Position numbers and translations under genes: made by a program. The notes under the pieces were generated by a model. It ran no database searches. It was given only the letters and a program-made list of their open reading frames with translations, and was not told where the DNA came from. Below are positions 1-64,000 of a stretch of 64,000 nucleotides of DNA, one piece after another. The stretch's first letter is position 1. Each line of letters begins with the position of its first letter. Source of the DNA: Archaeoglobus veneficus SNP6 (GTDB taxonomy: Archaea > Halobacteriota > Archaeoglobi > Archaeoglobales > Archaeoglobaceae); contig NC_015320.1 of NCBI RefSeq assembly GCF_000194625.1, positions 1,162,612 to 1,226,611 of the forward strand, given 5' to 3'.

Positions 1-378
1 AGGCTAACATTCTACGAGTATCTCAAGCTCAGACCAACTGGTCTTGTGGAAGAGAAATTTGGAAGATACTACATCCGCAAAATCGGTGGCAGGTGTCCGT
101 TCCAGGTTGGAAGATTGTGTTCACTGCAGGGAGTGAAGAAGCCTGCTGCCTGCAAGCTGTTCCCATTCTTCGTAAGGCGCAAGGGCGAGAGAGATGCATT
201 CTACGAATATAATGGCGAAGAGTTTTACGTCTACATCTCCACCGACTGCCCCAACGTTGTGCTGAGCAGAGAGCGCAGAGAGAGTAAAAGAGTCGAAAGT
301 CTGGTGAGAGAAGCTGTTCAACTGTACACGGGCGAGAAAAGAAACGTAGAGTTTATCACGGCCCCTACAGTCGTTTAA
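1..378 (+). CDS. YkgJ-like cysteine-cluster protein, 5' end missing
   Basis: The reading frame is open from base 1, so the gene starts upstream of the window and only its last 125 codons are seen. A GTG at 46 is an in-frame internal codon and not a convincing start. Cysteines are spaced as in YkgJ-family zinc/iron-chelating proteins: a Cys in GRCPF, one in GRLCSL, then PAACKLFPFF, which matches the family's C-(K/R)-x-(F/Y)-P signature. The first Cys pair of the family would lie in the missing N-terminus. The biochemical role of this family is not established. A second YkgJ-like gene is present at 62060-62443. Confidence 0.65.
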   Translation, partial: RLTFYEYLKLRPTGLVEEKFGRYYIRKIGGRCPFQVGRLCSLQGVKKPAACKLFPFFVRRKGERDAFYEYNGEEFYVYISTDCPNVVLSRERRESKRVESLVREAVQLYTGEKRNVEFITAPTVV

Positions 379-566
379 TTCTGTAGAAAAATTTATCAAC
401 CGGAATGGCGAAGATTTGAGTGTAGCAAATTCCGTGGGCTTTCATAATCGCCCCAATTCGGAAAAGAATTGATTAAAAAAATTTGAAACGTGAAAAAAGC
501 TATAAGACAGAATGTTGATGGATAAAAATGTAGTTAAAGTTTAATCAAATGTAAATATAAAAAGGG

Positions 567-2438
567 ATGAGTATGGAGTATACAGCCGAGCAGATTGAAG
601 TGCTTGGAGACATCGAGGCCGTCAGAAAGAGGCCCGGAATGTACATAGGCGGCATTGGACTTAGGGGACTCCATCATCTCCTCTGGGAGATAGTGGATAA
701 CTCCATAGATGAGGCTCTGGCAGGGCACTGTAAGAACATAACTGTAACCCTCCATAAAGACGGTTCTGCGAGCGTTGAAGATGATGGAAGGGGAATCCCA
801 ACGGAAGTTCACGAACTTGGAAGGCCAGCGGTGGAGATAGTGTTAACCAAGCTGCATGCTGGAGGAAAGTTCAACAAAAAAGCGTACAAGGTCGCCGGAG
901 GGCTTCACGGCGTCGGTCTTTCAGTCGTTAATGCCCTTTCTGAGTGGCTTGAAGTCTGGGTCAAGAGGAACGGCAAGATTTACTACCAGAAATACGAGAG
1001 AGGTGTTCCTGTCACACCCCTCCAGGTTATCGGAGAGACAAAAGAAACAGGAACAAAAATAAGGTTCAAGCCCGACGAGGAAATTTTCGAAACGACAGAG
1101 TTCAGATGGGACATCGTTGCACAACGATTGAAGGAACTAGCCTACCTGAACAAGGGTATCAGACTGAAGCTCATTGACGAAAGGAGTGGAAAGAGCAAAG
1201 AGTTCTACTCAGAGGACGGTATAAAGGGCTTCGTTGCCCAGCTCAACAAAAACAAGCCCGTAATTCACGACGTAATCCACTTTTCCGAAGAGAAGAACGG
1301 AATAATGGTGGAAGTAGCCATCCAGTTCACCGACACCGAGATAGAGAACGTCCTCTTCTTTGCAAACAACATAAACACCATAGAGGGTGGAACGCACGCA
1401 GTGGGCTTCAGAGCAGGGCTGACGAGGGCAATAAACGAGTTTGGCAAGAAATACGTGAAGAAGTTCAAACCCCTCACCGGAGCAGACATAAGGGAAGGCC
1501 TGACGGCTGTTGTTTCGGTAAAGGTGCCGGAACCACAGTTTGAGGGACAGACGAAAACCAAGCTGACTAACAGCGAGGTAAAAACTGTTGTAGAGTCGAT
1601 AGTCTATTCTGAAGTGTTGAAGTGGCTCGAGGAACATCCAAATGAAGCCAACAGAATCATAGAGAAGTGTATACTCGCAATGAAAGCGAGAGAAGCGGCG
1701 AGAAAGGCAAGAGAGATTGTGAGGAGAAAAGGTGAGATCTCCATAACCCTGCCAGGAAAGCTCGCAGACTGCTCCTCAAAGAACCCGGAGGAAAGGGAAC
1801 TGTTCATAGTGGAGGGTGAATCTGCAGGCGGTTCTGCGAAACAGGCGAGAGACAGGCGCTTTCAGGCCATACTACCTATAAGAGGTAAGATCATAAACGT
1901 TGAAAAGGCAGGAATGGCCAAAGCACTGCGCAACGAGGAGATCAAGGCGATAGCCGCTGCAATTGGGGCAGGAATAGGCAAGGACTTCGACATAACAAAG
2001 GCGAGATACCGCAGAGTCATAATTATGACAGATGCAGATGTCGATGGCGCGCACATCCGAACGCTGCTCCTCACGTTCTTCTACCGCTACATGAAACCAC
2101 TTATAGAGAGTGGCTACCTTTACATAGCTCAGCCACCACTATACAGGGTTAAGAAGGGGAAGAAAGTTTACTACGTTTACTCGGACAGAGAGCTCGAGGA
2201 TTTGCTTGAGAGGATAGGCAACGCAGAGGTACAACGCTACAAGGGTCTGGGAGAGATGAACCCAGAGCAGCTATGGGAGACGACAATGAACCCCCATAAC
2301 CGCTATCTGATTCAGGTCACGCTGGAGGACGCAGCAAGGGCAGAGGAGCTTTTTTCAGTCCTGATGGGTGAGGATGTCGAAGCGAGGAAGAGATTCATAA
2401 TGGAACATTCTAAGGAAGTTAGAAACCTCGACGTATAA
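567..2438 (+). CDS. gyrB: DNA gyrase subunit B
   Basis: ATPase subunit of type IIA topoisomerase, which with GyrA introduces negative supercoils. The 623 residues show the GHKL ATPase site (Asn45 in [15 protein letters not shown] at 72-78, GGLHGVG at 111-117), the transducer, and the TOPRIM metal site (EGESAGG at 416-422, DADVDG at 489-494), ending with the KGLGEM tail motif. The length fits GyrB proteins lacking the large insert of the E. coli protein. The start is ATG 567; a second ATG follows two codons later and there is no clear ribosome site, so the transcript is probably leaderless or nearly so. gyrA lies about 8 kb downstream on the same strand, so the pair is not an operon here. Gyrase is a bacterial acquisition known in Archaeoglobales. 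Confidence 0.97.
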
Positions 2439-2443
2439 TTACC

Positions 2444-2449
2444 TTTTTT
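2444..2449 (+). terminator. oligo-T terminator candidate after gyrB
   Basis: A run of six T lies within ten bases after the gyrB stop codon, before the convergent thermosome remnant. Archaeal termination often occurs at such T runs; no hairpin is evident. Confidence 0.35.
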
Positions 2450-2600
2450 CTTAATTAGATCTAAACGGACATACTTTTCACACAGTCTTTCCTATTATGC
2501 TGAAAGGAATGTTATTACCATCCAACTACACAATACAACGTTTACGCTCAGAATTAGAAAATAAAATTTTAGATGTTCATACCTCCCACATTTGTTCCTT

Positions 2601-3231
2601 TCATACCTTCTCTTTCTCAAGTCCCTTCGCAGCGATGACGTCGTCGATTCTCAGAATCATCACCGCAACTTCCGTAGCAGACTCAATTGCCTGGCTCTTG
2701 ACACGGAGTGGCTCGAGGACACCTCTCTCCTTCATGTCAACGACCTTGCCCGTTTCAACGTCAACGCCAGTGTACTTCTCGCCCCTCTCGTGGGCAGCCT
2801 TGAGTTCTACGAGCACATCAATCGGGTCGATTCCCGCATTCTCGGCGAGGGTCTTGGGTATTATCTCGAGCGCTGCAGCGAATGCCTCGGCAGCGAGCTG
2901 TTCTCTTGAGAAGCTCACCAGCAAGAACCACAGCCGTTGTGGTTCCATCGCCGACCTCGTTGTCCTGAGTTTTCGCAATTTCAACCACAACTTTAGCCCC
3001 AGGGTGTTCAACATCAATTTCTTTAAGGATAGCAACACCGTCATTTGTAATCACGACGTCCCCTAAGCCATCCACTAACATCTTGTCCATTCCTCTCGGG
3101 CCAAGAGTGCTCCTCACAGCTTCGGCAATAACGCGAGCGGCCATTATGTTAAGCCTCTGCGCGTCTCTTCCAACAGTCCTCTGGGTTCCCTCCTTCAAAA
3201 TTAGTACAGGCTGCCCATGCAGCGTTGCCAT
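2601..3231 (-). pseudogene. thermosome subunit with large internal deletion and frame change
   Basis: The first 110 codons (3231 to about 2902) encode the N-terminal equatorial part of a group II chaperonin, with [20 protein letters not shown] and the nucleotide motif [15 protein letters not shown]. Downstream of about 2908, one frame over (+1), about 101 codons encode the C-terminal equatorial part, from [10 protein letters not shown] through [11 protein letters not shown] and [10 protein letters not shown] to the normal charged tail. Thermosome subunits are usually about 545 residues, so roughly 330 residues, the whole intermediate and apical domains, are gone. The two halves meet at an AAGAGA stretch and are out of frame, so translation would give a 137-residue product ending in unrelated sequence. 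A good ribosome site (GGAGGTGATG) still precedes the ATG. It lies 21 nt after asnB on the same strand. An assembly error is possible. Confidence 0.85.
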
Positions 3232-3252
3232 TTACATCACCTCCACAAAATA

Positions 3253-4926
3253 TCAAATATTACATAACACCTCTTTTAGATGCTCAAGTTCAGACTTACA
3301 AACGAGTTTTTGTTCCAGAGCAATCGTGTCGAGGTACATCTGCACGTAATCAGGTACCGTCCAGAGCTTCTTCCCTCCATACTTGTATCCGTATCTTATT
3401 GAACTGCCGAGTTTTTCTCTGACACTTTCGTCCAGATTATAACCTGCTATCCTCGCAACTTCTTCATTAAACCCATTTATCCGCGCAATCTCAAGAATTG
3501 CCTCATGCACCCCTGACCCGTGCTGAGCAGCTTCCTTTGGTCTCTCAGCCAGATCTGCAGATACTCCGATCCGTTTAGCAAGTTCTCTGTGAATAAACTT
3601 TCCAAGTCTGTCTTTAGGAGACGTTATTTTCAGTTTAGCATCAATCTGCATGGCCACTTTTATGACCTGAGGATCAAGATACGGAACCCGGAGTTCTATA
3701 CTGTGCGCCATCGTTATCTTGTCCTCCCGCTCCAAGGTTTCGCGATAGAGATTCAGTATGTCACTTACCATGTACTGCTCCAACACTCGATAACCATCTC
3801 TTTCTACAATCACACCGTACCACGGATAGCCACCAAAAAGCTCATCTGCCCCTTGTCCTGTAAGCATAACCTTAAGACAGTCTTCATGTGCCATCTCTAC
3901 AGCAGCATAGACCGGAATAGCTACTTCCACCTGGCCAAATAGGCGGTCTTCGATAGTCTCCATGACCTCTGGAATGTACGCTTCCACATCCTCAAGACTG
4001 AGCTCCTTAACTCTGATTTCCAGACCAATTTCCGAGGCGGCAAGTTTGGCGTACTTGATATCTTCAGAACCTTTCAGACCTGCGGTGTAACACGTCACAT
4101 CTGTAAACTCACTGGCAATTTTCGCAATGAGTACGCTGTCAATTCCTCCTGAGAATATTACACCAACTTTTTCAAGCCCAGACACCCTTTTTCTAACAGC
4201 TTCGATAAGAGCGTCGTGATACTTCTCTATAGCCTCGTGGAAATCATAAATTGAAGTTTTCAGATTAACTGGTAGCTCAAGAACCTTTCTGAGGGTAACA
4301 CCATCTCTAGATAGTTTTGCCAGATGTCCCGGTGGTAGCCGTATTTCATTGCATATTCCTATTTCCCAGAGCGCTTTTCGTTCAGATGCAAAAGCAACAT
4401 ATCTTTCATTTACACCAATGTATAGCTGTTTTACTCCTATTCTATCCCTGGCAATTACTACCTCTCTTCCATCGCTTACTGCAATGGCATACACACCATC
4501 CAGATATCCGAGAGCTTTGGCAACCGATGAAGCCAAGTCTCCGTTGTAGAATTGTTCGATGAGGTGGACAATGGTTTCACTATCAGTCTCGGTGATGAAC
4601 CTGTGGTCAGCCTCCAGTCTTTTTCTAAGCTCCCTGTAATTGTAAATCTCACCATTGTGGAGAAGAATAAGCTTTCGCTGGCAATCCTCAAGCGGCTGCT
4701 GACCAAACATCCCCCCAACAATGGCCAGTCTTACGTGACCCATTGCCATGCTGCCTTCGATACCTTTGATATCTATATCCTCAAGTGAGAAGCTTCTCTG
4801 AATTGTTTTTCCAACTACTACACCACAACCATCCGGTCCACGATGGTGCATCCTGCCAAGCATTCTAACGATCTGATCCGAAACGCTGCTTCCATCTCTG
4901 CTGATGATACCAGCAATACCACACAT
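3253..4926 (-). CDS. asnB: asparagine synthase (glutamine-hydrolysing)
   Basis: Converts aspartate, ATP and glutamine to asparagine. The 557-residue protein begins MCGIAGI, so after removal of Met the Cys becomes the N-terminal nucleophile of the class II glutaminase domain, which continues with [10 protein letters not shown] and [10 protein letters not shown]. The synthetase domain carries the PP-loop SGGIDS at 259-264 and the usual [10 protein letters not shown] and RVPYLDP segments. The C-terminus (KEAAQHGSG) is typical of archaeal AsnB. The gene is followed 21 nt later by the broken thermosome gene. It sits in the AT-rich accessory stretch between gyrB and gyrA; an asparagine synthase fold can also serve amidation of other substrates, so the exact acceptor is inferred. 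Confidence 0.9.
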
Positions 4927-5156
4927 CTCGAAATCACCACCATTTAAACAAAGCTATAAATTATACCGAAATGCCCCAGATATTTCTTCTAACTAAATAT
5001 ATTTTTACTGAATTATTTCTTCTAACCATCTCCGTTCGGCTAAATAGCACTTTTACACCCCCATCTGCACTCAGAAAGTCATCTTATAAAAATTTTATGG
5101 GCAAAATATTTATAGGATGGCTCTAAAACGGAAAATTGAATCGTGGAGGTTTAAAA

Positions 5157-6317
5157 ATGCTTATTGAAGCTCCAAGACATGCAGAGATATTTGGATCAGT
5201 AAAAATCTACGACGTTCAAAAGGTGTTAAAACTAGAATCAAAAGAGATTGAAGGCCCCCTATTACGCAGCATTGGCAGAGAACAAATCGAAGAGGTTTTA
5301 GAGAAGCTTTCAATCGTAATCCCCATAAAAAATGAAAAGATAAAGTTACTTGACGGTGTTTTAAAAGCAATACCAGATGCCTGCCAGATAATAGTCGTCT
5401 CCAACAGCTCAAGAACAGGACATGATGTGTTTAGAATGGAAGCAGATGTAATAACACACTTTCATAGCCTCACAAAACACCCCATCTGTATTATACATCA
5501 AAAAGACCCGGGGCTGGCTTTAGCCTTTAAAGAAGTGGGATATACAAGCATTCTTGATGAGAGCGGATTTGTAAGAGATGGTAAAGCAGAAGGTATGATT
5601 ACCGGCACACTACTCGCAAAATGCTTGGAAAAAGACTTTGTTGGATTTATTGATGCTGATAACTACATTCCCGGTGCTGTCAACGAGTATGTAAAAGATT
5701 TTGCTGCAGGATTCTGCATGTCCGAGTCACCGTATTCGATGATTAGGCTGCATTGGAAACACAAACCAAAAATCGTAAAGAGCAGACTCTATTTCAGAAA
5801 ATGGGGAAGAGTTTCTGAAATCACCAACAAATATCTTAACTTTCTTCTATCTAACTGCACAGGGTTCGAAACTGACATAATAAAGACTGGAAACGCTGGA
5901 GAGCATGCGATGACGATGGAACTTGCCAGTATAATGTGCTATTCAACAGGGTATTCTATAGAACCGTATCAACTTGTTTACCTGCTGGAAGAATTCGGAA
6001 AGGGAGAAACAGAATGCAGAGATGTCGTAAACTCTGGAGTTGAGATATTACAAATAGAGATGCTGAACCCCCACTTGCACGAGGAAAAAGGTGAAAAACA
6101 TATTAAAGACATGTTACTGGGATTACTCTCGACCATCTACCATAGCAAACTCTGCAACGAGTATCTTAAATCCAAGATTCTTGAAGAACTGCGAACGAAC
6201 AATGCGATTGGACAGGAACAAGCACCAAAAAAGAATTTGATTATACCACCAATTAAGGATATTGATATTAAAAAATTCATAAAAGTACTGGAAGGGGGTT
6301 ACATATACCCCCATTAG
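5157..6317 (+). CDS. mpgS: mannosyl-3-phosphoglycerate synthase
   Basis: Transfers mannose from GDP-mannose to 3-phosphoglycerate, the first step to the compatible solute mannosylglycerate. The protein (386 residues) matches GT55 enzymes: VIPIKNE near 53-60, the long conserved block around IIVVSNSSR, the DAD metal site at 166-168 (FIDADNYIPG), and GNAGEHAMTMELA near the C-terminus. I chose ATG 5157 because GGAGGT lies seven bases before it; an upstream TTG at 5136 precedes this ribosome site. The phosphatase that completes the pathway is not in the window, but the GDP-mannose-forming manC is 1.7 kb downstream. The 3' end overlaps the convergent hydrolase gene by four bases. Confidence 0.9.
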   Translation: MLIEAPRHAEIFGSVKIYDVQKVLKLESKEIEGPLLRSIGREQIEEVLEKLSIVIPIKNEKIKLLDGVLKAIPDACQIIVVSNSSRTGHDVFRMEADVITHFHSLTKHPICIIHQKDPGLALAFKEVGYTSILDESGFVRDGKAEGMITGTLLAKCLEKDFVGFIDADNYIPGAVNEYVKDFAAGFCMSESPYSMIRLHWKHKPKIVKSRLYFRKWGRVSEITNKYLNFLLSNCTGFETDIIKTGNAGEHAMTMELASIMCYSTGYSIEPYQLVYLLEEFGKGETECRDVVNSGVEILQIEMLNPHLHEEKGEKHIKDMLLGLLSTIYHSKLCNEYLKSKILEELRTNNAIGQEQAPKKNLIIPPIKDIDIKKFIKVLEGGYIYPH

Positions 6318-6970
6318 CATTCTACTTCAAGCAAAAATTTATTACCGCGAATTCTTTTAAGACTCTTGAAAAAGTCTCCAGATTTCATTACAAGACCAAA
6401 ATTCTCTTTAACTTCCAGAAGCGTAGTCCTGTAAAGCTCATCACTCAAAGATGCTGTTGCATCAGATAGAAGAATTACGTCGTATCCTCTATTGAACGCA
6501 TCCCTCAGTGAGGATTCCACACATATGGAGGTATCGACTCCTGTAAAGACTAAAGTGTCAGCTTTTAAAGCCTTCAGCCACATCTCAAATTCCGTATCCT
6601 GAAAAATAGAATCCCTCCGTTTCTCAACAACAAGATCGTCAGGAGCTGGCTTTAGCATATCTATAATCTCTGCATCCCAAGTACCTCTGACGGCTATAGG
6701 CAGCCTTTTAATCCTTTCCAGCCTTTTTGGTGGTAGAATTTGATGTACTTTGTCGAGCATATCAATTCCAGATCTTTCTCGAATTGCTTTAGAGAAAAAT
6801 ACGGGGATTTTTAGGGATTTTGCTTCCTCATACGTACTTCTAAGAGTGGGTAGTATTTTCCGATATTTCGAGATGTCATAGCCCAATTTGTCAAACGATC
6901 CATCTGGAGACAAAAAACAATTCTGCATGTCAATGATTACCAGTGCTGGTTTAATCTTATAGCCTTTCAT
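6314..6970 (-). CDS. isochorismatase-like cysteine hydrolase
   Basis: A 218-residue member of the cysteine hydrolase superfamily (isochorismatase, nicotinamidase and related amidases). The catalytic triad is visible: Asp14 in VIIDMQN, Lys117 in VEKRRDS, and Cys150 in GVDTSICVES. The substrate cannot be told from sequence; nicotinamidases usually carry a metal-binding D-x-H motif that I do not see clearly here. The gene lies 21 nt downstream of the transglutaminase-like gene on the same strand, so the two are probably co-transcribed and may act on related amides. Confidence 0.8.
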   Translation of the reverse strand: MKGYKIKPALVIIDMQNCFLSPDGSFDKLGYDISKYRKILPTLRSTYEEAKSLKIPVFFSKAIRERSGIDMLDKVHQILPPKRLERIKRLPIAVRGTWDAEIIDMLKPAPDDLVVEKRRDSIFQDTEFEMWLKALKADTLVFTGVDTSICVESSLRDAFNRGYDVILLSDATASLSDELYRTTLLEVKENFGLVMKSGDFFKSLKRIRGNKFLLEVEC

Positions 6971-6991
6971 AGGAGATATAATGCCGTGTAT

Positions 6992-7609
6992 CTATAAAAA
7001 ATGTGGTGGTGAGTTACATTGAGCCCTCAAAACATCCAACCACTCACTGAATTTTTTCAAAAATAACTCTCTACCCCTCTGAACCCGAGGAGGTAACTGC
7101 TTTATCTTTTTAACTTTAAATTCAAGAGGATTCTCTACTTCCCAGACTCTTACCGGCCTTATACTAAGCTTTGTATCACTCTTACCATTCCACTTATTGA
7201 CGACAAAGTAGTTCTCTAAGGGACTATCAAACGTTGCATCCAGTGTTACCCATCTACCGTCAACATAAACCTTGATGAAGTTGTGGAAATCCGGAATTCC
7301 GAAATATCTCTCGAGCAGCGCTTTCAATTCTGGTGGATAATCTATATTTCGTGGAAGTTCAGCATAGCGATGAAAACAAAGCATGTCTTTCACTTCTACA
7401 CCCAGTGCAAGGTATAGCTCTCTAAGAAGAAAATGTTTCCCACTGCAAGTCCCTCTGTTCATCCTATACACATCCAATGGATGTCTCGAACCAATTGTTC
7501 CGTAGGGAATGTCTCTAACCCTCTCAAAAACCCTGACTACTGCCTCTTCTTTACTTCTGCATCCAGAAACAAGCTCACTCAGTATCAGTTCAATCGTTTC
7601 ATTTTTCAT
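6992..7609 (-). CDS. transglutaminase-like cysteine protein
   Basis: A 205-residue protein with the papain-like transglutaminase core: Cys55 in the GTCSGKHFLL helix, His109 in HNFIKVYVDG and Asp124 in TLDATFD, in the usual order Cys-His-Asp. It has no signal peptide or membrane segment, so it is likely a cytoplasmic protease or amidase-type enzyme and not a secreted cross-linker. A TATA-like element (minus strand, about 7638-7650) lies some 30 bases before the ATG, and a divergent promoter faces the other way. The downstream partner is a cysteine hydrolase; the pair's substrate is unknown. Confidence 0.75.
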   Translation of the reverse strand: MKNETIELILSELVSGCRSKEEAVVRVFERVRDIPYGTIGSRHPLDVYRMNRGTCSGKHFLLRELYLALGVEVKDMLCFHRYAELPRNIDYPPELKALLERYFGIPDFHNFIKVYVDGRWVTLDATFDSPLENYFVVNKWNGKSDTKLSIRPVRVWEVENPLEFKVKKIKQLPPRVQRGRELFLKKFSEWLDVLRAQCNSPPHFL

Positions 7610-7664
7610 AGGACAGAGACAGGCTGGTAGATTACTGTATAAATTTTTTATTCTAATAATGAAG

Positions 7665-7672
7665 AAATATAA
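7665..7672 (+). promoter_or_regulatory. TATA box for micro-ORF at 7698
   Basis: AAATATAA preceded by a purine-rich BRE-like GAAG. Its centre is about 28 bases before ATG 7698, the spacing expected for a leaderless transcript starting at that codon. A second TATA-like element on the other strand serves the divergent transglutaminase-like gene. Confidence 0.45.
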
Positions 7673-7697
7673 AAATCCTATACAGTTTTAAAATGCC

Positions 7698-7808
7698 ATG
7701 GCAGTCGATGAGGTAATCAGTACAGCGTACAATATTCCCACGGTTGCAGTAGCACAGACTTGTAGGACATGCTACCAACCCTGTTGCAGCTCTATCGTTC
7801 GATACTAA
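7698..7808 (+). CDS. putative 36-residue cysteine-rich peptide
   Basis: A short ORF in the 384-bp gap between the transglutaminase-like gene and manC. It encodes 36 residues ending in a compact cysteine cluster, TCRTCYQPCC, followed by SSIVRY. The first 20 residues contain no Cys and resemble a leader segment. No ribosome site is present, but a TATA box is placed correctly for a leaderless mRNA. The pattern could be a metal-binding peptide or a modified-peptide precursor, but no maturation enzyme of a known type is next to it. It may also be a chance ORF; I recognise no family. Confidence 0.35.
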   Translation: MAVDEVISTAYNIPTVAVAQTCRTCYQPCCSSIVRY

Positions 7809-7993
7809 AGAAAAATTATAAACATTGCCGATAACCAAAATTATAATAAATTAAAAAATAAGTTCAAGATAATTAATTTTCAGGCCGATTTCCCAAAAAA
7901 GCAACGTAATTTATTTAAGAAATGGAGAACAAGGCTGTAAAAGGTTAGTAGAAAATTTCTATAATTTAGAATTTATTGAACGGAGGTGGTCTT

Positions 7994-9382
7994 GTGAAAA
8001 CGGTAATACTCGCTGGTGGGAGTGGTTCGAGACTCTGGCCTCTGAGCAGAGAGCAGTTTCCGAAGCAGTTCGTTAAACTATTTGATGACTCGTCGCTTTT
8101 CCAGAAGACTGTAGATAGGGCATTAATGTTATCTGAACCAGACGAGGTTTACATCGTAACCAACGCAAAGTATGAGTTTAGAGTTTTGGATCAACTTTCT
8201 GAAATGGGACTAGAATTGCCAGAGGAAAACATTTTGATTGAACCCGAGGCTAAAAATACCTTACCGGCAATATTTTACGCTATTAAAATGATAGAAGAGA
8301 AACACGGGGATTCGGTGGTTGCTGTTTTACCTTCAGACCATCTCATTGAGGTGAATGATAGTTACAAAAAAGCGTTCGAAAATGCAAAACGCATCGCTGA
8401 GAAATACCTGGTTACTTTTGGGGTTAAGCCTACACGTCCACACACTGGCTACGGTTATATAAAACCAGGAAAACCTCTTGATGGCGGTTATGAGGTGAAG
8501 AAATTTGTAGAAAAACCTGATTTAGAGAAGGCTAAAGAGTATGTGGGAAAAGGGTACTTCTGGAATAGTGGTATGTTCCTTTTTAAATCCAGCCTGTTTA
8601 TTGAGGAGTGCAGGACTTACCAGCCTGTAGTCGTAAGGTTGTTTGAAACGGAAAGTCTGGACAGTATCTACAAAAAGCTGCCAGAAATTTCTATTGACTA
8701 TGCCATAATGGAAAAAACAGATAGAGCTGCTGTTGTACCTCTTGATACGTTCTGGAGTGATGTAGGTAGTTTTGATTCGCTGTACGATATTTTCGAAAAG
8801 GACAAAGATGGAAACGTTATTAAAGGTGAATGTTTACCAATAAACTCAAAAAATAATTTTATTCTCGGTGAAAGACTCATCGCGCCGGTTGGCGTTCGTG
8901 ATTTGATAATCGTGGATACTAAAGATGCCGTCCTTGTTTGCTCAAAAAGAGCTGCTCAAAAGGTAAAAGATGTGGTTGAAATTCTGAAATCCAGGGGCGA
9001 CGAGAGGGGCGAGGTACATAAGACAGCATATCGTCCATGGGGATCATTTACAGTTCTTGAGGAGGGTGGATTCTACAAGATCAAAAGGTTAACAGTTTTG
9101 CCTGGAAGGAGACTGAGTCTGCAAAGACACTACCATAGAAGCGAACACTGGGTAGTTGTTAAAGGAACTGCAAGAGTTATTGTAGAAGACAGAAAATTCT
9201 TACTGAAGAGTGGAGAAAGCACCTTTATAGATGTTGGCAAAATACACAGACTTGAGAACCCGGGTCTGACAACTCTTGAAGTTATTGAGGTACAGATCGG
9301 AGAGTACTTGGGCGAAGATGACATCGAAAGATTTCAGGATGATTTTGGGAGAGACGAAAGCAGTGCTACCAAACAGATTTAG
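7994..9382 (+). CDS. manC: mannose-1-phosphate guanylyltransferase / mannose-6-phosphate isomerase
   Basis: Bifunctional enzyme making GDP-mannose. The N-terminal nucleotidyltransferase has the GGSGSRLWPLSREQFPKQF signature near residues 8-26, LPSDH, and FVEKPD. The C-terminal cupin (about residues 345-462) has PWGSF, LQRHYHRSEHW and GKIHRLENPG, the type II phosphomannose isomerase motifs. I chose GTG 7994, preceded by GGAGGTGG at 7982-7989; a TTG at 7976 lies before that site. GDP-mannose feeds the MPGS encoded at 5157 and also glycan synthesis. Confidence 0.93.
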   Translation: MKTVILAGGSGSRLWPLSREQFPKQFVKLFDDSSLFQKTVDRALMLSEPDEVYIVTNAKYEFRVLDQLSEMGLELPEENILIEPEAKNTLPAIFYAIKMIEEKHGDSVVAVLPSDHLIEVNDSYKKAFENAKRIAEKYLVTFGVKPTRPHTGYGYIKPGKPLDGGYEVKKFVEKPDLEKAKEYVGKGYFWNSGMFLFKSSLFIEECRTYQPVVVRLFETESLDSIYKKLPEISIDYAIMEKTDRAAVVPLDTFWSDVGSFDSLYDIFEKDKDGNVIKGECLPINSKNNFILGERLIAPVGVRDLIIVDTKDAVLVCSKRAAQKVKDVVEILKSRGDERGEVHKTAYRPWGSFTVLEEGGFYKIKRLTVLPGRRLSLQRHYHRSEHWVVVKGTARVIVEDRKFLLKSGESTFIDVGKIHRLENPGLTTLEVIEVQIGEYLGEDDIERFQDDFGRDESSATKQI

Positions 9383-9560
9383 TGGTAAGTTTGGGCATTA
9401 TATTATTTTAGATTTTAATCTGGAAAACCTAAAACACTTGCAGTAACTCGACACCATAAATTAATTTCACTAAATACAGCGCAATTTCCATAGTGGATTC
9501 CATGGTTCATCTATCGCATAATATAAAATAAATAGAGATATACCAGAACAGAGATATATA
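9383..9560. other. AT-rich intergenic stretch, nothing identified
   Basis: Between manC and the small minus-strand gene at 9561. I see no ORF with a plausible start, no tRNA-like fold and no repeat. Confidence 0.5.
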
Positions 9561-9677
9561 TTAGTACTCAATCTTAGCCCTACATGAGATCTGCTGAAAG
9601 TTCGTTACAACTTCTTTCTTTTCCATCTCCTCGTAAAACTTCGCTCTTGCCACGAGATTCACCCAGAACTCACTCAT
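9561..9677 (-). CDS. putative 38-residue small protein
   Basis: The ORF begins ATG after GGTGGTAGC, a strong archaeal ribosome site form used repeatedly in this window, and a TATA-like TTATATTTATAGG lies about 30 bases before the start. The product is 38 residues, begins MSEFWVNLVARAKFYEEMEK and is charged and amphipathic with one Cys. I recognise no family. Its promoter and ribosome site make it more credible than other ORFs this short. Confidence 0.45.
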   Translation of the reverse strand: MSEFWVNLVARAKFYEEMEKKEVVTNFQQISCRAKIEY

Positions 9678-9835
9678 GCTACCACCATTTCTTTACCTGA
9701 CCTATAAATATAATAGCCTTGGGAGTGGTGCGAAAGTGTTGATGATACTTGGATTTTTGATCTGGTATTATGCTGGTGGGGAGTGACAACAAAGTATTTA
9801 TCTCACCGTTCTAAAACTGAATATGGTGAATTTGC

Positions 9836-10081
9836 ATGAGTTATGGTGTTGAAATAAAAAAAGTGGATAGGCAGGGACGAATAATACTACCATCAGATTG
9901 GAGAAGAGATGAACTAAAGAACGGCGACGAAGTGTTCATAATCAAGGAGAGAGGAGTTCTAAAGATAATTCCAAAAAAGAAGAAACCAGATCTGACGAAA
10001 TATTTTGACAGCGTTGATCTGAATGTTGATTTCATTGAAGAGTGGGATAAGTTTGAGAGGGAGTTTAATGAGATTCCTTGA
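9836..10081 (+). CDS. vapB: AbrB-type antitoxin (VapB-like)
   Basis: An 81-residue protein with an N-terminal SpoVT/AbrB swapped-hairpin DNA-binding domain (KKVDRQGRIILPSDWR, then NGDEVFIIKERGVLKIIP) and an acidic C-terminal tail that would wrap the toxin. A ribosome site GGTGA precedes ATG 9836 and a TATA-like TATTTATC lies about 40 bases before it. The stop overlaps the start of the PIN toxin gene by 14 bases, the usual translational coupling of VapBC operons. VapB normally autoregulates its promoter. Confidence 0.85.
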   Translation: MSYGVEIKKVDRQGRIILPSDWRRDELKNGDEVFIIKERGVLKIIPKKKKPDLTKYFDSVDLNVDFIEEWDKFEREFNEIP

Positions 10082-10478
10082 TGCTAACATTTTCATTTAC
10101 GCATACTATAAACCAAAGAAAGAGTTGAATGAAAAGGCAAGATGGATGAAAGAAGAATCGAAAAAGATACTGAAAAGAGTGAGTAACGGGGAAGAAGTCG
10201 TTACAACAATCGTACATTTGTCTGAAGTCAATAATTTCCTGAAAAAGTCAATGGACACTGTTTCCCTGCAGAACTTCTTTTTAGACCTCTACTCACTGGA
10301 AAACGTTAAAATAATCGATGTGAGTGCCAACGACTATCTTGCAGCAATCGTCATGATGGCAGAAACTGGATTAGATGCAAACGATTGTTTGGCGCTCAAA
10401 GTCATGAGAGATATGGAAATTACAGAGATATACACTTTCGATAGAGCTTTTGAGCGATTCGTGATCAGACTGCCTTAG
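10068..10478 (+). CDS. vapC: PIN-domain ribonuclease toxin (VapC)
   Basis: A 136-residue PIN-domain protein, the likely RNase toxin of the VapBC pair. The acidic metal site is present: Asp5 (FLDANIF), Glu53 (HLSEVNNF), Asp103 and Asp106 (GLDANDC), and Asp125 (YTFDRAF). ATG 10068 is chosen because MRFLDANIF is the standard PIN N-terminus; longer upstream starts would run into the antitoxin frame. Family knowledge suggests cleavage of tRNA or rRNA; the target is not predictable here. Confidence 0.87.
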   Translation: MRFLDANIFIYAYYKPKKELNEKARWMKEESKKILKRVSNGEEVVTTIVHLSEVNNFLKKSMDTVSLQNFFLDLYSLENVKIIDVSANDYLAAIVMMAETGLDANDCLALKVMRDMEITEIYTFDRAFERFVIRLP

Positions 10479-10541
10479 AGTGCCTTTAAAATTTCCGTTT
10501 TTCCGCTAATTTATCATTTCCCAGCACTCAAACAGAAATTC

Positions 10542-10593
10542 CGATAGCTATCGACTTAACCCTCGGATAGCCTTATAAATCCCACAAGATAGC
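10542..10593 (+). promoter_or_regulatory. gyrA promoter with three GATAGC elements
   Basis: A TATA box TTATAAAT (10573-10580) lies about 25 bases before gyrA ATG 10602, so the mRNA is probably leaderless. GATAGC occurs at 10543-10548, 10566-10571 and 10588-10593, spaced 23 and 22 bases, about two helical turns. The first copy is half of the perfect 12-bp palindrome CGATAGCTATCG (10542-10553). The last two flank the TATA box, as repressor sites would. Confidence 0.5.
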
Positions 10594-10601
10594 TTGGAGC
10601 G

Positions 10602-12932
10602 ATGGAACTGCTGCGCGAGATTAGTCAGGAACTGAAGAGCTCTTACATTGACTACGCTATGAGTGTAATCGTCGGAAGAGCACTTCCAGACGTTCGCGAT
10701 GGTCTAAAACCTGTACAGCGAAGGATTCTCTATGCAATGTACGAGATGGGTATAACGAGCACCAAACCCTACAGAAAGTGTGCACGTATCGTCGGTGATG
10801 TCCTCGGTAAGTATCACCCCCATGGCGATGCAGCCGTTTACGATGCGCTCGTTCGCATGGCTCAAGACTTTGCAATGCGTTACCCTCTCATCGACGGGCA
10901 GGGTAACTTTGGAAGCATCGACGGCGACATGCCAGCAGCGATGAGATATACAGAGGCGAGGCTCGCAAAGATTGCCGAGGAGATGCTATCAGACATCGAC
11001 AAAGATACCGTTGACTTCGTTCCAAACTTCGACGCAACGCTGAAGGAACCCTCAGTTCTCCCAGCAAAAATCCCCAACCTTCTGATAAACGGCTGCAGTG
11101 GTATAGCCGTTGGAATGGCTACCAACATGCCGCCCCACAACCTGAGAGAAGTTTGCGATGCTATAATCGCCTATCTGCAGAACCCGGACATAACAGTCAG
11201 AGAGCTGATGAAATACGTTAAAGCCCCTGACTTTCCAACTGGCGGAGTAATTGTAGGCAGAAAGGGGCTCATTGACGCATACGAGACTGGAAAGGGCAAG
11301 ATAACGGTAAGGGGCAGGGTAGAAATAGAGAACAACACCATCATAATCAGGGAAATCCCCTACATGGTCAACAAAGCAAGGCTCGTTGAAAAGATTGCTG
11401 AACTGATAAACAGCGGCAAGCTCGAAGCAAAAACCGTTAGGGACGAATCTGACAGAGAGGGAATTAGAATAGTCGTGGAGGTAAGAGAAGACATAAACAC
11501 AGCCCTCAAGAAGCTCTACGCTTATACAAACCTGCAGACTACGTTTGGCATTATCAACTTAGCGCTCGTAGACAACGAACCACGCATTCTCAGCCTGAAG
11601 GAACTGATAGAGTGCTACGTCGAGCACAGAAGAGTTGTCGTAAGGAGAAGAACACAGTACGAACTCAAAAAAGCAAAAGAGAGGCTCCACATAGTTGAAG
11701 GCCTAAAGAAGGCAATAGAGGACATAGACAACGTTATCCAGCTCATAAAGTCATCAAGCTCGCCGTCTGAAGCAAAAACTGCCCTCATGGAGAGGTACGA
11801 GCTGAGCGAGGTTCAGGCCGATGCGATACTGCAGACAAGGCTTCAGAAGCTCACCGCCATGGAAATAGATGCGCTGATGAAGGAGTACGAAGAATTGATA
11901 CAGAAGATAAAAGAATACGAGGAGATTCTCGCATCTCCGCAAAGAATCGACGCAATAATAGCTTCGGAACTCGAGGAGATAAAGGAAAAGTACGGTGATG
12001 AAAGAAGGACGGAGATAGTCGAGGAAGACGGCGAAATTTCTGCAGAGGAGCTCGTAAGTTTTGAAGAAAATATCCTCATCGTCACAAAGAACGGTTTCGT
12101 CAAAAGGATGAGTATCGGGTTCAAGACTCAGCACAGGGGTGGCGTCGGCGTAATTGGAATTGGTATGAGAGGCGACGACGAGCCAGCAATCATCGTAAAG
12201 TGCAACTCGAGGGACAAGCTCCTTGTCTTCACAGCATCTAAAGCCTACTGGCTCAACGCGTACGAGATTCCGAAGCAGGAGAGGACTGGAAAGGGTGTGA
12301 ATATAAGAATGTATCTCTCAATTCCGGAAGGAGAGAGAATAGTCGCAATTGTTCCTTTCCAGAACTTTGAGGGAGACATTCTGATTCTAACCGAGGATGG
12401 CTACATAAAAAGGACGCCGCTCTCTGAATTCGAAAACGCAAAAAGAGCAGGCATCGTCGCATCTGGAGGAAAAATCGCCTTTGCAAGACATCTCGATGGC
12501 AAAGAAGTCTTCATCGCAACTACCAACGGATACGCTGTCCGATTCAAGGCAGAGGATGTGCCGGAGTATGGCAGGAGTGCAAAGGGTGTCAAAGCAATAA
12601 GTTTGAGGCAGGGAGATAGCATAGCGTGGCTGAGCTGCATAAGGGGGGATGGAGACATTCTGACTCTTACGGCAGACGGACATGGAAAGCGAACAGCCGT
12701 CGAAGAGTACAGATTGGTGTCGAGAGGAGCGATGGGTGTAATAAATGCCAGATCTGGTGGGGTTGTGTTCTCCGAGTACGTCGAAGGTGACGAGGACTTG
12801 CTCACCATAAGCAAGGACGGCTACGCGCTGAAAATCGAGGTTAAATCGATACCGAGACAGGGAAGAAATGCAAGGGGAGTTATAGTCAGCAGAAAAGGAA
12901 TCGCATGTGCGACACTCCTGCAGAAGGAATAA
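10602..12932 (+). CDS. gyrA: DNA gyrase subunit A
   Basis: DNA-cleaving subunit of gyrase, 776 residues. The breakage-reunion domain has QRRILYAM (39-46), [12 protein letters not shown] (70-81) and the active-site Tyr116 in AAMRYTEAR. The C-terminal beta-pinwheel includes the GyrA box form QHRGGVG near residue 510 and repeated [10 protein letters not shown] / [10 protein letters not shown] blades, so it should be able to wrap DNA and supercoil. Residue 77, which aligns with E. coli Ser83, is Ala; Asp81 aligns with Asp87. It has its own promoter and lies 8 kb from gyrB. Confidence 0.97.
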
Positions 12933-12978
12933 GACAAGAAGATAAGCTTATAACCGCTACTACAATAATTCCAGCATA

Positions 12979-13533
12979 ATGAAGTATGATGGACTCAGAC
13001 ACGTTATCAGAGGGCTTATAGACGGCTCCCTTTCAACTCTCGGGGTCATAATAGGGGCGAGCGGAGCAAGTCCAGCAATAATAATCACTGCAGGTTTAGG
13101 TGGAGGAGTAGCAAACGGACTTTCAAACGTTCTCGGAGCTTTTACCGCAGAGAGAGCAAGGATGGAAATGGAGATTTCAGAACTCGAGAAGGCTATGCTG
13201 AAGATGGGGCAGTTGAGAGGGACAGTCCTTCACGAAAAAGCTAAGAAGAAGACGTATATAGGCGGGATATCCGATGGCCTGTCGACGATACTGGGTTCGG
13301 TTATTCCTGTGATACCGTTTCTGCTGATGTACCCCCTCGGATATAGCAGGGATTTCGCGATGCTTTTATCCGTGTCTGTTACAATCTTCCTCCTGTTCTT
13401 TCTTGGAGTTTACCTTGGCAAGCTCTCGAGGGAGAATATTGCTATTGCCGGCGTAAAAATGGCCCTAATCGGGCTCTGCACAGCTATAATCTGCACAATC
13501 GTTGAGAAGTCGTTCAGCGCGCTTTTGAGCTGA
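12979..13533 (+). CDS. VIT1/CCC1-family metal transporter
   Basis: A 184-residue membrane protein resembling the VIT1/CCC1 iron/manganese transporter family. The N-terminus has GLIDGSLSTLGVIIGASG (residues 12-29) and the middle has the matching repeat GGISDGLSTILGSVIPVIPF, with a charged cytoplasmic segment (ERARMEMEISELEKAML) between, where the family binds metal. About five hydrophobic helices are visible. It starts 46 bases after gyrA on the same strand, with its own TATA-like CTTATAACC, so it may be separately transcribed. Whether it handles Fe or Mn cannot be read from sequence. Confidence 0.75.
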   Translation: MKYDGLRHVIRGLIDGSLSTLGVIIGASGASPAIIITAGLGGGVANGLSNVLGAFTAERARMEMEISELEKAMLKMGQLRGTVLHEKAKKKTYIGGISDGLSTILGSVIPVIPFLLMYPLGYSRDFAMLLSVSVTIFLLFFLGVYLGKLSRENIAIAGVKMALIGLCTAIICTIVEKSFSALLS

Positions 13534-13599
13534 CGAAAGTAAATCTTTATCGATTCCGTTAGCAAAAAAAGATGTATGTAGCTGTACTAACGTCCACGC

Positions 13600-15036
13600 T
13601 CAATCCGGCACGTCAAGGCCAATCGTCTTCCTGTAGCGCATCCCCGGAAATTTTATCTTCTGTATTGCGGAGTACGCCCTCTCTCTCGCCTCATCTACCG
13701 TCTTACCCCTGCCGACCACAGTTATAACCCTGCCACCAGTTGTCTGATACCCGTCGGGTTTCGCTATTCCGTTTGCGTAGAGAATGGCCTCCTTCATTGC
13801 CTCCTCGAGCCCCTCCATGGGCTGGCTCGTGTAGTGGTCTGCAGGATAGCCGGGTTTGAAGCCTTCTCTTCCCTTCAGAGCGCCGCTGACGGCGCAGACA
13901 CCAACGCAGCAATCGTTGCTGAATTTAACGTCCACCTCATCAAGTTTACCTTCAACTACCGCCATGGAAAGCTCGTACATGTCCGTTTCAAGCCGCGGCA
14001 GCTTAGCCTGCGCTCCGGGGTCACATTCTCTAACGTTTATTTCGAGAACCTTCGGAATTAGCTCTCCATTCTTCTCAACGAGCATGATAACGGGATACAG
14101 TATGCCTTTGAACGTCTTGCCCTCGAGCTTTCTGAAGTTCTCAATAACCGGCTTCACGACCATATCCATTATTTTCTCTTCAAGCTCAGGCGTTATGGCT
14201 GGATGCGGGCTTACAGCACCCATACCACCCGTGTTTGGGTTTAGTAGCCTGCCTTCTTTGTAAAGTCTCTCCGCCTCGCTCTTCGAAATGAACTTTTTGG
14301 TGACACCTATATAGAACTCCCTCATACCCTCAATATCGTCGCTGTCGAACGCTCGCTTGTAGTCCTTCGCATGTCCAAAGGCCCTTACAGTCTTTCCATC
14401 GCTTATGGCCGTGAAGGCAACCTCTATGCCGTAAAGCCTTTCCTCGATTTCGATTCTGTTTCCTGCGTCACCAAACTTCCTCTTCACCATTATGTCGTCT
14501 ATTGCCTGCAGAGCTTCGTCAGCACTATTGCAGACGTAAACACCCTTGCCGGCTGCGAGTCCATCAGCCTTAACGACGAGGTTTCCCCTGCCCTCTGCGT
14601 AGTACTCCTTAACGTACTCTCTGGCATCCTCAGGATCATCGAAGTTTCTGTATCCCGGAATCGGCACACCTATCCTATCAAGAAAATCCTTTGTCCAGCA
14701 TTTACTCGCTTCAATAATCGTCGCCTCTTTCCTCGGCCCAACAGCTGGAATGCCCTCCTCCTCCAGCAAATCCACCAAACCGAGGCTCAGAGGCTCCTCA
14801 GGACCTACAAAAACGAGGTCAACTTCTTCGAGCTTTGCAAACCTTACGATTTCGTCCAGAGCCCTGATAGAAGATATGTACTTACCCTCGAGTTTTGCCT
14901 GACGGCACTTCTCAAAGAACTCGCTACCAGCATTTCCCGGAGCCACAAAAACCTCCTTAACATGCTTGCTTCTCGCAAAGGCGTGAGCTATTGCATTTCC
15001 CCTTCCACCAGCGTCGACCACGAGAACCTTAACCAT
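13600..15036 (-). CDS. purD: phosphoribosylamine-glycine ligase
   Basis: Purine pathway ATP-grasp enzyme joining phosphoribosylamine and glycine. The 478-residue protein starts with the GARS N-domain (VDAGGRGNAIAHAF), followed by the ATP-grasp lobes (LVVKADGLAAGKGVYV, the NPNTGGMGAVSPHP signature, EINVRECDPGAQAKLPRL) and the C-terminal TGGRVITVVG segment. It is slightly longer than bacterial PurD. A TATA box (TTTATATA, minus strand, about 15055-15062) puts the transcript start at the ATG. It faces away from the PiT gene, whose stop is 28 bases upstream on the same strand. Confidence 0.95.
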   Translation of the reverse strand: MVKVLVVDAGGRGNAIAHAFARSKHVKEVFVAPGNAGSEFFEKCRQAKLEGKYISSIRALDEIVRFAKLEEVDLVFVGPEEPLSLGLVDLLEEEGIPAVGPRKEATIIEASKCWTKDFLDRIGVPIPGYRNFDDPEDAREYVKEYYAEGRGNLVVKADGLAAGKGVYVCNSADEALQAIDDIMVKRKFGDAGNRIEIEERLYGIEVAFTAISDGKTVRAFGHAKDYKRAFDSDDIEGMREFYIGVTKKFISKSEAERLYKEGRLLNPNTGGMGAVSPHPAITPELEEKIMDMVVKPVIENFRKLEGKTFKGILYPVIMLVEKNGELIPKVLEINVRECDPGAQAKLPRLETDMYELSMAVVEGKLDEVDVKFSNDCCVGVCAVSGALKGREGFKPGYPADHYTSQPMEGLEEAMKEAILYANGIAKPDGYQTTGGRVITVVGRGKTVDEARERAYSAIQKIKFPGMRYRKTIGLDVPD

Positions 15037-15064
15037 GCTTTCAATTTCAACGACCGTATATAAA

Positions 15065-15982
15065 TTATAGCGTTAAGAGCCTGCCAATTGCAAAACATAT
15101 AGTGAATGCCGATATAGGTGTTATAACCCAGCTCGCGAGTATCTTTTTGATAAGGCTCAGCCTGACCGAACTCACACCCTTCAGCATACCGACTCCTGCG
15201 ATGCCGCCAATTATGCAGTAGGTTGTTGAGACGGGCATACCCAGGTTTGTGAAGGTGAGGACGCTGATTCCTGCTGCCATCTGGGCGGCGAAGCCGGAGA
15301 ATGCGTCGAGGGACGTTATACCCTTTCCAACAGTCTCTACAACTCTGCCGCTGAGGAGCACTGCCCCCATGATAAGCGCTAAAGAACCGACGATGGCCGC
15401 TTCGTTGGGAGACATCAAGCCAGCGGACACTATCGGCCCCAAAGCCGTCGCAAGCTCGTTCGCCCCGGTGTTGTATGCGATGACCGCCCCGCTGACGAGG
15501 AGCAGGAGTGAAAGTATTCTCTCAATTACAAAGACAGGAAGTCTAGAAAGTGTCCGCTCCATCAATGAGTAAAGTAGTACTGCAAAAATTAGAGAGCTGA
15601 CGGGGGAGATCAGCCAGGATAGAACTATTGAGGTGAGGACTCCAAGCTTCGCCGAACCAGCTGCAAGACCCGCGCCAACAAGACTTCCGATTATTGCCTG
15701 ATGGCTCGAAACGGGTAGTTTCTTCCAGTTTGAAAGGATAATCATCAATGCAGATACGAGGAGGGAAACACTTAGCAAAACTCCGTCAAGTTCTGCAAGG
15801 CCACCAACTGTCTCCATAACGCTCCGCTGCGTTAAAGCTCCAAGGGTGACGAATATCCCAAGGAGAAGGACTGCCCTCCTGAACGTGAGCATCCCGCAGC
15901 CGATGCTTATACCGAAAGAGTTGGATGTGTCGTTCGAACCAATACTGAATGCTATCAGTATCGCCGCAATGGCAGCAAGCAT
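15065..15982 (-). CDS. PiT-family inorganic phosphate transporter
   Basis: A 305-residue polytopic membrane protein with the duplicated PiT signature: IAFSIGSNDTSNSFGISIG near the N-terminus and AYNTGANELATALGPIV in the second half, both carrying the conserved GxNDxxN / GANE residues. About nine to ten hydrophobic segments are visible. It lies 16 bases downstream of a DUF47 gene on the same strand, the standard partner pair. Family function is cation-coupled phosphate uptake; related members move sulfate. Confidence 0.9.
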   Translation of the reverse strand: MLAAIAAILIAFSIGSNDTSNSFGISIGCGMLTFRRAVLLLGIFVTLGALTQRSVMETVGGLAELDGVLLSVSLLVSALMIILSNWKKLPVSSHQAIIGSLVGAGLAAGSAKLGVLTSIVLSWLISPVSSLIFAVLLYSLMERTLSRLPVFVIERILSLLLLVSGAVIAYNTGANELATALGPIVSAGLMSPNEAAIVGSLALIMGAVLLSGRVVETVGKGITSLDAFSGFAAQMAAGISVLTFTNLGMPVSTTYCIIGGIAGVGMLKGVSSVRLSLIKKILASWVITPISAFTICFAIGRLLTL

Positions 15983-15998
15983 GCAGTTACCTCAGCAG

Positions 15999-16637
15999 TT
16001 ACCTCAAACTAACATTCAAAATCTGTATCAGATCGGCCGCATCTTCTATCACATCGCTGATGTCAACAAGGTTGTCCACGAAATCGGAGAGTATTTTTCC
16101 CTCCCAGTAGCTGCTAACCTCTTTTTTAACAAGCTTTTTGTATATCTCGTACTTAAGCGCATCTACCTCTCTCTCCCTCGCCCTAATTTTGATTGTCTTG
16201 TCGCTCAGGTCGTGCTCGTTGCCAAGCGCCTCGAAAGCTTCGAGAAGGTTGGTGCTCATTTTTACATTTATGACTGCAACTTTTACACACAGTTCTCTAA
16301 CATCTCCGTCGATTTCGGAAATTAAGCGAACGTAGTCAACAGCAGTATCCTCGAGAGTGTCAAGAATTTCATCTATGGTCTCTGCGAGCTTGTAGAGTGT
16401 GCCCCTCATGACGGGCAAAAACGCACCCTCATAGAGTTTCAGCGCTATTTCTCTTCTTATCGCATCTCCTGTTTTTTCAAGCTCACAAACTTCAGTAAGG
16501 AGACTTTTATCATCCGTCTCAATGGCCTTCGCAAATATCTCACAGGCAAGTCTGACCGTGTTGAGATGTTCCTTAAATAGATCTATGACTTCTTTTTCTC
16601 TGCTGCCACCCAGCATAAACCTCCTGAACCACCACAT
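15999..16637 (-). CDS. DUF47 / PhoU-like partner of PiT transporter
   Basis: A 212-residue, largely alpha-helical protein of the TIGR00153/DUF47 family, resembling PhoU: repeated acidic helices such as ELEKTGDAIRREIALKLYEG and TLYKLAETIDEILDTLEDTAVD, which in relatives bind metal clusters. It begins MWWFRRFM after a GGTGGTAGG ribosome site. The gene precedes the PiT transporter by 16 bases, and in many archaea and bacteria the two are an operon in which this protein modulates phosphate transport. Confidence 0.88.
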   Translation of the reverse strand: MWWFRRFMLGGSREKEVIDLFKEHLNTVRLACEIFAKAIETDDKSLLTEVCELEKTGDAIRREIALKLYEGAFLPVMRGTLYKLAETIDEILDTLEDTAVDYVRLISEIDGDVRELCVKVAVINVKMSTNLLEAFEALGNEHDLSDKTIKIRAREREVDALKYEIYKKLVKKEVSSYWEGKILSDFVDNLVDISDVIEDAADLIQILNVSLR

Positions 16638-16708
16638 CCTACCACCATATTATTTAGAGTAACAAAGATAAAAACATTAAAAAGTTTACTGCACCGAAAC
16701 GGAAACGA

Positions 16709-16716
16709 TTATATAT
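16709..16716 (+). promoter_or_regulatory. TATA box for mtd
   Basis: TTATATAT, with centre about 25 bases before ATG 16737. This decides between the two in-frame starts (16722 and 16737) in favour of the second. Confidence 0.5.
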
Positions 16717-16736
16717 GACGGATGTTAGCAGCGTGC

Positions 16737-17555
16737 ATGCGTATCGGGATCATCAAGCTTGGAGCAATCGCAACAGCCCTGCTCATCGATTACATGCTCG
16801 ACGAGAGGGCGGATAGAGAGGATATAGATGTCAGAACAATTACGAGTGGCTCAAAATTGAGAGAAAGGGATGCAGAAATTGTAGATAAGATGAGGGAGTT
16901 CAACCCCGACTTGGTCATAGTCGCATCGCCAAATGCAGCGCTGCCAGCAGCTAAGCTCGCAAGGGATGCGCTAAAGGCTGAAGGGAAGCCAGTAATAGTT
17001 ATAAGCGACGCTCCTGCGAAGAAAGTGAAGGACGAGCTTGAGGCTGAAGGATTTGGTTACATTCTCGTCAATGCAGACTCTATGATTGGAGCAAGAAGGG
17101 AATTTCTTGATCCGACAGAGATGTGTCTCTATAACTCCGACGTCATAAAGGTTCTTGCCGCAACCGGAGCATTTAGGGCGGTTCAGTTAGCAGTAGATGA
17201 AGCGATAGAGAGTGCAAAGGCCGGAAAGCCGAAACTGCCCAGACTCATCATCGATGCAGAGGCTGCCGTTAATGCCGGAAACTTCAGCAACCCATATGCG
17301 AGAGCCAAAGCTATGGCAGCGTACACCATAGCGGAAAAAGTTGCTGCTGTAACAACAAAGGCATGCTTCGTGGAGAAGGATGCGGAGAAGTATATCCCAA
17401 TGGTCGCTGCAGCGCATGAAATGATGCGTTACGCTGCAAAACTTGCGGAGGAGGCAAGAGAAATAGAGAAGAGCAGTGATGCTGTTTATAGAACGCCACA
17501 CGCAAAAGATGGCAGGGTTCTGAGCAAATGGGGGCTTATGGAGAAGCCCTCTTGA
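16737..17555 (+). CDS. mtd: F420-dependent methylene-H4MPT dehydrogenase
   Basis: Reversibly oxidises methylene-tetrahydromethanopterin with coenzyme F420, in the C1 branch used by Archaeoglobus for lactate or CO oxidation and by methanogens. The 272-residue protein begins MRIGIIKLGAIATALLIDYMLDE and keeps family blocks VIVASPNAALPA, VIVISDAP, GARREFLDPTEMCLYNSDV, and the C-terminal HAKDGRVLSKW. Start chosen at ATG 16737 from the TATA spacing; ATG 16722 would add five residues. It stands alone, divergent from the phosphate genes. Confidence 0.95.
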   Translation: MRIGIIKLGAIATALLIDYMLDERADREDIDVRTITSGSKLRERDAEIVDKMREFNPDLVIVASPNAALPAAKLARDALKAEGKPVIVISDAPAKKVKDELEAEGFGYILVNADSMIGARREFLDPTEMCLYNSDVIKVLAATGAFRAVQLAVDEAIESAKAGKPKLPRLIIDAEAAVNAGNFSNPYARAKAMAAYTIAEKVAAVTTKACFVEKDAEKYIPMVAAAHEMMRYAAKLAEEAREIEKSSDAVYRTPHAKDGRVLSKWGLMEKPS

Positions 17556-17583
17556 GTTTTATCTGATTTTATTCTTAAGTGGA

Positions 17584-17868
17584 TTAGGCCTCACTAAGGA
17601 ACGAGTAAGATATCAGCAAAAAGCCAGCCGTCAGAATGCTTATAACGAGAGGCATCACGATATTTGGAAACGTAATCAGCCCAAGAGCCGATGCCATAAG
17701 CATGCTCACACCGGCAAGAGCTATGAGAATGAAGCCTGCAAGCAGGTAAAGCATGTCAGTTCTCCCAGTAGACATGTGCGCTTTGAGTACAACTCCAATC
17801 ACAATAAGACTCGATGCAATAAAAACGAAGCTAAACAGGAAATAAAGAATTAAAAAATAGGAGTTCAA
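17584..17868 (-). CDS. small three-helix membrane protein downstream of archaellins
   Basis: A 94-residue protein with three predicted membrane segments (about residues 3-28, 41-61 and 66-89) and almost no soluble part. It starts with TTG, preceded by GAGGGGGTC just after the flaB2 stop, so the gene is 14 bases downstream of flaB2 and very likely co-transcribed with the two archaellins. It has no class III signal motif and resembles none of the standard archaellum proteins I can recall. A link to archaellum assembly is inference from position. Confidence 0.65.
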   Translation of the reverse strand: MNSYFLILYFLFSFVFIASSLIVIGVVLKAHMSTGRTDMLYLLAGFILIALAGVSMLMASALGLITFPNIVMPLVISILTAGFLLISYSFLSEA

Positions 17869-17882
17869 TCTTGAGACCCCCT

Positions 17883-18542
17883 CTACGACAGATCGACGAC
17901 TGTCTTGCCCGCAAGAGACTGCGGTATTACTGCCTGCCAGGTGGTTGTTGCTCCGGTTGGCGGGACCACCTTAATCGTTGCCATTTCGCTCTCAGGCAGA
18001 CCGGAGTCTCCTCTCAATGCACTAACTTTAAGGTGTATCTTAGCAATGTCTTCCTTGTCGTTAAGGACTGGGTTTCTTGCACCGTTCGTTGTCAGTGAGT
18101 TATCGTTGTCGTTAACTACAGTCACAACAAACTTGCTGGTCCATGTAACGTTGGCGGGATCAATCACAGTCGTAGATCCGCTATGAGCTATATCACAGGT
18201 CAAAATTTTGTGAACGCTCTTGTCAATATACTCAATAGTTGTGTTACCAAGGTCGATGTTAAGACTGCCCGGTCTGAGCTTAACTGTGAAGTTGATCCAG
18301 TCAACGTAATAGGCATTGCCACTCTGAGTGACGTTGCCCACCACTCCAACAATGTTAACACCTGTCGAAGTCTGCTCAGTCGCTTCTTTTCCAGTTGCCT
18401 GTGCTCTCTGCTGCAGAAGTCCTGCGGTGTTAATCAGAACGGCTGCTGCGATTGCTGCAACCAGTACCATCGCTATGAAGACAATCAGTGTGCCTATACC
18501 TACCTGTCCCTTTTCGTCTTTTCTAAATTTTAAAATTCTCAT
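17883..18542 (-). CDS. flaB2: archaellin (second copy)
   Basis: Filament subunit of the archaellum, 219 residues. The class III signal peptide ends RKDEKG before [21 protein letters not shown]; FlaK/PibD would cut after the Gly. The hydrophobic alpha-1 core is followed by [18 protein letters not shown] and a divergent beta-rich domain with several N-x-S/T sites. ATG 18542 is chosen because GAGGTG lies six bases before it; GTG 18551 lies within that site. It is 10 bases downstream of flaB1. The N-terminal coding DNA is identical to flaB1 over 122 bp. Confidence 0.93.
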
Positions 18543-18552
18543 TTCAGACACC

Positions 18553-19176
18553 TCAGCTCAGGTCAACTACGCTGTAGCCATCGACAGAACTTGGGATAAC
18601 GATCGTGTGGACTGTCGTGGCGCCAGTTGGCGGAATTATCTTAATCGTAGCAGTCTTGCCTTCTCCAAGACCGTTGTCCGTTGTTGCACTATTAGTTCCA
18701 GCGCGTATGTCAGAGATGCGCAGAGATATAATTGCCACATCCTCACGGTCATTCAACACTGGATTCGTGTTGGAATTGAGCGAACCATCCTCATCCTGGA
18801 CAGCATAGACCTTGAAATGTGTTGCATCTGCTGTTGTTCCAAACGTTAGCTCTTGCGCAGTGTTATCGTCAATATACTGCACAACAGTCTCACCCAGGTC
18901 AATGTTCAGACTTCCTGGCCTCAGCTTTATTGTCAGGTTAACCTCGTAAACCGTATCATTTGTGTCGTCAACAAGTCCTGCAGCGCTCACCACATCGATG
19001 CCTGTCGAAGTCTGCTCCGTCGCCTCCTTCCCCGTTGCCTGTGCCCTCTGCTGCAGAAGTCCTGCGGTGTTAATCAGAACGGCTGCTGCGATTGCTGCAA
19101 CCAGTACCATCGCTATGAAGACAATCAGTGTGCCTATACCTACCTGTCCCTTTTCGTCTTTTCTAAACCTCGGCAT
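18553..19176 (-). CDS. flaB1: archaellin (first copy)
   Basis: Filament subunit, 207 residues, with the same [11 protein letters not shown] processing site and hydrophobic core as flaB2, then a diverged outer domain. The start is ATG 19176, preceded by GGTGGTGAG; an upstream ATG at 19194 lies before that ribosome site. Both archaellins end in the same residues (VVDLS) before the stop. The gene heads the flaB1-flaB2-small membrane protein unit. The rest of the archaellum machinery (flaF to flaJ) is not in the window. Confidence 0.93.
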
Positions 19177-19400
19177 ACTCACCACCACTATCATGGTGAT
19201 AATTATTACTTAATAAACCTTTCCCCATGATTATCATTTTTGAGAATTTCAGAATATAATAAATACCACAAATAATAAATTTTTTGACAATTACTTACGG
19301 ATTGAGCCATGTAAAAACAATAAAATCAAAAAATAAGCATGACAGTAGGAAATTAACTTTGACGCCAGCACAACCCATATTTAAAAATTTTATAAAGTAC

Positions 19401-19739
19401 TTATTTCTTCGAAAAACGTTTCAGACTGTCCCAAATCTCCGCCGGTTTTGGTTTAGCTTTCCAGCTAACTCGAATACCCTTGGAAGTAACCTCAATTTTT
19501 AGGCTTTCGAGTGTTGACACGTAAGCTGCTCTGCGTTTCTGCCCTTCAACCAGGACCTTCTCGGTTTCAACGAGTAACCCCTTCTCAATTAGCTCTTTGA
19601 ACTTTCTATAGCAGGTGGCCTGAGGTATTCCAAGTTCTTCGCTTATTTCCTGAACCGTAACAGGTCTTTCCATTGCCCTTGAGAGTATCTTTATACTCCA
19701 GACATCCAGCAGCGTACTTATCGTGTCCTCCGAAACCAT
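19401..19739 (-). CDS. winged-helix transcriptional regulator
   Basis: A 112-residue protein. Residues 1-60 form an ArsR/MarR-like winged helix, with PVTVQEISEELGIPQATCYRKFKELIEKGLLVE giving the helix-turn-helix and start of the wing. The C-terminal part is basic (KGIRVSWKAKPKPAEIWDSLKRFSKK) with no recognised ligand pocket. The ATG follows GAGGTGGATC. It lies upstream of the archaellin genes on the same strand but 225 bases away, so it may control motility; this is inference from position. Confidence 0.75.
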   Translation of the reverse strand: MVSEDTISTLLDVWSIKILSRAMERPVTVQEISEELGIPQATCYRKFKELIEKGLLVETEKVLVEGQKRRAAYVSTLESLKIEVTSKGIRVSWKAKPKPAEIWDSLKRFSKK

Positions 19740-19784
19740 GATCCACCTCTAATTTTTTAAACAGGTTGGGAACAATAACGCACT

Positions 19785-20102
19785 GTGAAAGTATTTAGAG
19801 AAGACGGAAGTGTTCTGATTGAAGAACTCGTTCTTGCCAGAGGTTTTCGCAGATACATTGGACTTATGTTCAGATTGAAAATGCCGTATGAGGGGTTGCT
19901 GTTGAGCATGGAGGGTACTGAATTTATCCACTCATTTTTCGTATTCTTTCCGTTCAAAGCTATATTTCTCGATGACGATTTCAGGGTCGTTGAAACGTGC
20001 ATTATGAAGCCATTTACCGTTAAAAGAGTAAAAGCTGATTGGGTTCTCGAAACAAGTCCGGAGAAAGTTGTGAAAAAAGGAGAAACGCTCGTCATACGTT
20101 AA
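19785..20102 (+). CDS. DUF192 family protein
   Basis: A 105-residue protein matching the DUF192 (PF02643) fold: LARGFRRYIGLMFR, then a segment ending HSFFVFFPFKAIFLDDDFRVVE, then the conserved ADWVLETSP and a final KKGETLVIR. Many DUF192 proteins have a signal peptide; this one does not, so it should be cytoplasmic. The function of the family is not known. It starts with GTG and its 3' end overlaps the convergent cheF by 11 bases. Confidence 0.75.
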   Translation: MKVFREDGSVLIEELVLARGFRRYIGLMFRLKMPYEGLLLSMEGTEFIHSFFVFFPFKAIFLDDDFRVVETCIMKPFTVKRVKADWVLETSPEKVVKKGETLVIR

Positions 20103-20949
20103 TATCCTCCACATATCTGCTTACGGCAACCTCACCGTAAACCGTCAGCCTGCCATTTTTGAGCATGCCCTTCTGCTCGAGGCTATAGACGATTCTGTGC
20201 ACGTCAGCAGCTTCCATACCCATAATAGCAGGTAGATCCTCAACTGTGACACCAGAATATATGGCCTGAAGCACCTGCTTTTCCATCTTGCTGAGATTTG
20301 CTTTCTCAACTTTCTTGAGTATATCAGCGAACTCAAATCCGACGTACCTGCTCAGTAAGTTGAGAACGCGTTTGTCGGGAATGTAAATGTACGAAACCAC
20401 TGCCTCACCGTTTTCCATCAAACGAACGTTTAAAATTTCGACTTTTTTACTGTTCACCGTCCTCAGCTCTTTCTTTATGTCTCTAACCGATGAAAGTTTA
20501 ATCTTCGACTGGTCGAGGAGTATTGCACCTCTTGCAATACCCAGCTTCCCGTTTTTCCAAATAGTGTTGAGAACGATGCCTCCTCTTATTGCAGGATGCT
20601 TGTAGATGACAGGATTACCCATTAAGAGAAGCTTCATCAGGAGGTAAAAAAATTTAGACAATCTGTCATCTTTCGCCTTTATTACAACGATATTGGGCGA
20701 GCCGTTCTTCACGAATGCTATCTTCATGGAATCCTCAAGCATATCCTTTAGATCATCCGGAACTTCGATTTTTCTGACATCAAAGATACTACTAAGAGGT
20801 ATTACTATCCTGTCGCTTGCACTTGCGATTAGAAGACGCTTCGTGCTAAGAATTATGCGAGATTTTTCAAAGTCCTCTATCTTTCGCTTTACTCCCTTCT
20901 CCAGGGAAACAGCCGACTTGGCCATAAAGTCAGCTACTATCTTCTCCAT
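20092..20949 (-). CDS. cheF: archaeal taxis adaptor CheF-like protein
   Basis: A 285-residue protein resembling CheF, the archaeal adaptor that links CheY to the archaellum motor. The N-terminal two-thirds is a PH-like/DUF439 region (RIILSTKRLLIASASDRIVIPLSS, later IWKNGKLGIARGAILL), and the last 80 residues form a winged helix (LSKMEKQVLQAIYSGVTVEDLPAIMGMEAADVHRIVYSLEQKGML). Its position near archaellin genes supports the assignment. No other che gene is in the window. Confidence 0.65.
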   Translation of the reverse strand: MEKIVADFMAKSAVSLEKGVKRKIEDFEKSRIILSTKRLLIASASDRIVIPLSSIFDVRKIEVPDDLKDMLEDSMKIAFVKNGSPNIVVIKAKDDRLSKFFYLLMKLLLMGNPVIYKHPAIRGGIVLNTIWKNGKLGIARGAILLDQSKIKLSSVRDIKKELRTVNSKKVEILNVRLMENGEAVVSYIYIPDKRVLNLLSRYVGFEFADILKKVEKANLSKMEKQVLQAIYSGVTVEDLPAIMGMEAADVHRIVYSLEQKGMLKNGRLTVYGEVAVSRYVEDINV

Positions 20950-21002
20950 GGTTTAGATAAAATATTCTTGAAAAATTTTTAAAGTTTACTCCTCAAAAGA
21001 AT

Positions 21003-21959
21003 TTAATCTCCAAGTCGCCCAATCAAACCGCAAACGAGGAGCGGAAGAATAATCGTTGCATCCCCTTCAACAGTAACCTGTTTAGCCCCCTCCTTGATTT
21101 TGCCCCAGGAAATTGCTTCCCTTGGTCTCGCCCCAGAAAGACTTCCATCCCATTCCACCGCCGTTGTTACATAGACAACATAATCGAGGCCACCCTTGAA
21201 CTGGTTCCACCATATGGTGTGGTGCTTAGATATACCTCCTCCAACTATTAGTGCCCCCGTACGCTCTGATTCGAAAACAATATCGCTCAGTTCGCTCTCG
21301 TCTGCAAGCACGTCAATAACGAAGTCCTTATGCTGCTGGTAGAAAATCCAGAGCTGGCTTCCCACAGCCCCATCAGTTATGCCCGGAATAAAAACAGGAA
21401 TTCTGTTCTTATAAGACCAGTAAACTATCGAATCCTCTGCGTCTGGCTCTCCTTCGATACGCTTTCCAATTTCCCACACCAGCTCTCTCGTGGAGAGTCT
21501 CTTCTTGCTGCTGTAGATGTCCTCAATTATTGGAAGGAGTTTCTCCTCGAGAATCAAACCATAACTCTCATTTGGAGCAAGCACATTTCCTATGCGATTG
21601 ATTCCCATGCGGTGCAGTTCGGCATCATCGAGCATGAAGCTTCCATGGTAGTAGTCTCTCCAGATTCTTGCGAGATCATGGTCGAGGGTTCCGCACGTCG
21701 TAATTATCACATCGACGAGTTTCCTTTTGACGAGTTCCTTTATGACGCCCCTCGTACCTGTAGCTACTATGGCAGCAGGAAATGAGAGAAAGACCGTTGC
21801 ATCACTCTTAACCATTTCTTCCAGAACGTGCATCGCTTCAGCAACTTTTTTCGCAGTGAATCCTCCAGCCCTGCCAAACTGCTCTACGAGCTCTTCAACA
21901 GTAAGTCCTCTTCGCACTTCGATGTCCCTAACGGGCTCGGTAAAATCAGTCACAGTCAC
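21003..21959 (-). CDS. dys: deoxyhypusine synthase
   Basis: Transfers the aminobutyl group of spermidine to a lysine of aIF5A with NAD, the first step to hypusine. The 318-residue protein has the active-site block GGGISKHH, with the nucleophilic Lys, followed by YVTTAVEWDGSLSGARPREAISWGKI. These match the eukaryote-like form more closely than the shorter archaeal paralogues. It lies about 50 bases downstream of EF-2 on the same strand, placing a translation-factor modification enzyme at the end of the translation operon. The substrate gene aif5A is not in the window. Confidence 0.92.
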   Translation of the reverse strand: MTVTDFTEPVRDIEVRRGLTVEELVEQFGRAGGFTAKKVAEAMHVLEEMVKSDATVFLSFPAAIVATGTRGVIKELVKRKLVDVIITTCGTLDHDLARIWRDYYHGSFMLDDAELHRMGINRIGNVLAPNESYGLILEEKLLPIIEDIYSSKKRLSTRELVWEIGKRIEGEPDAEDSIVYWSYKNRIPVFIPGITDGAVGSQLWIFYQQHKDFVIDVLADESELSDIVFESERTGALIVGGGISKHHTIWWNQFKGGLDYVVYVTTAVEWDGSLSGARPREAISWGKIKEGAKQVTVEGDATIILPLLVCGLIGRLGD

Positions 21960-22007
21960 GATACCACCTGCGGCAAGAACAGAAGGGCAAAAAACAAATA
22001 AAAGAAG

Positions 22008-24194
22008 TTAACCAACGAAGTCCTCTGGCTTCGGCATCTCGAGCTTGAGTCCCTTGCGCTTTCTGACCTCCATTATGAATTCCTCAAGGAGGTTAGCAGG
22101 AACTGGCTCGAAACCTGCATGCTCAACGCTCCACATGGCCTTGCCCGCTGTTGCTGACCTGATGTCGCCAGCAAATCCGAACATCTCTTTGACTGGAGCT
22201 TTCGCGACGACTGTCACCATGTCGCCCTCTGTATTCATCTCGAGGATCTGACCTCTCCTTCCCTGAATCTCCCTTGTTACGTTTCCGAGCATGTCCTGCG
22301 GGACTGTAACGAAGACTTTCTGGTACGGCTCGAGCAGCGTCGGATTTGCCTGAAGCATTGCCGCAAATATCGCACTCCTTACAGCCGGAATAACCTGCGC
22401 TGGACCTCTGTGAACAGCATCCTCGTGCAACTTACAGTCCACGAGCTTTACCTTAACTCCGTGAACCGGTTCTCTCGCAAGTGGCCCGGCTCTCATCGCT
22501 TCTCTAAAACCTTCAAGTATGAGTTCCATTGTCTCGTTGAGATACTGGATACCCTTGGTTACATCGCAGAACACGTTACCTTCGTAGTACTCCTGTATAC
22601 CGGCAGCCTCTTCCTTCGAAAGCCCTGCTTCTTCAAGCAGCCTTCTGCGCTCCTTCTTGTCCATCTTCATGTCCACTTCGCCTTCCTTGAAGAGCCGGAT
22701 GACTTCTTCGGGCAAAGGCTCTACGACGATGTAGAACCTGTTGTGCTTGTTAGGCGATTTACCCTCAACAATCGGTGACGTGGATGTTACAGTCTCTCTG
22801 AACACGACTATAGGTGGTGACGTTATAACTTCCAGTCCACGCTCTCTTCTTATCTTCTCAACTGTAACTTCAAGGTGGAGTTCACCCATTCCGCTGATCA
22901 GGTGCTCTCCTGTCTCCTCGTTGAGCGTCACGTGCAGTGTTGGATCTTCCTTCGCAACCTGCCTGAGAACTTCAATTAACTTTGGAAGATCGCGAGGATT
23001 CTTTGCCTCGATAGCCATCGTAACCACTGGCTCGCTTATGTGCTTGATCGCTTCGAAGGGCTCAAACTTCTCAAGTGTAGAACACGTTGAACCTGCTACG
23101 GCATCTTTCAAACCGACGATTGCAACGATGTTGCCCGCAGGAATCTCTGACACTTCGACGCGCTTTGGACCCATGAACAGGCCGACGGTCTGAATTCTGT
23201 TCTTTGCCTTTCTGTCCACTATATAGAGCTCCATACCTGCCTTGAGTGTTCCACTGAAAAGCCTACCGACTGCGATTTCACCTGCATGTGGATCCACGAC
23301 AATCTTCGTAACCATCAGCGCTACCGGCCCGTTGGGATCGCACTTGACCATTGCCTGACCTTCAGGACTCTCTACGTTGCCCCTCCAGATTGTGGCAATC
23401 CTCTCCTTCTGAGCCTGGATTGGTGAAGGCAAATGCTTGACGACCATGTCAAGAACGACGCTGTGAAGCGGGCTCTTCTTCGAAAGTTCCTTCACGTTGT
23501 CTGATTTAATGTAATCGTAGACCTCCTTGAAGCCAATACCCGTATCTTTCATTGCTGGCACGCTTACAGCCCACTTGTACAGAGCAGAACCAAAGGCAAC
23601 GCTACCAGCAGCAACATCAAGCTTCCACTCGTCGTATTTCTCTGGCCTCATGGCTTTGATGAGCTTGTTGACCTCAAGGATTACCTTCATCAGCTTTTCC
23701 TGCATCTGATCCGGTGTGAGTTCGAGTTCCCTTATGAGCCTGTCAACCTTATTGACGAAAAGGACTGGCTTGACGTTCTCTCGTAATGCCTGTCTGAGCA
23801 CGGTCTCGGTCTGAGGCATTACGCCCTCGACTGCATCAACGACCACGATTACTCCATCAACGGCTCTCATCGCCCTCGTAACGTCTCCACCGAAGTCTAC
23901 GTGACCAGGAGTGTCAATCAGGTTGATGAGATACTCGTCGCCCTTGTATTCGTGAACCATGGAGACATTTGCAGCATGGATTGTGATGCCGCGCTCCTTC
24001 TCCTGCTCGTCGAAGTCAAGGTAGAGCTGCCTTCCGGCAAGCTCTTCGCTAATCATTCCCGCTCCGGCAAGTAGATTATCACTGAGAGTCGTTTTGCCAT
24101 GGTCGATGTGGGCAACTATGCCCATGTTCCTGATTTTGTCTGGTTTCCACATCAGTTCTTTGATTTTGTCAATCATCTTCTTTGCTCTCGTCAT
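22008..24194 (-). CDS. fusA: translation elongation factor 2
   Basis: Archaeal EF-2 (728 residues), the ribosomal translocation GTPase. The G domain shows AHIDHGKT (28-35), [13 protein letters not shown] and NKVD. Domain IV carries the diphthamide loop [18 protein letters not shown], whose His is the diphthamide site in archaea and eukaryotes. Domain V ends with the [21 protein letters not shown] tail. It follows rps7 by 20 bases in the str-type operon. Confidence 0.97.
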
Positions 24195-24214
24195 TTCACA
24201 TCCCTACCTCTATG

Positions 24215-24805
24215 TTACCTCGCGGATTTCGCAACCCTCTCAATTTCTTCCTTCTTCGCGACAGCGTAGCTCTTGCTGTCGTTGTTCGCAGCAGCAATAA
24301 TCTCGTCTGCAAGGCAAGCAGCGATGCTGCGCTTCGACTTGAACGCAGCCTTTCTTGCGCCCTCGCAGATATTTCTCAGAGCAATGTCAAGGCGGCGAAG
24401 ACTCGAGGTATCAACAGACTTCGGTACTGCGATACCACCGTATTTGAGCCTTACAATCTCCTCGCGAGGCCCGGCATTAATCAAAGCGTCAACAAGAACC
24501 TGTATGGGGTTCTTCTTGGTCTTCTTCTCAATAATCTCAAAAGCTTCCTTAACAATATTGTATGCAAGAATCTTCTTTCCAGTGTTGTGCTCTTTCCTCA
24601 TCACCTTGTTAATGAGCCTCTCAACAATGAACACCTTCTGCTTCGCGAAGGGCGTGTTCGCGTGTCTACCGTGGGTGTGCGGGACAAAGCGAGGTTCGAG
24701 GCATATGTAGTTCTTCAATGCCGGGTCGCTTACTTCAACTTCCTTAGGGTTGTACTTCCCGAATACGTAGAGTTCCTCTTCCGTGAAACCGTATTTCATA
24801 GCCAT
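24215..24805 (-). CDS. rps7: 30S ribosomal protein S7
   Basis: Archaeal S7 (uS7), 196 residues, binding the 3' domain of 16S rRNA at the decoding head. Family motifs include [26 protein letters not shown] and the C-terminal SFAVAKKEE-like segment ([18 protein letters not shown]). The long N-terminal extension is normal for archaea. It lies 10 bases after rps12. Confidence 0.96.
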
Positions 24806-24815
24806 CCCTCTTGCA

Positions 24816-25244
24816 TTACCTCAGTGGTTTCTCCTTTCTTCCCTTCCAGAGCTCCTTGAGAGACGTGTTGTTAACCTTGATTACCTTGTATCTGACACCC
24901 GGAATGTCTCCCATGCTCCTTCCCATTCTGCCTCCGATCTTCTCCACGACGACCTCGTCGTGTTCGTCGATGAAGTTTATCGCTCCGTCTCCAGGCGTAA
25001 ATGCGGTTATCTGCCTGCCGTTCTTTATGAGCTGCACTCTGACAGCCTTTCGTATACCTGAGTTCGGCTGTCTTGCCTCGATACCTATTTTCTCCAGCAC
25101 TATGCCCCTCGCCATTGGTGCTCCTTCCAGTGGGTCAGCCTTTACGTTAAGCTCGAGTATTCTGCGCACGTACCTCTTATCACTCCATCTGAACTTCTTC
25201 CTGTTTTCTATCAGCTTCCTTGCCGCAAACAAACCTTTACCCAT
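24816..25244 (-). CDS. rps12: 30S ribosomal protein S12
   Basis: Archaeal S12 (uS12), 142 residues, a decoding-centre protein. Visible motifs are [19 protein letters not shown], with the PNS loop contacting the A site, [14 protein letters not shown] and the [18 protein letters not shown] tail. It lies 10 bases after the NusA-like gene in the operon. Confidence 0.97.
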
Positions 25245-25254
25245 GCCTTACACC

Positions 25255-25674
25255 TCACTTCACTATTATATCATCGATATCGTGATGCCTCCTCGCCAAC
25301 TCCTTGGCTTTATTTATATTTTTTCCGCCCTTGCCGATGGCAAGGCCCTTATACTGAGGATCAACACCCACCTGGGCAATCTTCTTACCACCTTTCTCGA
25401 TTAACTTCACTTTCACCTTGATGGGTTTAAAAATGTTGACTATGAACTCTGCCGGATCATCTGAATGTTCAATGACTTCAATGCGCTTACCCATCAGCTC
25501 CCTCGCCCTTTCTATGTTGATTCCGCCTTTCCCTATTGCTGCTCCCATATCACCTTTCTTCACGACGAAAATTATCCTGTCGTCCTGAATCATGCAATCC
25601 TTAACGCTTGCTCCTGTCAAACTTTCAAAAAGAGTTAGATACCTGATACTCTCAGCAGAAAGTTTTACCCCCAT
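25255..25674 (-). CDS. nusA: NusA-like KH-domain transcription factor
   Basis: A 139-residue archaeal NusA-like protein consisting of two KH domains only. The GXXG loops are GAAIGKGGINIERAR and GLAIGKGGKNINKAK. Unlike bacterial NusA it lacks the N-terminal polymerase-binding and S1 domains. It is encoded between L30e and S12 in the RNA polymerase operon, the conserved archaeal position. Confidence 0.93.
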   Translation of the reverse strand: MGVKLSAESIRYLTLFESLTGASVKDCMIQDDRIIFVVKKGDMGAAIGKGGINIERARELMGKRIEVIEHSDDPAEFIVNIFKPIKVKVKLIEKGGKKIAQVGVDPQYKGLAIGKGGKNINKAKELARRHHDIDDIIVK

Positions 25675-25716
25675 ACTACCATCCTCTTGAAATTCTCTAA
25701 ATTAAATAAAAATGAA

Positions 25717-26004
25717 TCAGGCTGCATTGAGAATCTCCGATTCTCCGGCTTCGAGTATTGCCAGTGCAGCAACGCTGAAGGGTTTACCGCACGCTGCCCC
25801 GAGTTCCATGTTCGTGCCGTTGAAAGTAACGACAGGCACATCGAATGACCTTATACGCTCCATAACATCCTCAGGGCAGTTCATCGCCACAACGACGAGT
25901 TTTGCCTCTCCACTCTTCAAAGCCTTCAGCGTTCGCTTGCTACCGAGGTAAACCCTTCCCGTTTTCAACGCCTTTCGCAACGCTTTCTCAATATCTACCT
26001 TCAT
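25717..26004 (-). CDS. rpl30e: ribosomal protein L30e
   Basis: A 95-residue L30e/L7Ae-fold protein (GRVYLGSKRTLKALKSGEAKLVVVAMNCP, then VPVVTFNGTNMELGAACGKPFSVAALAI). In archaea this gene sits between rpoA2 and nusA, as here. It starts 5 bases after the rpoA2 stop. Members of this fold bind K-turn RNA. Confidence 0.94.
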   Translation of the reverse strand: MKVDIEKALRKALKTGRVYLGSKRTLKALKSGEAKLVVVAMNCPEDVMERIRSFDVPVVTFNGTNMELGAACGKPFSVAALAILEAGESEILNAA

Positions 26005-26009
26005 CTACA

Positions 26010-27140
26010 TCACCTCAGCTTTGCAATTAGCTCAACATCCCCTGTCCCGAGCTTGATTGGCTGTCCAACTATAATATTTTCAGTTATTCCGCTGAGCCTG
26101 TCTATTTCTCCACGCACGGCCGCATCAAGCAAATTGTTGACGGTCATCTCGAAGGCTGCCCTTGCAAGTATGCTCTGCTTCTCTCCCGCAACTCCGTGTC
26201 TTCCAATCTGCTTGAGTTCTCCATCAGCCGTCATTACATCCGCCACGAGCATTATATGCCTTACGTTAACCTCGAGACCCTGCTCTTCCAGTGTGGATAT
26301 TGCTTCTCTTATCACCGCATTTCTCGCTGCTTCAATGCCGAGAACCTCGTATATCTCATATATATCATTTGTGAGAGTTCTCGTCGGATCCACGCCTTTT
26401 ATCTTCATCACTTTCTTAAGGTTCGAGCCCTCTGTGTAAAGCACGTACTCGTCATCCTCCTTCCTTATTATAACCCTGCGTATTTCTTTTATTCCCGCAA
26501 GCACGAGTTTCTTAAGCTTGTCGAATGTATCCATCAGAGCCTTGTAGGACGGTTCGGTTATCGGAATTATAAGCCTGCCGTCCTCCTCTATAACCTCAGT
26601 TTTGAGTCCCTTCTCCAGGCGTTTTTTGACCTCTTCGAGTGTCAGTTGTTTTCTTTCGAGGGCTTTCTCGTCGGGTGAGATTATAATCCTCATGTGCCTT
26701 ATGTCCGTTGCAATGTCTGCTATATCGAGGATGTATGTTGCCTCAATCCGGTTTGCAACTTCTCTCGCCTTGTTCCTGTCCTTGGCGTACTCTTCCGTAA
26801 GTCTTATGGTCATCATTGGCGTTGATGGGTTCTTGCGGACATCGAGAATTTCTATGAGCCTTGGCAGACCCAGAGTAACGTCAATTTCTGCGACACCTGC
26901 GTAGTGGAACGTTCTCATCGTCATCTGGGTACCAGGCTCTCCAATAGACTGTGCTGCAACTATTCCTGCTGCTTCTCCCGGCTCCATCAGGTTCGCGAGG
27001 TAAGCCTGATAGCACCTCTCAACTATCTTTCTGGCTGTGGTCTTGTTAACGCCGAGTTTTTCAAGCTCCGCTTTCAGCTCCGCCTTGACTGAAGAAGGAA
27101 GAGGGTATTTGTCAAGAATATCATCATACTTCACGCTCAT
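26010..27140 (-). CDS. rpoA2: RNA polymerase subunit A''
   Basis: C-terminal part of the split largest subunit, 376 residues. It carries the trigger-loop region ([30 protein letters not shown]) and the C-terminal jaw/clamp segments (SRHGVAGE-like [20 protein letters not shown] and [13 protein letters not shown]). The start overlaps the rpoA1 stop by four bases (ATGA), ensuring coupled synthesis of the two halves. Confidence 0.97.
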
Positions 27141-29752
27141 GCCTTCTCACCCAGCACCTCATTAATTATTCTTTTAACGTCCACAGACTTACCTCTGAAG
27201 CTCTTCATCGGATCGACTCCGTCCTCGCCGTAACGGAATTGTACAAGCAATCCTGACGTCTGCTCTCTAACCGTACCATCGTACTCAACCTTCAGATCTT
27301 GCAGAGCGTTGATGAGTCTGCGTTGCAGATAACCCGACTGAGATGTTCTAACAGCAGTATCGACGAGACCTTCTCTACCACCCATGGCGTGGAAGAAGAA
27401 TTCGATTGGATTCAGGCCTTCCTTATAGCTGCTCCTCACGAATCCCCTCGCCTTAGCTCCAAGGTCGCCAGGTTTAAAGTGTGGGAGAGTACGGTTCGTA
27501 TATGTATAGCCTCTCTTTATGCGTTCTCCTCTAACCGACTGCTGACCAATACATGCCGCCATCTGAGTAAGGTTGAGCATGGAGCCTCTTGCTCCACTGA
27601 CTGCCATGATAACCGCTGAATTATCCATACCAAGGAACCTGCTCGCTATTTTACCCGCCTGGTCTCTCGCCTTACCAAGAACCTGCATTATCTTCATCTC
27701 AAGGGTTTCCTCGATGCTCCTACCCGGCATTGGCTCAAGGTTTCCTTCCCTGTATGCCTTTATGAGTTCCTCGACCTTCTTCTCTGCCTCACTTATAACC
27801 TCGTGAATCTGACTAACAGCTTCTTCCGGAATGTCCTCGTCGCTTATACCGAAGGAGAATCCCGTGTACATGATTGCTCTTATCGCGAGCTGCGTCATGT
27901 TGTCTATGAAGCGCTTGGTCTCCTCACTTCCATACTTCCTCATTATCTCGTCGATAATTATGCCCTTAAAGGCTCCGACGGCCTTCTCGTCGATGGTTCC
28001 ACAAATTAGTTCTCCATTCTTTATAATCACGTATGCATCGTACTCGCATTCTTCTTTCTTGCACTCCTCGCAGCCCTGGCAGATTTCCGCCTTGAACTCT
28101 ATGGATATGTCCGGAAGTATGAGGCTGAAAAGCTGCTTCCCAGTCCAGAGTAGCTTCTCCTTGTACTTCGGCTCCGGCAGCTCGGTTATGTTGAGTGCCT
28201 TCAGTATTGACATCGCCTCTTCTCTCGTGAAAAGTTTCTCGCCTCTCGTGAGCAGGTAAAGGCCGCTTATGTGGTCGTGGATACCACCGATGATCGGTCC
28301 ACCAAACCTCGGCGACAGGATGTGCTCCTGAACGGCCATCAGTACCTTCGCCTCTGCTTGAGCCTCGAGGCTCTGCGGCACGTGCAGGTTCATCTCATCG
28401 CCATCGAAGTCAGCGTTATATGGAGGACATACTGCCGGGTTGAGTCTGAAGGTCTTGTAGGGCAGAACGCGCACGTAGTGGGCCATTATACTCATCCTGT
28501 GCAGAGAGGGCTGACGGTTGAAGAGCACGATATCTCCATCCTTAAGCTGCCTCTCAACTATCATTCCGGGCTCGAGCTTCTCTGCGAGCTCCTCTCTGTT
28601 GGTATCCATCACCCTGATTCTTCGTCCGTCTGGTCTGATGATATAGTTCGCCTTCGGGTGCTCGGTGCGAAGAACGTACTCCCTCGCCTCCTCTATGTTC
28701 TTCTCAGTAACGTAGAACGGAACCGTCAGTTCTTCAGCAATGACTTTCGGAACTCCAACCTCGTTTATACTCAGGTTGGGATCGGGCGAAATGACTGTTC
28801 TCGCGGAGAAGTTGACTCTCTTACCAGAAAGCGAACCCCTGAACCGACCTTCTTTACCCTTAAGGCGCTGAGCAAGGGTCTTGAGGGGCCTTCCACTTCT
28901 GTGCCTTGCTGGCGGTATTCCGCTTACCTCGTTGTCGAGATACGTCGTTACGTGGTACTGCAAAAGCTCCCAGAGGTCTTCGAGGATGAGCTGCGGAGCT
29001 CCAGCCTCCTTGTTCTCCATAAAGCGCTGGTTAATCCTGATTATATCAACGAGCTTGTGAGTTAAGTCGTCTTCACTCCTCTGACCCGTTTCAAGAATAA
29101 TTGAAGGTCGAACGGTTACGGGCGGAACGGGCAGAACTGTTAAAACCATCCACTCCGGCCTTACGGCCTTCGGATCCATACCAAAAGCAGGCAAATCATC
29201 GTCCGGGATTTTCTCCAGTCTCTCTCTTATATCCTTGGGTGTAAGCCTGTGTTCTCCCTCATAGAAGAATGTGGGTTTTTCGAATTTGATCTCAATCTGA
29301 TCCATCCCGCAGTGCGGGCACTTCTTTACAGCCTTCGTTATTCTGAACACTTCCTTAACAACATCTTCATAATCCTGGCCGAGGTCTCTCTTTCGCTCTA
29401 TTTCCTCTATGAATTTGTCCCTTTTATCGTCTTTCAGCAGAATCCTTCCACATTCCCTGCAGGTGGCGTTGAGTAGCTTGGCAATGAGCTTTGCATAGCC
29501 CACATGGATTACTGGGGCTGCAAGCTCGATGTGGCCGAAGTGTCCGGGGCACTCGCCAGCCTTGCCACCACAGGTTCTACATCTCAACCCGGGATCGATG
29601 ACGCCAAGGCGAGGATCCATTAATCCAGCCTCAATTGGGAAACCGTCATCGTCGTAGGTTTCAGGAGTTATTATCTTCGCTACGCTCATGCGGCGGATTT
29701 CCTGCGGACTCAAAACTTCAAACCTAATTCCCGATATTCTTTTCGGAATCAT
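27137..29752 (-). CDS. rpoA1: RNA polymerase subunit A'
   Basis: N-terminal part of the largest subunit, 871 residues. It has the clamp zinc site [17 protein letters not shown], a second Cys cluster (CRECGRILL with CPHCGMDQ), and the catalytic NADFDGD triad that binds the active-site Mg. ATG 29752 is preferred since MIPKRI is the usual N-terminus and GGTGATAGT precedes it; ATG 29773 would add seven residues before that site. Confidence 0.97.
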
Positions 29753-29774
29753 ACTATCACCTTTACCTATCATC

Positions 29775-31589
29775 TTACGCCTTATCCCCGAGTATCAGGC
29801 GGGGAGCAATCATCATGGACTTCAGCTCATCAAGTAGGAGTTTGAACGCGTAGCTCATCTCAACCCTGTGTATGTTGCTGTCGTCATCACATATCTTGCA
29901 GTAGGCTATATTGCGGCGATAGTCGTATGTTGCGACGTGCCCGCAATTACCACAAACGTAAACCTCAACCTTGTCCGATTCCTCCAGCAGCCTGTCCTTG
30001 AGCAGTAAAGCTGCACCGTGACCAATCAGCACGTCTCTTTCCATCTCTCCAAAACGCAGACCTCCCTTTCTCGCTCTTCCTTCGGTGGGCTGCCTCGTGA
30101 GAACCTGTACGGGCCCACGGCTTCTCGCATGTATCTTGCTCGAAACCATGTGGTACAGCTTCTGGTAGTAAATCACACCAACAAATATGTCAACGGTAAA
30201 GCGCTTACCTGTTATACCATCGTACATGACTTCCTTACCCGTATGACTGAAACCGTAGGCCTTGAGTATCTCTCTGAGGTCTTTCTCTTTCTCGCCGTAG
30301 AACACGGTAGCGTCTATCCTCCTGCCCTCGAGACTTCCAACCTTTCCACCAATCATCTCGAGGACGTGACCAACAGTCATACGCGAGGGGATGGCATGAG
30401 GATTGACGATCATGTCCGGAACTATGCCCGATTCTGTGAATGGCATGTCCTCCTCGGGCACTATGAGGCCGATAACACCCTTCTGACCGTGCCTCGACGC
30501 AAACTTGTCACCGAGTTCTGGAATTCTCAAATCTCTAACCCTTACCTTCGCGAGCTTGGAACCGCTTTCAGACTGCATGAGGAAGACTGCATCAACTATA
30601 CCCTTCTCGTTTGAACGCATTGTTATTGAAGTCTCCCTCCTCTTTTGCGGAGATATGCCGAGCTCCGTCGGCTCTTCAAGGAACCTTGGCGGAGACGTCT
30701 TGCCTATAAGCACATCGTCCGGCCCAACTTCAGTTTCGGGGAAAACGAGACCATCCTCATCGAGGTGTGCATACGCTTCGGCCCCTCTGAAACCAGAAAT
30801 ATCCGCTCCGGGAATCTCGAAGCGGTCTTCCTGACCGCCGGGATAACGCATTTCTTCGGTTTCGTACGTTCTGAAGAAGTGACTTCTGCCGAGGCCGCGA
30901 TCGATACTTCCCTTGTTGAATATGAGTGCATCCTCAATGTTGTAACCCTCATAGCTTATGACCGCAACTACAAAGTTCTGACCAGCAGGCCTCTCATCGA
31001 ACTTGATTTCGAGCTGCGTATCTGTCGTTACTATGGGTATCTGTGGATAGTGCAGCAGGTGGCCCCTCGTATCCGTACGCCACGCGAGGTTAGCGTAAGG
31101 CAGGCCGAGGCTCTGCTTTATCATCGCCGCCCCCATTGTGTTACGCGGCGATGCGTTGTGCTCCGGATACGGTATGCTTCCAGTACATATTCCAACTATC
31201 AGCGACGGACATAGCTCGAGGTGTGTGTGCTCAGGAGTTAGCTCCTCCTCGCTTACGGCAACGTAAGCGTTCTCTTCCTCTTCGGCGTCAAGAAACTCGA
31301 TCAAGCCCTGCTTTACAAGATCATCAAACGTTAGCTCTCCATTTTTCAGCTTCTCTATGTGCTCCTCAGTAAGCAGAGGCTTGCCATCCTTAACAACTAT
31401 GAGTGGTCTCCTCGCCCTTCCTGCATCGGTGTTTATCCTTACTTCATTGGAATCAGCATAGTATGCAACGTTAACCTGATCGGATATCTTCCCCTTTCTT
31501 CTGAACTCTCTAATCTGCTGGGCGAGTTTTTCTCCATCTTCGCAGAATCCTACAAGAGCCCCGTTAACGTAAACACGAGTTTTCCTCAT
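29775..31589 (-). CDS. rpoB1: RNA polymerase subunit B'
   Basis: C-terminal part of the split second-largest subunit, 604 residues. It contains the active-site lysine region ([25 protein letters not shown]), the hybrid-binding block and the C-terminal zinc site [10 protein letters not shown]...CKIC. The ATG directly abuts the rpoB2 stop and is preceded by AGGGGTGG. The B'/B'' split is known in methanogens and Archaeoglobus. Confidence 0.97.
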
Positions 31590-33071
31590 TTAACCACCCC
31601 TTATAGGCTCAACGCCAAGGGTAAAGAGGATGTTTCTTACCTCTTCCTCATCCGTCCCAACGCTCACTTCTGCATACTGAGCGAGGTTCTTAACCAGACC
31701 ACAGTTCGGTCCTTCCGGGGTTTCTGATGGGCATATGCGACCCCACTGCGTTGGGTGCAAATCACGAGCCTCGAAATGTGGCTGTGAGCGGGAAAGAGGA
31801 GATATCACACGTCTCAGGTGAGAAATGACGGAAATGTAGTTGTGCCTGTCTATAAGCTGCGATACGCCCGTCCTGCCTCCAACCCAGTTACCTGTCGCCA
31901 TTGGATGCATTATCCTGTCCGTAAGGACGTCGCTCCTCACTGCAGTTGACATCTTGAGCGGTCTTCCTCTTACTTTCGCCCTTTCGAGCTGGTACTTAAC
32001 GTCCTTAACGAGTCTGAGAAATGCAACACGGAAGATTTCCTCCATTAGATCTCCTGCGAGTTTAAGCCTCTTGTTTGCGTAGTGGTCCTTGTCGTCCTCC
32101 ATTCTCAGGCCAAGAGCGAGTTCGAAAACAGCTTCAGCCATTCTTGCGAGGTAGAATGCCTTCGCTCTCCTCGCTTCGGGCTCAATTCCGAGGTGAGGCA
32201 GGAAGTACTGATCAAGAACCTGATTTGCACGCTGAATGCGGTACTCCTTGCTCTGCCCCGGAGCTACGCGCCTGCCGATGTAGTCGATCGCCTCCTCCTG
32301 AGTTTCGACTTCCGCCACCTCTACGTTTTCCAGCATGAACTTCATGATTTCCGGATCGCTGCTGACCATCGTAACTATTTCCTGATCAGTTTCAACGCCC
32401 AGAGCTTTCATCAGAGTCACAAACTGAATGGACTTGGGAAGCTGGGGGAATGTGACTTCGAGGATATTGTTCCTGCCTCTTTCAACAACTACAAGGGCTC
32501 TGTACCCGGCCCTCTGGCTGAAGCACTTCGCAACTTCTATTTCCTCACCATATCGCTCTTCCTTCTCGAGCAGAATCTTGTTGGGAGCCAAATCCTCAAG
32601 AGTCATCAAAGCTCGTTCGCTTCCATTTACTATGAAGTAACCACCCGGATCGAGGGGGTCTTCGCCAACAGTTACCGGATCAACCTCGTTGAGATTGCAA
32701 GCTTTTGACTTGACCATGATAGGTAGCATACCTACCTCTACTACCTCCTCCTCGAGTTCTCTTCCTTCATCAATCACTTGACACTGAAGATAAATCGGCG
32801 CGGCATACGTGAGGTTTCTGAGCCTTGCCATTGCAGGGTAGAGCGGAACTCTGCTCCCATCTGCTTCTTTCACAATCGGTCTTTCAACCCAAATCTTCCC
32901 GAGCTTCACGTACGTATCGGGAATGTCAAGCTCTATCTTCTTCTGCTCGTCTATGACCCTCTGAAGTCCTTCATCCAGAAACCTGTTAAACGAGTCTATC
33001 TGGTGCTTAACCAACCTTTCATGTGTGAAGTACGCCTTCGCGAGGGCTCTTCTGTCCAGCATATCATCCAC
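31590..33071 (-). CDS. rpoB2: RNA polymerase subunit B''
   Basis: N-terminal part of the second-largest subunit, 493 residues, with the protrusion, lobe and fork (GYFIVNGSERALMTLEDLAPN, MAVATGNW-like MATGNWVGGRTGVSQLIDRHNY, LHPTQWGRICPSETPEGPNCGL). It ends cleanly with a stop one base before the rpoB1 start. It lies about 75 bases after rpoH. Confidence 0.97.
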   Translation of the reverse strand: MDDMLDRRALAKAYFTHERLVKHQIDSFNRFLDEGLQRVIDEQKKIELDIPDTYVKLGKIWVERPIVKEADGSRVPLYPAMARLRNLTYAAPIYLQCQVIDEGRELEEEVVEVGMLPIMVKSKACNLNEVDPVTVGEDPLDPGGYFIVNGSERALMTLEDLAPNKILLEKEERYGEEIEVAKCFSQRAGYRALVVVERGRNNILEVTFPQLPKSIQFVTLMKALGVETDQEIVTMVSSDPEIMKFMLENVEVAEVETQEEAIDYIGRRVAPGQSKEYRIQRANQVLDQYFLPHLGIEPEARRAKAFYLARMAEAVFELALGLRMEDDKDHYANKRLKLAGDLMEEIFRVAFLRLVKDVKYQLERAKVRGRPLKMSTAVRSDVLTDRIMHPMATGNWVGGRTGVSQLIDRHNYISVISHLRRVISPLSRSQPHFEARDLHPTQWGRICPSETPEGPNCGLVKNLAQYAEVSVGTDEEEVRNILFTLGVEPIRGG

Positions 33072-33146
33072 CTCTAAACATAGCTAACGCTAACAAGACG
33101 GGATTCCGGGCGAGCGTACACGACATATACTCTCATAACTCCCGAT

Positions 33147-33380
33147 TCAGATAACAAGCCTGTATGCCACCGTCTTACCGGCTGTTGGGCTTTCACGAAT
33201 TATCCTCACTATGTCTCCTACCTTCGCCCCAATCTCCTTCGCAACAGGGTCATCTACCCTGATTTTTGGCAACTGCTCCGGCTTTACACCGAGGGTCTTA
33301 AGCAGTTCCTCAGCTTCCTCTTTGCTCAACACTTCGTGCTTCGGCACGAGTACGTGATCCTGTAGCCTGAACTTGCTCAT
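33147..33380 (-). CDS. rpoH: RNA polymerase subunit H
   Basis: A 77-residue protein equivalent to the C-terminal domain of eukaryotic RPB5 ([51 protein letters not shown]). It heads the protein genes of the RNA polymerase operon. Only 33 bases separate it from the tRNA-Lys gene on the same strand, with a GGTGA ribosome site but no TATA box in that gap. Confidence 0.96.
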
Positions 33381-33413
33381 GTTTCTTCACCTGAAATGGA
33401 GGGAAAGGGCAGA

Positions 33414-33487
33414 CGGGCTCGACGGGATTTGAACCCGCGACCAACGGCTTAAAAGGCCGTTGCTCTGCCTGGCTGAGCTACGAGCCC
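33414..33487 (-). tRNA. tRNA-Lys (anticodon TTT)
   Basis: The minus strand folds as a complete tRNA: seven-pair acceptor stem (GGGCTCG with CGAGCCC), D arm GCTC...GAGC, anticodon stem ACGGC/GCCGT with loop CTTTTAA, and T arm GCGGG-TTCAAAT-CCCGT. The middle of the loop gives anticodon TTT, for Lys. CCA is not encoded; the discriminator is G. No intron is visible. Confidence 0.96.
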
Positions 33488-33520
33488 ATACCCAACTCTC
33501 GCTGTGCGTAGAGTATCAGG

Positions 33521-33528
33521 ATATAAAT
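33521..33528 (-). promoter_or_regulatory. TATA box for tRNA-Lys / RNA polymerase operon
   Basis: On the minus strand ATTTATAT lies about 37 bases before the tRNA-Lys 5' end, giving a start near 33499. No other TATA box is seen before rpoH, so this promoter may drive the tRNA and the polymerase genes together. Confidence 0.45.
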
Positions 33529-33575
33529 CTTTTTCCCAGCCCGGTGAAGAGCTGGTAGGTAGCAAGGGGCAATTT

Positions 33576-33600
33576 GTTCCAGAGACCCAGCTCTGGGAAC
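33576..33600. repeat. inverted repeat upstream of Lrp-type regulator
   Basis: GTTCCAGAG and CTCT(G)GGAAC face each other around a six-base spacer, nine pairs with one bulged G. It lies about 67 bases before the Lrp-type start. Lrp proteins usually bind such dyads at their own promoters; an RNA hairpin is the alternative. Confidence 0.4.
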
Positions 33601-33666
33601 AGCTTTAAAATCTTTCGCTCGGGAGTTAAAGAAAAACTTTAAAAGGAGGGGGTTTAAATAATAAAC

Positions 33667-34233
33667 ATGGATGACAAGGATAGACAGATAATCTCAATGC
33701 TGCAGAACAATGGCAGACTGCCTCTTTCGAGAATTGCCGACATTATAGGATTCAGCGTGATGGGTGTCAAAAAGAGGGTTGAGAAGCTTGAGTCCAAGGG
33801 ATTGATGCACGTAAGAGCGATGCTGAACGTGGAAAAACTCGGTATAAATCTTGCGATCATTGCAATGGAGATGGAGAATGCCGAAGCAATTGAGAATGTC
33901 GTAGAAAAGTTTAAAGAATGCCCACGCGTTCTCCGTTTCTTTGTTACAACCGGAGCCTACAACCTTTTCGCTATAGTTATCGCGGAAGACTATCACACCC
34001 TCGAGAGCATGAGTCTGGAAAGATGCTCGCTGAGGAACCAGAAAGGAATAAGAAGGTTCGAAATATACCCGGTGCAGGACGTTTTCTACAGTAGCTTCTT
34101 TGATATAGGTGTAATTCCAAAGAAAACCAGAGAAGATGCCCCGTGTGGTGTTTTTTGTGGCGAGTGTACGAGGTATAGGGCAGAGAGGTGTGTCGGCTGC
34201 CCGACAACAGTGTATTACAGAGGAGTACTGTAG
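33667..34233 (+). CDS. Lrp/AsnC-type regulator with Cys-rich C-terminal extension
   Basis: A 188-residue protein. Residues 1-60 are an Lrp-type helix-turn-helix (DDKDRQIISMLQNNGRLPLSRIADIIGFSVMGVKKRVEKLESKGL). A RAM-like ligand domain follows (about 65-150). The last 35 residues are unusual: CGVFCGECTRYRAERCVGC, a C-x3-C-x2-C-x6-C-x2-C cluster like those of DUF3795-type small metal-binding proteins. This tail could bind Fe-S or Zn and make the regulator redox or metal responsive. The downstream membrane protein overlaps by one base, so they are one operon. TATA-like TTTAAAAGG and GGAGGGGG precede the ATG. Confidence 0.8.
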   Translation: MDDKDRQIISMLQNNGRLPLSRIADIIGFSVMGVKKRVEKLESKGLMHVRAMLNVEKLGINLAIIAMEMENAEAIENVVEKFKECPRVLRFFVTTGAYNLFAIVIAEDYHTLESMSLERCSLRNQKGIRRFEIYPVQDVFYSSFFDIGVIPKKTREDAPCGVFCGECTRYRAERCVGCPTTVYYRGVL

Positions 34234-34886
34234 TGTATAGAGATGACTTTTTTTCAGATTTTCCACCTGTATACGGGTTAGACGCCAAAGGTAAAGAGAA
34301 ATTTGCCCGTAGAATTGCATTGGCGATTTTTATAGTTTTTCTGCTCATTGGTATCCTGTTTCTTGCCTCGAAAAAGCCACTCCTTGCAAATTTGCTGACC
34401 TTCTTTTCGTGCCTGTTAATCGGTCTTGTGACCAGTGAAATGACGTACTTTGCCGCAATAGATACGGGCTGGCTGCGAAATGGTATAGAGTTTGTCAAAG
34501 CGGTTAATGCAGATGCCTGGGCATGTTATTCACCATTTCCTCTGAACTACATTATCGTAGAAAGAGAAGGAGTTACTATAGCCATCCAGTCCTCACGCAA
34601 AGTGTACATATGCAAGGGCGTTGAGGAAGATGCCAGACTGCGGCATAGATTTGCCCTCGCTACAGGCCGCGTGGCGAGAAGAGAAGAATGCAGCGAGGAC
34701 TTAAGCCTTGGAGATTTCTACGTTAGAGTCTCGAAAATGGAAGAAGTCACTATTCCACACCCGCGTGAAAAGGAGAAAGTTGTAAGAGGAAAAGGGTTCA
34801 GGATCATTATACACAAACCATTCTACTGGATGCTCGATGTCGAATTGCTTGCCAACCTCGCTTGGAGTCTTAGTCGGGAGCTTTAA
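34233..34886 (+). CDS. membrane protein of unknown function, coupled to Lrp regulator
   Basis: A 217-residue protein beginning GTG 34233, which shares its first base with the stop of the regulator gene; GGAGTACT lies just before. Residues about 29-49 and 53-76 are hydrophobic and likely form two membrane helices. The rest is a soluble domain of mixed strand character (YIIVEREGVTIAIQSSRKVYICKGVEED, GDFYVRVSKMEEV). I recognise no family. The tight coupling suggests it is controlled by, or signals to, the Lrp protein. Confidence 0.7.
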   Translation: MYRDDFFSDFPPVYGLDAKGKEKFARRIALAIFIVFLLIGILFLASKKPLLANLLTFFSCLLIGLVTSEMTYFAAIDTGWLRNGIEFVKAVNADAWACYSPFPLNYIIVEREGVTIAIQSSRKVYICKGVEEDARLRHRFALATGRVARREECSEDLSLGDFYVRVSKMEEVTIPHPREKEKVVRGKGFRIIIHKPFYWMLDVELLANLAWSLSREL

Positions 34887-34923
34887 TCGGAAGTAATTTA
34901 TTGCCTTCCACAGCCTTCAGACT

Positions 34924-36567
34924 ATGCGAAGTGACGAGATTAAAAGAGGAATTGAAAGAACTGCTCACAGAGCTCTTCTCAAGGCTACTGGCCTGACTGA
35001 CGAGGATATGGACAAGCCATTCATCGGAGTTGCAAATGCTTACAACAACATCGTTCCAGGTCACATGCTCCTCGACAGGATAAGCGATGCTGTCAAGGAA
35101 GGTATCGCCTCCGCTGGCGGAGTTGCCTTCGAGTTTGGAGTCATAGGAATATGCGATGGCATAGCGATGGGGCATGACGGCATGCGCTTCGCTCTGCCTT
35201 CGAGAGAGCTCATAGCTGACTCAATTGAAGCGATGGTTCAGGCTCACTGTTTTGACGGGCTGGTTGTTGTGGGCTCGTGCGATAAGATAGTCCCCGGAAT
35301 GCTGATGGCAATGCTCAGGCTCGACATTCCTGCAATAGCAGTCACAGGCGGGCCGATGCTGGCAGAGAGAATCGGTGAGAAAGTTGTAACGATAAAGACA
35401 GCATTTGAAGCTGCTGGAGAGTATAAGGCTGGAAGGATAAGTGAGGAAGAGCTCAAACTATACGAAGACTACTGTGCCGCTTATTGTGGAAGCTGCCAGG
35501 GGCTTTACACCGCAAACACCATGCAGATTTTGACCGAGACTCTTGGCTTAAGTCTGCCATACTGCTCCACCTCGCCATGTGGCTCTTCGAGGAAGCTCAG
35601 AATAGCAAAGGAGAGTGGAAAGAGAGTTGTTGAGCTGGTTAAAAGAGGAATAAAACCATCCGACATCATAACAGAGGAGTCGTTCAGAAATGCTATAACC
35701 ATGGACATGCTCATTGGAGGTTCAACAAACACCGTTCTGCATCTGCCAGCAATAGCGAGAGAAGCTGGGATAGAACTTAGCCTCGATGTTTTCGACGAGA
35801 TAAGCAGGAAAACTCCCCACATCGTTTCACTCGATCCAGCGAGTGAGTACACCATCGCTGATTTGGACGAGAGCGGAGGAGTGCCCATGCTGATACAGAG
35901 GGCTAAAAAGTACTTCAGCAACGAGCTAACAATTAGCGGGCTGAGGATTTACGATATAGCCACAAAGGCGTTTGTGAGGGGTAGAGATATAATCAGAGAA
36001 GTCACTAATCCAATTCACAAAGAGGGCGGTATAGCAATTCTGTACGGTAATTTAGCGGAAAAAGGGTGTGTTGTGAAGGCTGCAGCCGTCAAAGAGGACA
36101 TGCTTAGATTTGAGGGAGAAGCTAAGGTCTTTGATTCGGAGCAGGAGGCATTGAAGGCAATTCTAAACAGCGAAGTTGAGGATGGAAACGTGGTCGTAAT
36201 AAGGTACATGGGGCCGAAGGGTGCTCCCGGAATGCCGGAAATGCTCCTGCCAACGGCTGCAATAGCTGGAATGGGGTTGAGCAGGGTTGCACTCATAACG
36301 GACGGCAGGTTCAGCGGGGCCACGAGGGGGCCGTGCATAGGCCACATTTCGCCCGAAGCTGCTGTAGGTGGGAATATTGCCCTCGTGGAAGATGGAGACG
36401 TCATAAGTATCGATATACCTGCAAGGAGAATTGAGCTTAAAGTTGATAATAATGTGCTGGAAGAAAGAAGGAAGAAGTGGAAGCCAAAGGAGAAGAAGCT
36501 GACAGGCTACCTTGCAAGGTATGCAAAACTCGTTAGTGGGGCCGAGAAGGGGGCTGTTTTTGAGTGA
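34924..36567 (+). CDS. ilvD: dihydroxy-acid dehydratase
   Basis: Branched-chain amino acid pathway Fe-S enzyme, 547 residues, dehydrating 2,3-dihydroxy-isovalerate and -3-methylvalerate. Conserved cluster ligands and active-site segments are present: [54 protein letters not shown]-like TAATTTATT about 25 bases before ATG suggests a leaderless mRNA. A related leucine-pathway synthase is encoded at 53540. Confidence 0.96.
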
Positions 36568-36574
36568 TTCGGGG

Positions 36575-36588
36575 TTTTTTATTTTTTT
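36575..36588 (+). terminator. T-rich terminator candidate after ilvD
   Basis: TTTTTTATTTTTTT begins eight bases after the ilvD stop, in the gap before the convergent surface-protein gene. Confidence 0.4.
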
Positions 36589-36703
36589 AGTTGAATATAT
36601 TTAAGTAATATTTTCGTTGAATGAGTGCCTTATAGTAATGCATGAATTAAACTGAAAACTTCTTTGAGATGAAGAAAAAATTTAAAAAAAATTGTTACAA
36701 TTG

Positions 36704-39700
36704 TTAGGATCTACTCCTTCCCACCAAAATTGCCAGAATTGTCATTGCTGCTACAGCCGCAAGAAGGTCAAAGCCAGGTGTTCGTTTCTCAGGCGTGATC
36801 ATTGTAGATGTTGCTGGCTGGGTTTCCTTGGGAATTTCTCCCATAGATGAAACCGTAGGCAGTGGCGATGGGGTGGTTTCAGGTGTAACTACCGGTGGCT
36901 TTGCAACAATTGCAAAGAGGCTGAATGAGCTAAGCCTGGATTCGTAGTAGACGTAGTCATTGTCTTCTCCCGTTATCTCTGAGGGGATTTCAATCCATTT
37001 GTCGCCCGTGTACTTCATAAGCGAAACCTGCTCCTTTGCGTAACCTTTCTCCTCCAGCCATGACTTTGCAACTCTGAACTTTATCCTGCCCTCAGCGTCA
37101 ATCTTCATTGCGGTGCCATACCTCGCAATGCCTATCTCGAATATGTTGTAAGTGTGGTATCGCGGTTCAGGAACTTCATCTGGCAGAGATCTGACTTTGG
37201 AGATTGCGAAGGTTACCGTTGCTGTTTCCTTTGGCTTTATAACCACTTCAACAACGTCTGCTGTTTCCACTATCTTCGATGATGGTTTGAATGACACTTC
37301 CTCCTGAGCAGGGACGTATCTCGCCTCCACGTGTTTAATTTCCGGTGGGGCTTCGAATGGTGGAGGGATGAAAGTTGCTCCGCCACCTCCACCCCCGGCT
37401 CCTCCAGCTCCTCTTCTTGGCGAAGTAACTGTTATTTGAACCGTTGCGTTATCCGTTGCCCCGTCGCTGTCTGTAACCGTAAGCTCAACCGTGTACGTGC
37501 CCGCTGATGAGTAGCTGTGTTTTACAACTACACCCGATGCTGTAGAACCATCGCCGAAGTCCCATGCGTAGCTGACTATGCTTCCATCCGAATCATAGCT
37601 TGAGGATGCGTTGAATGTTATTGCTTCTCCAGTCCTTGCAGACGTCTTGCTTGCCGTGAATGATGCAACTGGTGGGTTGTTTCTGACTTCAACTATTACA
37701 CTGCTTGAATTTTCGTTGCCCGCTGTATCGTTTGCTTTTATTGTATAATTCCAGTAACCGAGGGATGTGGTGTTGATGGAGATGTTGAACGCTGTGCCGT
37801 TTTGATAACTTCCCGAGTCAACGAATGTACCGTTCCTGTAAACCGCATACTTGTTTGGATGCGCATCTGCAATGACAACAGTCAGGTTTGCTTTGGTGTT
37901 TCTGTAAACTGATGGCGGATAGCTGATTACTGTTATTTGTGGAGGAGTTTTGTCTACCGTCACAACTCTCGTTCCTGTTGAGTTCCAGTGATTCAGGGAG
38001 TCATTCGCATACACCCTGTACGTGTGCGTGCCTTCTGATGTAATTGTATAGTTGAAATCAACAGCCTTGCCACTTCCAAGCTTCGACATTGTGTAATTTA
38101 CTCCGTTTACGTTTATCAAGGCGGTTGAAACGTTTGAGATTGCATCCGTAACGTTTACGGCGATCGTGACGGAAGTGTTTACGATGGAGTTGTTTGTAGG
38201 AGTAGGTGAGATGAATGTTATTGCTGGTGGTGTGATGTCCACAGCGAATGTCCAGGTTTGGCTTGCATTGGAATTGCCAGCGTCATCTGTTACTGCTACA
38301 TTCCATGTGTGAGTGCCTTCTGTCAATCCTGTAACGGTTACTGTTGTTAAAGTAGTGGTTGCATTCCCGGTTGTGTTGGCTACTCCGTCTATGTACAGTG
38401 TATAATCGATTAAAGTGTCTATGTTGTCGTACGCCGTAAAGTTGAAGGTTACTGTTGTGCTGTCTATGTTTGAGTTGTTTACTGGCTGGCTTAGGATTAT
38501 TACTGGAGGTGTGGTATCGAGAGTTATATGCCTTAATGGAGTTTGATTTAAATTACCCGCAGTATCGTTTACGTAAACTCTGTAGCTATAGCCACCTTCA
38601 TTCAATCCCGTTAAATTAATCCAGCAGTAACCCGTTTTGTTGTCCGAGCTTGTGTTTACAAAGGTCATTGTGTAGTTTGTTGAATTGAATTCTAAAATAC
38701 AGGTATCTACTGCACTCACACCATCGCTAACGCTCACATTTACATAAACCCAGTTTCTGCTTACATTTGCATGGTCAGGCTCTGTTGGGCTGGTGTAATA
38801 AATTACCGGAGGGGTTGTGTCAATAGCGAACGTTACCGTCTCTGTTGAGTTGGTATATCCGAGGGTGTCGTTGGCGTAGATTCTTACATAATGAGGACCA
38901 TCGCTCAGAGTTGGAGTTGTTCCAACGTAATAGCCGTTGGTGTAGGTTAACGTGATGTTTGTAGTTCCATCGATCTGGGCTATGACCGTGCTAACTCCAG
39001 AAGGATCGGTTGCTGAGACGTTTATCGTCACGGTTGATGTTGCATAGGTCGTGTTTTGCGGAGAGATTATAACAACGCTTGGCGGGAAGTGATCGTACGT
39101 TAACGGCAGGTAATCTATGTTGCTTGCATCCAATACATAGGGTGAATCGCATATTCCATCACCATCCGCATCGCTACTGCATGTTTGGCTGAACCCGGTT
39201 CCATCTGGCTTAGCCCAGTAGTTTCCGCCGAGGTAATTACCTCCAATTATGTTGCTGCCGGGTGTTTTCGTGGTGTTCCAAGAATTCGTGGTTCCGGTGA
39301 TATAGAAATTGTTGGTGTTGTTAAAGATGTTGTTGTAAATGAGGTTGTTGTTCGATGAGGAGAGGTACAGTCCATATGTATTTCTACCAGCCCCGTTGTT
39401 ACTGATTATATTTCCGGAAATCTCGGCGTTTGATATACTCTGCAAATAAATTCCACCATTGAAGTTGTTCTCAACGGTGTTGTTCTTGAATGTAAGAGTT
39501 GGATTGCTGGAGCTGTAGCCTTTGATGTACATTCCGTAGTTGTTGTTGTTTTCAGCAGTGTTGTTCTCAAGTCTGACTGTTCCTCTGATGTTGTAGAGGT
39601 AAACTCCAGCACCAAAGTTTGATGAGAAGTTGGAGTTGAGGATTGTGACGTTCTGGCTGTTTGTAGTGCTTCCCATGTCTATGAAAACTCCATGATTGGT

Positions 39701-42700
39701 GGTGCTGCCAGCAGATCCAATGTTGGAAACAGTTACGTTGTCAAGAACGATGTTCTTTATAGGATTGTAATCATCCAAATGAATTCCATTGGTGCTTGCT
39801 GAGCTTATGGTTGTGTCGTTTATGAACAGGCCATCAATCTGCTTTCCGCTATCATAAATGCCATAAGAACCTCCAGAGATTGTGGAGTTGTCTATTGTGA
39901 CGTTTGTTATGCTTCCAGCAATGTTGATGCCGTTTGATGCTGGGTTGGTTATTGTTAGATGGCTGAATTTTGAGTTGGAGACAGAGGAGAGGTAGATTGC
40001 ATCGCTTGAGGGATTCGATATTGTGAGGTTGTAAAGGTAGAGGTTGCTAACACTCATCGCATAAATTCCATAGCTGTAACTCCTAACAGTGTTGTCAAAG
40101 GAGAGGTCTCTGACTGTTATGCTTCCTCCAGATAGACTCCTGAGATCTATTTGAGTTCCACCGTTGTCTCCAACGCTGTTATCTGATGGGGAGAAGACGA
40201 TACTTCCGGAGACTGTTAAAGCTTCCAGATAAACTCCATTCGCATTGTTCTCAACGGTGTTGTTCTTGAATGTAAGAGTTGGATTGCTGGAGCTGTAGCC
40301 TTTGATGTACATTCCGTAGTTGTTGTTGTTTTCAGCAGTGTTGTTCTCAAGTCTGACTGTTCCTCTGATGTTGTAGAGGTAAACTCCAGCACCAAAGTTT
40401 GATGAGAAGTTGGAGTTGAGGATTGTGACGTTCTGGCTGTTTGTAGTGCTTCCCATGTCTATGAAAACTCCATGATTGGTGGTGCTGCCAGCAGATCCAA
40501 TGTTGGAAACAGTTACGTTGTCAAGAACGATGTTCTTTATAGGATTGTAATCATCCAAATGAATTCCATTGGTGCTTGCTGAGCTTATGGTTGTGTCGTT
40601 TATGAACAGGCCATCAATCTGCTTTCCGCTATCATAAATGCCATAAGAACCTCCAGAGATTGTGGAGTTGTCTATTGTGACGTTTGTTATGCTTCCAGCA
40701 ATGTTGATGCCGTTTGATGCTGGGTTGGTTATTGTTAGATGGCTGAATTTTGAGTTGGAGACAGAGGAGAGGTAGATTGCATCGCTTGAGGGATTCGATA
40801 TTGTGAGGTTGTAAAGGTAGAGGTTGCTAACACTCATCGCATAAATTCCATAGCTGTAACTCCTAACAGTGTTGTCAAAGGAGAGGTCTCTGACTGTTAT
40901 GCTTCCTCCAGATAGACTCCTGAGATCTATTTGAGTTCCACCGTTGTCTCCAACGCTGTTATCTGATGGGGAGATGACGATACTTCCGGAGACTGTTAAA
41001 GCTTCCAGATAAACTCCATTCGCATTGTTCTCAACGGTGTTGTTCTTGAATGTAAGAGTTGGATTGCTGGAGCTGTAGCCTTTGATGTACATTCCGTAGT
41101 TGTTGTTGTTTTCAGCAGTGTTGTTCTCAAGTCTGACTGTTCCTCTGATGTTGTAGAGGTAAACTCCAGCACCAAAGTTTGATGAGAAGTTGGAGTTGAG
41201 GATTGTGACGTTCTGGCTGTTTGTAGTGCTTCCCATGTCTATGAAAACTCCATGATTGGTGGTGCTGCCAGCAGATCCAATGTTGGAAACAGTTACGTTG
41301 TCAAGAACGATGTTCTTTATAGGATTGTAATCATCCAAATGAATTCCATTGGTGCTTGCTGAGCTTATGGTTGTGTCGTTTATGAACAGGCCATCAATCT
41401 GCTTTCCGCTATCATAAATGCCATAAGAACCTCCAGAGATTGTGGAGTTGTCTATTGTGACGTTTGTTATGCTTCCAGCAATGTTGATGCCGTTTGATGC
41501 TGGGTTGGTTATTGTTAGATGGCTGAATTTTGAGTTGGAGACAGAGGAGAGGTAGATTGCATCGCTTGAGGGATTCGATATTGTGAGGTTGTAAAGGTAG
41601 AGGTTGCTAACACTCATCGCATAAATTCCATAGCTGTAACTCCTAACAGTGTTGTCAAAGGAGAGGTCTCTGACTGTTATGCTTCCTCCAGATAGACTCC
41701 TGAGATCTATTTGAGTTCCACCGTTGTCTCCAACGCTGTTATCTGATGGGGAGAAGACGATACTTCCGGAGACTGTTAAAGCTTCCAGATAAACTCCATT
41801 CGCATTGTTCTCAACGGTGTTGTTCTTGAATGTAAGAGTTGGATTGCTGGAGCTGTAGCCTTTGATGTACATTCCGTAGTTGTTGTTGTTTTCAGCAGTG
41901 TTGTTCTCAAGTCTGACTGTTCCTCTGATGTTGTAGAGGTAAACTCCAGCACCAAAGTTTGATGAGAAGTTGGAGTTGAGGATTGTGACGTCCTGGCTGT
42001 TTGTAGTGCTTCCCATGTCTATGAAAACTCCATGATTGGTGGTGCTGCCAGCAGATCCAATGTTGGAAACAGTTACGTTGTCAAGAACGATGTTCTTTAT
42101 AGGATTGTAATCATCCAAATGAATTCCATTGGTGCTTGCTGAGCTTATGGTTGTGTCGTTTATGAACAGGCCATCAATCTGCTTTCCGCTATCATAAATG
42201 CCATAAGAACCTCCAGAGATTGTGGAGTTGTCTATTGTGACGTTTGTTATGCTTCCAGCAATGTTGATGCCGTTTGATGCTGGGTTGGTTATTGTTAGAT
42301 GGCTGAATTTTGAGTTGGAGACAGAGGAGAGGTAGATTGCATCGCTTGAGGGATTCGATATTGTGAGGTTGTAAAGGTAGAGGTTGCTAACACTCATCGC
42401 ATAAATTCCATAGCTGTAACTCCTAACAGTGTTGTCAAAGGAGAGGTCTCTGACTGTTATGCTTCCTCCAGATAGACTCCTGAGATCTATTTGAGTTCCA
42501 CCGTTGTCTCCAACGCTGTTATCTGATGGGGAGAAGACGATACTTCCGGAGACTGTTAAAGCTTCCAGATAAACTCCATTCGCATTGTTCTCAACGGTGT
42601 TGTTCTTGAATGTAAGAGTTGGATTGCTGGAGCTGTAGCCTTTGATGTACATTCCGTAGTTGTTGTTGTTTTCAGCAGTGTTGTTCTCAAGTCTGACTGT

Positions 42701-44272
42701 TCCTCTGATGTTGTAGAGGTAAACTCCAGCACCAAAGTTTGATGAGAAGTTGGAGTTGAGGATTGTGACGTTCTGGCTGTTTGTAGTGCTTCCCATGTCT
42801 ATGAAAACTCCATGATTGGTGGTGCTGCCAGCAGATCCAATGTTGGAAACAGTTACGTTGTCAAGAACGATGTTCTTTATAGGATTGTAATCATCCAAAT
42901 GAATTCCATTGGTGCTTGCTGAGCTTATGGTTGTGTCGTTTATGAACAGGCCATCAATCTGCTTTCCGCTATCATAAATGCCATAAGAACCTCCAGAGAT
43001 TGTGGAGTTGTCTATTGTGACGTTTGTTATGCTTCCAGCAATGTTGATGCCGTTTGATGCTGGGTTGGTTATTGTTAGATGGCTGAATTTTGAGTTGGAG
43101 ACAGAGGAGAGGTAGATTGCATCGCTTGAGGGATTCGATATTGTGAGGTTGTAAAGGTAGAGGTTGCTAACACTCATCGCATAAATTCCATAGCTGTAAC
43201 TCCTAACAGTGTTGTCAAAGGAGAGGTCTCTGACTGTTATGCTTCCTCCAGATAGACTCCTGAGATCTATTTGAGTTCCACCGTTGTCTCCAACGCTGTT
43301 ATCTGATGGGGAGAAGACGATACTTCCGGAGACTGTTAAAGCTTCCAGATAAACTCCATTCGCATTGTTCTCAACGGTGTTGTTCTTGAATGTAAGAGTT
43401 GGATTGCTGGAGCTGTAGCCTTTGATGTACATTCCGTAGTTGTTGTTGTTTTCAGCAGTGTTGTTCTCAAGTCTGACTGTTCCTCTGATGTTGTAGAGGT
43501 AAACTCCAGCACCAAAGTTTGATGAGAAGTTGGAGTTGAGGATTGTGACGTTCTGGCTGTTTGTAGTGCTTCCCATGTCTATGAAAACTCCATGATTGGT
43601 GGTGCTGCCAGCAGATCCAATGTTGGAAACAGTTACGTTGTCAAGAACGATGTTCTTTATAGGATTGTAATCATCCAAATGAATTCCATTGGTGCTTGCT
43701 GAGCTTATGGTTGTGTCGTTTATGAACAGGCCATCAATCTGCTTTCCGCTATCATAAATGCCATAAGAACCTCCAGAGATTGTGGAGTTGTCTATTGTGA
43801 CGTTTGTTATGCTTCCAGCAATGTTGATGCCGTTTGATGCTGGGTTGGTTATTGTTAGATGGCTGAATTTTGAGTTGGAGACAGAGGAGAGAGAGATAGC
43901 ATTTGAAAATCCGATGATGCTACCATTCTTCACCACTATGCCACTCTTATCATTTATCGTAATACCATTTATCGTAATCCCACTGCCAGCCAAATCAGTT
44001 CCATTTAGCGTTGACCCATTCAAATCCAGCGTTATGCTGTTGTTCACAAATGTAAGTTGCTCTGCATAGTCCGTAATTTCAACAATCATAATCAGATCGC
44101 CAGCAGAAGCATTATTCAGAGCAGATTGGATAGGTGTGGTAGAATTGTTAAAGGTTCCGCCGGCATACCACCATCCACTTGTGTTCACGTAAATCGTTGC
44201 CGCTTCGGCGCTTATAGAACTTCCAACAAGGGCCAAACTAAGAGTAATTATTACAAAAATCCAGAGTCTCAT
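36704..44272 (-). CDS. giant secreted surface protein: beta-helix repeats, Ig-like and PKD domains, PGF-CTERM
   Basis: A 2522-residue exported protein. Residues 1-23 are a signal peptide (MRLWIFVIITLSLALVGSS). Then comes a long parallel beta-helix region of the NosD/PbH1 type, rich in Asn, Ser, Thr and N-x-S/T sites, containing 5.7 copies of a 260-residue repeat (DNA 39465-43891). A further beta-helix segment and NGAGRNTYGLYLSSSNNNLIYNN-like rungs follow, then several Ig-like domains starting with DTTPPVI-type linkers, and one PKD domain (SYAWDFGDGS). A PGF-pre-PGF-like domain (SWLEEKGYAKEQVSLMKYTGDKW) precedes a Pro/Thr-rich stalk. The C-terminus is a PGF-CTERM sorting signal (TPGFDLLAAVAAMTILAILVG, then RSRS), the target of archaeosortase A, which swaps it for a lipid anchor. 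Ligand unknown; probably heavily N-glycosylated. Confidence 0.88.
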   Translation of the reverse strand: MRLWIFVIITLSLALVGSSISAEAATIYVNTSGWWYAGGTFNNSTTPIQSALNNASAGDLIMIVEITDYAEQLTFVNNSITLDLNGSTLNGTDLAGSGITINGITINDKSGIVVKNGSIIGFSNAISLSSVSNSKFSHLTITNPASNGINIAGSITNVTIDNSTISGGSYGIYDSGKQIDGLFINDTTISSASTNGIHLDDYNPIKNIVLDNVTVSNIGSAGSTTNHGVFIDMGSTTNSQNVTILNSNFSSNFGAGVYLYNIRGTVRLENNTAENNNNYGMYIKGYSSSNPTLTFKNNTVENNANGVYLEALTVSGSIVFSPSDNSVGDNGGTQIDLRSLSGGSITVRDLSFDNTVRSYSYGIYAMSVSNLYLYNLTISNPSSDAIYLSSVSNSKFSHLTITNPASNGINIAGSITNVTIDNSTISGGSYGIYDSGKQIDGLFINDTTISSASTNGIHLDDYNPIKNIVLDNVTVSNIGSAGSTTNHGVFIDMGSTTNSQNVTILNSNFSSNFGAGVYLYNIRGTVRLENNTAENNNNYGMYIKGYSSSNPTLTFKNNTVENNANGVYLEALTVSGSIVFSPSDNSVGDNGGTQIDLRSLSGGSITVRDLSFDNTVRSYSYGIYAMSVSNLYLYNLTISNPSSDAIYLSSVSNSKFSHLTITNPASNGINIAGSITNVTIDNSTISGGSYGIYDSGKQIDGLFINDTTISSASTNGIHLDDYNPIKNIVLDNVTVSNIGSAGSTTNHGVFIDMGSTTNSQDVTILNSNFSSNFGAGVYLYNIRGTVRLENNTAENNNNYGMYIKGYSSSNPTLTFKNNTVENNANGVYLEALTVSGSIVFSPSDNSVGDNGGTQIDLRSLSGGSITVRDLSFDNTVRSYSYGIYAMSVSNLYLYNLTISNPSSDAIYLSSVSNSKFSHLTITNPASNGINIAGSITNVTIDNSTISGGSYGIYDSGKQIDGLFINDTTISSASTNGIHLDDYNPIKNIVLDNVTVSNIGSAGSTTNHGVFIDMGSTTNSQNVTILNSNFSSNFGAGVYLYNIRGTVRLENNTAENNNNYGMYIKGYSSSNPTLTFKNNTVENNANGVYLEALTVSGSIVISPSDNSVGDNGGTQIDLRSLSGGSITVRDLSFDNTVRSYSYGIYAMSVSNLYLYNLTISNPSSDAIYLSSVSNSKFSHLTITNPASNGINIAGSITNVTIDNSTISGGSYGIYDSGKQIDGLFINDTTISSASTNGIHLDDYNPIKNIVLDNVTVSNIGSAGSTTNHGVFIDMGSTTNSQNVTILNSNFSSNFGAGVYLYNIRGTVRLENNTAENNNNYGMYIKGYSSSNPTLTFKNNTVENNANGVYLEALTVSGSIVFSPSDNSVGDNGGTQIDLRSLSGGSITVRDLSFDNTVRSYSYGIYAMSVSNLYLYNLTISNPSSDAIYLSSVSNSKFSHLTITNPASNGINIAGSITNVTIDNSTISGGSYGIYDSGKQIDGLFINDTTISSASTNGIHLDDYNPIKNIVLDNVTVSNIGSAGSTTNHGVFIDMGSTTNSQNVTILNSNFSSNFGAGVYLYNIRGTVRLENNTAENNNNYGMYIKGYSSSNPTLTFKNNTVENNFNGGIYLQSISNAEISGNIISNNGAGRNTYGLYLSSSNNNLIYNNIFNNTNNFYITGTTNSWNTTKTPGSNIIGGNYLGGNYWAKPDGTGFSQTCSSDADGDGICDSPYVLDASNIDYLPLTYDHFPPSVVIISPQNTTYATSTVTINVSATDPSGVSTVIAQIDGTTNITLTYTNGYYVGTTPTLSDGPHYVRIYANDTLGYTNSTETVTFAIDTTPPVIYYTSPTEPDHANVSRNWVYVNVSVSDGVSAVDTCILEFNSTNYTMTFVNTSSDNKTGYCWINLTGLNEGGYSYRVYVNDTAGNLNQTPLRHITLDTTPPVIILSQPVNNSNIDSTTVTFNFTAYDNIDTLIDYTLYIDGVANTTGNATTTLTTVTVTGLTEGTHTWNVAVTDDAGNSNASQTWTFAVDITPPAITFISPTPTNNSIVNTSVTIAVNVTDAISNVSTALINVNGVNYTMSKLGSGKAVDFNYTITSEGTHTYRVYANDSLNHWNSTGTRVVTVDKTPPQITVISYPPSVYRNTKANLTVVIADAHPNKYAVYRNGTFVDSGSYQNGTAFNISINTTSLGYWNYTIKANDTAGNENSSSVIVEVRNNPPVASFTASKTSARTGEAITFNASSSYDSDGSIVSYAWDFGDGSTASGVVVKHSYSSAGTYTVELTVTDSDGATDNATVQITVTSPRRGAGGAGGGGGGATFIPPPFEAPPEIKHVEARYVPAQEEVSFKPSSKIVETADVVEVVIKPKETATVTFAISKVRSLPDEVPEPRYHTYNIFEIGIARYGTAMKIDAEGRIKFRVAKSWLEEKGYAKEQVSLMKYTGDKWIEIPSEITGEDNDYVYYESRLSSFSLFAIVAKPPVVTPETTPSPLPTVSSMGEIPKETQPATSTMITPEKRTPGFDLLAAVAAMTILAILVGRSRS
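39465..43891 (-). repeat. 780-bp tandem repeat, about 5.7 copies
   Basis: The unit is 780 bp, exactly 260 codons, and the block recurs with the same period (for example lines starting 40201, 40981, 41761, 42541, 43321). Shared sequence begins at about 39465 and ends at about 43891. By eye only two bases differ among the copies: A to T near 40975 (Phe to Ile) and T to C near 41992 (Asn to Asp). The array lies wholly inside the surface-protein gene and stays in frame. Confidence 0.95.
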
Positions 44273-45129
44273 TTCTCTTCACCTTTTCCTTCTTTTTTCT
44301 TCTCTTTTCTTATCTCCTTTTCCCCCACTTCTTTCTTTTCTCCACTCTCCTTTTCCTTCTCAGGAGCGTCAAACTTCCCCTCAGCTTTTAAACCCTCAGA
44401 GGTGCAAATCTTAATTTCATAACTTCCAGCCTCCCAGTCAAAATCGAACTCTATATGCCTGACACTGCCAGAAGGAATCTCCTGCCTCAAATCGAAATGC
44501 TTATTGCCGATATAAACGGCATCAACAACCACATCCATAAATCCCCTGTTCCTGACGCTCACAACCACCTTCTTATCATCCCTGAACTCAACATTCTCTA
44601 TTTCCAAACCAGCCTGCTGTGCTTGCTGTTGCTGAGCAGTTCTTGAGCCAAAGTAGAAGCCCATGATCGAGGATATGGCTCCAAGGTATGCGCCTACAAC
44701 TATGTTCCTCGCTATGTCGAAAATTATCGATACCGCAAGCAAAGCATGGATGCCAACAACGAATGCTCCGGCCATTGCCCTCCTCATCTCACCCTTGCTG
44801 AGACTTCTGTCCGCTCTGTAACCCATCCTCAGGATGATGTAAAATACCACAGTCGCCGGTGCTAAGATCAGAAGGAGCACACACAGCCAGTTCCAGTTTT
44901 CCAGCAAAACTTTTTGAGCCACATTTACGGTGGAAACATTTTCAGTTAAGCTAACACTTCCAGAAGCATTTTTCAGTGCATCGCTGAGCGGTGTTTTGCT
45001 CTCATTGAGACCATCAGTGCTGTTATTCATTCCGGCTTTAGCTCCAGCAACAGTACAGAGTAAGATTGAAACGACTAATGCAGCAGCGAGCAAACTCCAG
45101 CATCCAGCCCCTCTATGAATACGAGCCAT
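44269..45129 (-). CDS. membrane protein coupled to the surface-protein gene
   Basis: A 286-residue protein. The N-terminus is a signal or anchor helix (about 10-28), followed by a short N-x-S/T-rich outer segment (MNNSTDGLNESKTPLSDALKNASG), three hydrophobic helices (about 76-96, 112-136, 142-160), a Gln-rich linker, a beta-rich domain (EIENVEFRDDKKVVVSVRNRG), and a strongly charged Lys/Glu tail. ATG 45129 is chosen for its GGTGGTATC ribosome site. The stop overlaps the start of the giant surface gene by four bases, so they are translationally coupled. I know no family; a membrane partner or anchor for the surface protein is inferred. Confidence 0.7.
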   Translation of the reverse strand: MARIHRGAGCWSLLAAALVVSILLCTVAGAKAGMNNSTDGLNESKTPLSDALKNASGSVSLTENVSTVNVAQKVLLENWNWLCVLLLILAPATVVFYIILRMGYRADRSLSKGEMRRAMAGAFVVGIHALLAVSIIFDIARNIVVGAYLGAISSIMGFYFGSRTAQQQQAQQAGLEIENVEFRDDKKVVVSVRNRGFMDVVVDAVYIGNKHFDLRQEIPSGSVRHIEFDFDWEAGSYEIKICTSEGLKAEGKFDAPEKEKESGEKKEVGEKEIRKEKKKEGKGEEK

Positions 45130-45377
45130 GATACCACCAAAAAGCGAAAGCCAAGCCAAAGACAGAAGAGCCTTTGACTCGACTCTCGCTTTCCGGTTGA
45201 ATGATTGGCTGCGAGATTAATTTTAAAATTTTCTATTTTGATCTGAATAATCATTAACAATATTATAATTATGTGTCAAACTGTCACGCTATCGCAAAAT
45301 GTTCTGGTCTGTAAAATGGCCTCAGACATGAAACTGGGCTGAAACTGTTTTGACGAATTATGATCGTCAATCAGCAA
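45130..45377. other. AT-rich divergent intergenic region
   Basis: Lies between the surface operon (minus) and aspartokinase (plus). It holds the dyad at 45350-45370; apart from that I see no ORF or RNA fold. Confidence 0.5.
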
Positions 45378-45388
45378 CATTTATATTT
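45350..45388 (+). promoter_or_regulatory. aspartokinase promoter with upstream palindrome
   Basis: TTGACGA (45350-45356) and TCGTCAA (45364-45370) form a perfect seven-base inverted repeat with a seven-base spacer. About nine bases further is ATTTATATTT (45379-45388), a TATA box. A dyad just upstream of BRE/TATA is where archaeal activators usually bind. Confidence 0.45.
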
Positions 45389-45450
45389 CCACTCTTTTGA
45401 TAGCGGAGGGATTTACACGCCCAATACAAGGGGAACAGAAGGTGACAAGC

Positions 45451-46839
45451 ATGAGAATCGTAATGAAGTTCGGCGGTGCGAGTGTAAAGGATGGAAACAG
45501 TATACTGCACTGTGCAAAGCTCGTTAAGAGATTCTCGACAGACAACGAAATAGTTGTTGTCGTCTCCGCGATGGCGGGAGTTACCGATTCTCTCGTACAT
45601 GCAGCCAGGAAATGCTATACGGAGCAATCGCCGGGCTTCATAAAGATGTTTATTGCTGAACTTGCGAAAAGACATTACGATGCCGTAAATACAGCAGTTG
45701 CTGAACCCCACAGACAGAGGGTTATCGCTCACATAGACCGCCTTATCGACGAACTTGAAAAAGTTCTGCTTGGTATAAGCTATCTTGGAGAGCTCACAAG
45801 ACGCAGTGAAGATTACATACTCTCATTTGGTGAAAGACTGTCTGCTCCAATAGTTTCCGCTGCACTGCTATCAATAGGCGTAGATTCTCTCGCATTGACG
45901 GGAGGAGATGCGGGTATAGTCACCAACAGGAACTTTGGCAGAGCTAAGCCGATTCCGGGGGTTTACTCAATTATAAAGAGTAGACTCGAGCCCCTGCTCA
46001 CGATAAAGCATACAGTTCCTGTTGTTACGGGCTTCATAGGTGCAACAGAAGACGGAAACATAACCACCCTCGGCAGAGGTGGCAGCGACTTAACTGCAAC
46101 GCTCATCGCTGCTGCGCTTGATGCCGACGAGGTTTGGCTGTGGAAGGAAGTAGATGGCGTGCTGACAACGGATCCAAAGATAGTACCGGAAGCGAGAGTC
46201 ATTCCCGAAATATCGTACCAAGAGGCAATGGAGCTGTCCCACTTCGGGGCGAAAATTCTTCATCCGAGGGCTCTCGAGCCGGTAATGCTAAAGAAGATAC
46301 CCGTTAGGATAAAGAACACATTCAACCCCGAAGCCCCTGGAACGGTCATATCCGACGGTTGCGAGTCCACGAAGGACATAGTCAAGGCTTTAAGCTTAAT
46401 AGAGAAAGTTGCAATCGTCAATGTGAGCGGAGCTGGTTTTGACTTCGCTGAAGTTATGGCAGATGTATTCAGGAGGCTCGCTAACGAAAGAGTAAATGTG
46501 ATTATGGTGAGCCAGAGCTCGTCCGAGCTCAACCTGTCCATAGTTGTGGACGAGAGCGACGTGGGAAGGGCGATGAGAGTGCTAAAGCACATGGTCAACG
46601 GAACCATAAGCATCTCCAAGCTTGAAGATGTAGCGGTTGTGAGTGCAGTTGGAGCAGGAATGGCCGGAACTCCAGGAGTTGCAGGCCGAATCTTCTCAGC
46701 TCTTGGCAAAAACGGAATAAACGTCATCATGATAAGCCAGAGCTGCAGCGAGTACAACGTGAGCTTTGCAGTGTCGAAGGCAGATGGAAGGAAGGCCGTA
46801 AAGATTTTGCACGACGAGTTCAGACTTGGGGGCAGCTAA
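45451..46839 (+). CDS. lysC: aspartate kinase
   Basis: Phosphorylates aspartate, first step to lysine, threonine and methionine. The 462-residue protein begins [15 protein letters not shown], the kinase signature, continues with [28 protein letters not shown], and ends with two ACT domains (about 305-375 and 385-460), so feedback inhibition by an amino acid is likely. ATG 45451 follows AAGGTGACAAGC; the open frame extends upstream to 45397 without a ribosome site. No other pathway gene is adjacent. Confidence 0.94.
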
Positions 46840-46878
46840 ATTTCTACTATTTTTCGGGAAATCACGAATTAAATACTA

Positions 46879-47037
46879 CTACAACACGTCACACTCCCAG
46901 TACTCCACCTCCCCATAGTTTTCGTGCTCAACCGGTAACTTCCTATCTCCAGTTTTTCCTTCCTCTGAGATATAATCCTCCTCTGGGAATTGAAATCTCT
47001 CCAGAAATTGTGTCATCTCTCGTCTCTGTAATATCAT
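46879..47037 (-). CDS. possible 52-residue protein
   Basis: A short minus-strand ORF in the gap after aspartokinase. The product is acidic and aromatic-rich (FLERFQFPEEDYISEEG, then VEHENYGEVEYWECD). AT-rich TATA-like sequence lies upstream, but no ribosome site is obvious and a second overlapping frame is also open, so coding is uncertain. It could be a remnant of a larger gene. Confidence 0.3.
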   Translation of the reverse strand: MILQRREMTQFLERFQFPEEDYISEEGKTGDRKLPVEHENYGEVEYWECDVL

Positions 47038-47104
47038 TCTGCTGCTCGTACATTCACAACCCCAAGAAAAAATATAATATAATTCGATTTACACACATAG
47101 AGAA

Positions 47105-47413
47105 ATGGACGTGAATCTGGTGGTACAGGCCATCAACATCTCGCTTACGCCGGTGATAATAATCGCGTGTTTTTACGTTTATAGAAAAACAAAGCATAGA
47201 GTTCCTCTGATAGTGGGAGTTGCTTTCCTTACAAACTTCGCTCTAACCAACACTGTGTCGCTGGTGGTCTTTCAGCTTATGAAAAAAGGAATCATGGATC
47301 TCAGATCAACCTTTATCCTACTGCATGTTATTTACACGACCATAAAAGCCATCTTCACTGCACTTTTAATCTATGCAATGCTGCTGTTTCTCAGATCGGA
47401 TAGAGAGGCATAA
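47105..47413 (+). CDS. small three-helix membrane protein
   Basis: A 102-residue protein with three hydrophobic segments (about 8-26, 33-57 and 74-96) and a short charged end. A run of TATA-like sequence about 25-35 bases before ATG suggests a leaderless mRNA. No domain family is recognised. In size and layout it resembles the small membrane protein at 17584, though the sequences are not obviously related. Confidence 0.6.
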   Translation: MDVNLVVQAINISLTPVIIIACFYVYRKTKHRVPLIVGVAFLTNFALTNTVSLVVFQLMKKGIMDLRSTFILLHVIYTTIKAIFTALLIYAMLLFLRSDREA

Positions 47414-47424
47414 AAATACAAAAA

Positions 47425-49107
47425 CTATGGATGTGTGTAAACAGCCTTCAGAGTCTCATCAAATGACTCAATCCTGCAGAAAGCAAAGCGCTCGAACTGG
47501 ACAACCTTACCAACATCCTTAACCGCATTCTTCTCTGCAAGACCCTTGTAGTTTCTCTCGATTCCAAGCACAATGCATGGAATCGTCTCACCATCCGGCA
47601 GCCAGTGGATGATGTTTTTACCCTTCTTGATGCCTTCGAGTCCCCAGCCAACAAAGCTGAAAATGCCTTTCTCCTTGTCCTCAAGCCTGATGTTGCAGAA
47701 CTCCTTTAATCTTATGATTTCTCCCTCGCTAAATCTTTCGAAGTCGTCTTTGCTTATATAAACCTCGCTGCTTCCATTCAGAATTCTGAATCCTGCCTCA
47801 GATCTGCTGGGGTTCAGCGGAAGCTTTACCTCCTTTGTCACTTCGTCCGGTTCAACGCCCTCAATCCTTATTCTGACAGGATCCCAGACGAAGAAGTAGC
47901 GGTTTGCAATCGGATCGACGATCTTGCGGTTCTCAGCATAGAGGTTTTTCATGCTCACAGAAACGTCGTTCTCTCCAACGCCGAGCGAGATGAAGAATTT
48001 CCTTATAGCTTCAGGCTGAAAACCTCTCCTCCTCAAAGCTCTCAGCGTTGGCAGCCTCGGATCGTCCCAGCCCGTGAACTCGCCTGCTTCGATGGCCTTT
48101 CTTATTGTACTCGTTGAGAGTTTGCCAAATTCGTGAATGCTCACCCTACCCCAGTGCTTTGTTATGGGGTACTCCCAGCCGAAGTACTCGTACACATACC
48201 GCTGCCTGCGCTCCGAGTCTATCAGGTCTTTGCCCCTTATTATGTGGGTTATTCCGTTGATGTGATCCTCTATGGCCGATTCGAAATCGAGGGTTGGATA
48301 AACGTGGTAAGCATCGCCCACAAGGGGGTGCGATTCGTAAATTATACGGAAGGCAACCCAGTCCCTTATCGCTGGATCCTTGTGCTGCATATCCGTCTTT
48401 ATCCTGATGACGACTTCCCCTTCTTTGTAAACTCCATCGAGCATCTTCTGCCAGACGTCCAAAGCATCTTCCTTTGGAGTGTTGCGATGGGGACATTCAA
48501 CGCCAGCATCGCGGTACTTCTTGAACTCCTCTCTGCTGCAAAAGCACGGATATGCTTTTTCCATCTCGAGGAGCTTTTCAACGTGCTCATAATAGATTGG
48601 AATGCGCTTGGATGCGTATAACACCTCATGGGGCTTCGCGTCGAGCCACTCGCAGTCCTCGAGGTACCAGTCGTAGGCCTCGAGCATCGGCCTTTTTGTT
48701 CTCGGGTCGGTATCGTCGAAACGGAGAATGAACTTACCATCGTACATCCTCACGTATTCGCTGTTGACTACAATACCCCTCGCTGAACCCATGGTTGCAG
48801 GGCCGTTGGGGTTCGGGGCGAAGCGCATTACAACCTTGCCCTTCTCAGCTCCTTCAAGCTCCGGCAGTCCGCGCTCCTTTGCCTCCTTTTTCTCCTCTTT
48901 CGCGTACTTCTCGAAGAGCTTAGCCTTAGCAGCATCATCGAGCGATTCAAATTCGGCGATGCACTGCCTGACGAGCTCAAGAACTTCCTTTGCTTTGCTT
49001 CTTAATTCGGGCACTTCGGCCATTATCTTGCCCATAACCGCCTTATCGTTCGGCTTGCCGTACTTTGCGGCATTCTGAACCACGTACTTCATTATTACCT
49101 CTTTCAC
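47425..49107 (-). CDS. gltX: glutamyl-tRNA synthetase (archaeal type)
   Basis: Charges tRNA-Glu, and in archaea also tRNA-Gln for later amidation. The 560-residue protein has an N-terminal helical extension, then the class I signature as PNPNGPATMGSARG, a normal archaeal variant of HIGH, FDDTDPRTKRPMLEAYDWYLED, and FGKLSTSTIRK in the KMSKS position. The C-terminal half is the beta-barrel anticodon domain of the archaeal/GlnRS-like type. The start is ATG 49107 or ATG 49092. Confidence 0.95.
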   Translation of the reverse strand: MKEVIMKYVVQNAAKYGKPNDKAVMGKIMAEVPELRSKAKEVLELVRQCIAEFESLDDAAKAKLFEKYAKEEKKEAKERGLPELEGAEKGKVVMRFAPNPNGPATMGSARGIVVNSEYVRMYDGKFILRFDDTDPRTKRPMLEAYDWYLEDCEWLDAKPHEVLYASKRIPIYYEHVEKLLEMEKAYPCFCSREEFKKYRDAGVECPHRNTPKEDALDVWQKMLDGVYKEGEVVIRIKTDMQHKDPAIRDWVAFRIIYESHPLVGDAYHVYPTLDFESAIEDHINGITHIIRGKDLIDSERRQRYVYEYFGWEYPITKHWGRVSIHEFGKLSTSTIRKAIEAGEFTGWDDPRLPTLRALRRRGFQPEAIRKFFISLGVGENDVSVSMKNLYAENRKIVDPIANRYFFVWDPVRIRIEGVEPDEVTKEVKLPLNPSRSEAGFRILNGSSEVYISKDDFERFSEGEIIRLKEFCNIRLEDKEKGIFSFVGWGLEGIKKGKNIIHWLPDGETIPCIVLGIERNYKGLAEKNAVKDVGKVVQFERFAFCRIESFDETLKAVYTHP

Positions 49108-49204
49108 ATGTCCCGCTTTGAATGCAGGCTATTAAGGTTTTTTGATGGTTAAAGCAGGGGGTAGCATTCAGATAAGAAAAACTTCGAGGAAAAAAGAAAA
49201 TAAA

Positions 49205-50509
49205 CTACGTATCCTTCAACCTGCCGTACAGGTAGTCGTCGTACGCTGCCAGATCGAAGTATCCGTGCCCGCTGAGGTTGAAGGCAATCACTTTCTCCTC
49301 GCCTTCCTCCTTCGCCTTCAGAGCCTCGTCTATGGCGACCCTTATTGCGTGGTTTGATTCTGGGGCCGGCACAATACCTTCGGTTCTTGCAAACAGCAGA
49401 CCAGCTTCGAAGGTCGGAATCTGCTTTACCGCAACGGCCTCAATAACGCCCTCTGCAACGAGAAGGCTGAGCGTTGGTGCATCGCCATGGTAGCGCAGCC
49501 CTCCGGCATGAATTGGTGGTGGCATGAAGTCGTGGCCGAGGGTGTACATCATGAGCAGAGGTGTTAAGCCAACAGTGTCACCGTAGTCGTATCTGTATTC
49601 GCCAGCTGTAAGCGTCGGGCAAGCTGCAGGCTCAACTGCAACGATTCTAATCCCTTCTTTCTCTGCATCCTTTATGAATGGGTAGCAAAAGCCGGCGAAG
49701 TTGCTTCCACCACCTACACACCCAATCAGCACATCGGGCTTTTCGTCTATAAGCTCGAACTGCTTCTTTGCCTCAAGCCCTATAATAGTCTGGTGCAGCA
49801 AAACGTGGTTCAAAACGCTGCCAAGGCTGTAGTTCGTGTTTTCATGCTTTGCTGCATCTTCTACAGCCTCGCTTATTGCTATTCCAAGACTTCCGGTGTT
49901 GTCCGGGTCTTTTTCGAGAATTCGCCTTCCGCTTTCAGTGCGGTCGCTCGGCGAGGGTATGACCTCTCCACCCCACGTCTCCATGAGAATGCGGCGGTAT
50001 GGCTTTTGGTGGTAGCTCACCTTAACCATGTAAACTGTACACTTCATGTCGAAGAGTCGGGTTGCAAAAGACAGCGCTGAACCCCACTGTCCTGCTCCCG
50101 TCTCTGTCGTTAGTCTTTCGACGCCCTCCTTCATGTTGTAGTAGGCCTGCGCTACCGCGGTATTCGGCTTGTGGCTTCCTGGTGGGCTTACACCCTCGTA
50201 CTTGTAGTATATTTTTGCTGGAGTCTTCAAAGCTTCCTCGAGCCTCTTAGCCCTTATGAGGGGTGTTGGTCTCCACAACCTGTAAACCTCAAGAACCTCC
50301 TCGGGAATCCTTATCCACCTTTCGTCGCTCATCTCCTGCTTTATCAGTTCTTTGGGGAAAATCGGCTCCAGATCAGAGGGTTTAATGGGCTCCTTTGTTA
50401 CCGGATGCAGAGGAGGGGGCAAGGGCTTTGGCAGATCTGGCAGAATGTTGTACCACTCCCTCGGCATTTCTTCGGGGTCAAGAATAACCTTCCTCCCGTC
50501 GAAGCTCAT
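49205..50509 (-). CDS. trpB2: tryptophan synthase beta chain, TrpB2 type
   Basis: PLP enzyme condensing indole with serine. The 434-residue protein has the long N-terminal arm and PGSHKPNTA with the PLP Lys, TETGAGQWG, and [10 protein letters not shown] phosphate-binding loop. The extra segments place it in the TrpB2 group, which often stands apart from trpA, as here. ATG 50509 is chosen since a TATA box lies 25 bases before it; a TTG at 50521 would add four residues. Confidence 0.94.
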
Positions 50510-50529
50510 GCCCTCTGGCAAGATTCCCG

Positions 50530-50538
50530 TTATTTAAG
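50530..50538 (-). promoter_or_regulatory. TATA box for trpB2
   Basis: On the minus strand CTTAAATAA with centre about 25 bases before ATG 50509, implying a leaderless trpB2 mRNA. This separates trpB2 transcription from the GC-rich block behind it. Confidence 0.5.
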
Positions 50539-50604
50539 CCTTTTCCTGGTAGACAGGTATGACTCTAAGAAAAAGCTATTAATCATCAAGCACAAAATTA
50601 CATT

Positions 50605-50824
50605 AACCCCATGCGGGGAGGGTGCGGAGTACGCTTTGCGTTCGATGATGCAACCCGCAAGCGTGGGGGTACATCCATGTCGCATAGGTCCCCTGGGGAG
50701 AGAGGCGAGAACGCCTTTCCATGAGCCCGGGGCAACCCCGACATGGTACAGAACTGAATCCCGGCAGGGTCAGCTGCTGGAGTCCGCGTAGCGATGCGAT
50801 GAAGTGCGGTGTTAGCTGCCGGGT
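50605..50824. ncRNA. candidate GC-rich structured RNA of unknown family
   Basis: Between trpB2 and the P-type ATPase gene lies a block with no credible ORF. Hand counts give 36, 35 and 39 G+C per 60 bases for 50641-50820, against 20 of 60 for the flank 50541-50600. Nearly all of it can pair: CCCC/GGGG (50607-50610/50614-50617), GCGG/CCGC (50624-50627/50655-50658) around ACGC/GCGT, CCATGTCG/CGACATGG (50675-50682/50739-50746) closing a multi-hairpin domain with AGGCG/CGCCT (50703-50707/50712-50716), and CCCGGCAG/CTGCCGGG (50760-50767/50816-50823). The last stem overlaps the final ATPase codons. Strand is undecided. It lacks the hallmark motifs of RNase P RNA and SRP RNA that I can check. Confidence 0.55.
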
Positions 50825-53334
50825 GACAGCTTTATGAATTTTGCAACAATACGTCCAGCTTCAACTGCGGGCACAATGGTAGCGGAAATGAGCAGAAGTA
50901 TCGCCCACTCATGCACGCTGAGAGCGGTTGTGTGAAACGCCGTTCTCAGTGATTCTACCTGCACAACTGCAAACTGGAGCAGGATTAAAAGAGGAATCGA
51001 GGCTGCAAGAACTTTATTCTTCAGCAGACCAACCTCTAAAAGACTCCTGTCGAGAGCTCTGGCATTCAGAGTGTTGAATAGCTCAAGGAATACGAGGAGT
51101 GTGAACGCCACAGTTTGTGCCTTCAAAACGTCTTCAAAGCTTCTGAATACCCCAAGTGTCACCGCCGTGATGAAGACCGTCACGCCAAGAATGAGAGCTT
51201 TCACCTCTGGCGTAAAGATGCTTTCTCCTATCCTTCTCGGTTTTCGCCTCATCAAATCGGATGGCTTTGGATCTATACTCAGAGCTATCGCAGGAATGCC
51301 ATCAGTTATCAGATTTATCCACAGAATCTGGACGGGCAGAAGTGGGATGGGCATGGCTAGAGCGAGGGCTATTAGCATTATGCCGACCTCGGGAGCATTG
51401 GATGAGAGAATGGACGTAAGGAACTTCTTTATGTTCAGGTATATTCCCCTACCTTCTTCCACGGCCGCGATTATGCTCGCGTAGTTGTTGTCAACAAGAA
51501 CTATATCGCTCGCCTCCTTTGCAACTTCCGTGCCTGAACCCATCGCGATGCCAACATCGGCAGCCTTCAAAGCGGGAGCATCGTTCACTCCATCGCCAGT
51601 CATTGCAACAACGTAGCCTCTCTGCTTCCACGCATTGACAATTTTCAGCTTGTGCCCTGGCGAAACCCTTGCATAAATCGCTATGTCTTCTACAATCTCA
51701 GCAAGCTCTTCGTCGCTCATTCTGCTCAGCACTTCACCGGTCAGAACCCGACCACTTATTCCGAGCTTTTCGGCAATTGCTTTAGCCGTAATCGGGTTGT
51801 CCCCCGTCACGACTACGGTTCTTATTCCTGCTCTGCTTGCATTTTCAATAGCCTCTTTAACCTCTGGACGAGGAGGGTCTATTAAGCCAACGAGGCCAAG
51901 AAAAATCATATTTTTCTCCGCCTCTTCGCCGTATGCTGCAGCTATAACCCTCAAAGCCAGGGAGGCCATGGATTCAACAGCTTTTCTTATTTCCTCTCTT
52001 CTCGATTCGTCAAGCTCAACGACTTTGCCGTCAACCATTATTCTGCTGCAGATGTTAAGAACGACTTCGGGAGCGCCTTTGGTGAACGCAAGTCTCCTTC
52101 CATCGACATCGTTAATTGTTGTCATCATCTTTCTTTCAGAGGAGAAGGGTATCTCGGAAATTCTTCTGTACTCAGCCTTAACAACGGTTCTTGCAGCTTC
52201 AAGCAAAGCTTTCTCAGTGGGACTTGCATTGTTGTTGCAGAGGGATATGGCGAGCATCAGCATTTCAAACGTCTTGGATTTCGTATTGGGAGATATGGGA
52301 TGTGTTCGTCCGTCGAAGAAGACTTCAACAGCCCTCATCTTACCTTCAGTGAGCGTCCCGGTCTTATCTGTACATATCACGCTGACAGAAGAAAGTGTTT
52401 CGACTGCGTGAAGTTTCCTGACTATTACGTTCCTCTTCGCCATCTTCCATACGCCCGCACTGAGGCAGATGGTTACCACGGCAGGCAACGCCTCGGGAAC
52501 AGCAGCAACTGCAAGGCTTATACCCCAAATAGCCATTTCAACCGCTTTGTATCCCCTTAAAAGCCCGAGTGCAATTACGAGAACGCAAACAAGCACTGCT
52601 GCGTACGCAAGAACTTTCGCAACGTTACGCAGATTTCGCTGGAGTGGTGTCTCCTCTTCCTCAACTCCTTTTAACATTTCTGCGATTTTTCCAAACTCCG
52701 TTTGATTTCCAGTTGCAAAGACAACGGCCTTACCTCTTCCAAAAACGCAGATGGTGCCAGCGAAGATGATATTTTTCATCTCGGGCAGCGTTCCCACTTC
52801 AACTACTTCTGCAGTTTTCTCCACCGGCTCACTCTCGCCCGTTAGAACCGCTTCATCAACTGTAAGGCTTACGGACTCGATTACTCTCGCATCTGCTGCA
52901 ATTCTGTCCCCCGCTTCGACTACAAGGATGTCACCTGGCACAACCTCACTCGCGTTTATTTCCACAACCCTTCCATCTCTCAAAACCTTCGCTTTCGGGG
53001 CAGACAGCTCTTTAAGAGCTTCAAGCGTCCTCTCCGCCTTGTATTCCTGGTAGAAGCCGAGAAGGGCTGAAAGAACGACGATGGCAACAATCATCGCAGC
53101 ATCAATTAACTCCCCTATTGCGAGGGAGAGAAGTGACGCAAAAATCAGGAGAACTATCAGGACGTTTTTGAACTGAGCAATGAATATTCGGAGCGCTGTA
53201 ACTCGTTTTGCCTCGCTTATAACGTTGTAGCCATACTCTTCGAGCCTCGCCCTTGCCTCCTCATCACTAAGCCCCTCAGGAGAAGTTTTAAGAAGTTCCA
53301 TGACTTCTTCGGGTGTCAGAGAATGCCAGCGCAC
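50812..53334 (-). CDS. P-type cation-transporting ATPase
   Basis: An 840-residue P2-type ATPase. In order: N-terminal cation ATPase domain (about 1-70), membrane pair, actuator domain with TGES (165-168), helix M4 with PEALP (280-284), phosphorylated Asp323 in DKTGTLTEG, nucleotide domain with KGAPE, hinge TGDGVNDAPALKAADVGIAMG, and six C-terminal helices. The layout fits Ca2+-type or related PMA1-like pumps; PEAL in M4 is shared with Ca2+ and Na+ pumps. The ion is not certain. Its 3' end overlaps one arm of the candidate RNA. Confidence 0.9.
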   Translation of the reverse strand: MRWHSLTPEEVMELLKTSPEGLSDEEARARLEEYGYNVISEAKRVTALRIFIAQFKNVLIVLLIFASLLSLAIGELIDAAMIVAIVVLSALLGFYQEYKAERTLEALKELSAPKAKVLRDGRVVEINASEVVPGDILVVEAGDRIAADARVIESVSLTVDEAVLTGESEPVEKTAEVVEVGTLPEMKNIIFAGTICVFGRGKAVVFATGNQTEFGKIAEMLKGVEEEETPLQRNLRNVAKVLAYAAVLVCVLVIALGLLRGYKAVEMAIWGISLAVAAVPEALPAVVTICLSAGVWKMAKRNVIVRKLHAVETLSSVSVICTDKTGTLTEGKMRAVEVFFDGRTHPISPNTKSKTFEMLMLAISLCNNNASPTEKALLEAARTVVKAEYRRISEIPFSSERKMMTTINDVDGRRLAFTKGAPEVVLNICSRIMVDGKVVELDESRREEIRKAVESMASLALRVIAAAYGEEAEKNMIFLGLVGLIDPPRPEVKEAIENASRAGIRTVVVTGDNPITAKAIAEKLGISGRVLTGEVLSRMSDEELAEIVEDIAIYARVSPGHKLKIVNAWKQRGYVVAMTGDGVNDAPALKAADVGIAMGSGTEVAKEASDIVLVDNNYASIIAAVEEGRGIYLNIKKFLTSILSSNAPEVGIMLIALALAMPIPLLPVQILWINLITDGIPAIALSIDPKPSDLMRRKPRRIGESIFTPEVKALILGVTVFITAVTLGVFRSFEDVLKAQTVAFTLLVFLELFNTLNARALDRSLLEVGLLKNKVLAASIPLLILLQFAVVQVESLRTAFHTTALSVHEWAILLLISATIVPAVEAGRIVAKFIKLSPGS

Positions 53335-53539
53335 AACCTGAAACTCTTCAACCCTCTATAAAGTCGTTAGCCTTAAAGCCGTAAAGCTGGTAGCTGGTGT
53401 GGCAGAGGTTGGATGAGGTGCTACAGGAATCGACATTATCCGGAGCAGTACGAAATGTAGAACGACATAGGGGCAACACTCAACAAAAATCTTTTATCCA
53501 TTCCTTCGACTATGTGAAAGCTAAGCAAGAGGTGGTACA

Positions 53540-55051
53540 ATGAGGACAGTATCTGTGTTTGACACGACACTAAGAGATGGCGAGCAAACACCGGGGGTTG
53601 CGTTCCCCCTGAACTATAAGATACAGATAGCGAAGCAGCTCGACAAGCTGGGTGTTGACGTAATTGAAGCGGGATTTCCCGCGGCCTCGAAGGGTGAGTT
53701 CGAGGCTGTTAAGACGATTGCAAACCTCGGTTTGAGTTCCAAGATCTGTGCTCTTGCAAGAATCGTTAAGTACGATATTGATGCTGCTTTGGATTCCGAA
53801 GCTGATATGGTTCACATATTCATCTCAACCTCAAAGATACAGATAGAGCACACTATCCAGAAAAGTCGGGAGGAGATAGTAAGGCTTGCCGTCGATGCGG
53901 TCGAATATATTAAAGATCACGGCAGAATCTGCATGTTCTCGGCAATGGATGCTACACGAACAGAAATCGATTATCTCAAGCAGATTTACAAGGCCGTTGA
54001 AGATGCAGGCGTTGACATAATCAATGTCCCGGATACCGTTGGAGTTGCAACTCCCTTCAAGTTTTACGACCTGATAAAGGAGCTCAGAGAGCATCTGAAT
54101 GTCCCCATCGACGTTCACTGCCACAACGATTTTGGCTTAGCCGTAGCGAACACCTATGCTGCAGTTCTCGCTGGAGCTGATGAAGTTCAGGTAACAGTCA
54201 ACGGAATAGGTGAAAGGGCTGGCAACGCGGCGCTTGAAGAAGTCGTCATGACTCTCCACGGCCTCGAAGGTATAAAGACCAACATAAAAACGGAATATCT
54301 TGTGGAGACCTCAAAGCTCATCGAGCGCTTCTCCGGCATAAAGGTTCCGCCGAACAAACCAATAGTCGGAGCGAACGCATTCAGCCACGAGAGTGGAATC
54401 CATGCCCATGGTGTGCTGAAGGACGCAAGAACCTTCGAGCCAGGAGTTATAACGCCAGAAATGGTGGGGCACAAGCGCAGAATCGTCATTGGAAAGCACG
54501 CTGGTAGGCACCAGATAAAGAAGATTCTGGAGGATGCTGGCTACCAGGTGGATGAGGAAAGGCTGACAAAGATAATGGAGAAGGTCAAAGAGCTGGGAGA
54601 CAAGGGCAAGAAGGTGACCGACCTCGATCTGTTTGCCATAGCGGAAGTTGTACTCGGAGAGCTGAAGAAGGAGGAGAAGGCAATACTCGTCGATGAGGTT
54701 ACGGTGCTGACGGGCAACAGGATTACTCCGACAGCTGTAATCAACGCGGAAGTTGAAGGAAAGAAGAAAGTTACGTCTGCAATAGGTGTTGGGCCGGTGG
54801 ATGCTGCACTCAACGCTGTCAAGGAGCTTGCTGGAGAGAGCATGAGGATTAAACTCACGGAGTTCAGAATGGATGCCATAACCGGAGGAAGTGATGCACT
54901 CGCAGAAGTATATGTTACGGTGGAGGATGACGAGGGCAACTCGTTCACAGCCAGAGGAGCGGGAGCAGACATAGTAATGGCGTCTATAGAGGCAGTCATA
55001 CACGCCGTGAACTACCTCATGCTGATGAAGAAGAAAAAGAAGCACGATTGA
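53540..55051 (+). CDS. leuA: 2-isopropylmalate synthase (or citramalate synthase)
   Basis: Claisen-type condensing enzyme with TIM-barrel HMGL-like domain: FDTTLRDGEQTPGVAF at the N-terminus, VDVIEAGFPAAS, DVHCHNDFGLAVAN metal ligands and ERAGNAALEEV. The linker (NAFSHESGIHAHGVLKDARTFEP) is followed by a C-terminal LeuA dimer allosteric domain (about 385-500), consistent with feedback control. 503 residues. Archaeal isopropylmalate and citramalate synthases are hard to separate by eye, so the substrate is open. An AGAGGTGG ribosome site precedes ATG. Confidence 0.85.
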   Translation: MRTVSVFDTTLRDGEQTPGVAFPLNYKIQIAKQLDKLGVDVIEAGFPAASKGEFEAVKTIANLGLSSKICALARIVKYDIDAALDSEADMVHIFISTSKIQIEHTIQKSREEIVRLAVDAVEYIKDHGRICMFSAMDATRTEIDYLKQIYKAVEDAGVDIINVPDTVGVATPFKFYDLIKELREHLNVPIDVHCHNDFGLAVANTYAAVLAGADEVQVTVNGIGERAGNAALEEVVMTLHGLEGIKTNIKTEYLVETSKLIERFSGIKVPPNKPIVGANAFSHESGIHAHGVLKDARTFEPGVITPEMVGHKRRIVIGKHAGRHQIKKILEDAGYQVDEERLTKIMEKVKELGDKGKKVTDLDLFAIAEVVLGELKKEEKAILVDEVTVLTGNRITPTAVINAEVEGKKKVTSAIGVGPVDAALNAVKELAGESMRIKLTEFRMDAITGGSDALAEVYVTVEDDEGNSFTARGAGADIVMASIEAVIHAVNYLMLMKKKKKHD

Positions 55052-55087
55052 AAAATTTTTAAACTTTAACGGGATAGGCTGGTTAGC

Positions 55088-55648
55088 ATGGCAATAAAAA
55101 AGAAACTCAGCTTTTCAAAGCTGCAGAAGATAAGGAATTACCTCTCATCAAGAAAGCAGGACAGGAGAAAGGTAGGTGTCCTTGTCGATGGGCCGAACAT
55201 GCTCCGCAAAGAGTTTAACATAAATCTGCAGGAGATAAGGGAGATCCTTTCGGAGTACGGAGATATCAAGGCTGCCAAAGTCTTCCTGAACCAGTATGCA
55301 AGCGAGAAGCTCGTTGAGGCGATAGAAAACCAGGGTTTTGAGCCGATAGTCACATCGGGCGATGTGGATGTAAGAATGGCTGTCGAAGCTATGGAGATGA
55401 TATACAACGATGCGATAGACGCTATAGCTCTCGTTACCAGAGATGCGGATTTCAAATCAGTACTCAAGAAGGCAATGGAGATGGGTAAGGAAACAATCAT
55501 AATAGGGGCCGAACCAGGCTTCTCCGCTGCCCTGAAAAACTCCGCTGACATAGCGATAGTTCTGAACGAAGAGGACTTCGTTGATGAGATGGATGAGGAA
55601 CAGGAAGAGGTGGAATACAACAGAAGTCATGAAAGTGTTCCTGTTTGA
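55088..55648 (+). CDS. NYN/DUF88-family nuclease-like protein (TIGR00288)
   Basis: A 186-residue protein with a PIN-related NYN fold: [11 protein letters not shown] near residue 28-38 with the first acidic residue, [15 protein letters not shown], and [20 protein letters not shown] with the conserved DAD acidic residues. The C-terminus is acidic. It lies 37 bases after leuA with its own AT-rich upstream sequence, and its end overlaps the ATP-grasp gene by 20 bases. RNase activity is inferred from fold only. Confidence 0.75.
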
Positions 55649-56600
55649 GTTTGCTACTTGTGTGGGGTGCGACGACGACAGCATTGCAGCGGAAGGTCTC
55701 AGCATGTTTAAATCCCTCTACGATGGTTTTTCTTCCTTTTCTGAAGTTCTGACCACTCTGCAGCCAGAAGTCCTGTTCGCCCTACAGGATGTTCCTGCTA
55801 CGGTTCCCTCAAGTACCTCGACTCGATCCTGGGAGGAGAACTTCGTAGAACTATCCAGAGAGGCGGATTTCAGTCTCATCATAGCTCCCGAAGATGATTT
55901 TCTCCTCTACACTCTCACAAAGAAGCTCAAATCATATAATCTGGGCAGCAAACCAGCAGGAGTTGCAATAGCATCGGATAAATGGCTAACCTACCAAGCA
56001 ATAAAGAGGAGAGCTAATACGCCAAAAACATCCCTCAAACCCCTTGACCCCCCATTCCTTATCAAGCCGCGCGTCTCGTGTGGTGGGACTGGGATCGCAC
56101 TCCTGAACGATGCTTCGAAGATTCCTGAGGGACATATTGCCCAGGAATACGTAAAAGGGAAAAACCTGAGCGTTTCTCTTCTCGTAGGCGATGAGGTAAA
56201 CGTTCTGAGCGTGAACGAGCAGATTGTGGAAAACTTCACGTACAGAGGAGCCGTTGTCCCGTATGCTGGAAACGCTGGAGTGGTTGCAGAAGTAATAGAA
56301 GAGGCCGTAAAGGCCGTTGAAGCAATAAATGGCCTTTTTGGCTACGTTGGAGTTGATATTGTGCTTGCGGAACAGCCATACGTCGTTGACGTCAATCCGA
56401 GGATAACAACTTCTGCCACGCTCTTTAGCAGAGTTTATAGTATTAATCTCGCAGAACTGCTCGTAAGGAACTACGAGGGTAAGACCATCCCGGAAATTAA
56501 GCCTAAACGAAGGGTCAGGCTTGTGAAGGTTGAAGCAAAGGAAGCAAATTTCATAAAAGCTGGCAGTTGTGGACTCAGAATGGAAGTGGTGGGACAATGA
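55629..56600 (+). CDS. mfnD: ATP-grasp ligase, MfnD-like
   Basis: A 323-residue ATP-grasp protein: [15 protein letters not shown] phosphate loop, [19 protein letters not shown], and [30 protein letters not shown], which gives the metal-binding Glu/Asp-Asn end. The best match I know is tyramine-glutamate ligase (MfnD) of methanofuran synthesis, and Archaeoglobales contain methanofuran. ATG 55629 is chosen because the upstream codons lie in the NYN frame overlap and read as unlike sequence. It overlaps the glycosyltransferase gene by four bases. Another ATP-grasp amino-acid ligase cannot be ruled out. Confidence 0.65.
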
Positions 56601-57307
56601 GCGGCAGAAATGAAATCAGCGTGTCTGTCGTTTTGCCAGCATACAACGAGGCTTCAAGGCTCGAAAATGCTGTCGGAGAAGTCGTCAAAGCCCTCGATGC
56701 AGCAGGCTACAATTACGAGGTTATAATTGCCGAAGACGGCTCCACTGATGGCACTGCTGAAATAGCTGCAAAGCTTGCGGACGGTAACAGAATCAGGCAC
56801 CTGCACTCAGATGAAAGACTTGGGAGAGGAAAAGCCCTGATGCGTGCATTTGAGGCTGCGAGAGGAAGTATTGTAGCCTACCTCGACGTTGACCTCTCAA
56901 CAGACCTGAAGCACCTGAAGGAACTGATAGACGCGATAGCCATTGAGGGTTATGACATTGCAATAGGCTCGAGGCTTGCCAAGGGTAGCAGAGCAGAAAG
57001 ACCTGTAAAAAGAGACGTCGCCTCAAAGGGCTACAACTTTCTCGTTCGTTTTCTGCTCGGTTCGAAGATAAAAGACCACCAGTGTGGGTTCAAGGCGTTC
57101 AGGAGAGACATCGTCCTGAGTCTGGGTAAAAGGGCCAAGGATACGCACTGGTTCTGGGATACAGAAGTGCTCGTTCTCGCACAACAGGAGGGATTGAGAA
57201 TAAAGGAGATCCCCGTTGAGTGGAGGCACGGCGGGGCTACGAAGGTGAGGTTCTGGAAGGACATTGTGTACATGTTCCGCCAGATACTGCGAATGAGGTT
57301 TGGGTAA
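56597..57307 (+). CDS. GT2 glycosyltransferase (dolichol-phosphate sugar synthase-like)
   Basis: A 236-residue family 2 glycosyltransferase, GT-A fold: [37 protein letters not shown] as the metal-binding DxD, and the Dpm1-type [11 protein letters not shown] and WFWDTEV segments. It has no C-terminal membrane helices, like soluble DPM1/AglJ-type enzymes that load a sugar on dolichol phosphate for N-glycosylation or lipid-linked glycans. ATG 56597 overlaps the mfnD-like stop by four bases; the stop overlaps top6A by eight. Confidence 0.85.
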
Positions 57308-58442
57308 GCCTGCCAAGCAGCACGGTAAGCTATTTTTACCAGACATCGAATTTTACTATGTGAAGGACATCGAAGCGAGATGCCTCGCATCCCTTCTCGG
57401 AATCGCAGAAAGTATGTACAACCAGATGAAAGAGGGCAGGGTACCGGAACTAAAAATAGCTACGCGAACAAAATACAACATAGAATACAACGAGGACAGC
57501 GAGGTATGGGTTTACGGCGACAGGAGGTCTGTTAGATCCGCAAAGACGGTAAAGGGAGCATACATGTTGCTCCGCATGGCATACGTCATCGGATTCCTGA
57601 AGGAGCAGCTCAACGCAAATAAATCTTCGACGCTCAGAGAACTTTACTACATATCCGAGAACTGGGGGATGGCCAAGTTCAATGAACAGCAGGAGAGCGA
57701 TCGACTGGTTGAAGACCTCGAGATTCTGACAGCCTTTCAGCGTGAGCACTTCCACATAAGACCAGAGGAAGACGGAGCTACCGTTATCGGCCCTCTGAGA
57801 ATCAGAGAGGAAACAAGGAGGGGTATGAGGGAGATACACTGCCAGGATGACGTTGGAGAGGGGGGCTACCAGATACCGGTAAATGTTGACAAGATCGAGT
57901 TTGTTGATCATGATGCGAAATTCGTCATAGCAATCGAGACCGGTGGTATGAGAGACAGGCTTGTGGAGAACGGCTTTGATGAGAAGTTCGATGCCATAAT
58001 CGTCCACCTCAAGGGGCAGCCTGCGAGGAGCACGAGGCGTCTGCTTCGAAGGTTAAATACCGAGCTTGGTCTGCCTGTTGTGGTGTTCACCGATGGCGAC
58101 CCCTGGAGCTATCGTATCTACGCTTCAGTTGCTTATGGCTCAATAAAGTCCGCTCATCTTTCTGAATATCTCGCAACTCCGGCTGCAAAATTCGTTGGGA
58201 TAAGGCCGTCGGACATCGTGAAGTACGAGTTGCCGTCTGACAAGCTCACTGACCAGGACATCAAAGCCCTCAACGCGATACTGCAGGATCCACGCTTCAA
58301 TACCGAGTTCTGGAAGAAAGAAGTGACGCTCCAGCTCGAATTAGGGAAGAAGTCGGAGCAGCAGGCTCTGGCAAAGTATGGCCTGGACTACGTTACCGAC
58401 GTTTACCTGCCCGAGAGACTGACGGAACTCGGAATAATATAG
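57300..58442 (+). CDS. top6A: DNA topoisomerase VI subunit A
   Basis: DNA-cleaving subunit of type IIB topoisomerase, related to Spo11. The 380-residue protein has the winged-helix motif [10 protein letters not shown], whose catalytic Tyr is one of Tyr116/Tyr117, and a TOPRIM domain (IETGGMRD and [14 protein letters not shown]). The start is TTG 57300, inside the end of the glycosyltransferase gene, with GAGG just before. Subunit B, next to A in many archaea, is not in the window. Gyrase and topo VI together are known for Archaeoglobus. Confidence 0.95.
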
Positions 58443-58483
58443 CATCACAAACCTTTTAATTCTGACCATTCTTTTTTCGAGAA

Positions 58484-58654
58484 ATGATCGTTACAACGAG
58501 CAGTTGTGTCGGATGTGCCTTCTGCAAGCTCGTGTGCCCGGAAGAAGCTATAGAGGTCTTTGGCAGGGCAGAGATAGACTCCCAAAAGTGTGTGGAGTGT
58601 AAGAAATGTGTTATCTACTGCCCCATTGAGGCAATTAAGGTAGTGGAAGAATGA
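58484..58654 (+). CDS. small 2[4Fe-4S] ferredoxin
   Basis: A 56-residue protein with two four-Cys motifs: C-x2-C-x2-C-x3-CP (CVGCAFCKLVCP) and again CVECKKCVIYCP, the standard bacterial-type 2[4Fe-4S] ferredoxin. ATG 58484 lies 42 bases after top6A, with a TATA-like TTTTAAT about 25-30 bases before it. The stop overlaps the flavoprotein start by four bases (ATGA), so the two proteins are made together and the ferredoxin is likely its electron partner. Confidence 0.92.
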   Translation: MIVTTSSCVGCAFCKLVCPEEAIEVFGRAEIDSQKCVECKKCVIYCPIEAIKVVEE

Positions 58655-59829
58655 AGGTGGCAGTAATTGGCTCGGGTCTGGGCGGGATGCTTTCAGCAGC
58701 CATTCTATCAGAAAAAGGCTTTGAAATCGATGTTTTCGAAAAACTTCCGTTTATCGGTGGCAGATTCACCAACATAGAGTACAAAGGTTTTCAGTTGTCA
58801 ACCGGAGCCCTCCACATGGTCCCCCACGGAAGCAGGGGGCCGCTCGCAAAGCTCCTCAGGCGTGCAGGGGCAAAGGTTGAAATTGTTGATTCGAAACCCG
58901 CAGGGGAGGCCCTTTACAAGGGGCGAAGGACAGAGATACGAAAGAAGAAGTTTCCCCTGAAATCAAGGCTCAATTTTATCAAATGGTGCCTGAAAAGCAG
59001 GTTCCGGGAGGTTAAGATTTCGGAGTTTGAGAACGACCTCGATGACTTCAGCAGGGGCTTTCTCAGAGCTTTCCTCGGGTGGTCTCTGAGCATAACACCA
59101 GACGAGGCTATTTTTTCCAAAATCCTTCCAATATATCACCAGACCGTTAAGTGTGGGGGTCCCGGAATTCCCATTGGAGGCTGTAAAAGCGTTATAGATG
59201 CTTTAACCGAGATCGTAACAAGCAACGATGGGAGAATTCGGAAGAGAACTGGAGTGAAAGCAATAAAGCCGCAGGACTACGGATTCAGCGTCTACGCAGG
59301 CAAGGACATAAAGCACTATGACATCGTTATTTCAAATATCGGCCATGTGGAGACAGGAAAGCTGCTCAATAACGAATACGCAACGCATGTAGAGCCAAGC
59401 AGCGGTATTAAGTACTCGATATCCCTTAAAGAGCCTTTCATCGGCCATACTGGTGTGCTCTTTACCTTCAATACGAGGAGAATCTCTGGAATGAACGAGG
59501 TTACCAATGCAGACCCTAATCTCGGCAAAGGACATCTATTGATGGCCCATCAGCCCGTGCTGACGAACAACATCAGATATGAAATCGCTCAGGGTCTGAA
59601 AGACTTGAGGGAGATCCTCAAAGGGCACGAATATGAAATTCTCGCTATTCAAAGCTACAGCGATGGCTGGCCCGTGAACCGGGTTAAAGCCGGGCAGGAC
59701 ATAGGCTTCGAAACGCCGTACAGGAATCTCTACGTTGTTGGAGATGGAGCAAAGGGAGACGATATAGAAGTTGAGGGTATAGCCCTCGGAGTGGAAAGAG
59801 TAATCAAGAGAATAGAGGAAATGCCATAG
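58651..59829 (+). CDS. FAD-dependent oxidoreductase, phytoene desaturase-like
   Basis: A 392-residue flavoprotein of the CrtI/amine-oxidase type. N-terminal dinucleotide fold MKVAVIGSGLGGMLSAAILSEKG with the following FEKLPFIGGRF, and the C-terminal FAD motif NLYVVGDGAKGDDIEVEGIALG. It is shorter than carotenoid desaturases (about 490 residues). Coupling to a dedicated ferredoxin suggests reduction or desaturation of an isoprenoid or quinone substrate with ferredoxin as redox partner. The substrate is not known from sequence. Confidence 0.8.
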   Translation: MKVAVIGSGLGGMLSAAILSEKGFEIDVFEKLPFIGGRFTNIEYKGFQLSTGALHMVPHGSRGPLAKLLRRAGAKVEIVDSKPAGEALYKGRRTEIRKKKFPLKSRLNFIKWCLKSRFREVKISEFENDLDDFSRGFLRAFLGWSLSITPDEAIFSKILPIYHQTVKCGGPGIPIGGCKSVIDALTEIVTSNDGRIRKRTGVKAIKPQDYGFSVYAGKDIKHYDIVISNIGHVETGKLLNNEYATHVEPSSGIKYSISLKEPFIGHTGVLFTFNTRRISGMNEVTNADPNLGKGHLLMAHQPVLTNNIRYEIAQGLKDLREILKGHEYEILAIQSYSDGWPVNRVKAGQDIGFETPYRNLYVVGDGAKGDDIEVEGIALGVERVIKRIEEMP

Positions 59830-59847
59830 GAGGTTGCAGGTGAAGCT

Positions 59848-60543
59848 ATGAGAGTCATCGTGCTCAGAGACGTGATAAAGAAGTACGGCTATTTTACAGC
59901 TCTGAAAGGAGTATCCCTCGAGGTTGATGCTGGAGAGAAGCTTGCGATTCTCGGGCCAAACGGAGCGGGAAAGACCACACTCGTGAAGCTGATAAGCGGT
60001 CAGACGAGGCCGACGAAGGGAGACGTGCTCGTTCTGAACATGAAGGCTTGGAAGTTCAACGCGGAGCTAAGGAGAAAGATTGGTTTCGTCTCCCACAATC
60101 CCATGCTTTACGACGAATTAACTGCATACGAAAATCTGAGGTTCTACGGCAGGCTTTACGACGTAAAAGACCTCGAAAAAAGAATTGAAGAAATTTTAAA
60201 GCAGGTGAAGCTCTACGAAAGGCGGCACGCGAGAGTTAAAACTTTCTCGAGGGGGATGAAGCAGCGCCTCTCCATTGCAAGGGCTTTGCTCCACGATCCC
60301 GAAATTCTGATTCTCGACGAACCAACGAGCGGTCTTGATGTTGAGGGGAGGAGAGAGCTAATCGCATACCTGAAAAGGTACGGCGAAGGACGAACGATTC
60401 TTCTCACAACCCACGATATAAGCGAGGCTGTGAGTCTGTGCGACAGAGCAGTAATACTCCTCGATGGGAAAATTGTTGAAGACTGCAGGGCAAGTGAAGC
60501 TGAAGAGAGGTACATGAGGGTGGTGGGACTTGAAGGCAATTGA
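59848..60543 (+). CDS. ccmA: ABC transporter ATPase, CcmA-like
   Basis: A 231-residue ABC ATPase: Walker A GPNGAGKT (36-43), signature in the variant FSRGMKQRLSIARALL, Walker B ILILDEP and the switch LTTHD. It lies 18 bases after the flavoprotein gene and overlaps the CcmB-like gene by 14 bases. With that partner it is probably the ATPase of a haem-exporter-type complex needed for cytochrome c maturation; a general small-molecule exporter is possible. Confidence 0.8.
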   Translation: MRVIVLRDVIKKYGYFTALKGVSLEVDAGEKLAILGPNGAGKTTLVKLISGQTRPTKGDVLVLNMKAWKFNAELRRKIGFVSHNPMLYDELTAYENLRFYGRLYDVKDLEKRIEEILKQVKLYERRHARVKTFSRGMKQRLSIARALLHDPEILILDEPTSGLDVEGRRELIAYLKRYGEGRTILLTTHDISEAVSLCDRAVILLDGKIVEDCRASEAEERYMRVVGLEGN

Positions 60544-61183
60544 AATTGCAAAAAAAGACATTTTCATCGAGTTCAGGAGCAAAAATACCCTGAATCTGAT
60601 GGTGCTCTTTTCCCTCGTAGCATCCATGATGTTCAGTGTGTCGGTGCCCGTCAGCGTTGCGAACGATGTCGCCCCTGCTCTGCTCTGGCTCATTTTCATC
60701 TTCGTTGGCATGCTCGGCTACGCGAGAGCGTTTATACGAGAGGTTGAGCTTGAAACCCTCGATGGCCTGAGAATCTCGCCCGTAAACCCTGCGAGCATAG
60801 TGGTGGGTAAGATACTCTACAACCTCACATTGATGCTCATAACTGAGGCAATAGTCCTGCCCATCTTCATGGGCGTCTTTGATCTTTCCATCGCAAGGTT
60901 AGACGCCTTTATCGCCGCCATCACTCTCGGGAACGTGGCCTTCGTAATAGCAACATCATCTCTCGCCATCCTCGTCATAAAATCGAGATCGAGGGAGCTT
61001 CTTTTGCCAGTAATAATCTTTCCAGTTGTGTTTCCAATAATTTCTTCCACGATTCTTGCCCTGAATCTCGCCATGCAGGGAGACGTTTCCGAAATAGGGC
61101 AGCCGATTTCGGTGATAACCTCTTTCAGCGTGGTAGCACTGGTTGTGGCTATGCTAACTTCTGAGTACGCCTTCACCGAGTGA
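60530..61183 (+). CDS. ccmB: CcmB-like ABC permease
   Basis: A 217-residue protein with six hydrophobic segments and the CcmB pattern: N-terminal AKKDIFIEFRSKNTLNLMVLFSL, then ETLDGLRISPVNPASIVVGKI and the LLLPVIIFPVVFPIISS segment. The start is TTG 60530, preceded by GGTGGGA and placed inside the end of ccmA. Other cytochrome c maturation genes (ccmC, ccmE, ccmF) are not in the window. Confidence 0.82.
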   Translation: MKAIEIAKKDIFIEFRSKNTLNLMVLFSLVASMMFSVSVPVSVANDVAPALLWLIFIFVGMLGYARAFIREVELETLDGLRISPVNPASIVVGKILYNLTLMLITEAIVLPIFMGVFDLSIARLDAFIAAITLGNVAFVIATSSLAILVIKSRSRELLLPVIIFPVVFPIISSTILALNLAMQGDVSEIGQPISVITSFSVVALVVAMLTSEYAFTE

Positions 61184-61332
61184 CTGCACATCTTCAGACG
61201 GAGACTGAACCTGATAAGACAGGATGACTGTATAATCAGATTAAAAGACACGTTTATGAAAGTAAAACTCATAGCAGCCAAGAGGTGACAGCCACTTCCA
61301 CATTGCAGATGCCTCCTGAATGTTTGTCAAAA

Positions 61333-61342
61333 AGTATATATC
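61333..61342 (+). promoter_or_regulatory. TATA box for histone gene
   Basis: AGTATATATC about 48 bases before ATG 61385, so transcription should start near 61363 and leave a short leader carrying GGTGGTG. Confidence 0.5.
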
Positions 61343-61384
61343 GGTATAATACACAAGTAAAAGAAAAAGTGTGGTGGTGTCTGC

Positions 61385-61588
61385 ATGTCCGAGCTTCCTT
61401 TTGCACCTGTGGACAGGTTGATAAGAAAGGCTGGAGCGGAGAGAGTTAGTGCCGATGCTGTGGAGAAGATGACTGAAATCCTCGAAGAGAGGGCGTTGGA
61501 AGTTGCGAGAAAGGCTGTTGAAATAGCCAGACACGCCGGAAGAACAACAGTCAAGGCAGAAGACATAAAGCTCGCAATGAAGATGTAA
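61385..61588 (+). CDS. archaeal histone
   Basis: A 67-residue single histone fold (HMf/Hpy type): [21 protein letters not shown], a long central helix ([24 protein letters not shown]), and the [15 protein letters not shown] end that forms the L2 loop and last helix. It forms dimers and larger stacks that wrap DNA. A leader with GGTGGTG precedes the ATG, unlike the leaderless genes nearby. It is a single gene. Confidence 0.95.
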
Positions 61589-61596
61589 TTTTCTAC

Positions 61597-61602
61597 TTTT
61601 TT
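61597..61602 (+). terminator. oligo-T terminator candidate after histone
   Basis: Six T in an AT-rich stretch, nine bases after the histone stop codon. Confidence 0.35.
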
Positions 61603-61612
61603 ATATATTTTC

Positions 61613-61740
61613 TTAGTTTAATTGGGGTAGAGTTTTTCTGAAGTTCACGTCCTTCAGTTCGTCCATCATTCTTCTGACATCTTTAGGTGTTCTTATGCTG
61701 AGACTAAAGAGCGAGTTAGCGAGTTGGAAAAGTAAATTAG
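61613..61740 (-). pseudogene. possible fragment of a CopG/VapB-like antitoxin
   Basis: The minus strand is open over about 43 codons without a credible start, and reads SIRTPKDVRRMMDELKDVNF, which resembles the N-terminal strand-helix of archaeal ribbon-helix-helix antitoxins, then stops early. No toxin gene is next to it. The similarity is by eye and short, so this may be coincidence. Confidence 0.25.
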
Positions 61741-61802
61741 AGAACTAAAAGACGTAATCTTCAGCTTAATATCGTCGAGAAGTTAGGAGAAGAAGGATAA
61801 AG

Positions 61803-61877
61803 CGGACCCGGCGGGATTTGAACCCGCGATCTGCAGCTTAGGAGGCTGCCGCCTTATCCATGCTAGGCTACGGGTCC
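61803..61877 (-). tRNA. tRNA-Arg (anticodon CCT)
   Basis: The minus strand folds as a tRNA: acceptor GGACCCG/CGGGTCC, D arm with AGCCTAGCATGGATAAGGC, anticodon stem GCAGC/GCTGC with loop CTCCTAA giving CCT, and T arm GCGGG-TTCAAAT-CCCGC. Discriminator G; CCA not encoded; no intron. Confidence 0.96.
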
Positions 61878-61898
61878 TCAAGGAATCTAAATTCTGAA

Positions 61899-61950
61899 GG
61901 GCGGCACGTATAGGCTCCCGGCTCTCAAGTCTGCCAGACGCCAGGCCAAT
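61899..61950. other. GC-rich stretch upstream of tRNA-Arg, unexplained
   Basis: By hand count 34 of 52 bases are G or C, in an AT-rich gap. It lies just before the tRNA on the minus strand. Short complementary pieces are present but I cannot draw a convincing fold, and box C/D spacing does not fit. Confidence 0.3.
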
Positions 61951-62059
61951 CTCAGATAGCTACATCATACCCCTTCATTGTGCTTATAAAGGTTGTGCAT
62001 CGGCTGAGCGTGTGGATTTTTTATTGATGTTCCTAACCACAACATCCTTACCCGATCAC

Positions 62060-62443
62060 TCACCGCAGTCCTACGCCGTACACATCCTCTATGTGCCTTA
62101 TTAACTCCTTTTCCACCTTCTTAACAGTAGCAGGCTTTACTTCCTTCCAGAGAGGGCAGAAATCGTGGACAGTCGCCCTATTCCGCTCCACGTCGTAGAT
62201 TACCGGATAAAACCTGCAACCCTTTGGCCTGTGCTTGTATATCGAGCACTTACCATCTTTGAGAAAGTAGCATTTGCCATCGACGTTTCTGAGAACCCTT
62301 ACACCATCCATCTCAACGCTAAACTCATCCCTGCTGTAGCCAAGACGCTCTATCCTCCTGACGTCTTCCTCACTGAGCTGCATTTCGGTTTCGATGCAGC
62401 ACTCGTGGCATGCAATTTCCGCGCATCGCATGCGGACTTCCAT
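62060..62443 (-). CDS. YkgJ family cysteine-cluster protein
   Basis: About 127 residues with the complete YkgJ pattern: CAEIACHECC near the N-terminus, GKCYFLKDGKCSIYKHRPKGCRFYP, and a late HDFCPLW. These Cys residues are thought to bind zinc or an Fe-S cluster; the function is not established. The start is uncertain: ATG 62443 is used here, TTG 62452 and ATG 62431 are alternatives, and no ribosome site is clear. Confidence 0.78.
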   Translation of the reverse strand: MEVRMRCAEIACHECCIETEMQLSEEDVRRIERLGYSRDEFSVEMDGVRVLRNVDGKCYFLKDGKCSIYKHRPKGCRFYPVIYDVERNRATVHDFCPLWKEVKPATVKKVEKELIRHIEDVYGVGLR

Positions 62444-62557
62444 AGCAGGCAAAAGGCCATAGCGTCCTAAAACAGTTTTCCATCATGGCCACTCAGCAGC
62501 CCCATTCTTGGTAAAGGAGGAACTATTTTAAGACAATACAACAAAAAATCCGGAGCC

Positions 62558-63079
62558 ATGAGAAAGATAATTGTCACTGGCGACACGCATGTTGAAAGCT
62601 TTAAGGATTTGCCACCAAAGCTTGTGACTCTTATGAATGAAGCGGACATTGTTGTTCACACGGGAGATTTCACGGGCTACGAACTATACAGGGCGATGCA
62701 CAAAAAGTACAACCTCAGAGCAGTCAGTGGAAATTTGGATGACGAACGAATAAAGACGGAAGTTCCGGCAGAGGTAACGTTCGAAGTTGAAGACCTCAGG
62801 TTTGGAGTTGTGCATGCCGGAAATTACCTGAATGAATTTCATGACTTGGGTTACAGGGCGAAAGAACTTGGCGTGGACGTTTTATTTTTCGGACACGTCC
62901 ACAGATTTGTTGTGGAGAGGTTTGGTGATGTAGTTGTAATCTCTCCCGGGAGTCCAACAATTCCAAGACTTTCCGCTGCTAGCTGTGCAGAAGTTTTTGT
63001 TAATGGCAGAAAGCTGGATGTGAAATTTAAGCTCGTTCAGGATGTTGTATGCGGCGTGGACGTGAAGAGTTATGACTGA
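62558..63079 (+). CDS. YfcE/MJ0936-type metallophosphoesterase
   Basis: A 173-residue calcineurin-like phosphoesterase with the five-part metal site: GDTH (8-11), HTGDF, SGNLDDE, VVHAGNY (family GH position as HAG) and FGHVHRF. Archaeal relatives hydrolyse phosphodiesters with Ni or Mn. The last part (VISPGSPTIPR) is typical. It stands alone between the YkgJ gene and PGI. Confidence 0.88.
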   Translation: MRKIIVTGDTHVESFKDLPPKLVTLMNEADIVVHTGDFTGYELYRAMHKKYNLRAVSGNLDDERIKTEVPAEVTFEVEDLRFGVVHAGNYLNEFHDLGYRAKELGVDVLFFGHVHRFVVERFGDVVVISPGSPTIPRLSAASCAEVFVNGRKLDVKFKLVQDVVCGVDVKSYD

Positions 63080-63159
63080 TATCCGGTTATAGCGATATCC
63101 TCCCAGCCCGAACTCAAAAATACGCAAAGCAATAAATACCAACGGGGCAACAGGAAAAC

Positions 63160-63873
63160 ATGGAACTGGAAGTTGCAGGAAGAGTCTTCAAAGCCGATGT
63201 TAGAATGGCGAGTGATTTGCTTCCTGTTCTTGCGTATCCCGATGGGTTAAAAGACGATTTTCCCGCATACTACATGTTCAGGGACGTTTACTACAGTAAA
63301 GCCGACCACGAGAGAATACTCCAGCACAGGCTCAGGTTCGACATAACCGTAATTCCACCGGCGAAAATAGGAAAGGAATTCATAAAGACCTACGGCCACT
63401 ACCATCCAGAGGCTGAAAAAGGGCTGAGCTACACGGAAATATACGAGGTTCTTGAGGGCGAGGCAATCTACATCCTCCAGCGAGCTATCAACGGCAAAAT
63501 AGACGACGTTATTGCCGTGAAAGCTGAGAAGGGCGACAAGGTTGTTATACCACCAAACTACGGGCACGTGACGATTAACCCATCGAACAAAGAGCTCAAG
63601 ATGGCCAACTGGGTTTGCAGAGATTTTTCGTCCATATATGAGCCCTACGCGAAGTACAGAGGTGCATGCTACTACTACACAGAGGATGGGTGGATTAAAA
63701 ACGAAAGATATGGCGAAGTCCCTGAACTGAGAGAAGTAAAGGCAAAGATACCCAAGGAACTTGGACTGAAGAAGAGTGAGGAGATGTACACGCTCGTAAA
63801 GTCTATAGAGAAGCTGGAGTTCCTCGTGAAGCCGTCGAAGTTTGCTGAGATGTTCGAGGGGTTTTTTGAGTAG
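63160..63873 (+). CDS. pgi: glucose-6-phosphate isomerase, cupin type
   Basis: Interconverts glucose-6-phosphate and fructose-6-phosphate. The 237-residue protein is of the archaeal cupin PGI family: THREE-like metal motif TYGHYHPEAEKGLSYTEIYEVLEGE, the second cupin motif IPPNYGHVTINPS, and the C-terminal helix. Its product leads to mannose-6-phosphate and so to the GDP-mannose pathway seen earlier in the window. The ATG is preceded by an AT-rich element (CAATAAATACC). Confidence 0.93.
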   Translation: MELEVAGRVFKADVRMASDLLPVLAYPDGLKDDFPAYYMFRDVYYSKADHERILQHRLRFDITVIPPAKIGKEFIKTYGHYHPEAEKGLSYTEIYEVLEGEAIYILQRAINGKIDDVIAVKAEKGDKVVIPPNYGHVTINPSNKELKMANWVCRDFSSIYEPYAKYRGACYYYTEDGWIKNERYGEVPELREVKAKIPKELGLKKSEEMYTLVKSIEKLEFLVKPSKFAEMFEGFFE

Positions 63874-64000
63874 GCTAAAAAGTTCAGAATTTAAATATTT
63901 TTATATTATCTTTAGTTTTTATTTTTGGTATTGCTGACTTCCTTCCGAAGCCATTTTGAGTTTTTCAACATTCTCAAAGAAATTTTGGTTTAGAATGCCT

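Follow-up and report, generated by a model that had tools for sequence, protein, structure and literature searches.

The window, a stretch of 64,000 nucleotides from Archaeoglobus veneficus SNP6 (positions 1,162,612-1,226,611 of a genome assembled as a single contig of 1,901,943 bp), carries one giant open reading frame on its minus strand, preceded by the gene of a membrane protein. The features of the locus, all on the minus strand, are as follows.

44269..45159: 296-aa membrane protein upstream, overlapping the start of the giant ORF by 4 bp
36704..44272: giant ORF P0001, 2522 aa, predicted secreted beta-helix/Ig/PKD/PGF-pre-PGF protein
44201..44272: putative signal peptide, hydrophobic N-terminus, residues 1-24 (hydropathy about 2.2 in the first 15-residue windows)
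43892..44200: unique N-terminal segment with the motif YVNTSGWW..FNNSTTPIQSALNNAS, common to homologues, and the first helix coils
43112..43891: array copy 1, residues 128-387
42332..43111: array copy 2, exactly equal to copy 1
41552..42331: array copy 3, with a single change, N to D at 41992
40772..41551: array copy 4, with a single change, F to I at 40975
39992..40771: array copy 5, exactly equal to copy 1
39465..39991: array copy 6, terminal and partial, 527 bp, identical
39098..39463: unique, NosD-like sequence that closes the beta-helix on its C-terminal side (NosD best stretch 1511-1691; limits approximate)
37703..39082: stalk region with Ig-like domains (Big_7/Big_13; limits approximate)
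37427..37681: PKD domain, residues 2198-2282 (PF18911, E 1.6e-25)
36902..37339: PGF-pre-PGF domain, residues 2312-2457 (TIGR04213, 84.3 bits, cut-off 28)
36707..36781: C-terminal TPGF, hydrophobic stretch and RSRS tail, resembling a PGF-CTERM sorting signal and scoring under the curated models

The giant ORF matches the Beta_helix family PF13229 with 419.5 bits (threshold 25.9) and the NosD family PF05048 with 228.4 bits (threshold 23.6), and contains 99 N-x-S/T sequons in total. It thus shares its fold family, far over the curated cut-offs, with the NosD/Beta_helix surface proteins of archaea, but these families describe neither a 260-residue super-repeat nor homogenisation at the DNA level, and most NosD/Beta_helix ORFs of Archaeoglobaceae are without long near-identical tracts. 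A location at the cell surface is predicted, with good support from the hydrophobic start, the PGF-pre-PGF domain, the PGF-like tail and an archaeosortase A gene in the same genome (TIGR04125, 224.5 bits). In these respects the protein resembles the PGF-CTERM substrates of archaeosortase A, such as the S-layer glycoprotein of Haloferax volcanii, with their P-G-F, hydrophobic stretch and basic tail; unlike them, its tail stays below the PGF_CTERM models TIGR04126 and PF18204. The sequence-only reading of this DNA had called the protein archaeosortase-anchored. Its surface part is well supported, while the anchoring is likely but is something that we infer, because no curated PGF_CTERM model was reached.

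The 296-aa membrane protein has no Pfam match, and its gene is probably co-transcribed with the giant ORF. A protein of genome G039 (L041:7345-8109) is 59% identical to it and has the 'GWW...ALNNAS' motif with which it resembles the giant proteins at their N-terminus, which suggests, on the strength of this homologue, a functionally linked pair. The 1476-aa PGF protein of G018, from the same genus, was considered as an orthologue of the repeat protein and set aside: both ends are shared, the array is absent, and it is not a true orthologue. Our literature search, confined to open-access papers, found none on the giant gene.

The array consists of 5.676 in-frame copies of a 780-bp unit over 4427 bp (window 39465-43891, gene position 382-4808), and the autocorrelation of the region has its peaks at 780 bp exactly and at multiples of this period. 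Autocorrelation and copy alignment bear out in both count and coordinates what had first been noticed by eye, 5.7 copies of a 260-codon unit with two base differences. Tandem Repeats Finder did not report the array, since its longest period is 500 bp. Among the copies only two columns are variable, both singletons and both non-synonymous, namely, in letters of the coding strand, A to G at 41992 (Asn to Asp) and T to A at 40975 (Phe to Ile). The conservation of synonymous sites, claimed earlier as well, is complete, with no difference at about 998 such sites. With just two singleton differences, the array copies all descend from a very recent common ancestor. Copies match exactly over tracts of up to 1322 nt, far above chance expectation, and the edges of the array are sharp because adjacent-copy identity falls to background (0.2-0.35) directly beyond both ends. 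Past the DNA identity of copy 6, a diverged protein homology to the unit runs on to unit position 192. The units of A. veneficus are 95-100% identical in amino acids; each has 9 N-x-S/T sequons, and the array contains neither cysteine nor tryptophan.

One unit was searched against 393 genomes of the phylum. Full-length tandem homologues, co-linear at about 35-39% identity, came from three genomes of other families, G143 and G204 (family f20, genus g44, 60% GC) and G173 (family f4, genus g24); two Archaeoglobaceae genomes, G044 and G030, gave partial homologues, and a profile search added just weak and mostly generic helices. The distribution is patchy, with the array in 2 of the 12 genomes of genus g44 and in 1 of the 8 of genus g24. 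When compared with the units of other genera, that of A. veneficus is about 30-39% identical in amino acids, and the alignment is co-linear over the whole length with invariant positions present. The tandem units are in the same phase in A. veneficus, G143, G204, G173 and G044, and the terminal partial unit ends at position 192 in A. veneficus and 194 in G143. Array proteins with an intact start have the 'GWW...PIQ.AL.NA' motif in common, and the PGF-pre-PGF domain occurs in the window protein, G030, G143 and G204. Every unit length among the arrays (780, 774/771, 696, 741 and 633 bp) is divisible by three. The unit of G044 has 211 codons, and a gap of 45-49 residues, or about two coils, sets it apart from the 260-codon unit; its homology is barely above that of unrelated beta-helix segments (222 vs a best of 193). 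G030 retains the C-terminal half of an orthologue of the giant protein. Its contig (G030:C240, L037) also carries an aspartokinase gene like the array's neighbour in the window, in another arrangement. Outside the phylum set, the whole giant protein retrieved nothing relevant from the genome-contig collection, and neither did the scan of viral contigs, phages and plasmids; the units of G143 and G204 retrieved just generic beta-helices from Verrucomicrobia/Anaerolineales at 26-32% identity. Judged from its co-linear homologues in several genera, the unit is an ancient super-repeat, and its conserved nature as a block of about ten coils is new here.

Copies inside one genome mostly resemble each other far more than they resemble those of other genera, with amino-acid identities of 47-84% in G143, 43-96% in G204 and 38-88% in G173. 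Neighbouring units of G143 are 57-84% identical, with dS of 0.25-0.65 and dN/dS of 0.35-0.5; among homologous units in general dN/dS is mostly 0.35-0.75. These values bear on the explanation that purifying selection on protein and codons holds the copies of A. veneficus identical, which we find scarcely credible. The dN/dS range does mean that the fold is constrained, but the lack of any synonymous change refutes selection as the sole cause, and the neighbours in G143 have diverged while retaining the fold family, so selection on the protein does not demand identity. The cause in the window array is therefore recent DNA copying, and the preference of the sequence-only reading for recent expansion or conversion over protein selection alone is upheld. 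The array of A. veneficus is, as its unit sequences indicate, an ancient repeat recently re-homogenised. A donor copy for gene conversion was sought elsewhere in the A. veneficus genome and none was found, since all 13 PF13229 matches of the genome sit inside the giant ORF.

G143 and G204 are sister species with arrays at the same locus (same neighbouring ORFs). In the unit tree, inner units cluster by genome, and the terminal partial units G143_6 and G204_6 cluster together with a support of 0.997. Inner units grouped by genome and terminal units by position form the pattern of unequal exchange that hits the inside and spares the edge; by this reading of the tree, the units undergo unequal recombination and concerted evolution. 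The copy numbers are 5 full units and a partial one in G143, and about 4 full and a partial one in G204, where a short additional duplication inside the first unit makes the count approximate. These orthologues also differ in their Fn3 stalk domains, of which G143 (L114) has 3 and G204 (L115) has 6. It had been proposed that copy number may vary between cells, and that an equal number in orthologues of diverged species would speak against this. The result is divided: G143 does equal A. veneficus, with 5 full units and one partial, but the G143 copies went through a history of their own and the sister G204 differs. The equal count could also be a sign of constrained length.

Alternatively, a single ancestral unit may have been multiplied once in the A. 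veneficus lineage with no recurring turnover. Such a one-off amplification would account for the two singletons being the only differences, and other surface ORFs of the family do have different in-frame near-identical duplications, for example of 819 bp in G053 and 468 bp in G014. However, distant genera already have the unit in tandem, in the same phase and with a last, incomplete copy that stops at the same position, so the array is older than the amplification. Furthermore, terminal units retain their ancestry while inner units are replaced. We regard a one-off origin as unlikely, and favour recurrent turnover.

The strength of homogenisation was also compared across arrays and other surface ORFs. 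The longest exact inter-copy tract is 1322 nt in the window array, 454 nt in G173, 234 nt in G204, 207 nt in G044 (where it runs off the contig end) and 74 nt in G143. Exact tracts of 207-1322 nt hence occur in four arrays, and all shifts are multiples of three. An exact tract longer than 100 nt was found in just one of 14 further large surface ORF regions (L139-L152), that of G133. In the family, 70 regions were compared, almost every one of them with a beta-helix ORF, and near-identical direct repeats occur in only 5. As long exact tracts are rare in other surface ORFs, strong homogenisation marks this array family, with A. veneficus as the extreme. The G133 case (L145, ORF 1172-6688, plus strand) is a PGF-pre-PGF protein of 1839 aa with many exact tracts at multiples of 252 bp; its 84-residue array is a homogenised repeat of another kind. 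In G053 (L045), the 819-bp in-frame duplication lies in a NosD-type ORF (3906-6635, minus strand) and is identical over 714 nt, and near-identical paralogous segments are also present in the adjoining ORFs. A beta-helix ORF running to the contig end in G378:C51 (L138, 3699-6131, minus strand) contains a tract of 248 nt that recurs without mismatch 510 bp away and is probably a further homogenised array.

Units of 780 bp that are identical over as much as 1322 nt exceed short-read length, so the true copy number could differ from the assembled one by collapse or false expansion. The doubt about the assembled number raised by the sequence-only reading is reasonable, as the 5-contig assembly of G173 breaks inside the homologous array, leaving one part at the end of C2 and another at the start of C1. 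This is a direct case of a homologous array that an assembly did not resolve, and it is informative, since only about 0.01 breaks would be expected there. The contigs of G044 and G030 also stop inside the helix; we discarded these breaks as a sign of arrays because fragmentation into 200-570 contigs predicts, by our own arithmetic, about one break per gene of that size. For A. veneficus, on the other hand, the genome is a single contig, the array edges are sharp, the two singletons are located in different copies, and the single-contig genome G143 has a comparable unit number. An artefact in the copy number is therefore, in our estimate, quite improbable.

A sequence search of the unit against solved structures gave no match. 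The single-sequence AlphaFold model of residues 24-660 (pLDDT 73, pTM 0.78, first 100 residues poor) is nearly all strand, the short strands forming a recurrent pattern of coils, unbroken across the unit junction; that of the C-terminal half (pLDDT 46) was too poor for use. The best solved structures from Foldseek are nearly all right-handed parallel beta-helices, though as weak matches (E > 1e-3). Counted by hand, the 260-residue unit has about ten coils of about 26 residues. Single-coil parallel beta-helix repeats (TIGR03804) were considered as the source of the 260-residue period and do not explain it. The standard rise of a beta-helix coil is 0.48 nm, and at this rise the modelled rod would measure about 4.8 nm per unit and about 27 nm for the whole array. 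Only about 100 residues of the giant protein are distal to the array. The nearest solved beta-helices are, again by weak matches, lyases, epimerases and tailspikes, which would fit an enzyme or sugar-binding surface (carbohydrate-active, NosD/CASH-like) in which further repeats would add binding sites and not determine length. The giant ORF, however, has no match to a carbohydrate-enzyme family and no catalytic signature was found in it. We consider this function possible though doubtful; a binding surface and a variable-length rod are not mutually exclusive.

The explanation that we hold to be fairly probable is a beta-helix rod with an ancient super-repeat, turned over by recombination and freshly homogenised in A. 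veneficus. The gene product would be a secreted surface protein, tethered to the membrane, with an outer part formed by a single, continuous right-handed parallel beta-helix to which each copy adds about ten coils. Homologous recombination between units, presumably by unequal crossover and gene conversion, would gain, lose and overwrite copies and so may keep them alike inside a genome while genera diverge. Distant archaea have the block in common and have multiplied it anew, each independently of the others, so that the length of the rod appears to be rewritten by recombination. Since the unit comprises whole codons and apparently whole coils, such exchanges preserve frame and fold and alter rod length alone. 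The array of A. veneficus would then be the freshest state seen, after nearly complete recent homogenisation, and the rod may serve as a stalk or as an adhesin or glycan-interacting surface fibre. More tentatively, with the odds somewhat against it, these proteins could form an undescribed class of variable-length archaeal surface rods, with an ancient super-repeat of about 250 residues, patchy in Archaeoglobi and other families, whose copy number is repeatedly reset by recombination and whose rod lengths differ between cells or strains.

The closest known system is that of the Periscope Proteins (PNAS 2021, PMC8201768; review PMC9704523), bacterial surface proteins found by repeats of more than 50 residues at >=80% identity together with strain-level length variation. 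Their very high repeat DNA identity is ascribed to recombination, and short reads fail to resolve the repeat number (PMC8201768, PMC9704523). Both papers deal with bacteria only, and the word archaea is absent from them. The A. veneficus protein is alike in being a long surface protein, as predicted here from sequence, with long tandem repeats of very high DNA identity; set beside the repeat criterion of PMC8201768, its 260-residue units are at 99-100%. Repeat number also differs between orthologues, here by about one unit between G143 and G204. Unlike the mostly globular beads of Periscope Proteins, each A. veneficus repeat makes up about ten coils of a single, continuous predicted beta-helix. 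Periscope repeats are folded stalk units with a functional domain at the far end, where the giant protein has its roughly 100 residues distal to the array. With one genome per species here, we describe the array as probably working like a Periscope Protein and do not file it as a member. Recombination-driven length variation of surface proteins would thereby extend from bacteria to archaea, a hyperthermophile included, and in a solenoid fold an added repeat would lengthen one continuous rod and add no bead. For archaeal genomes it also means that the copy numbers of such genes need long reads. A hexagonal S-layer with a lattice constant of 19 nm is reported for A. veneficus (PMC5744192), and the cultured organism offers a natural system for measuring rod length, the rate of recombination at high temperature and surface properties.
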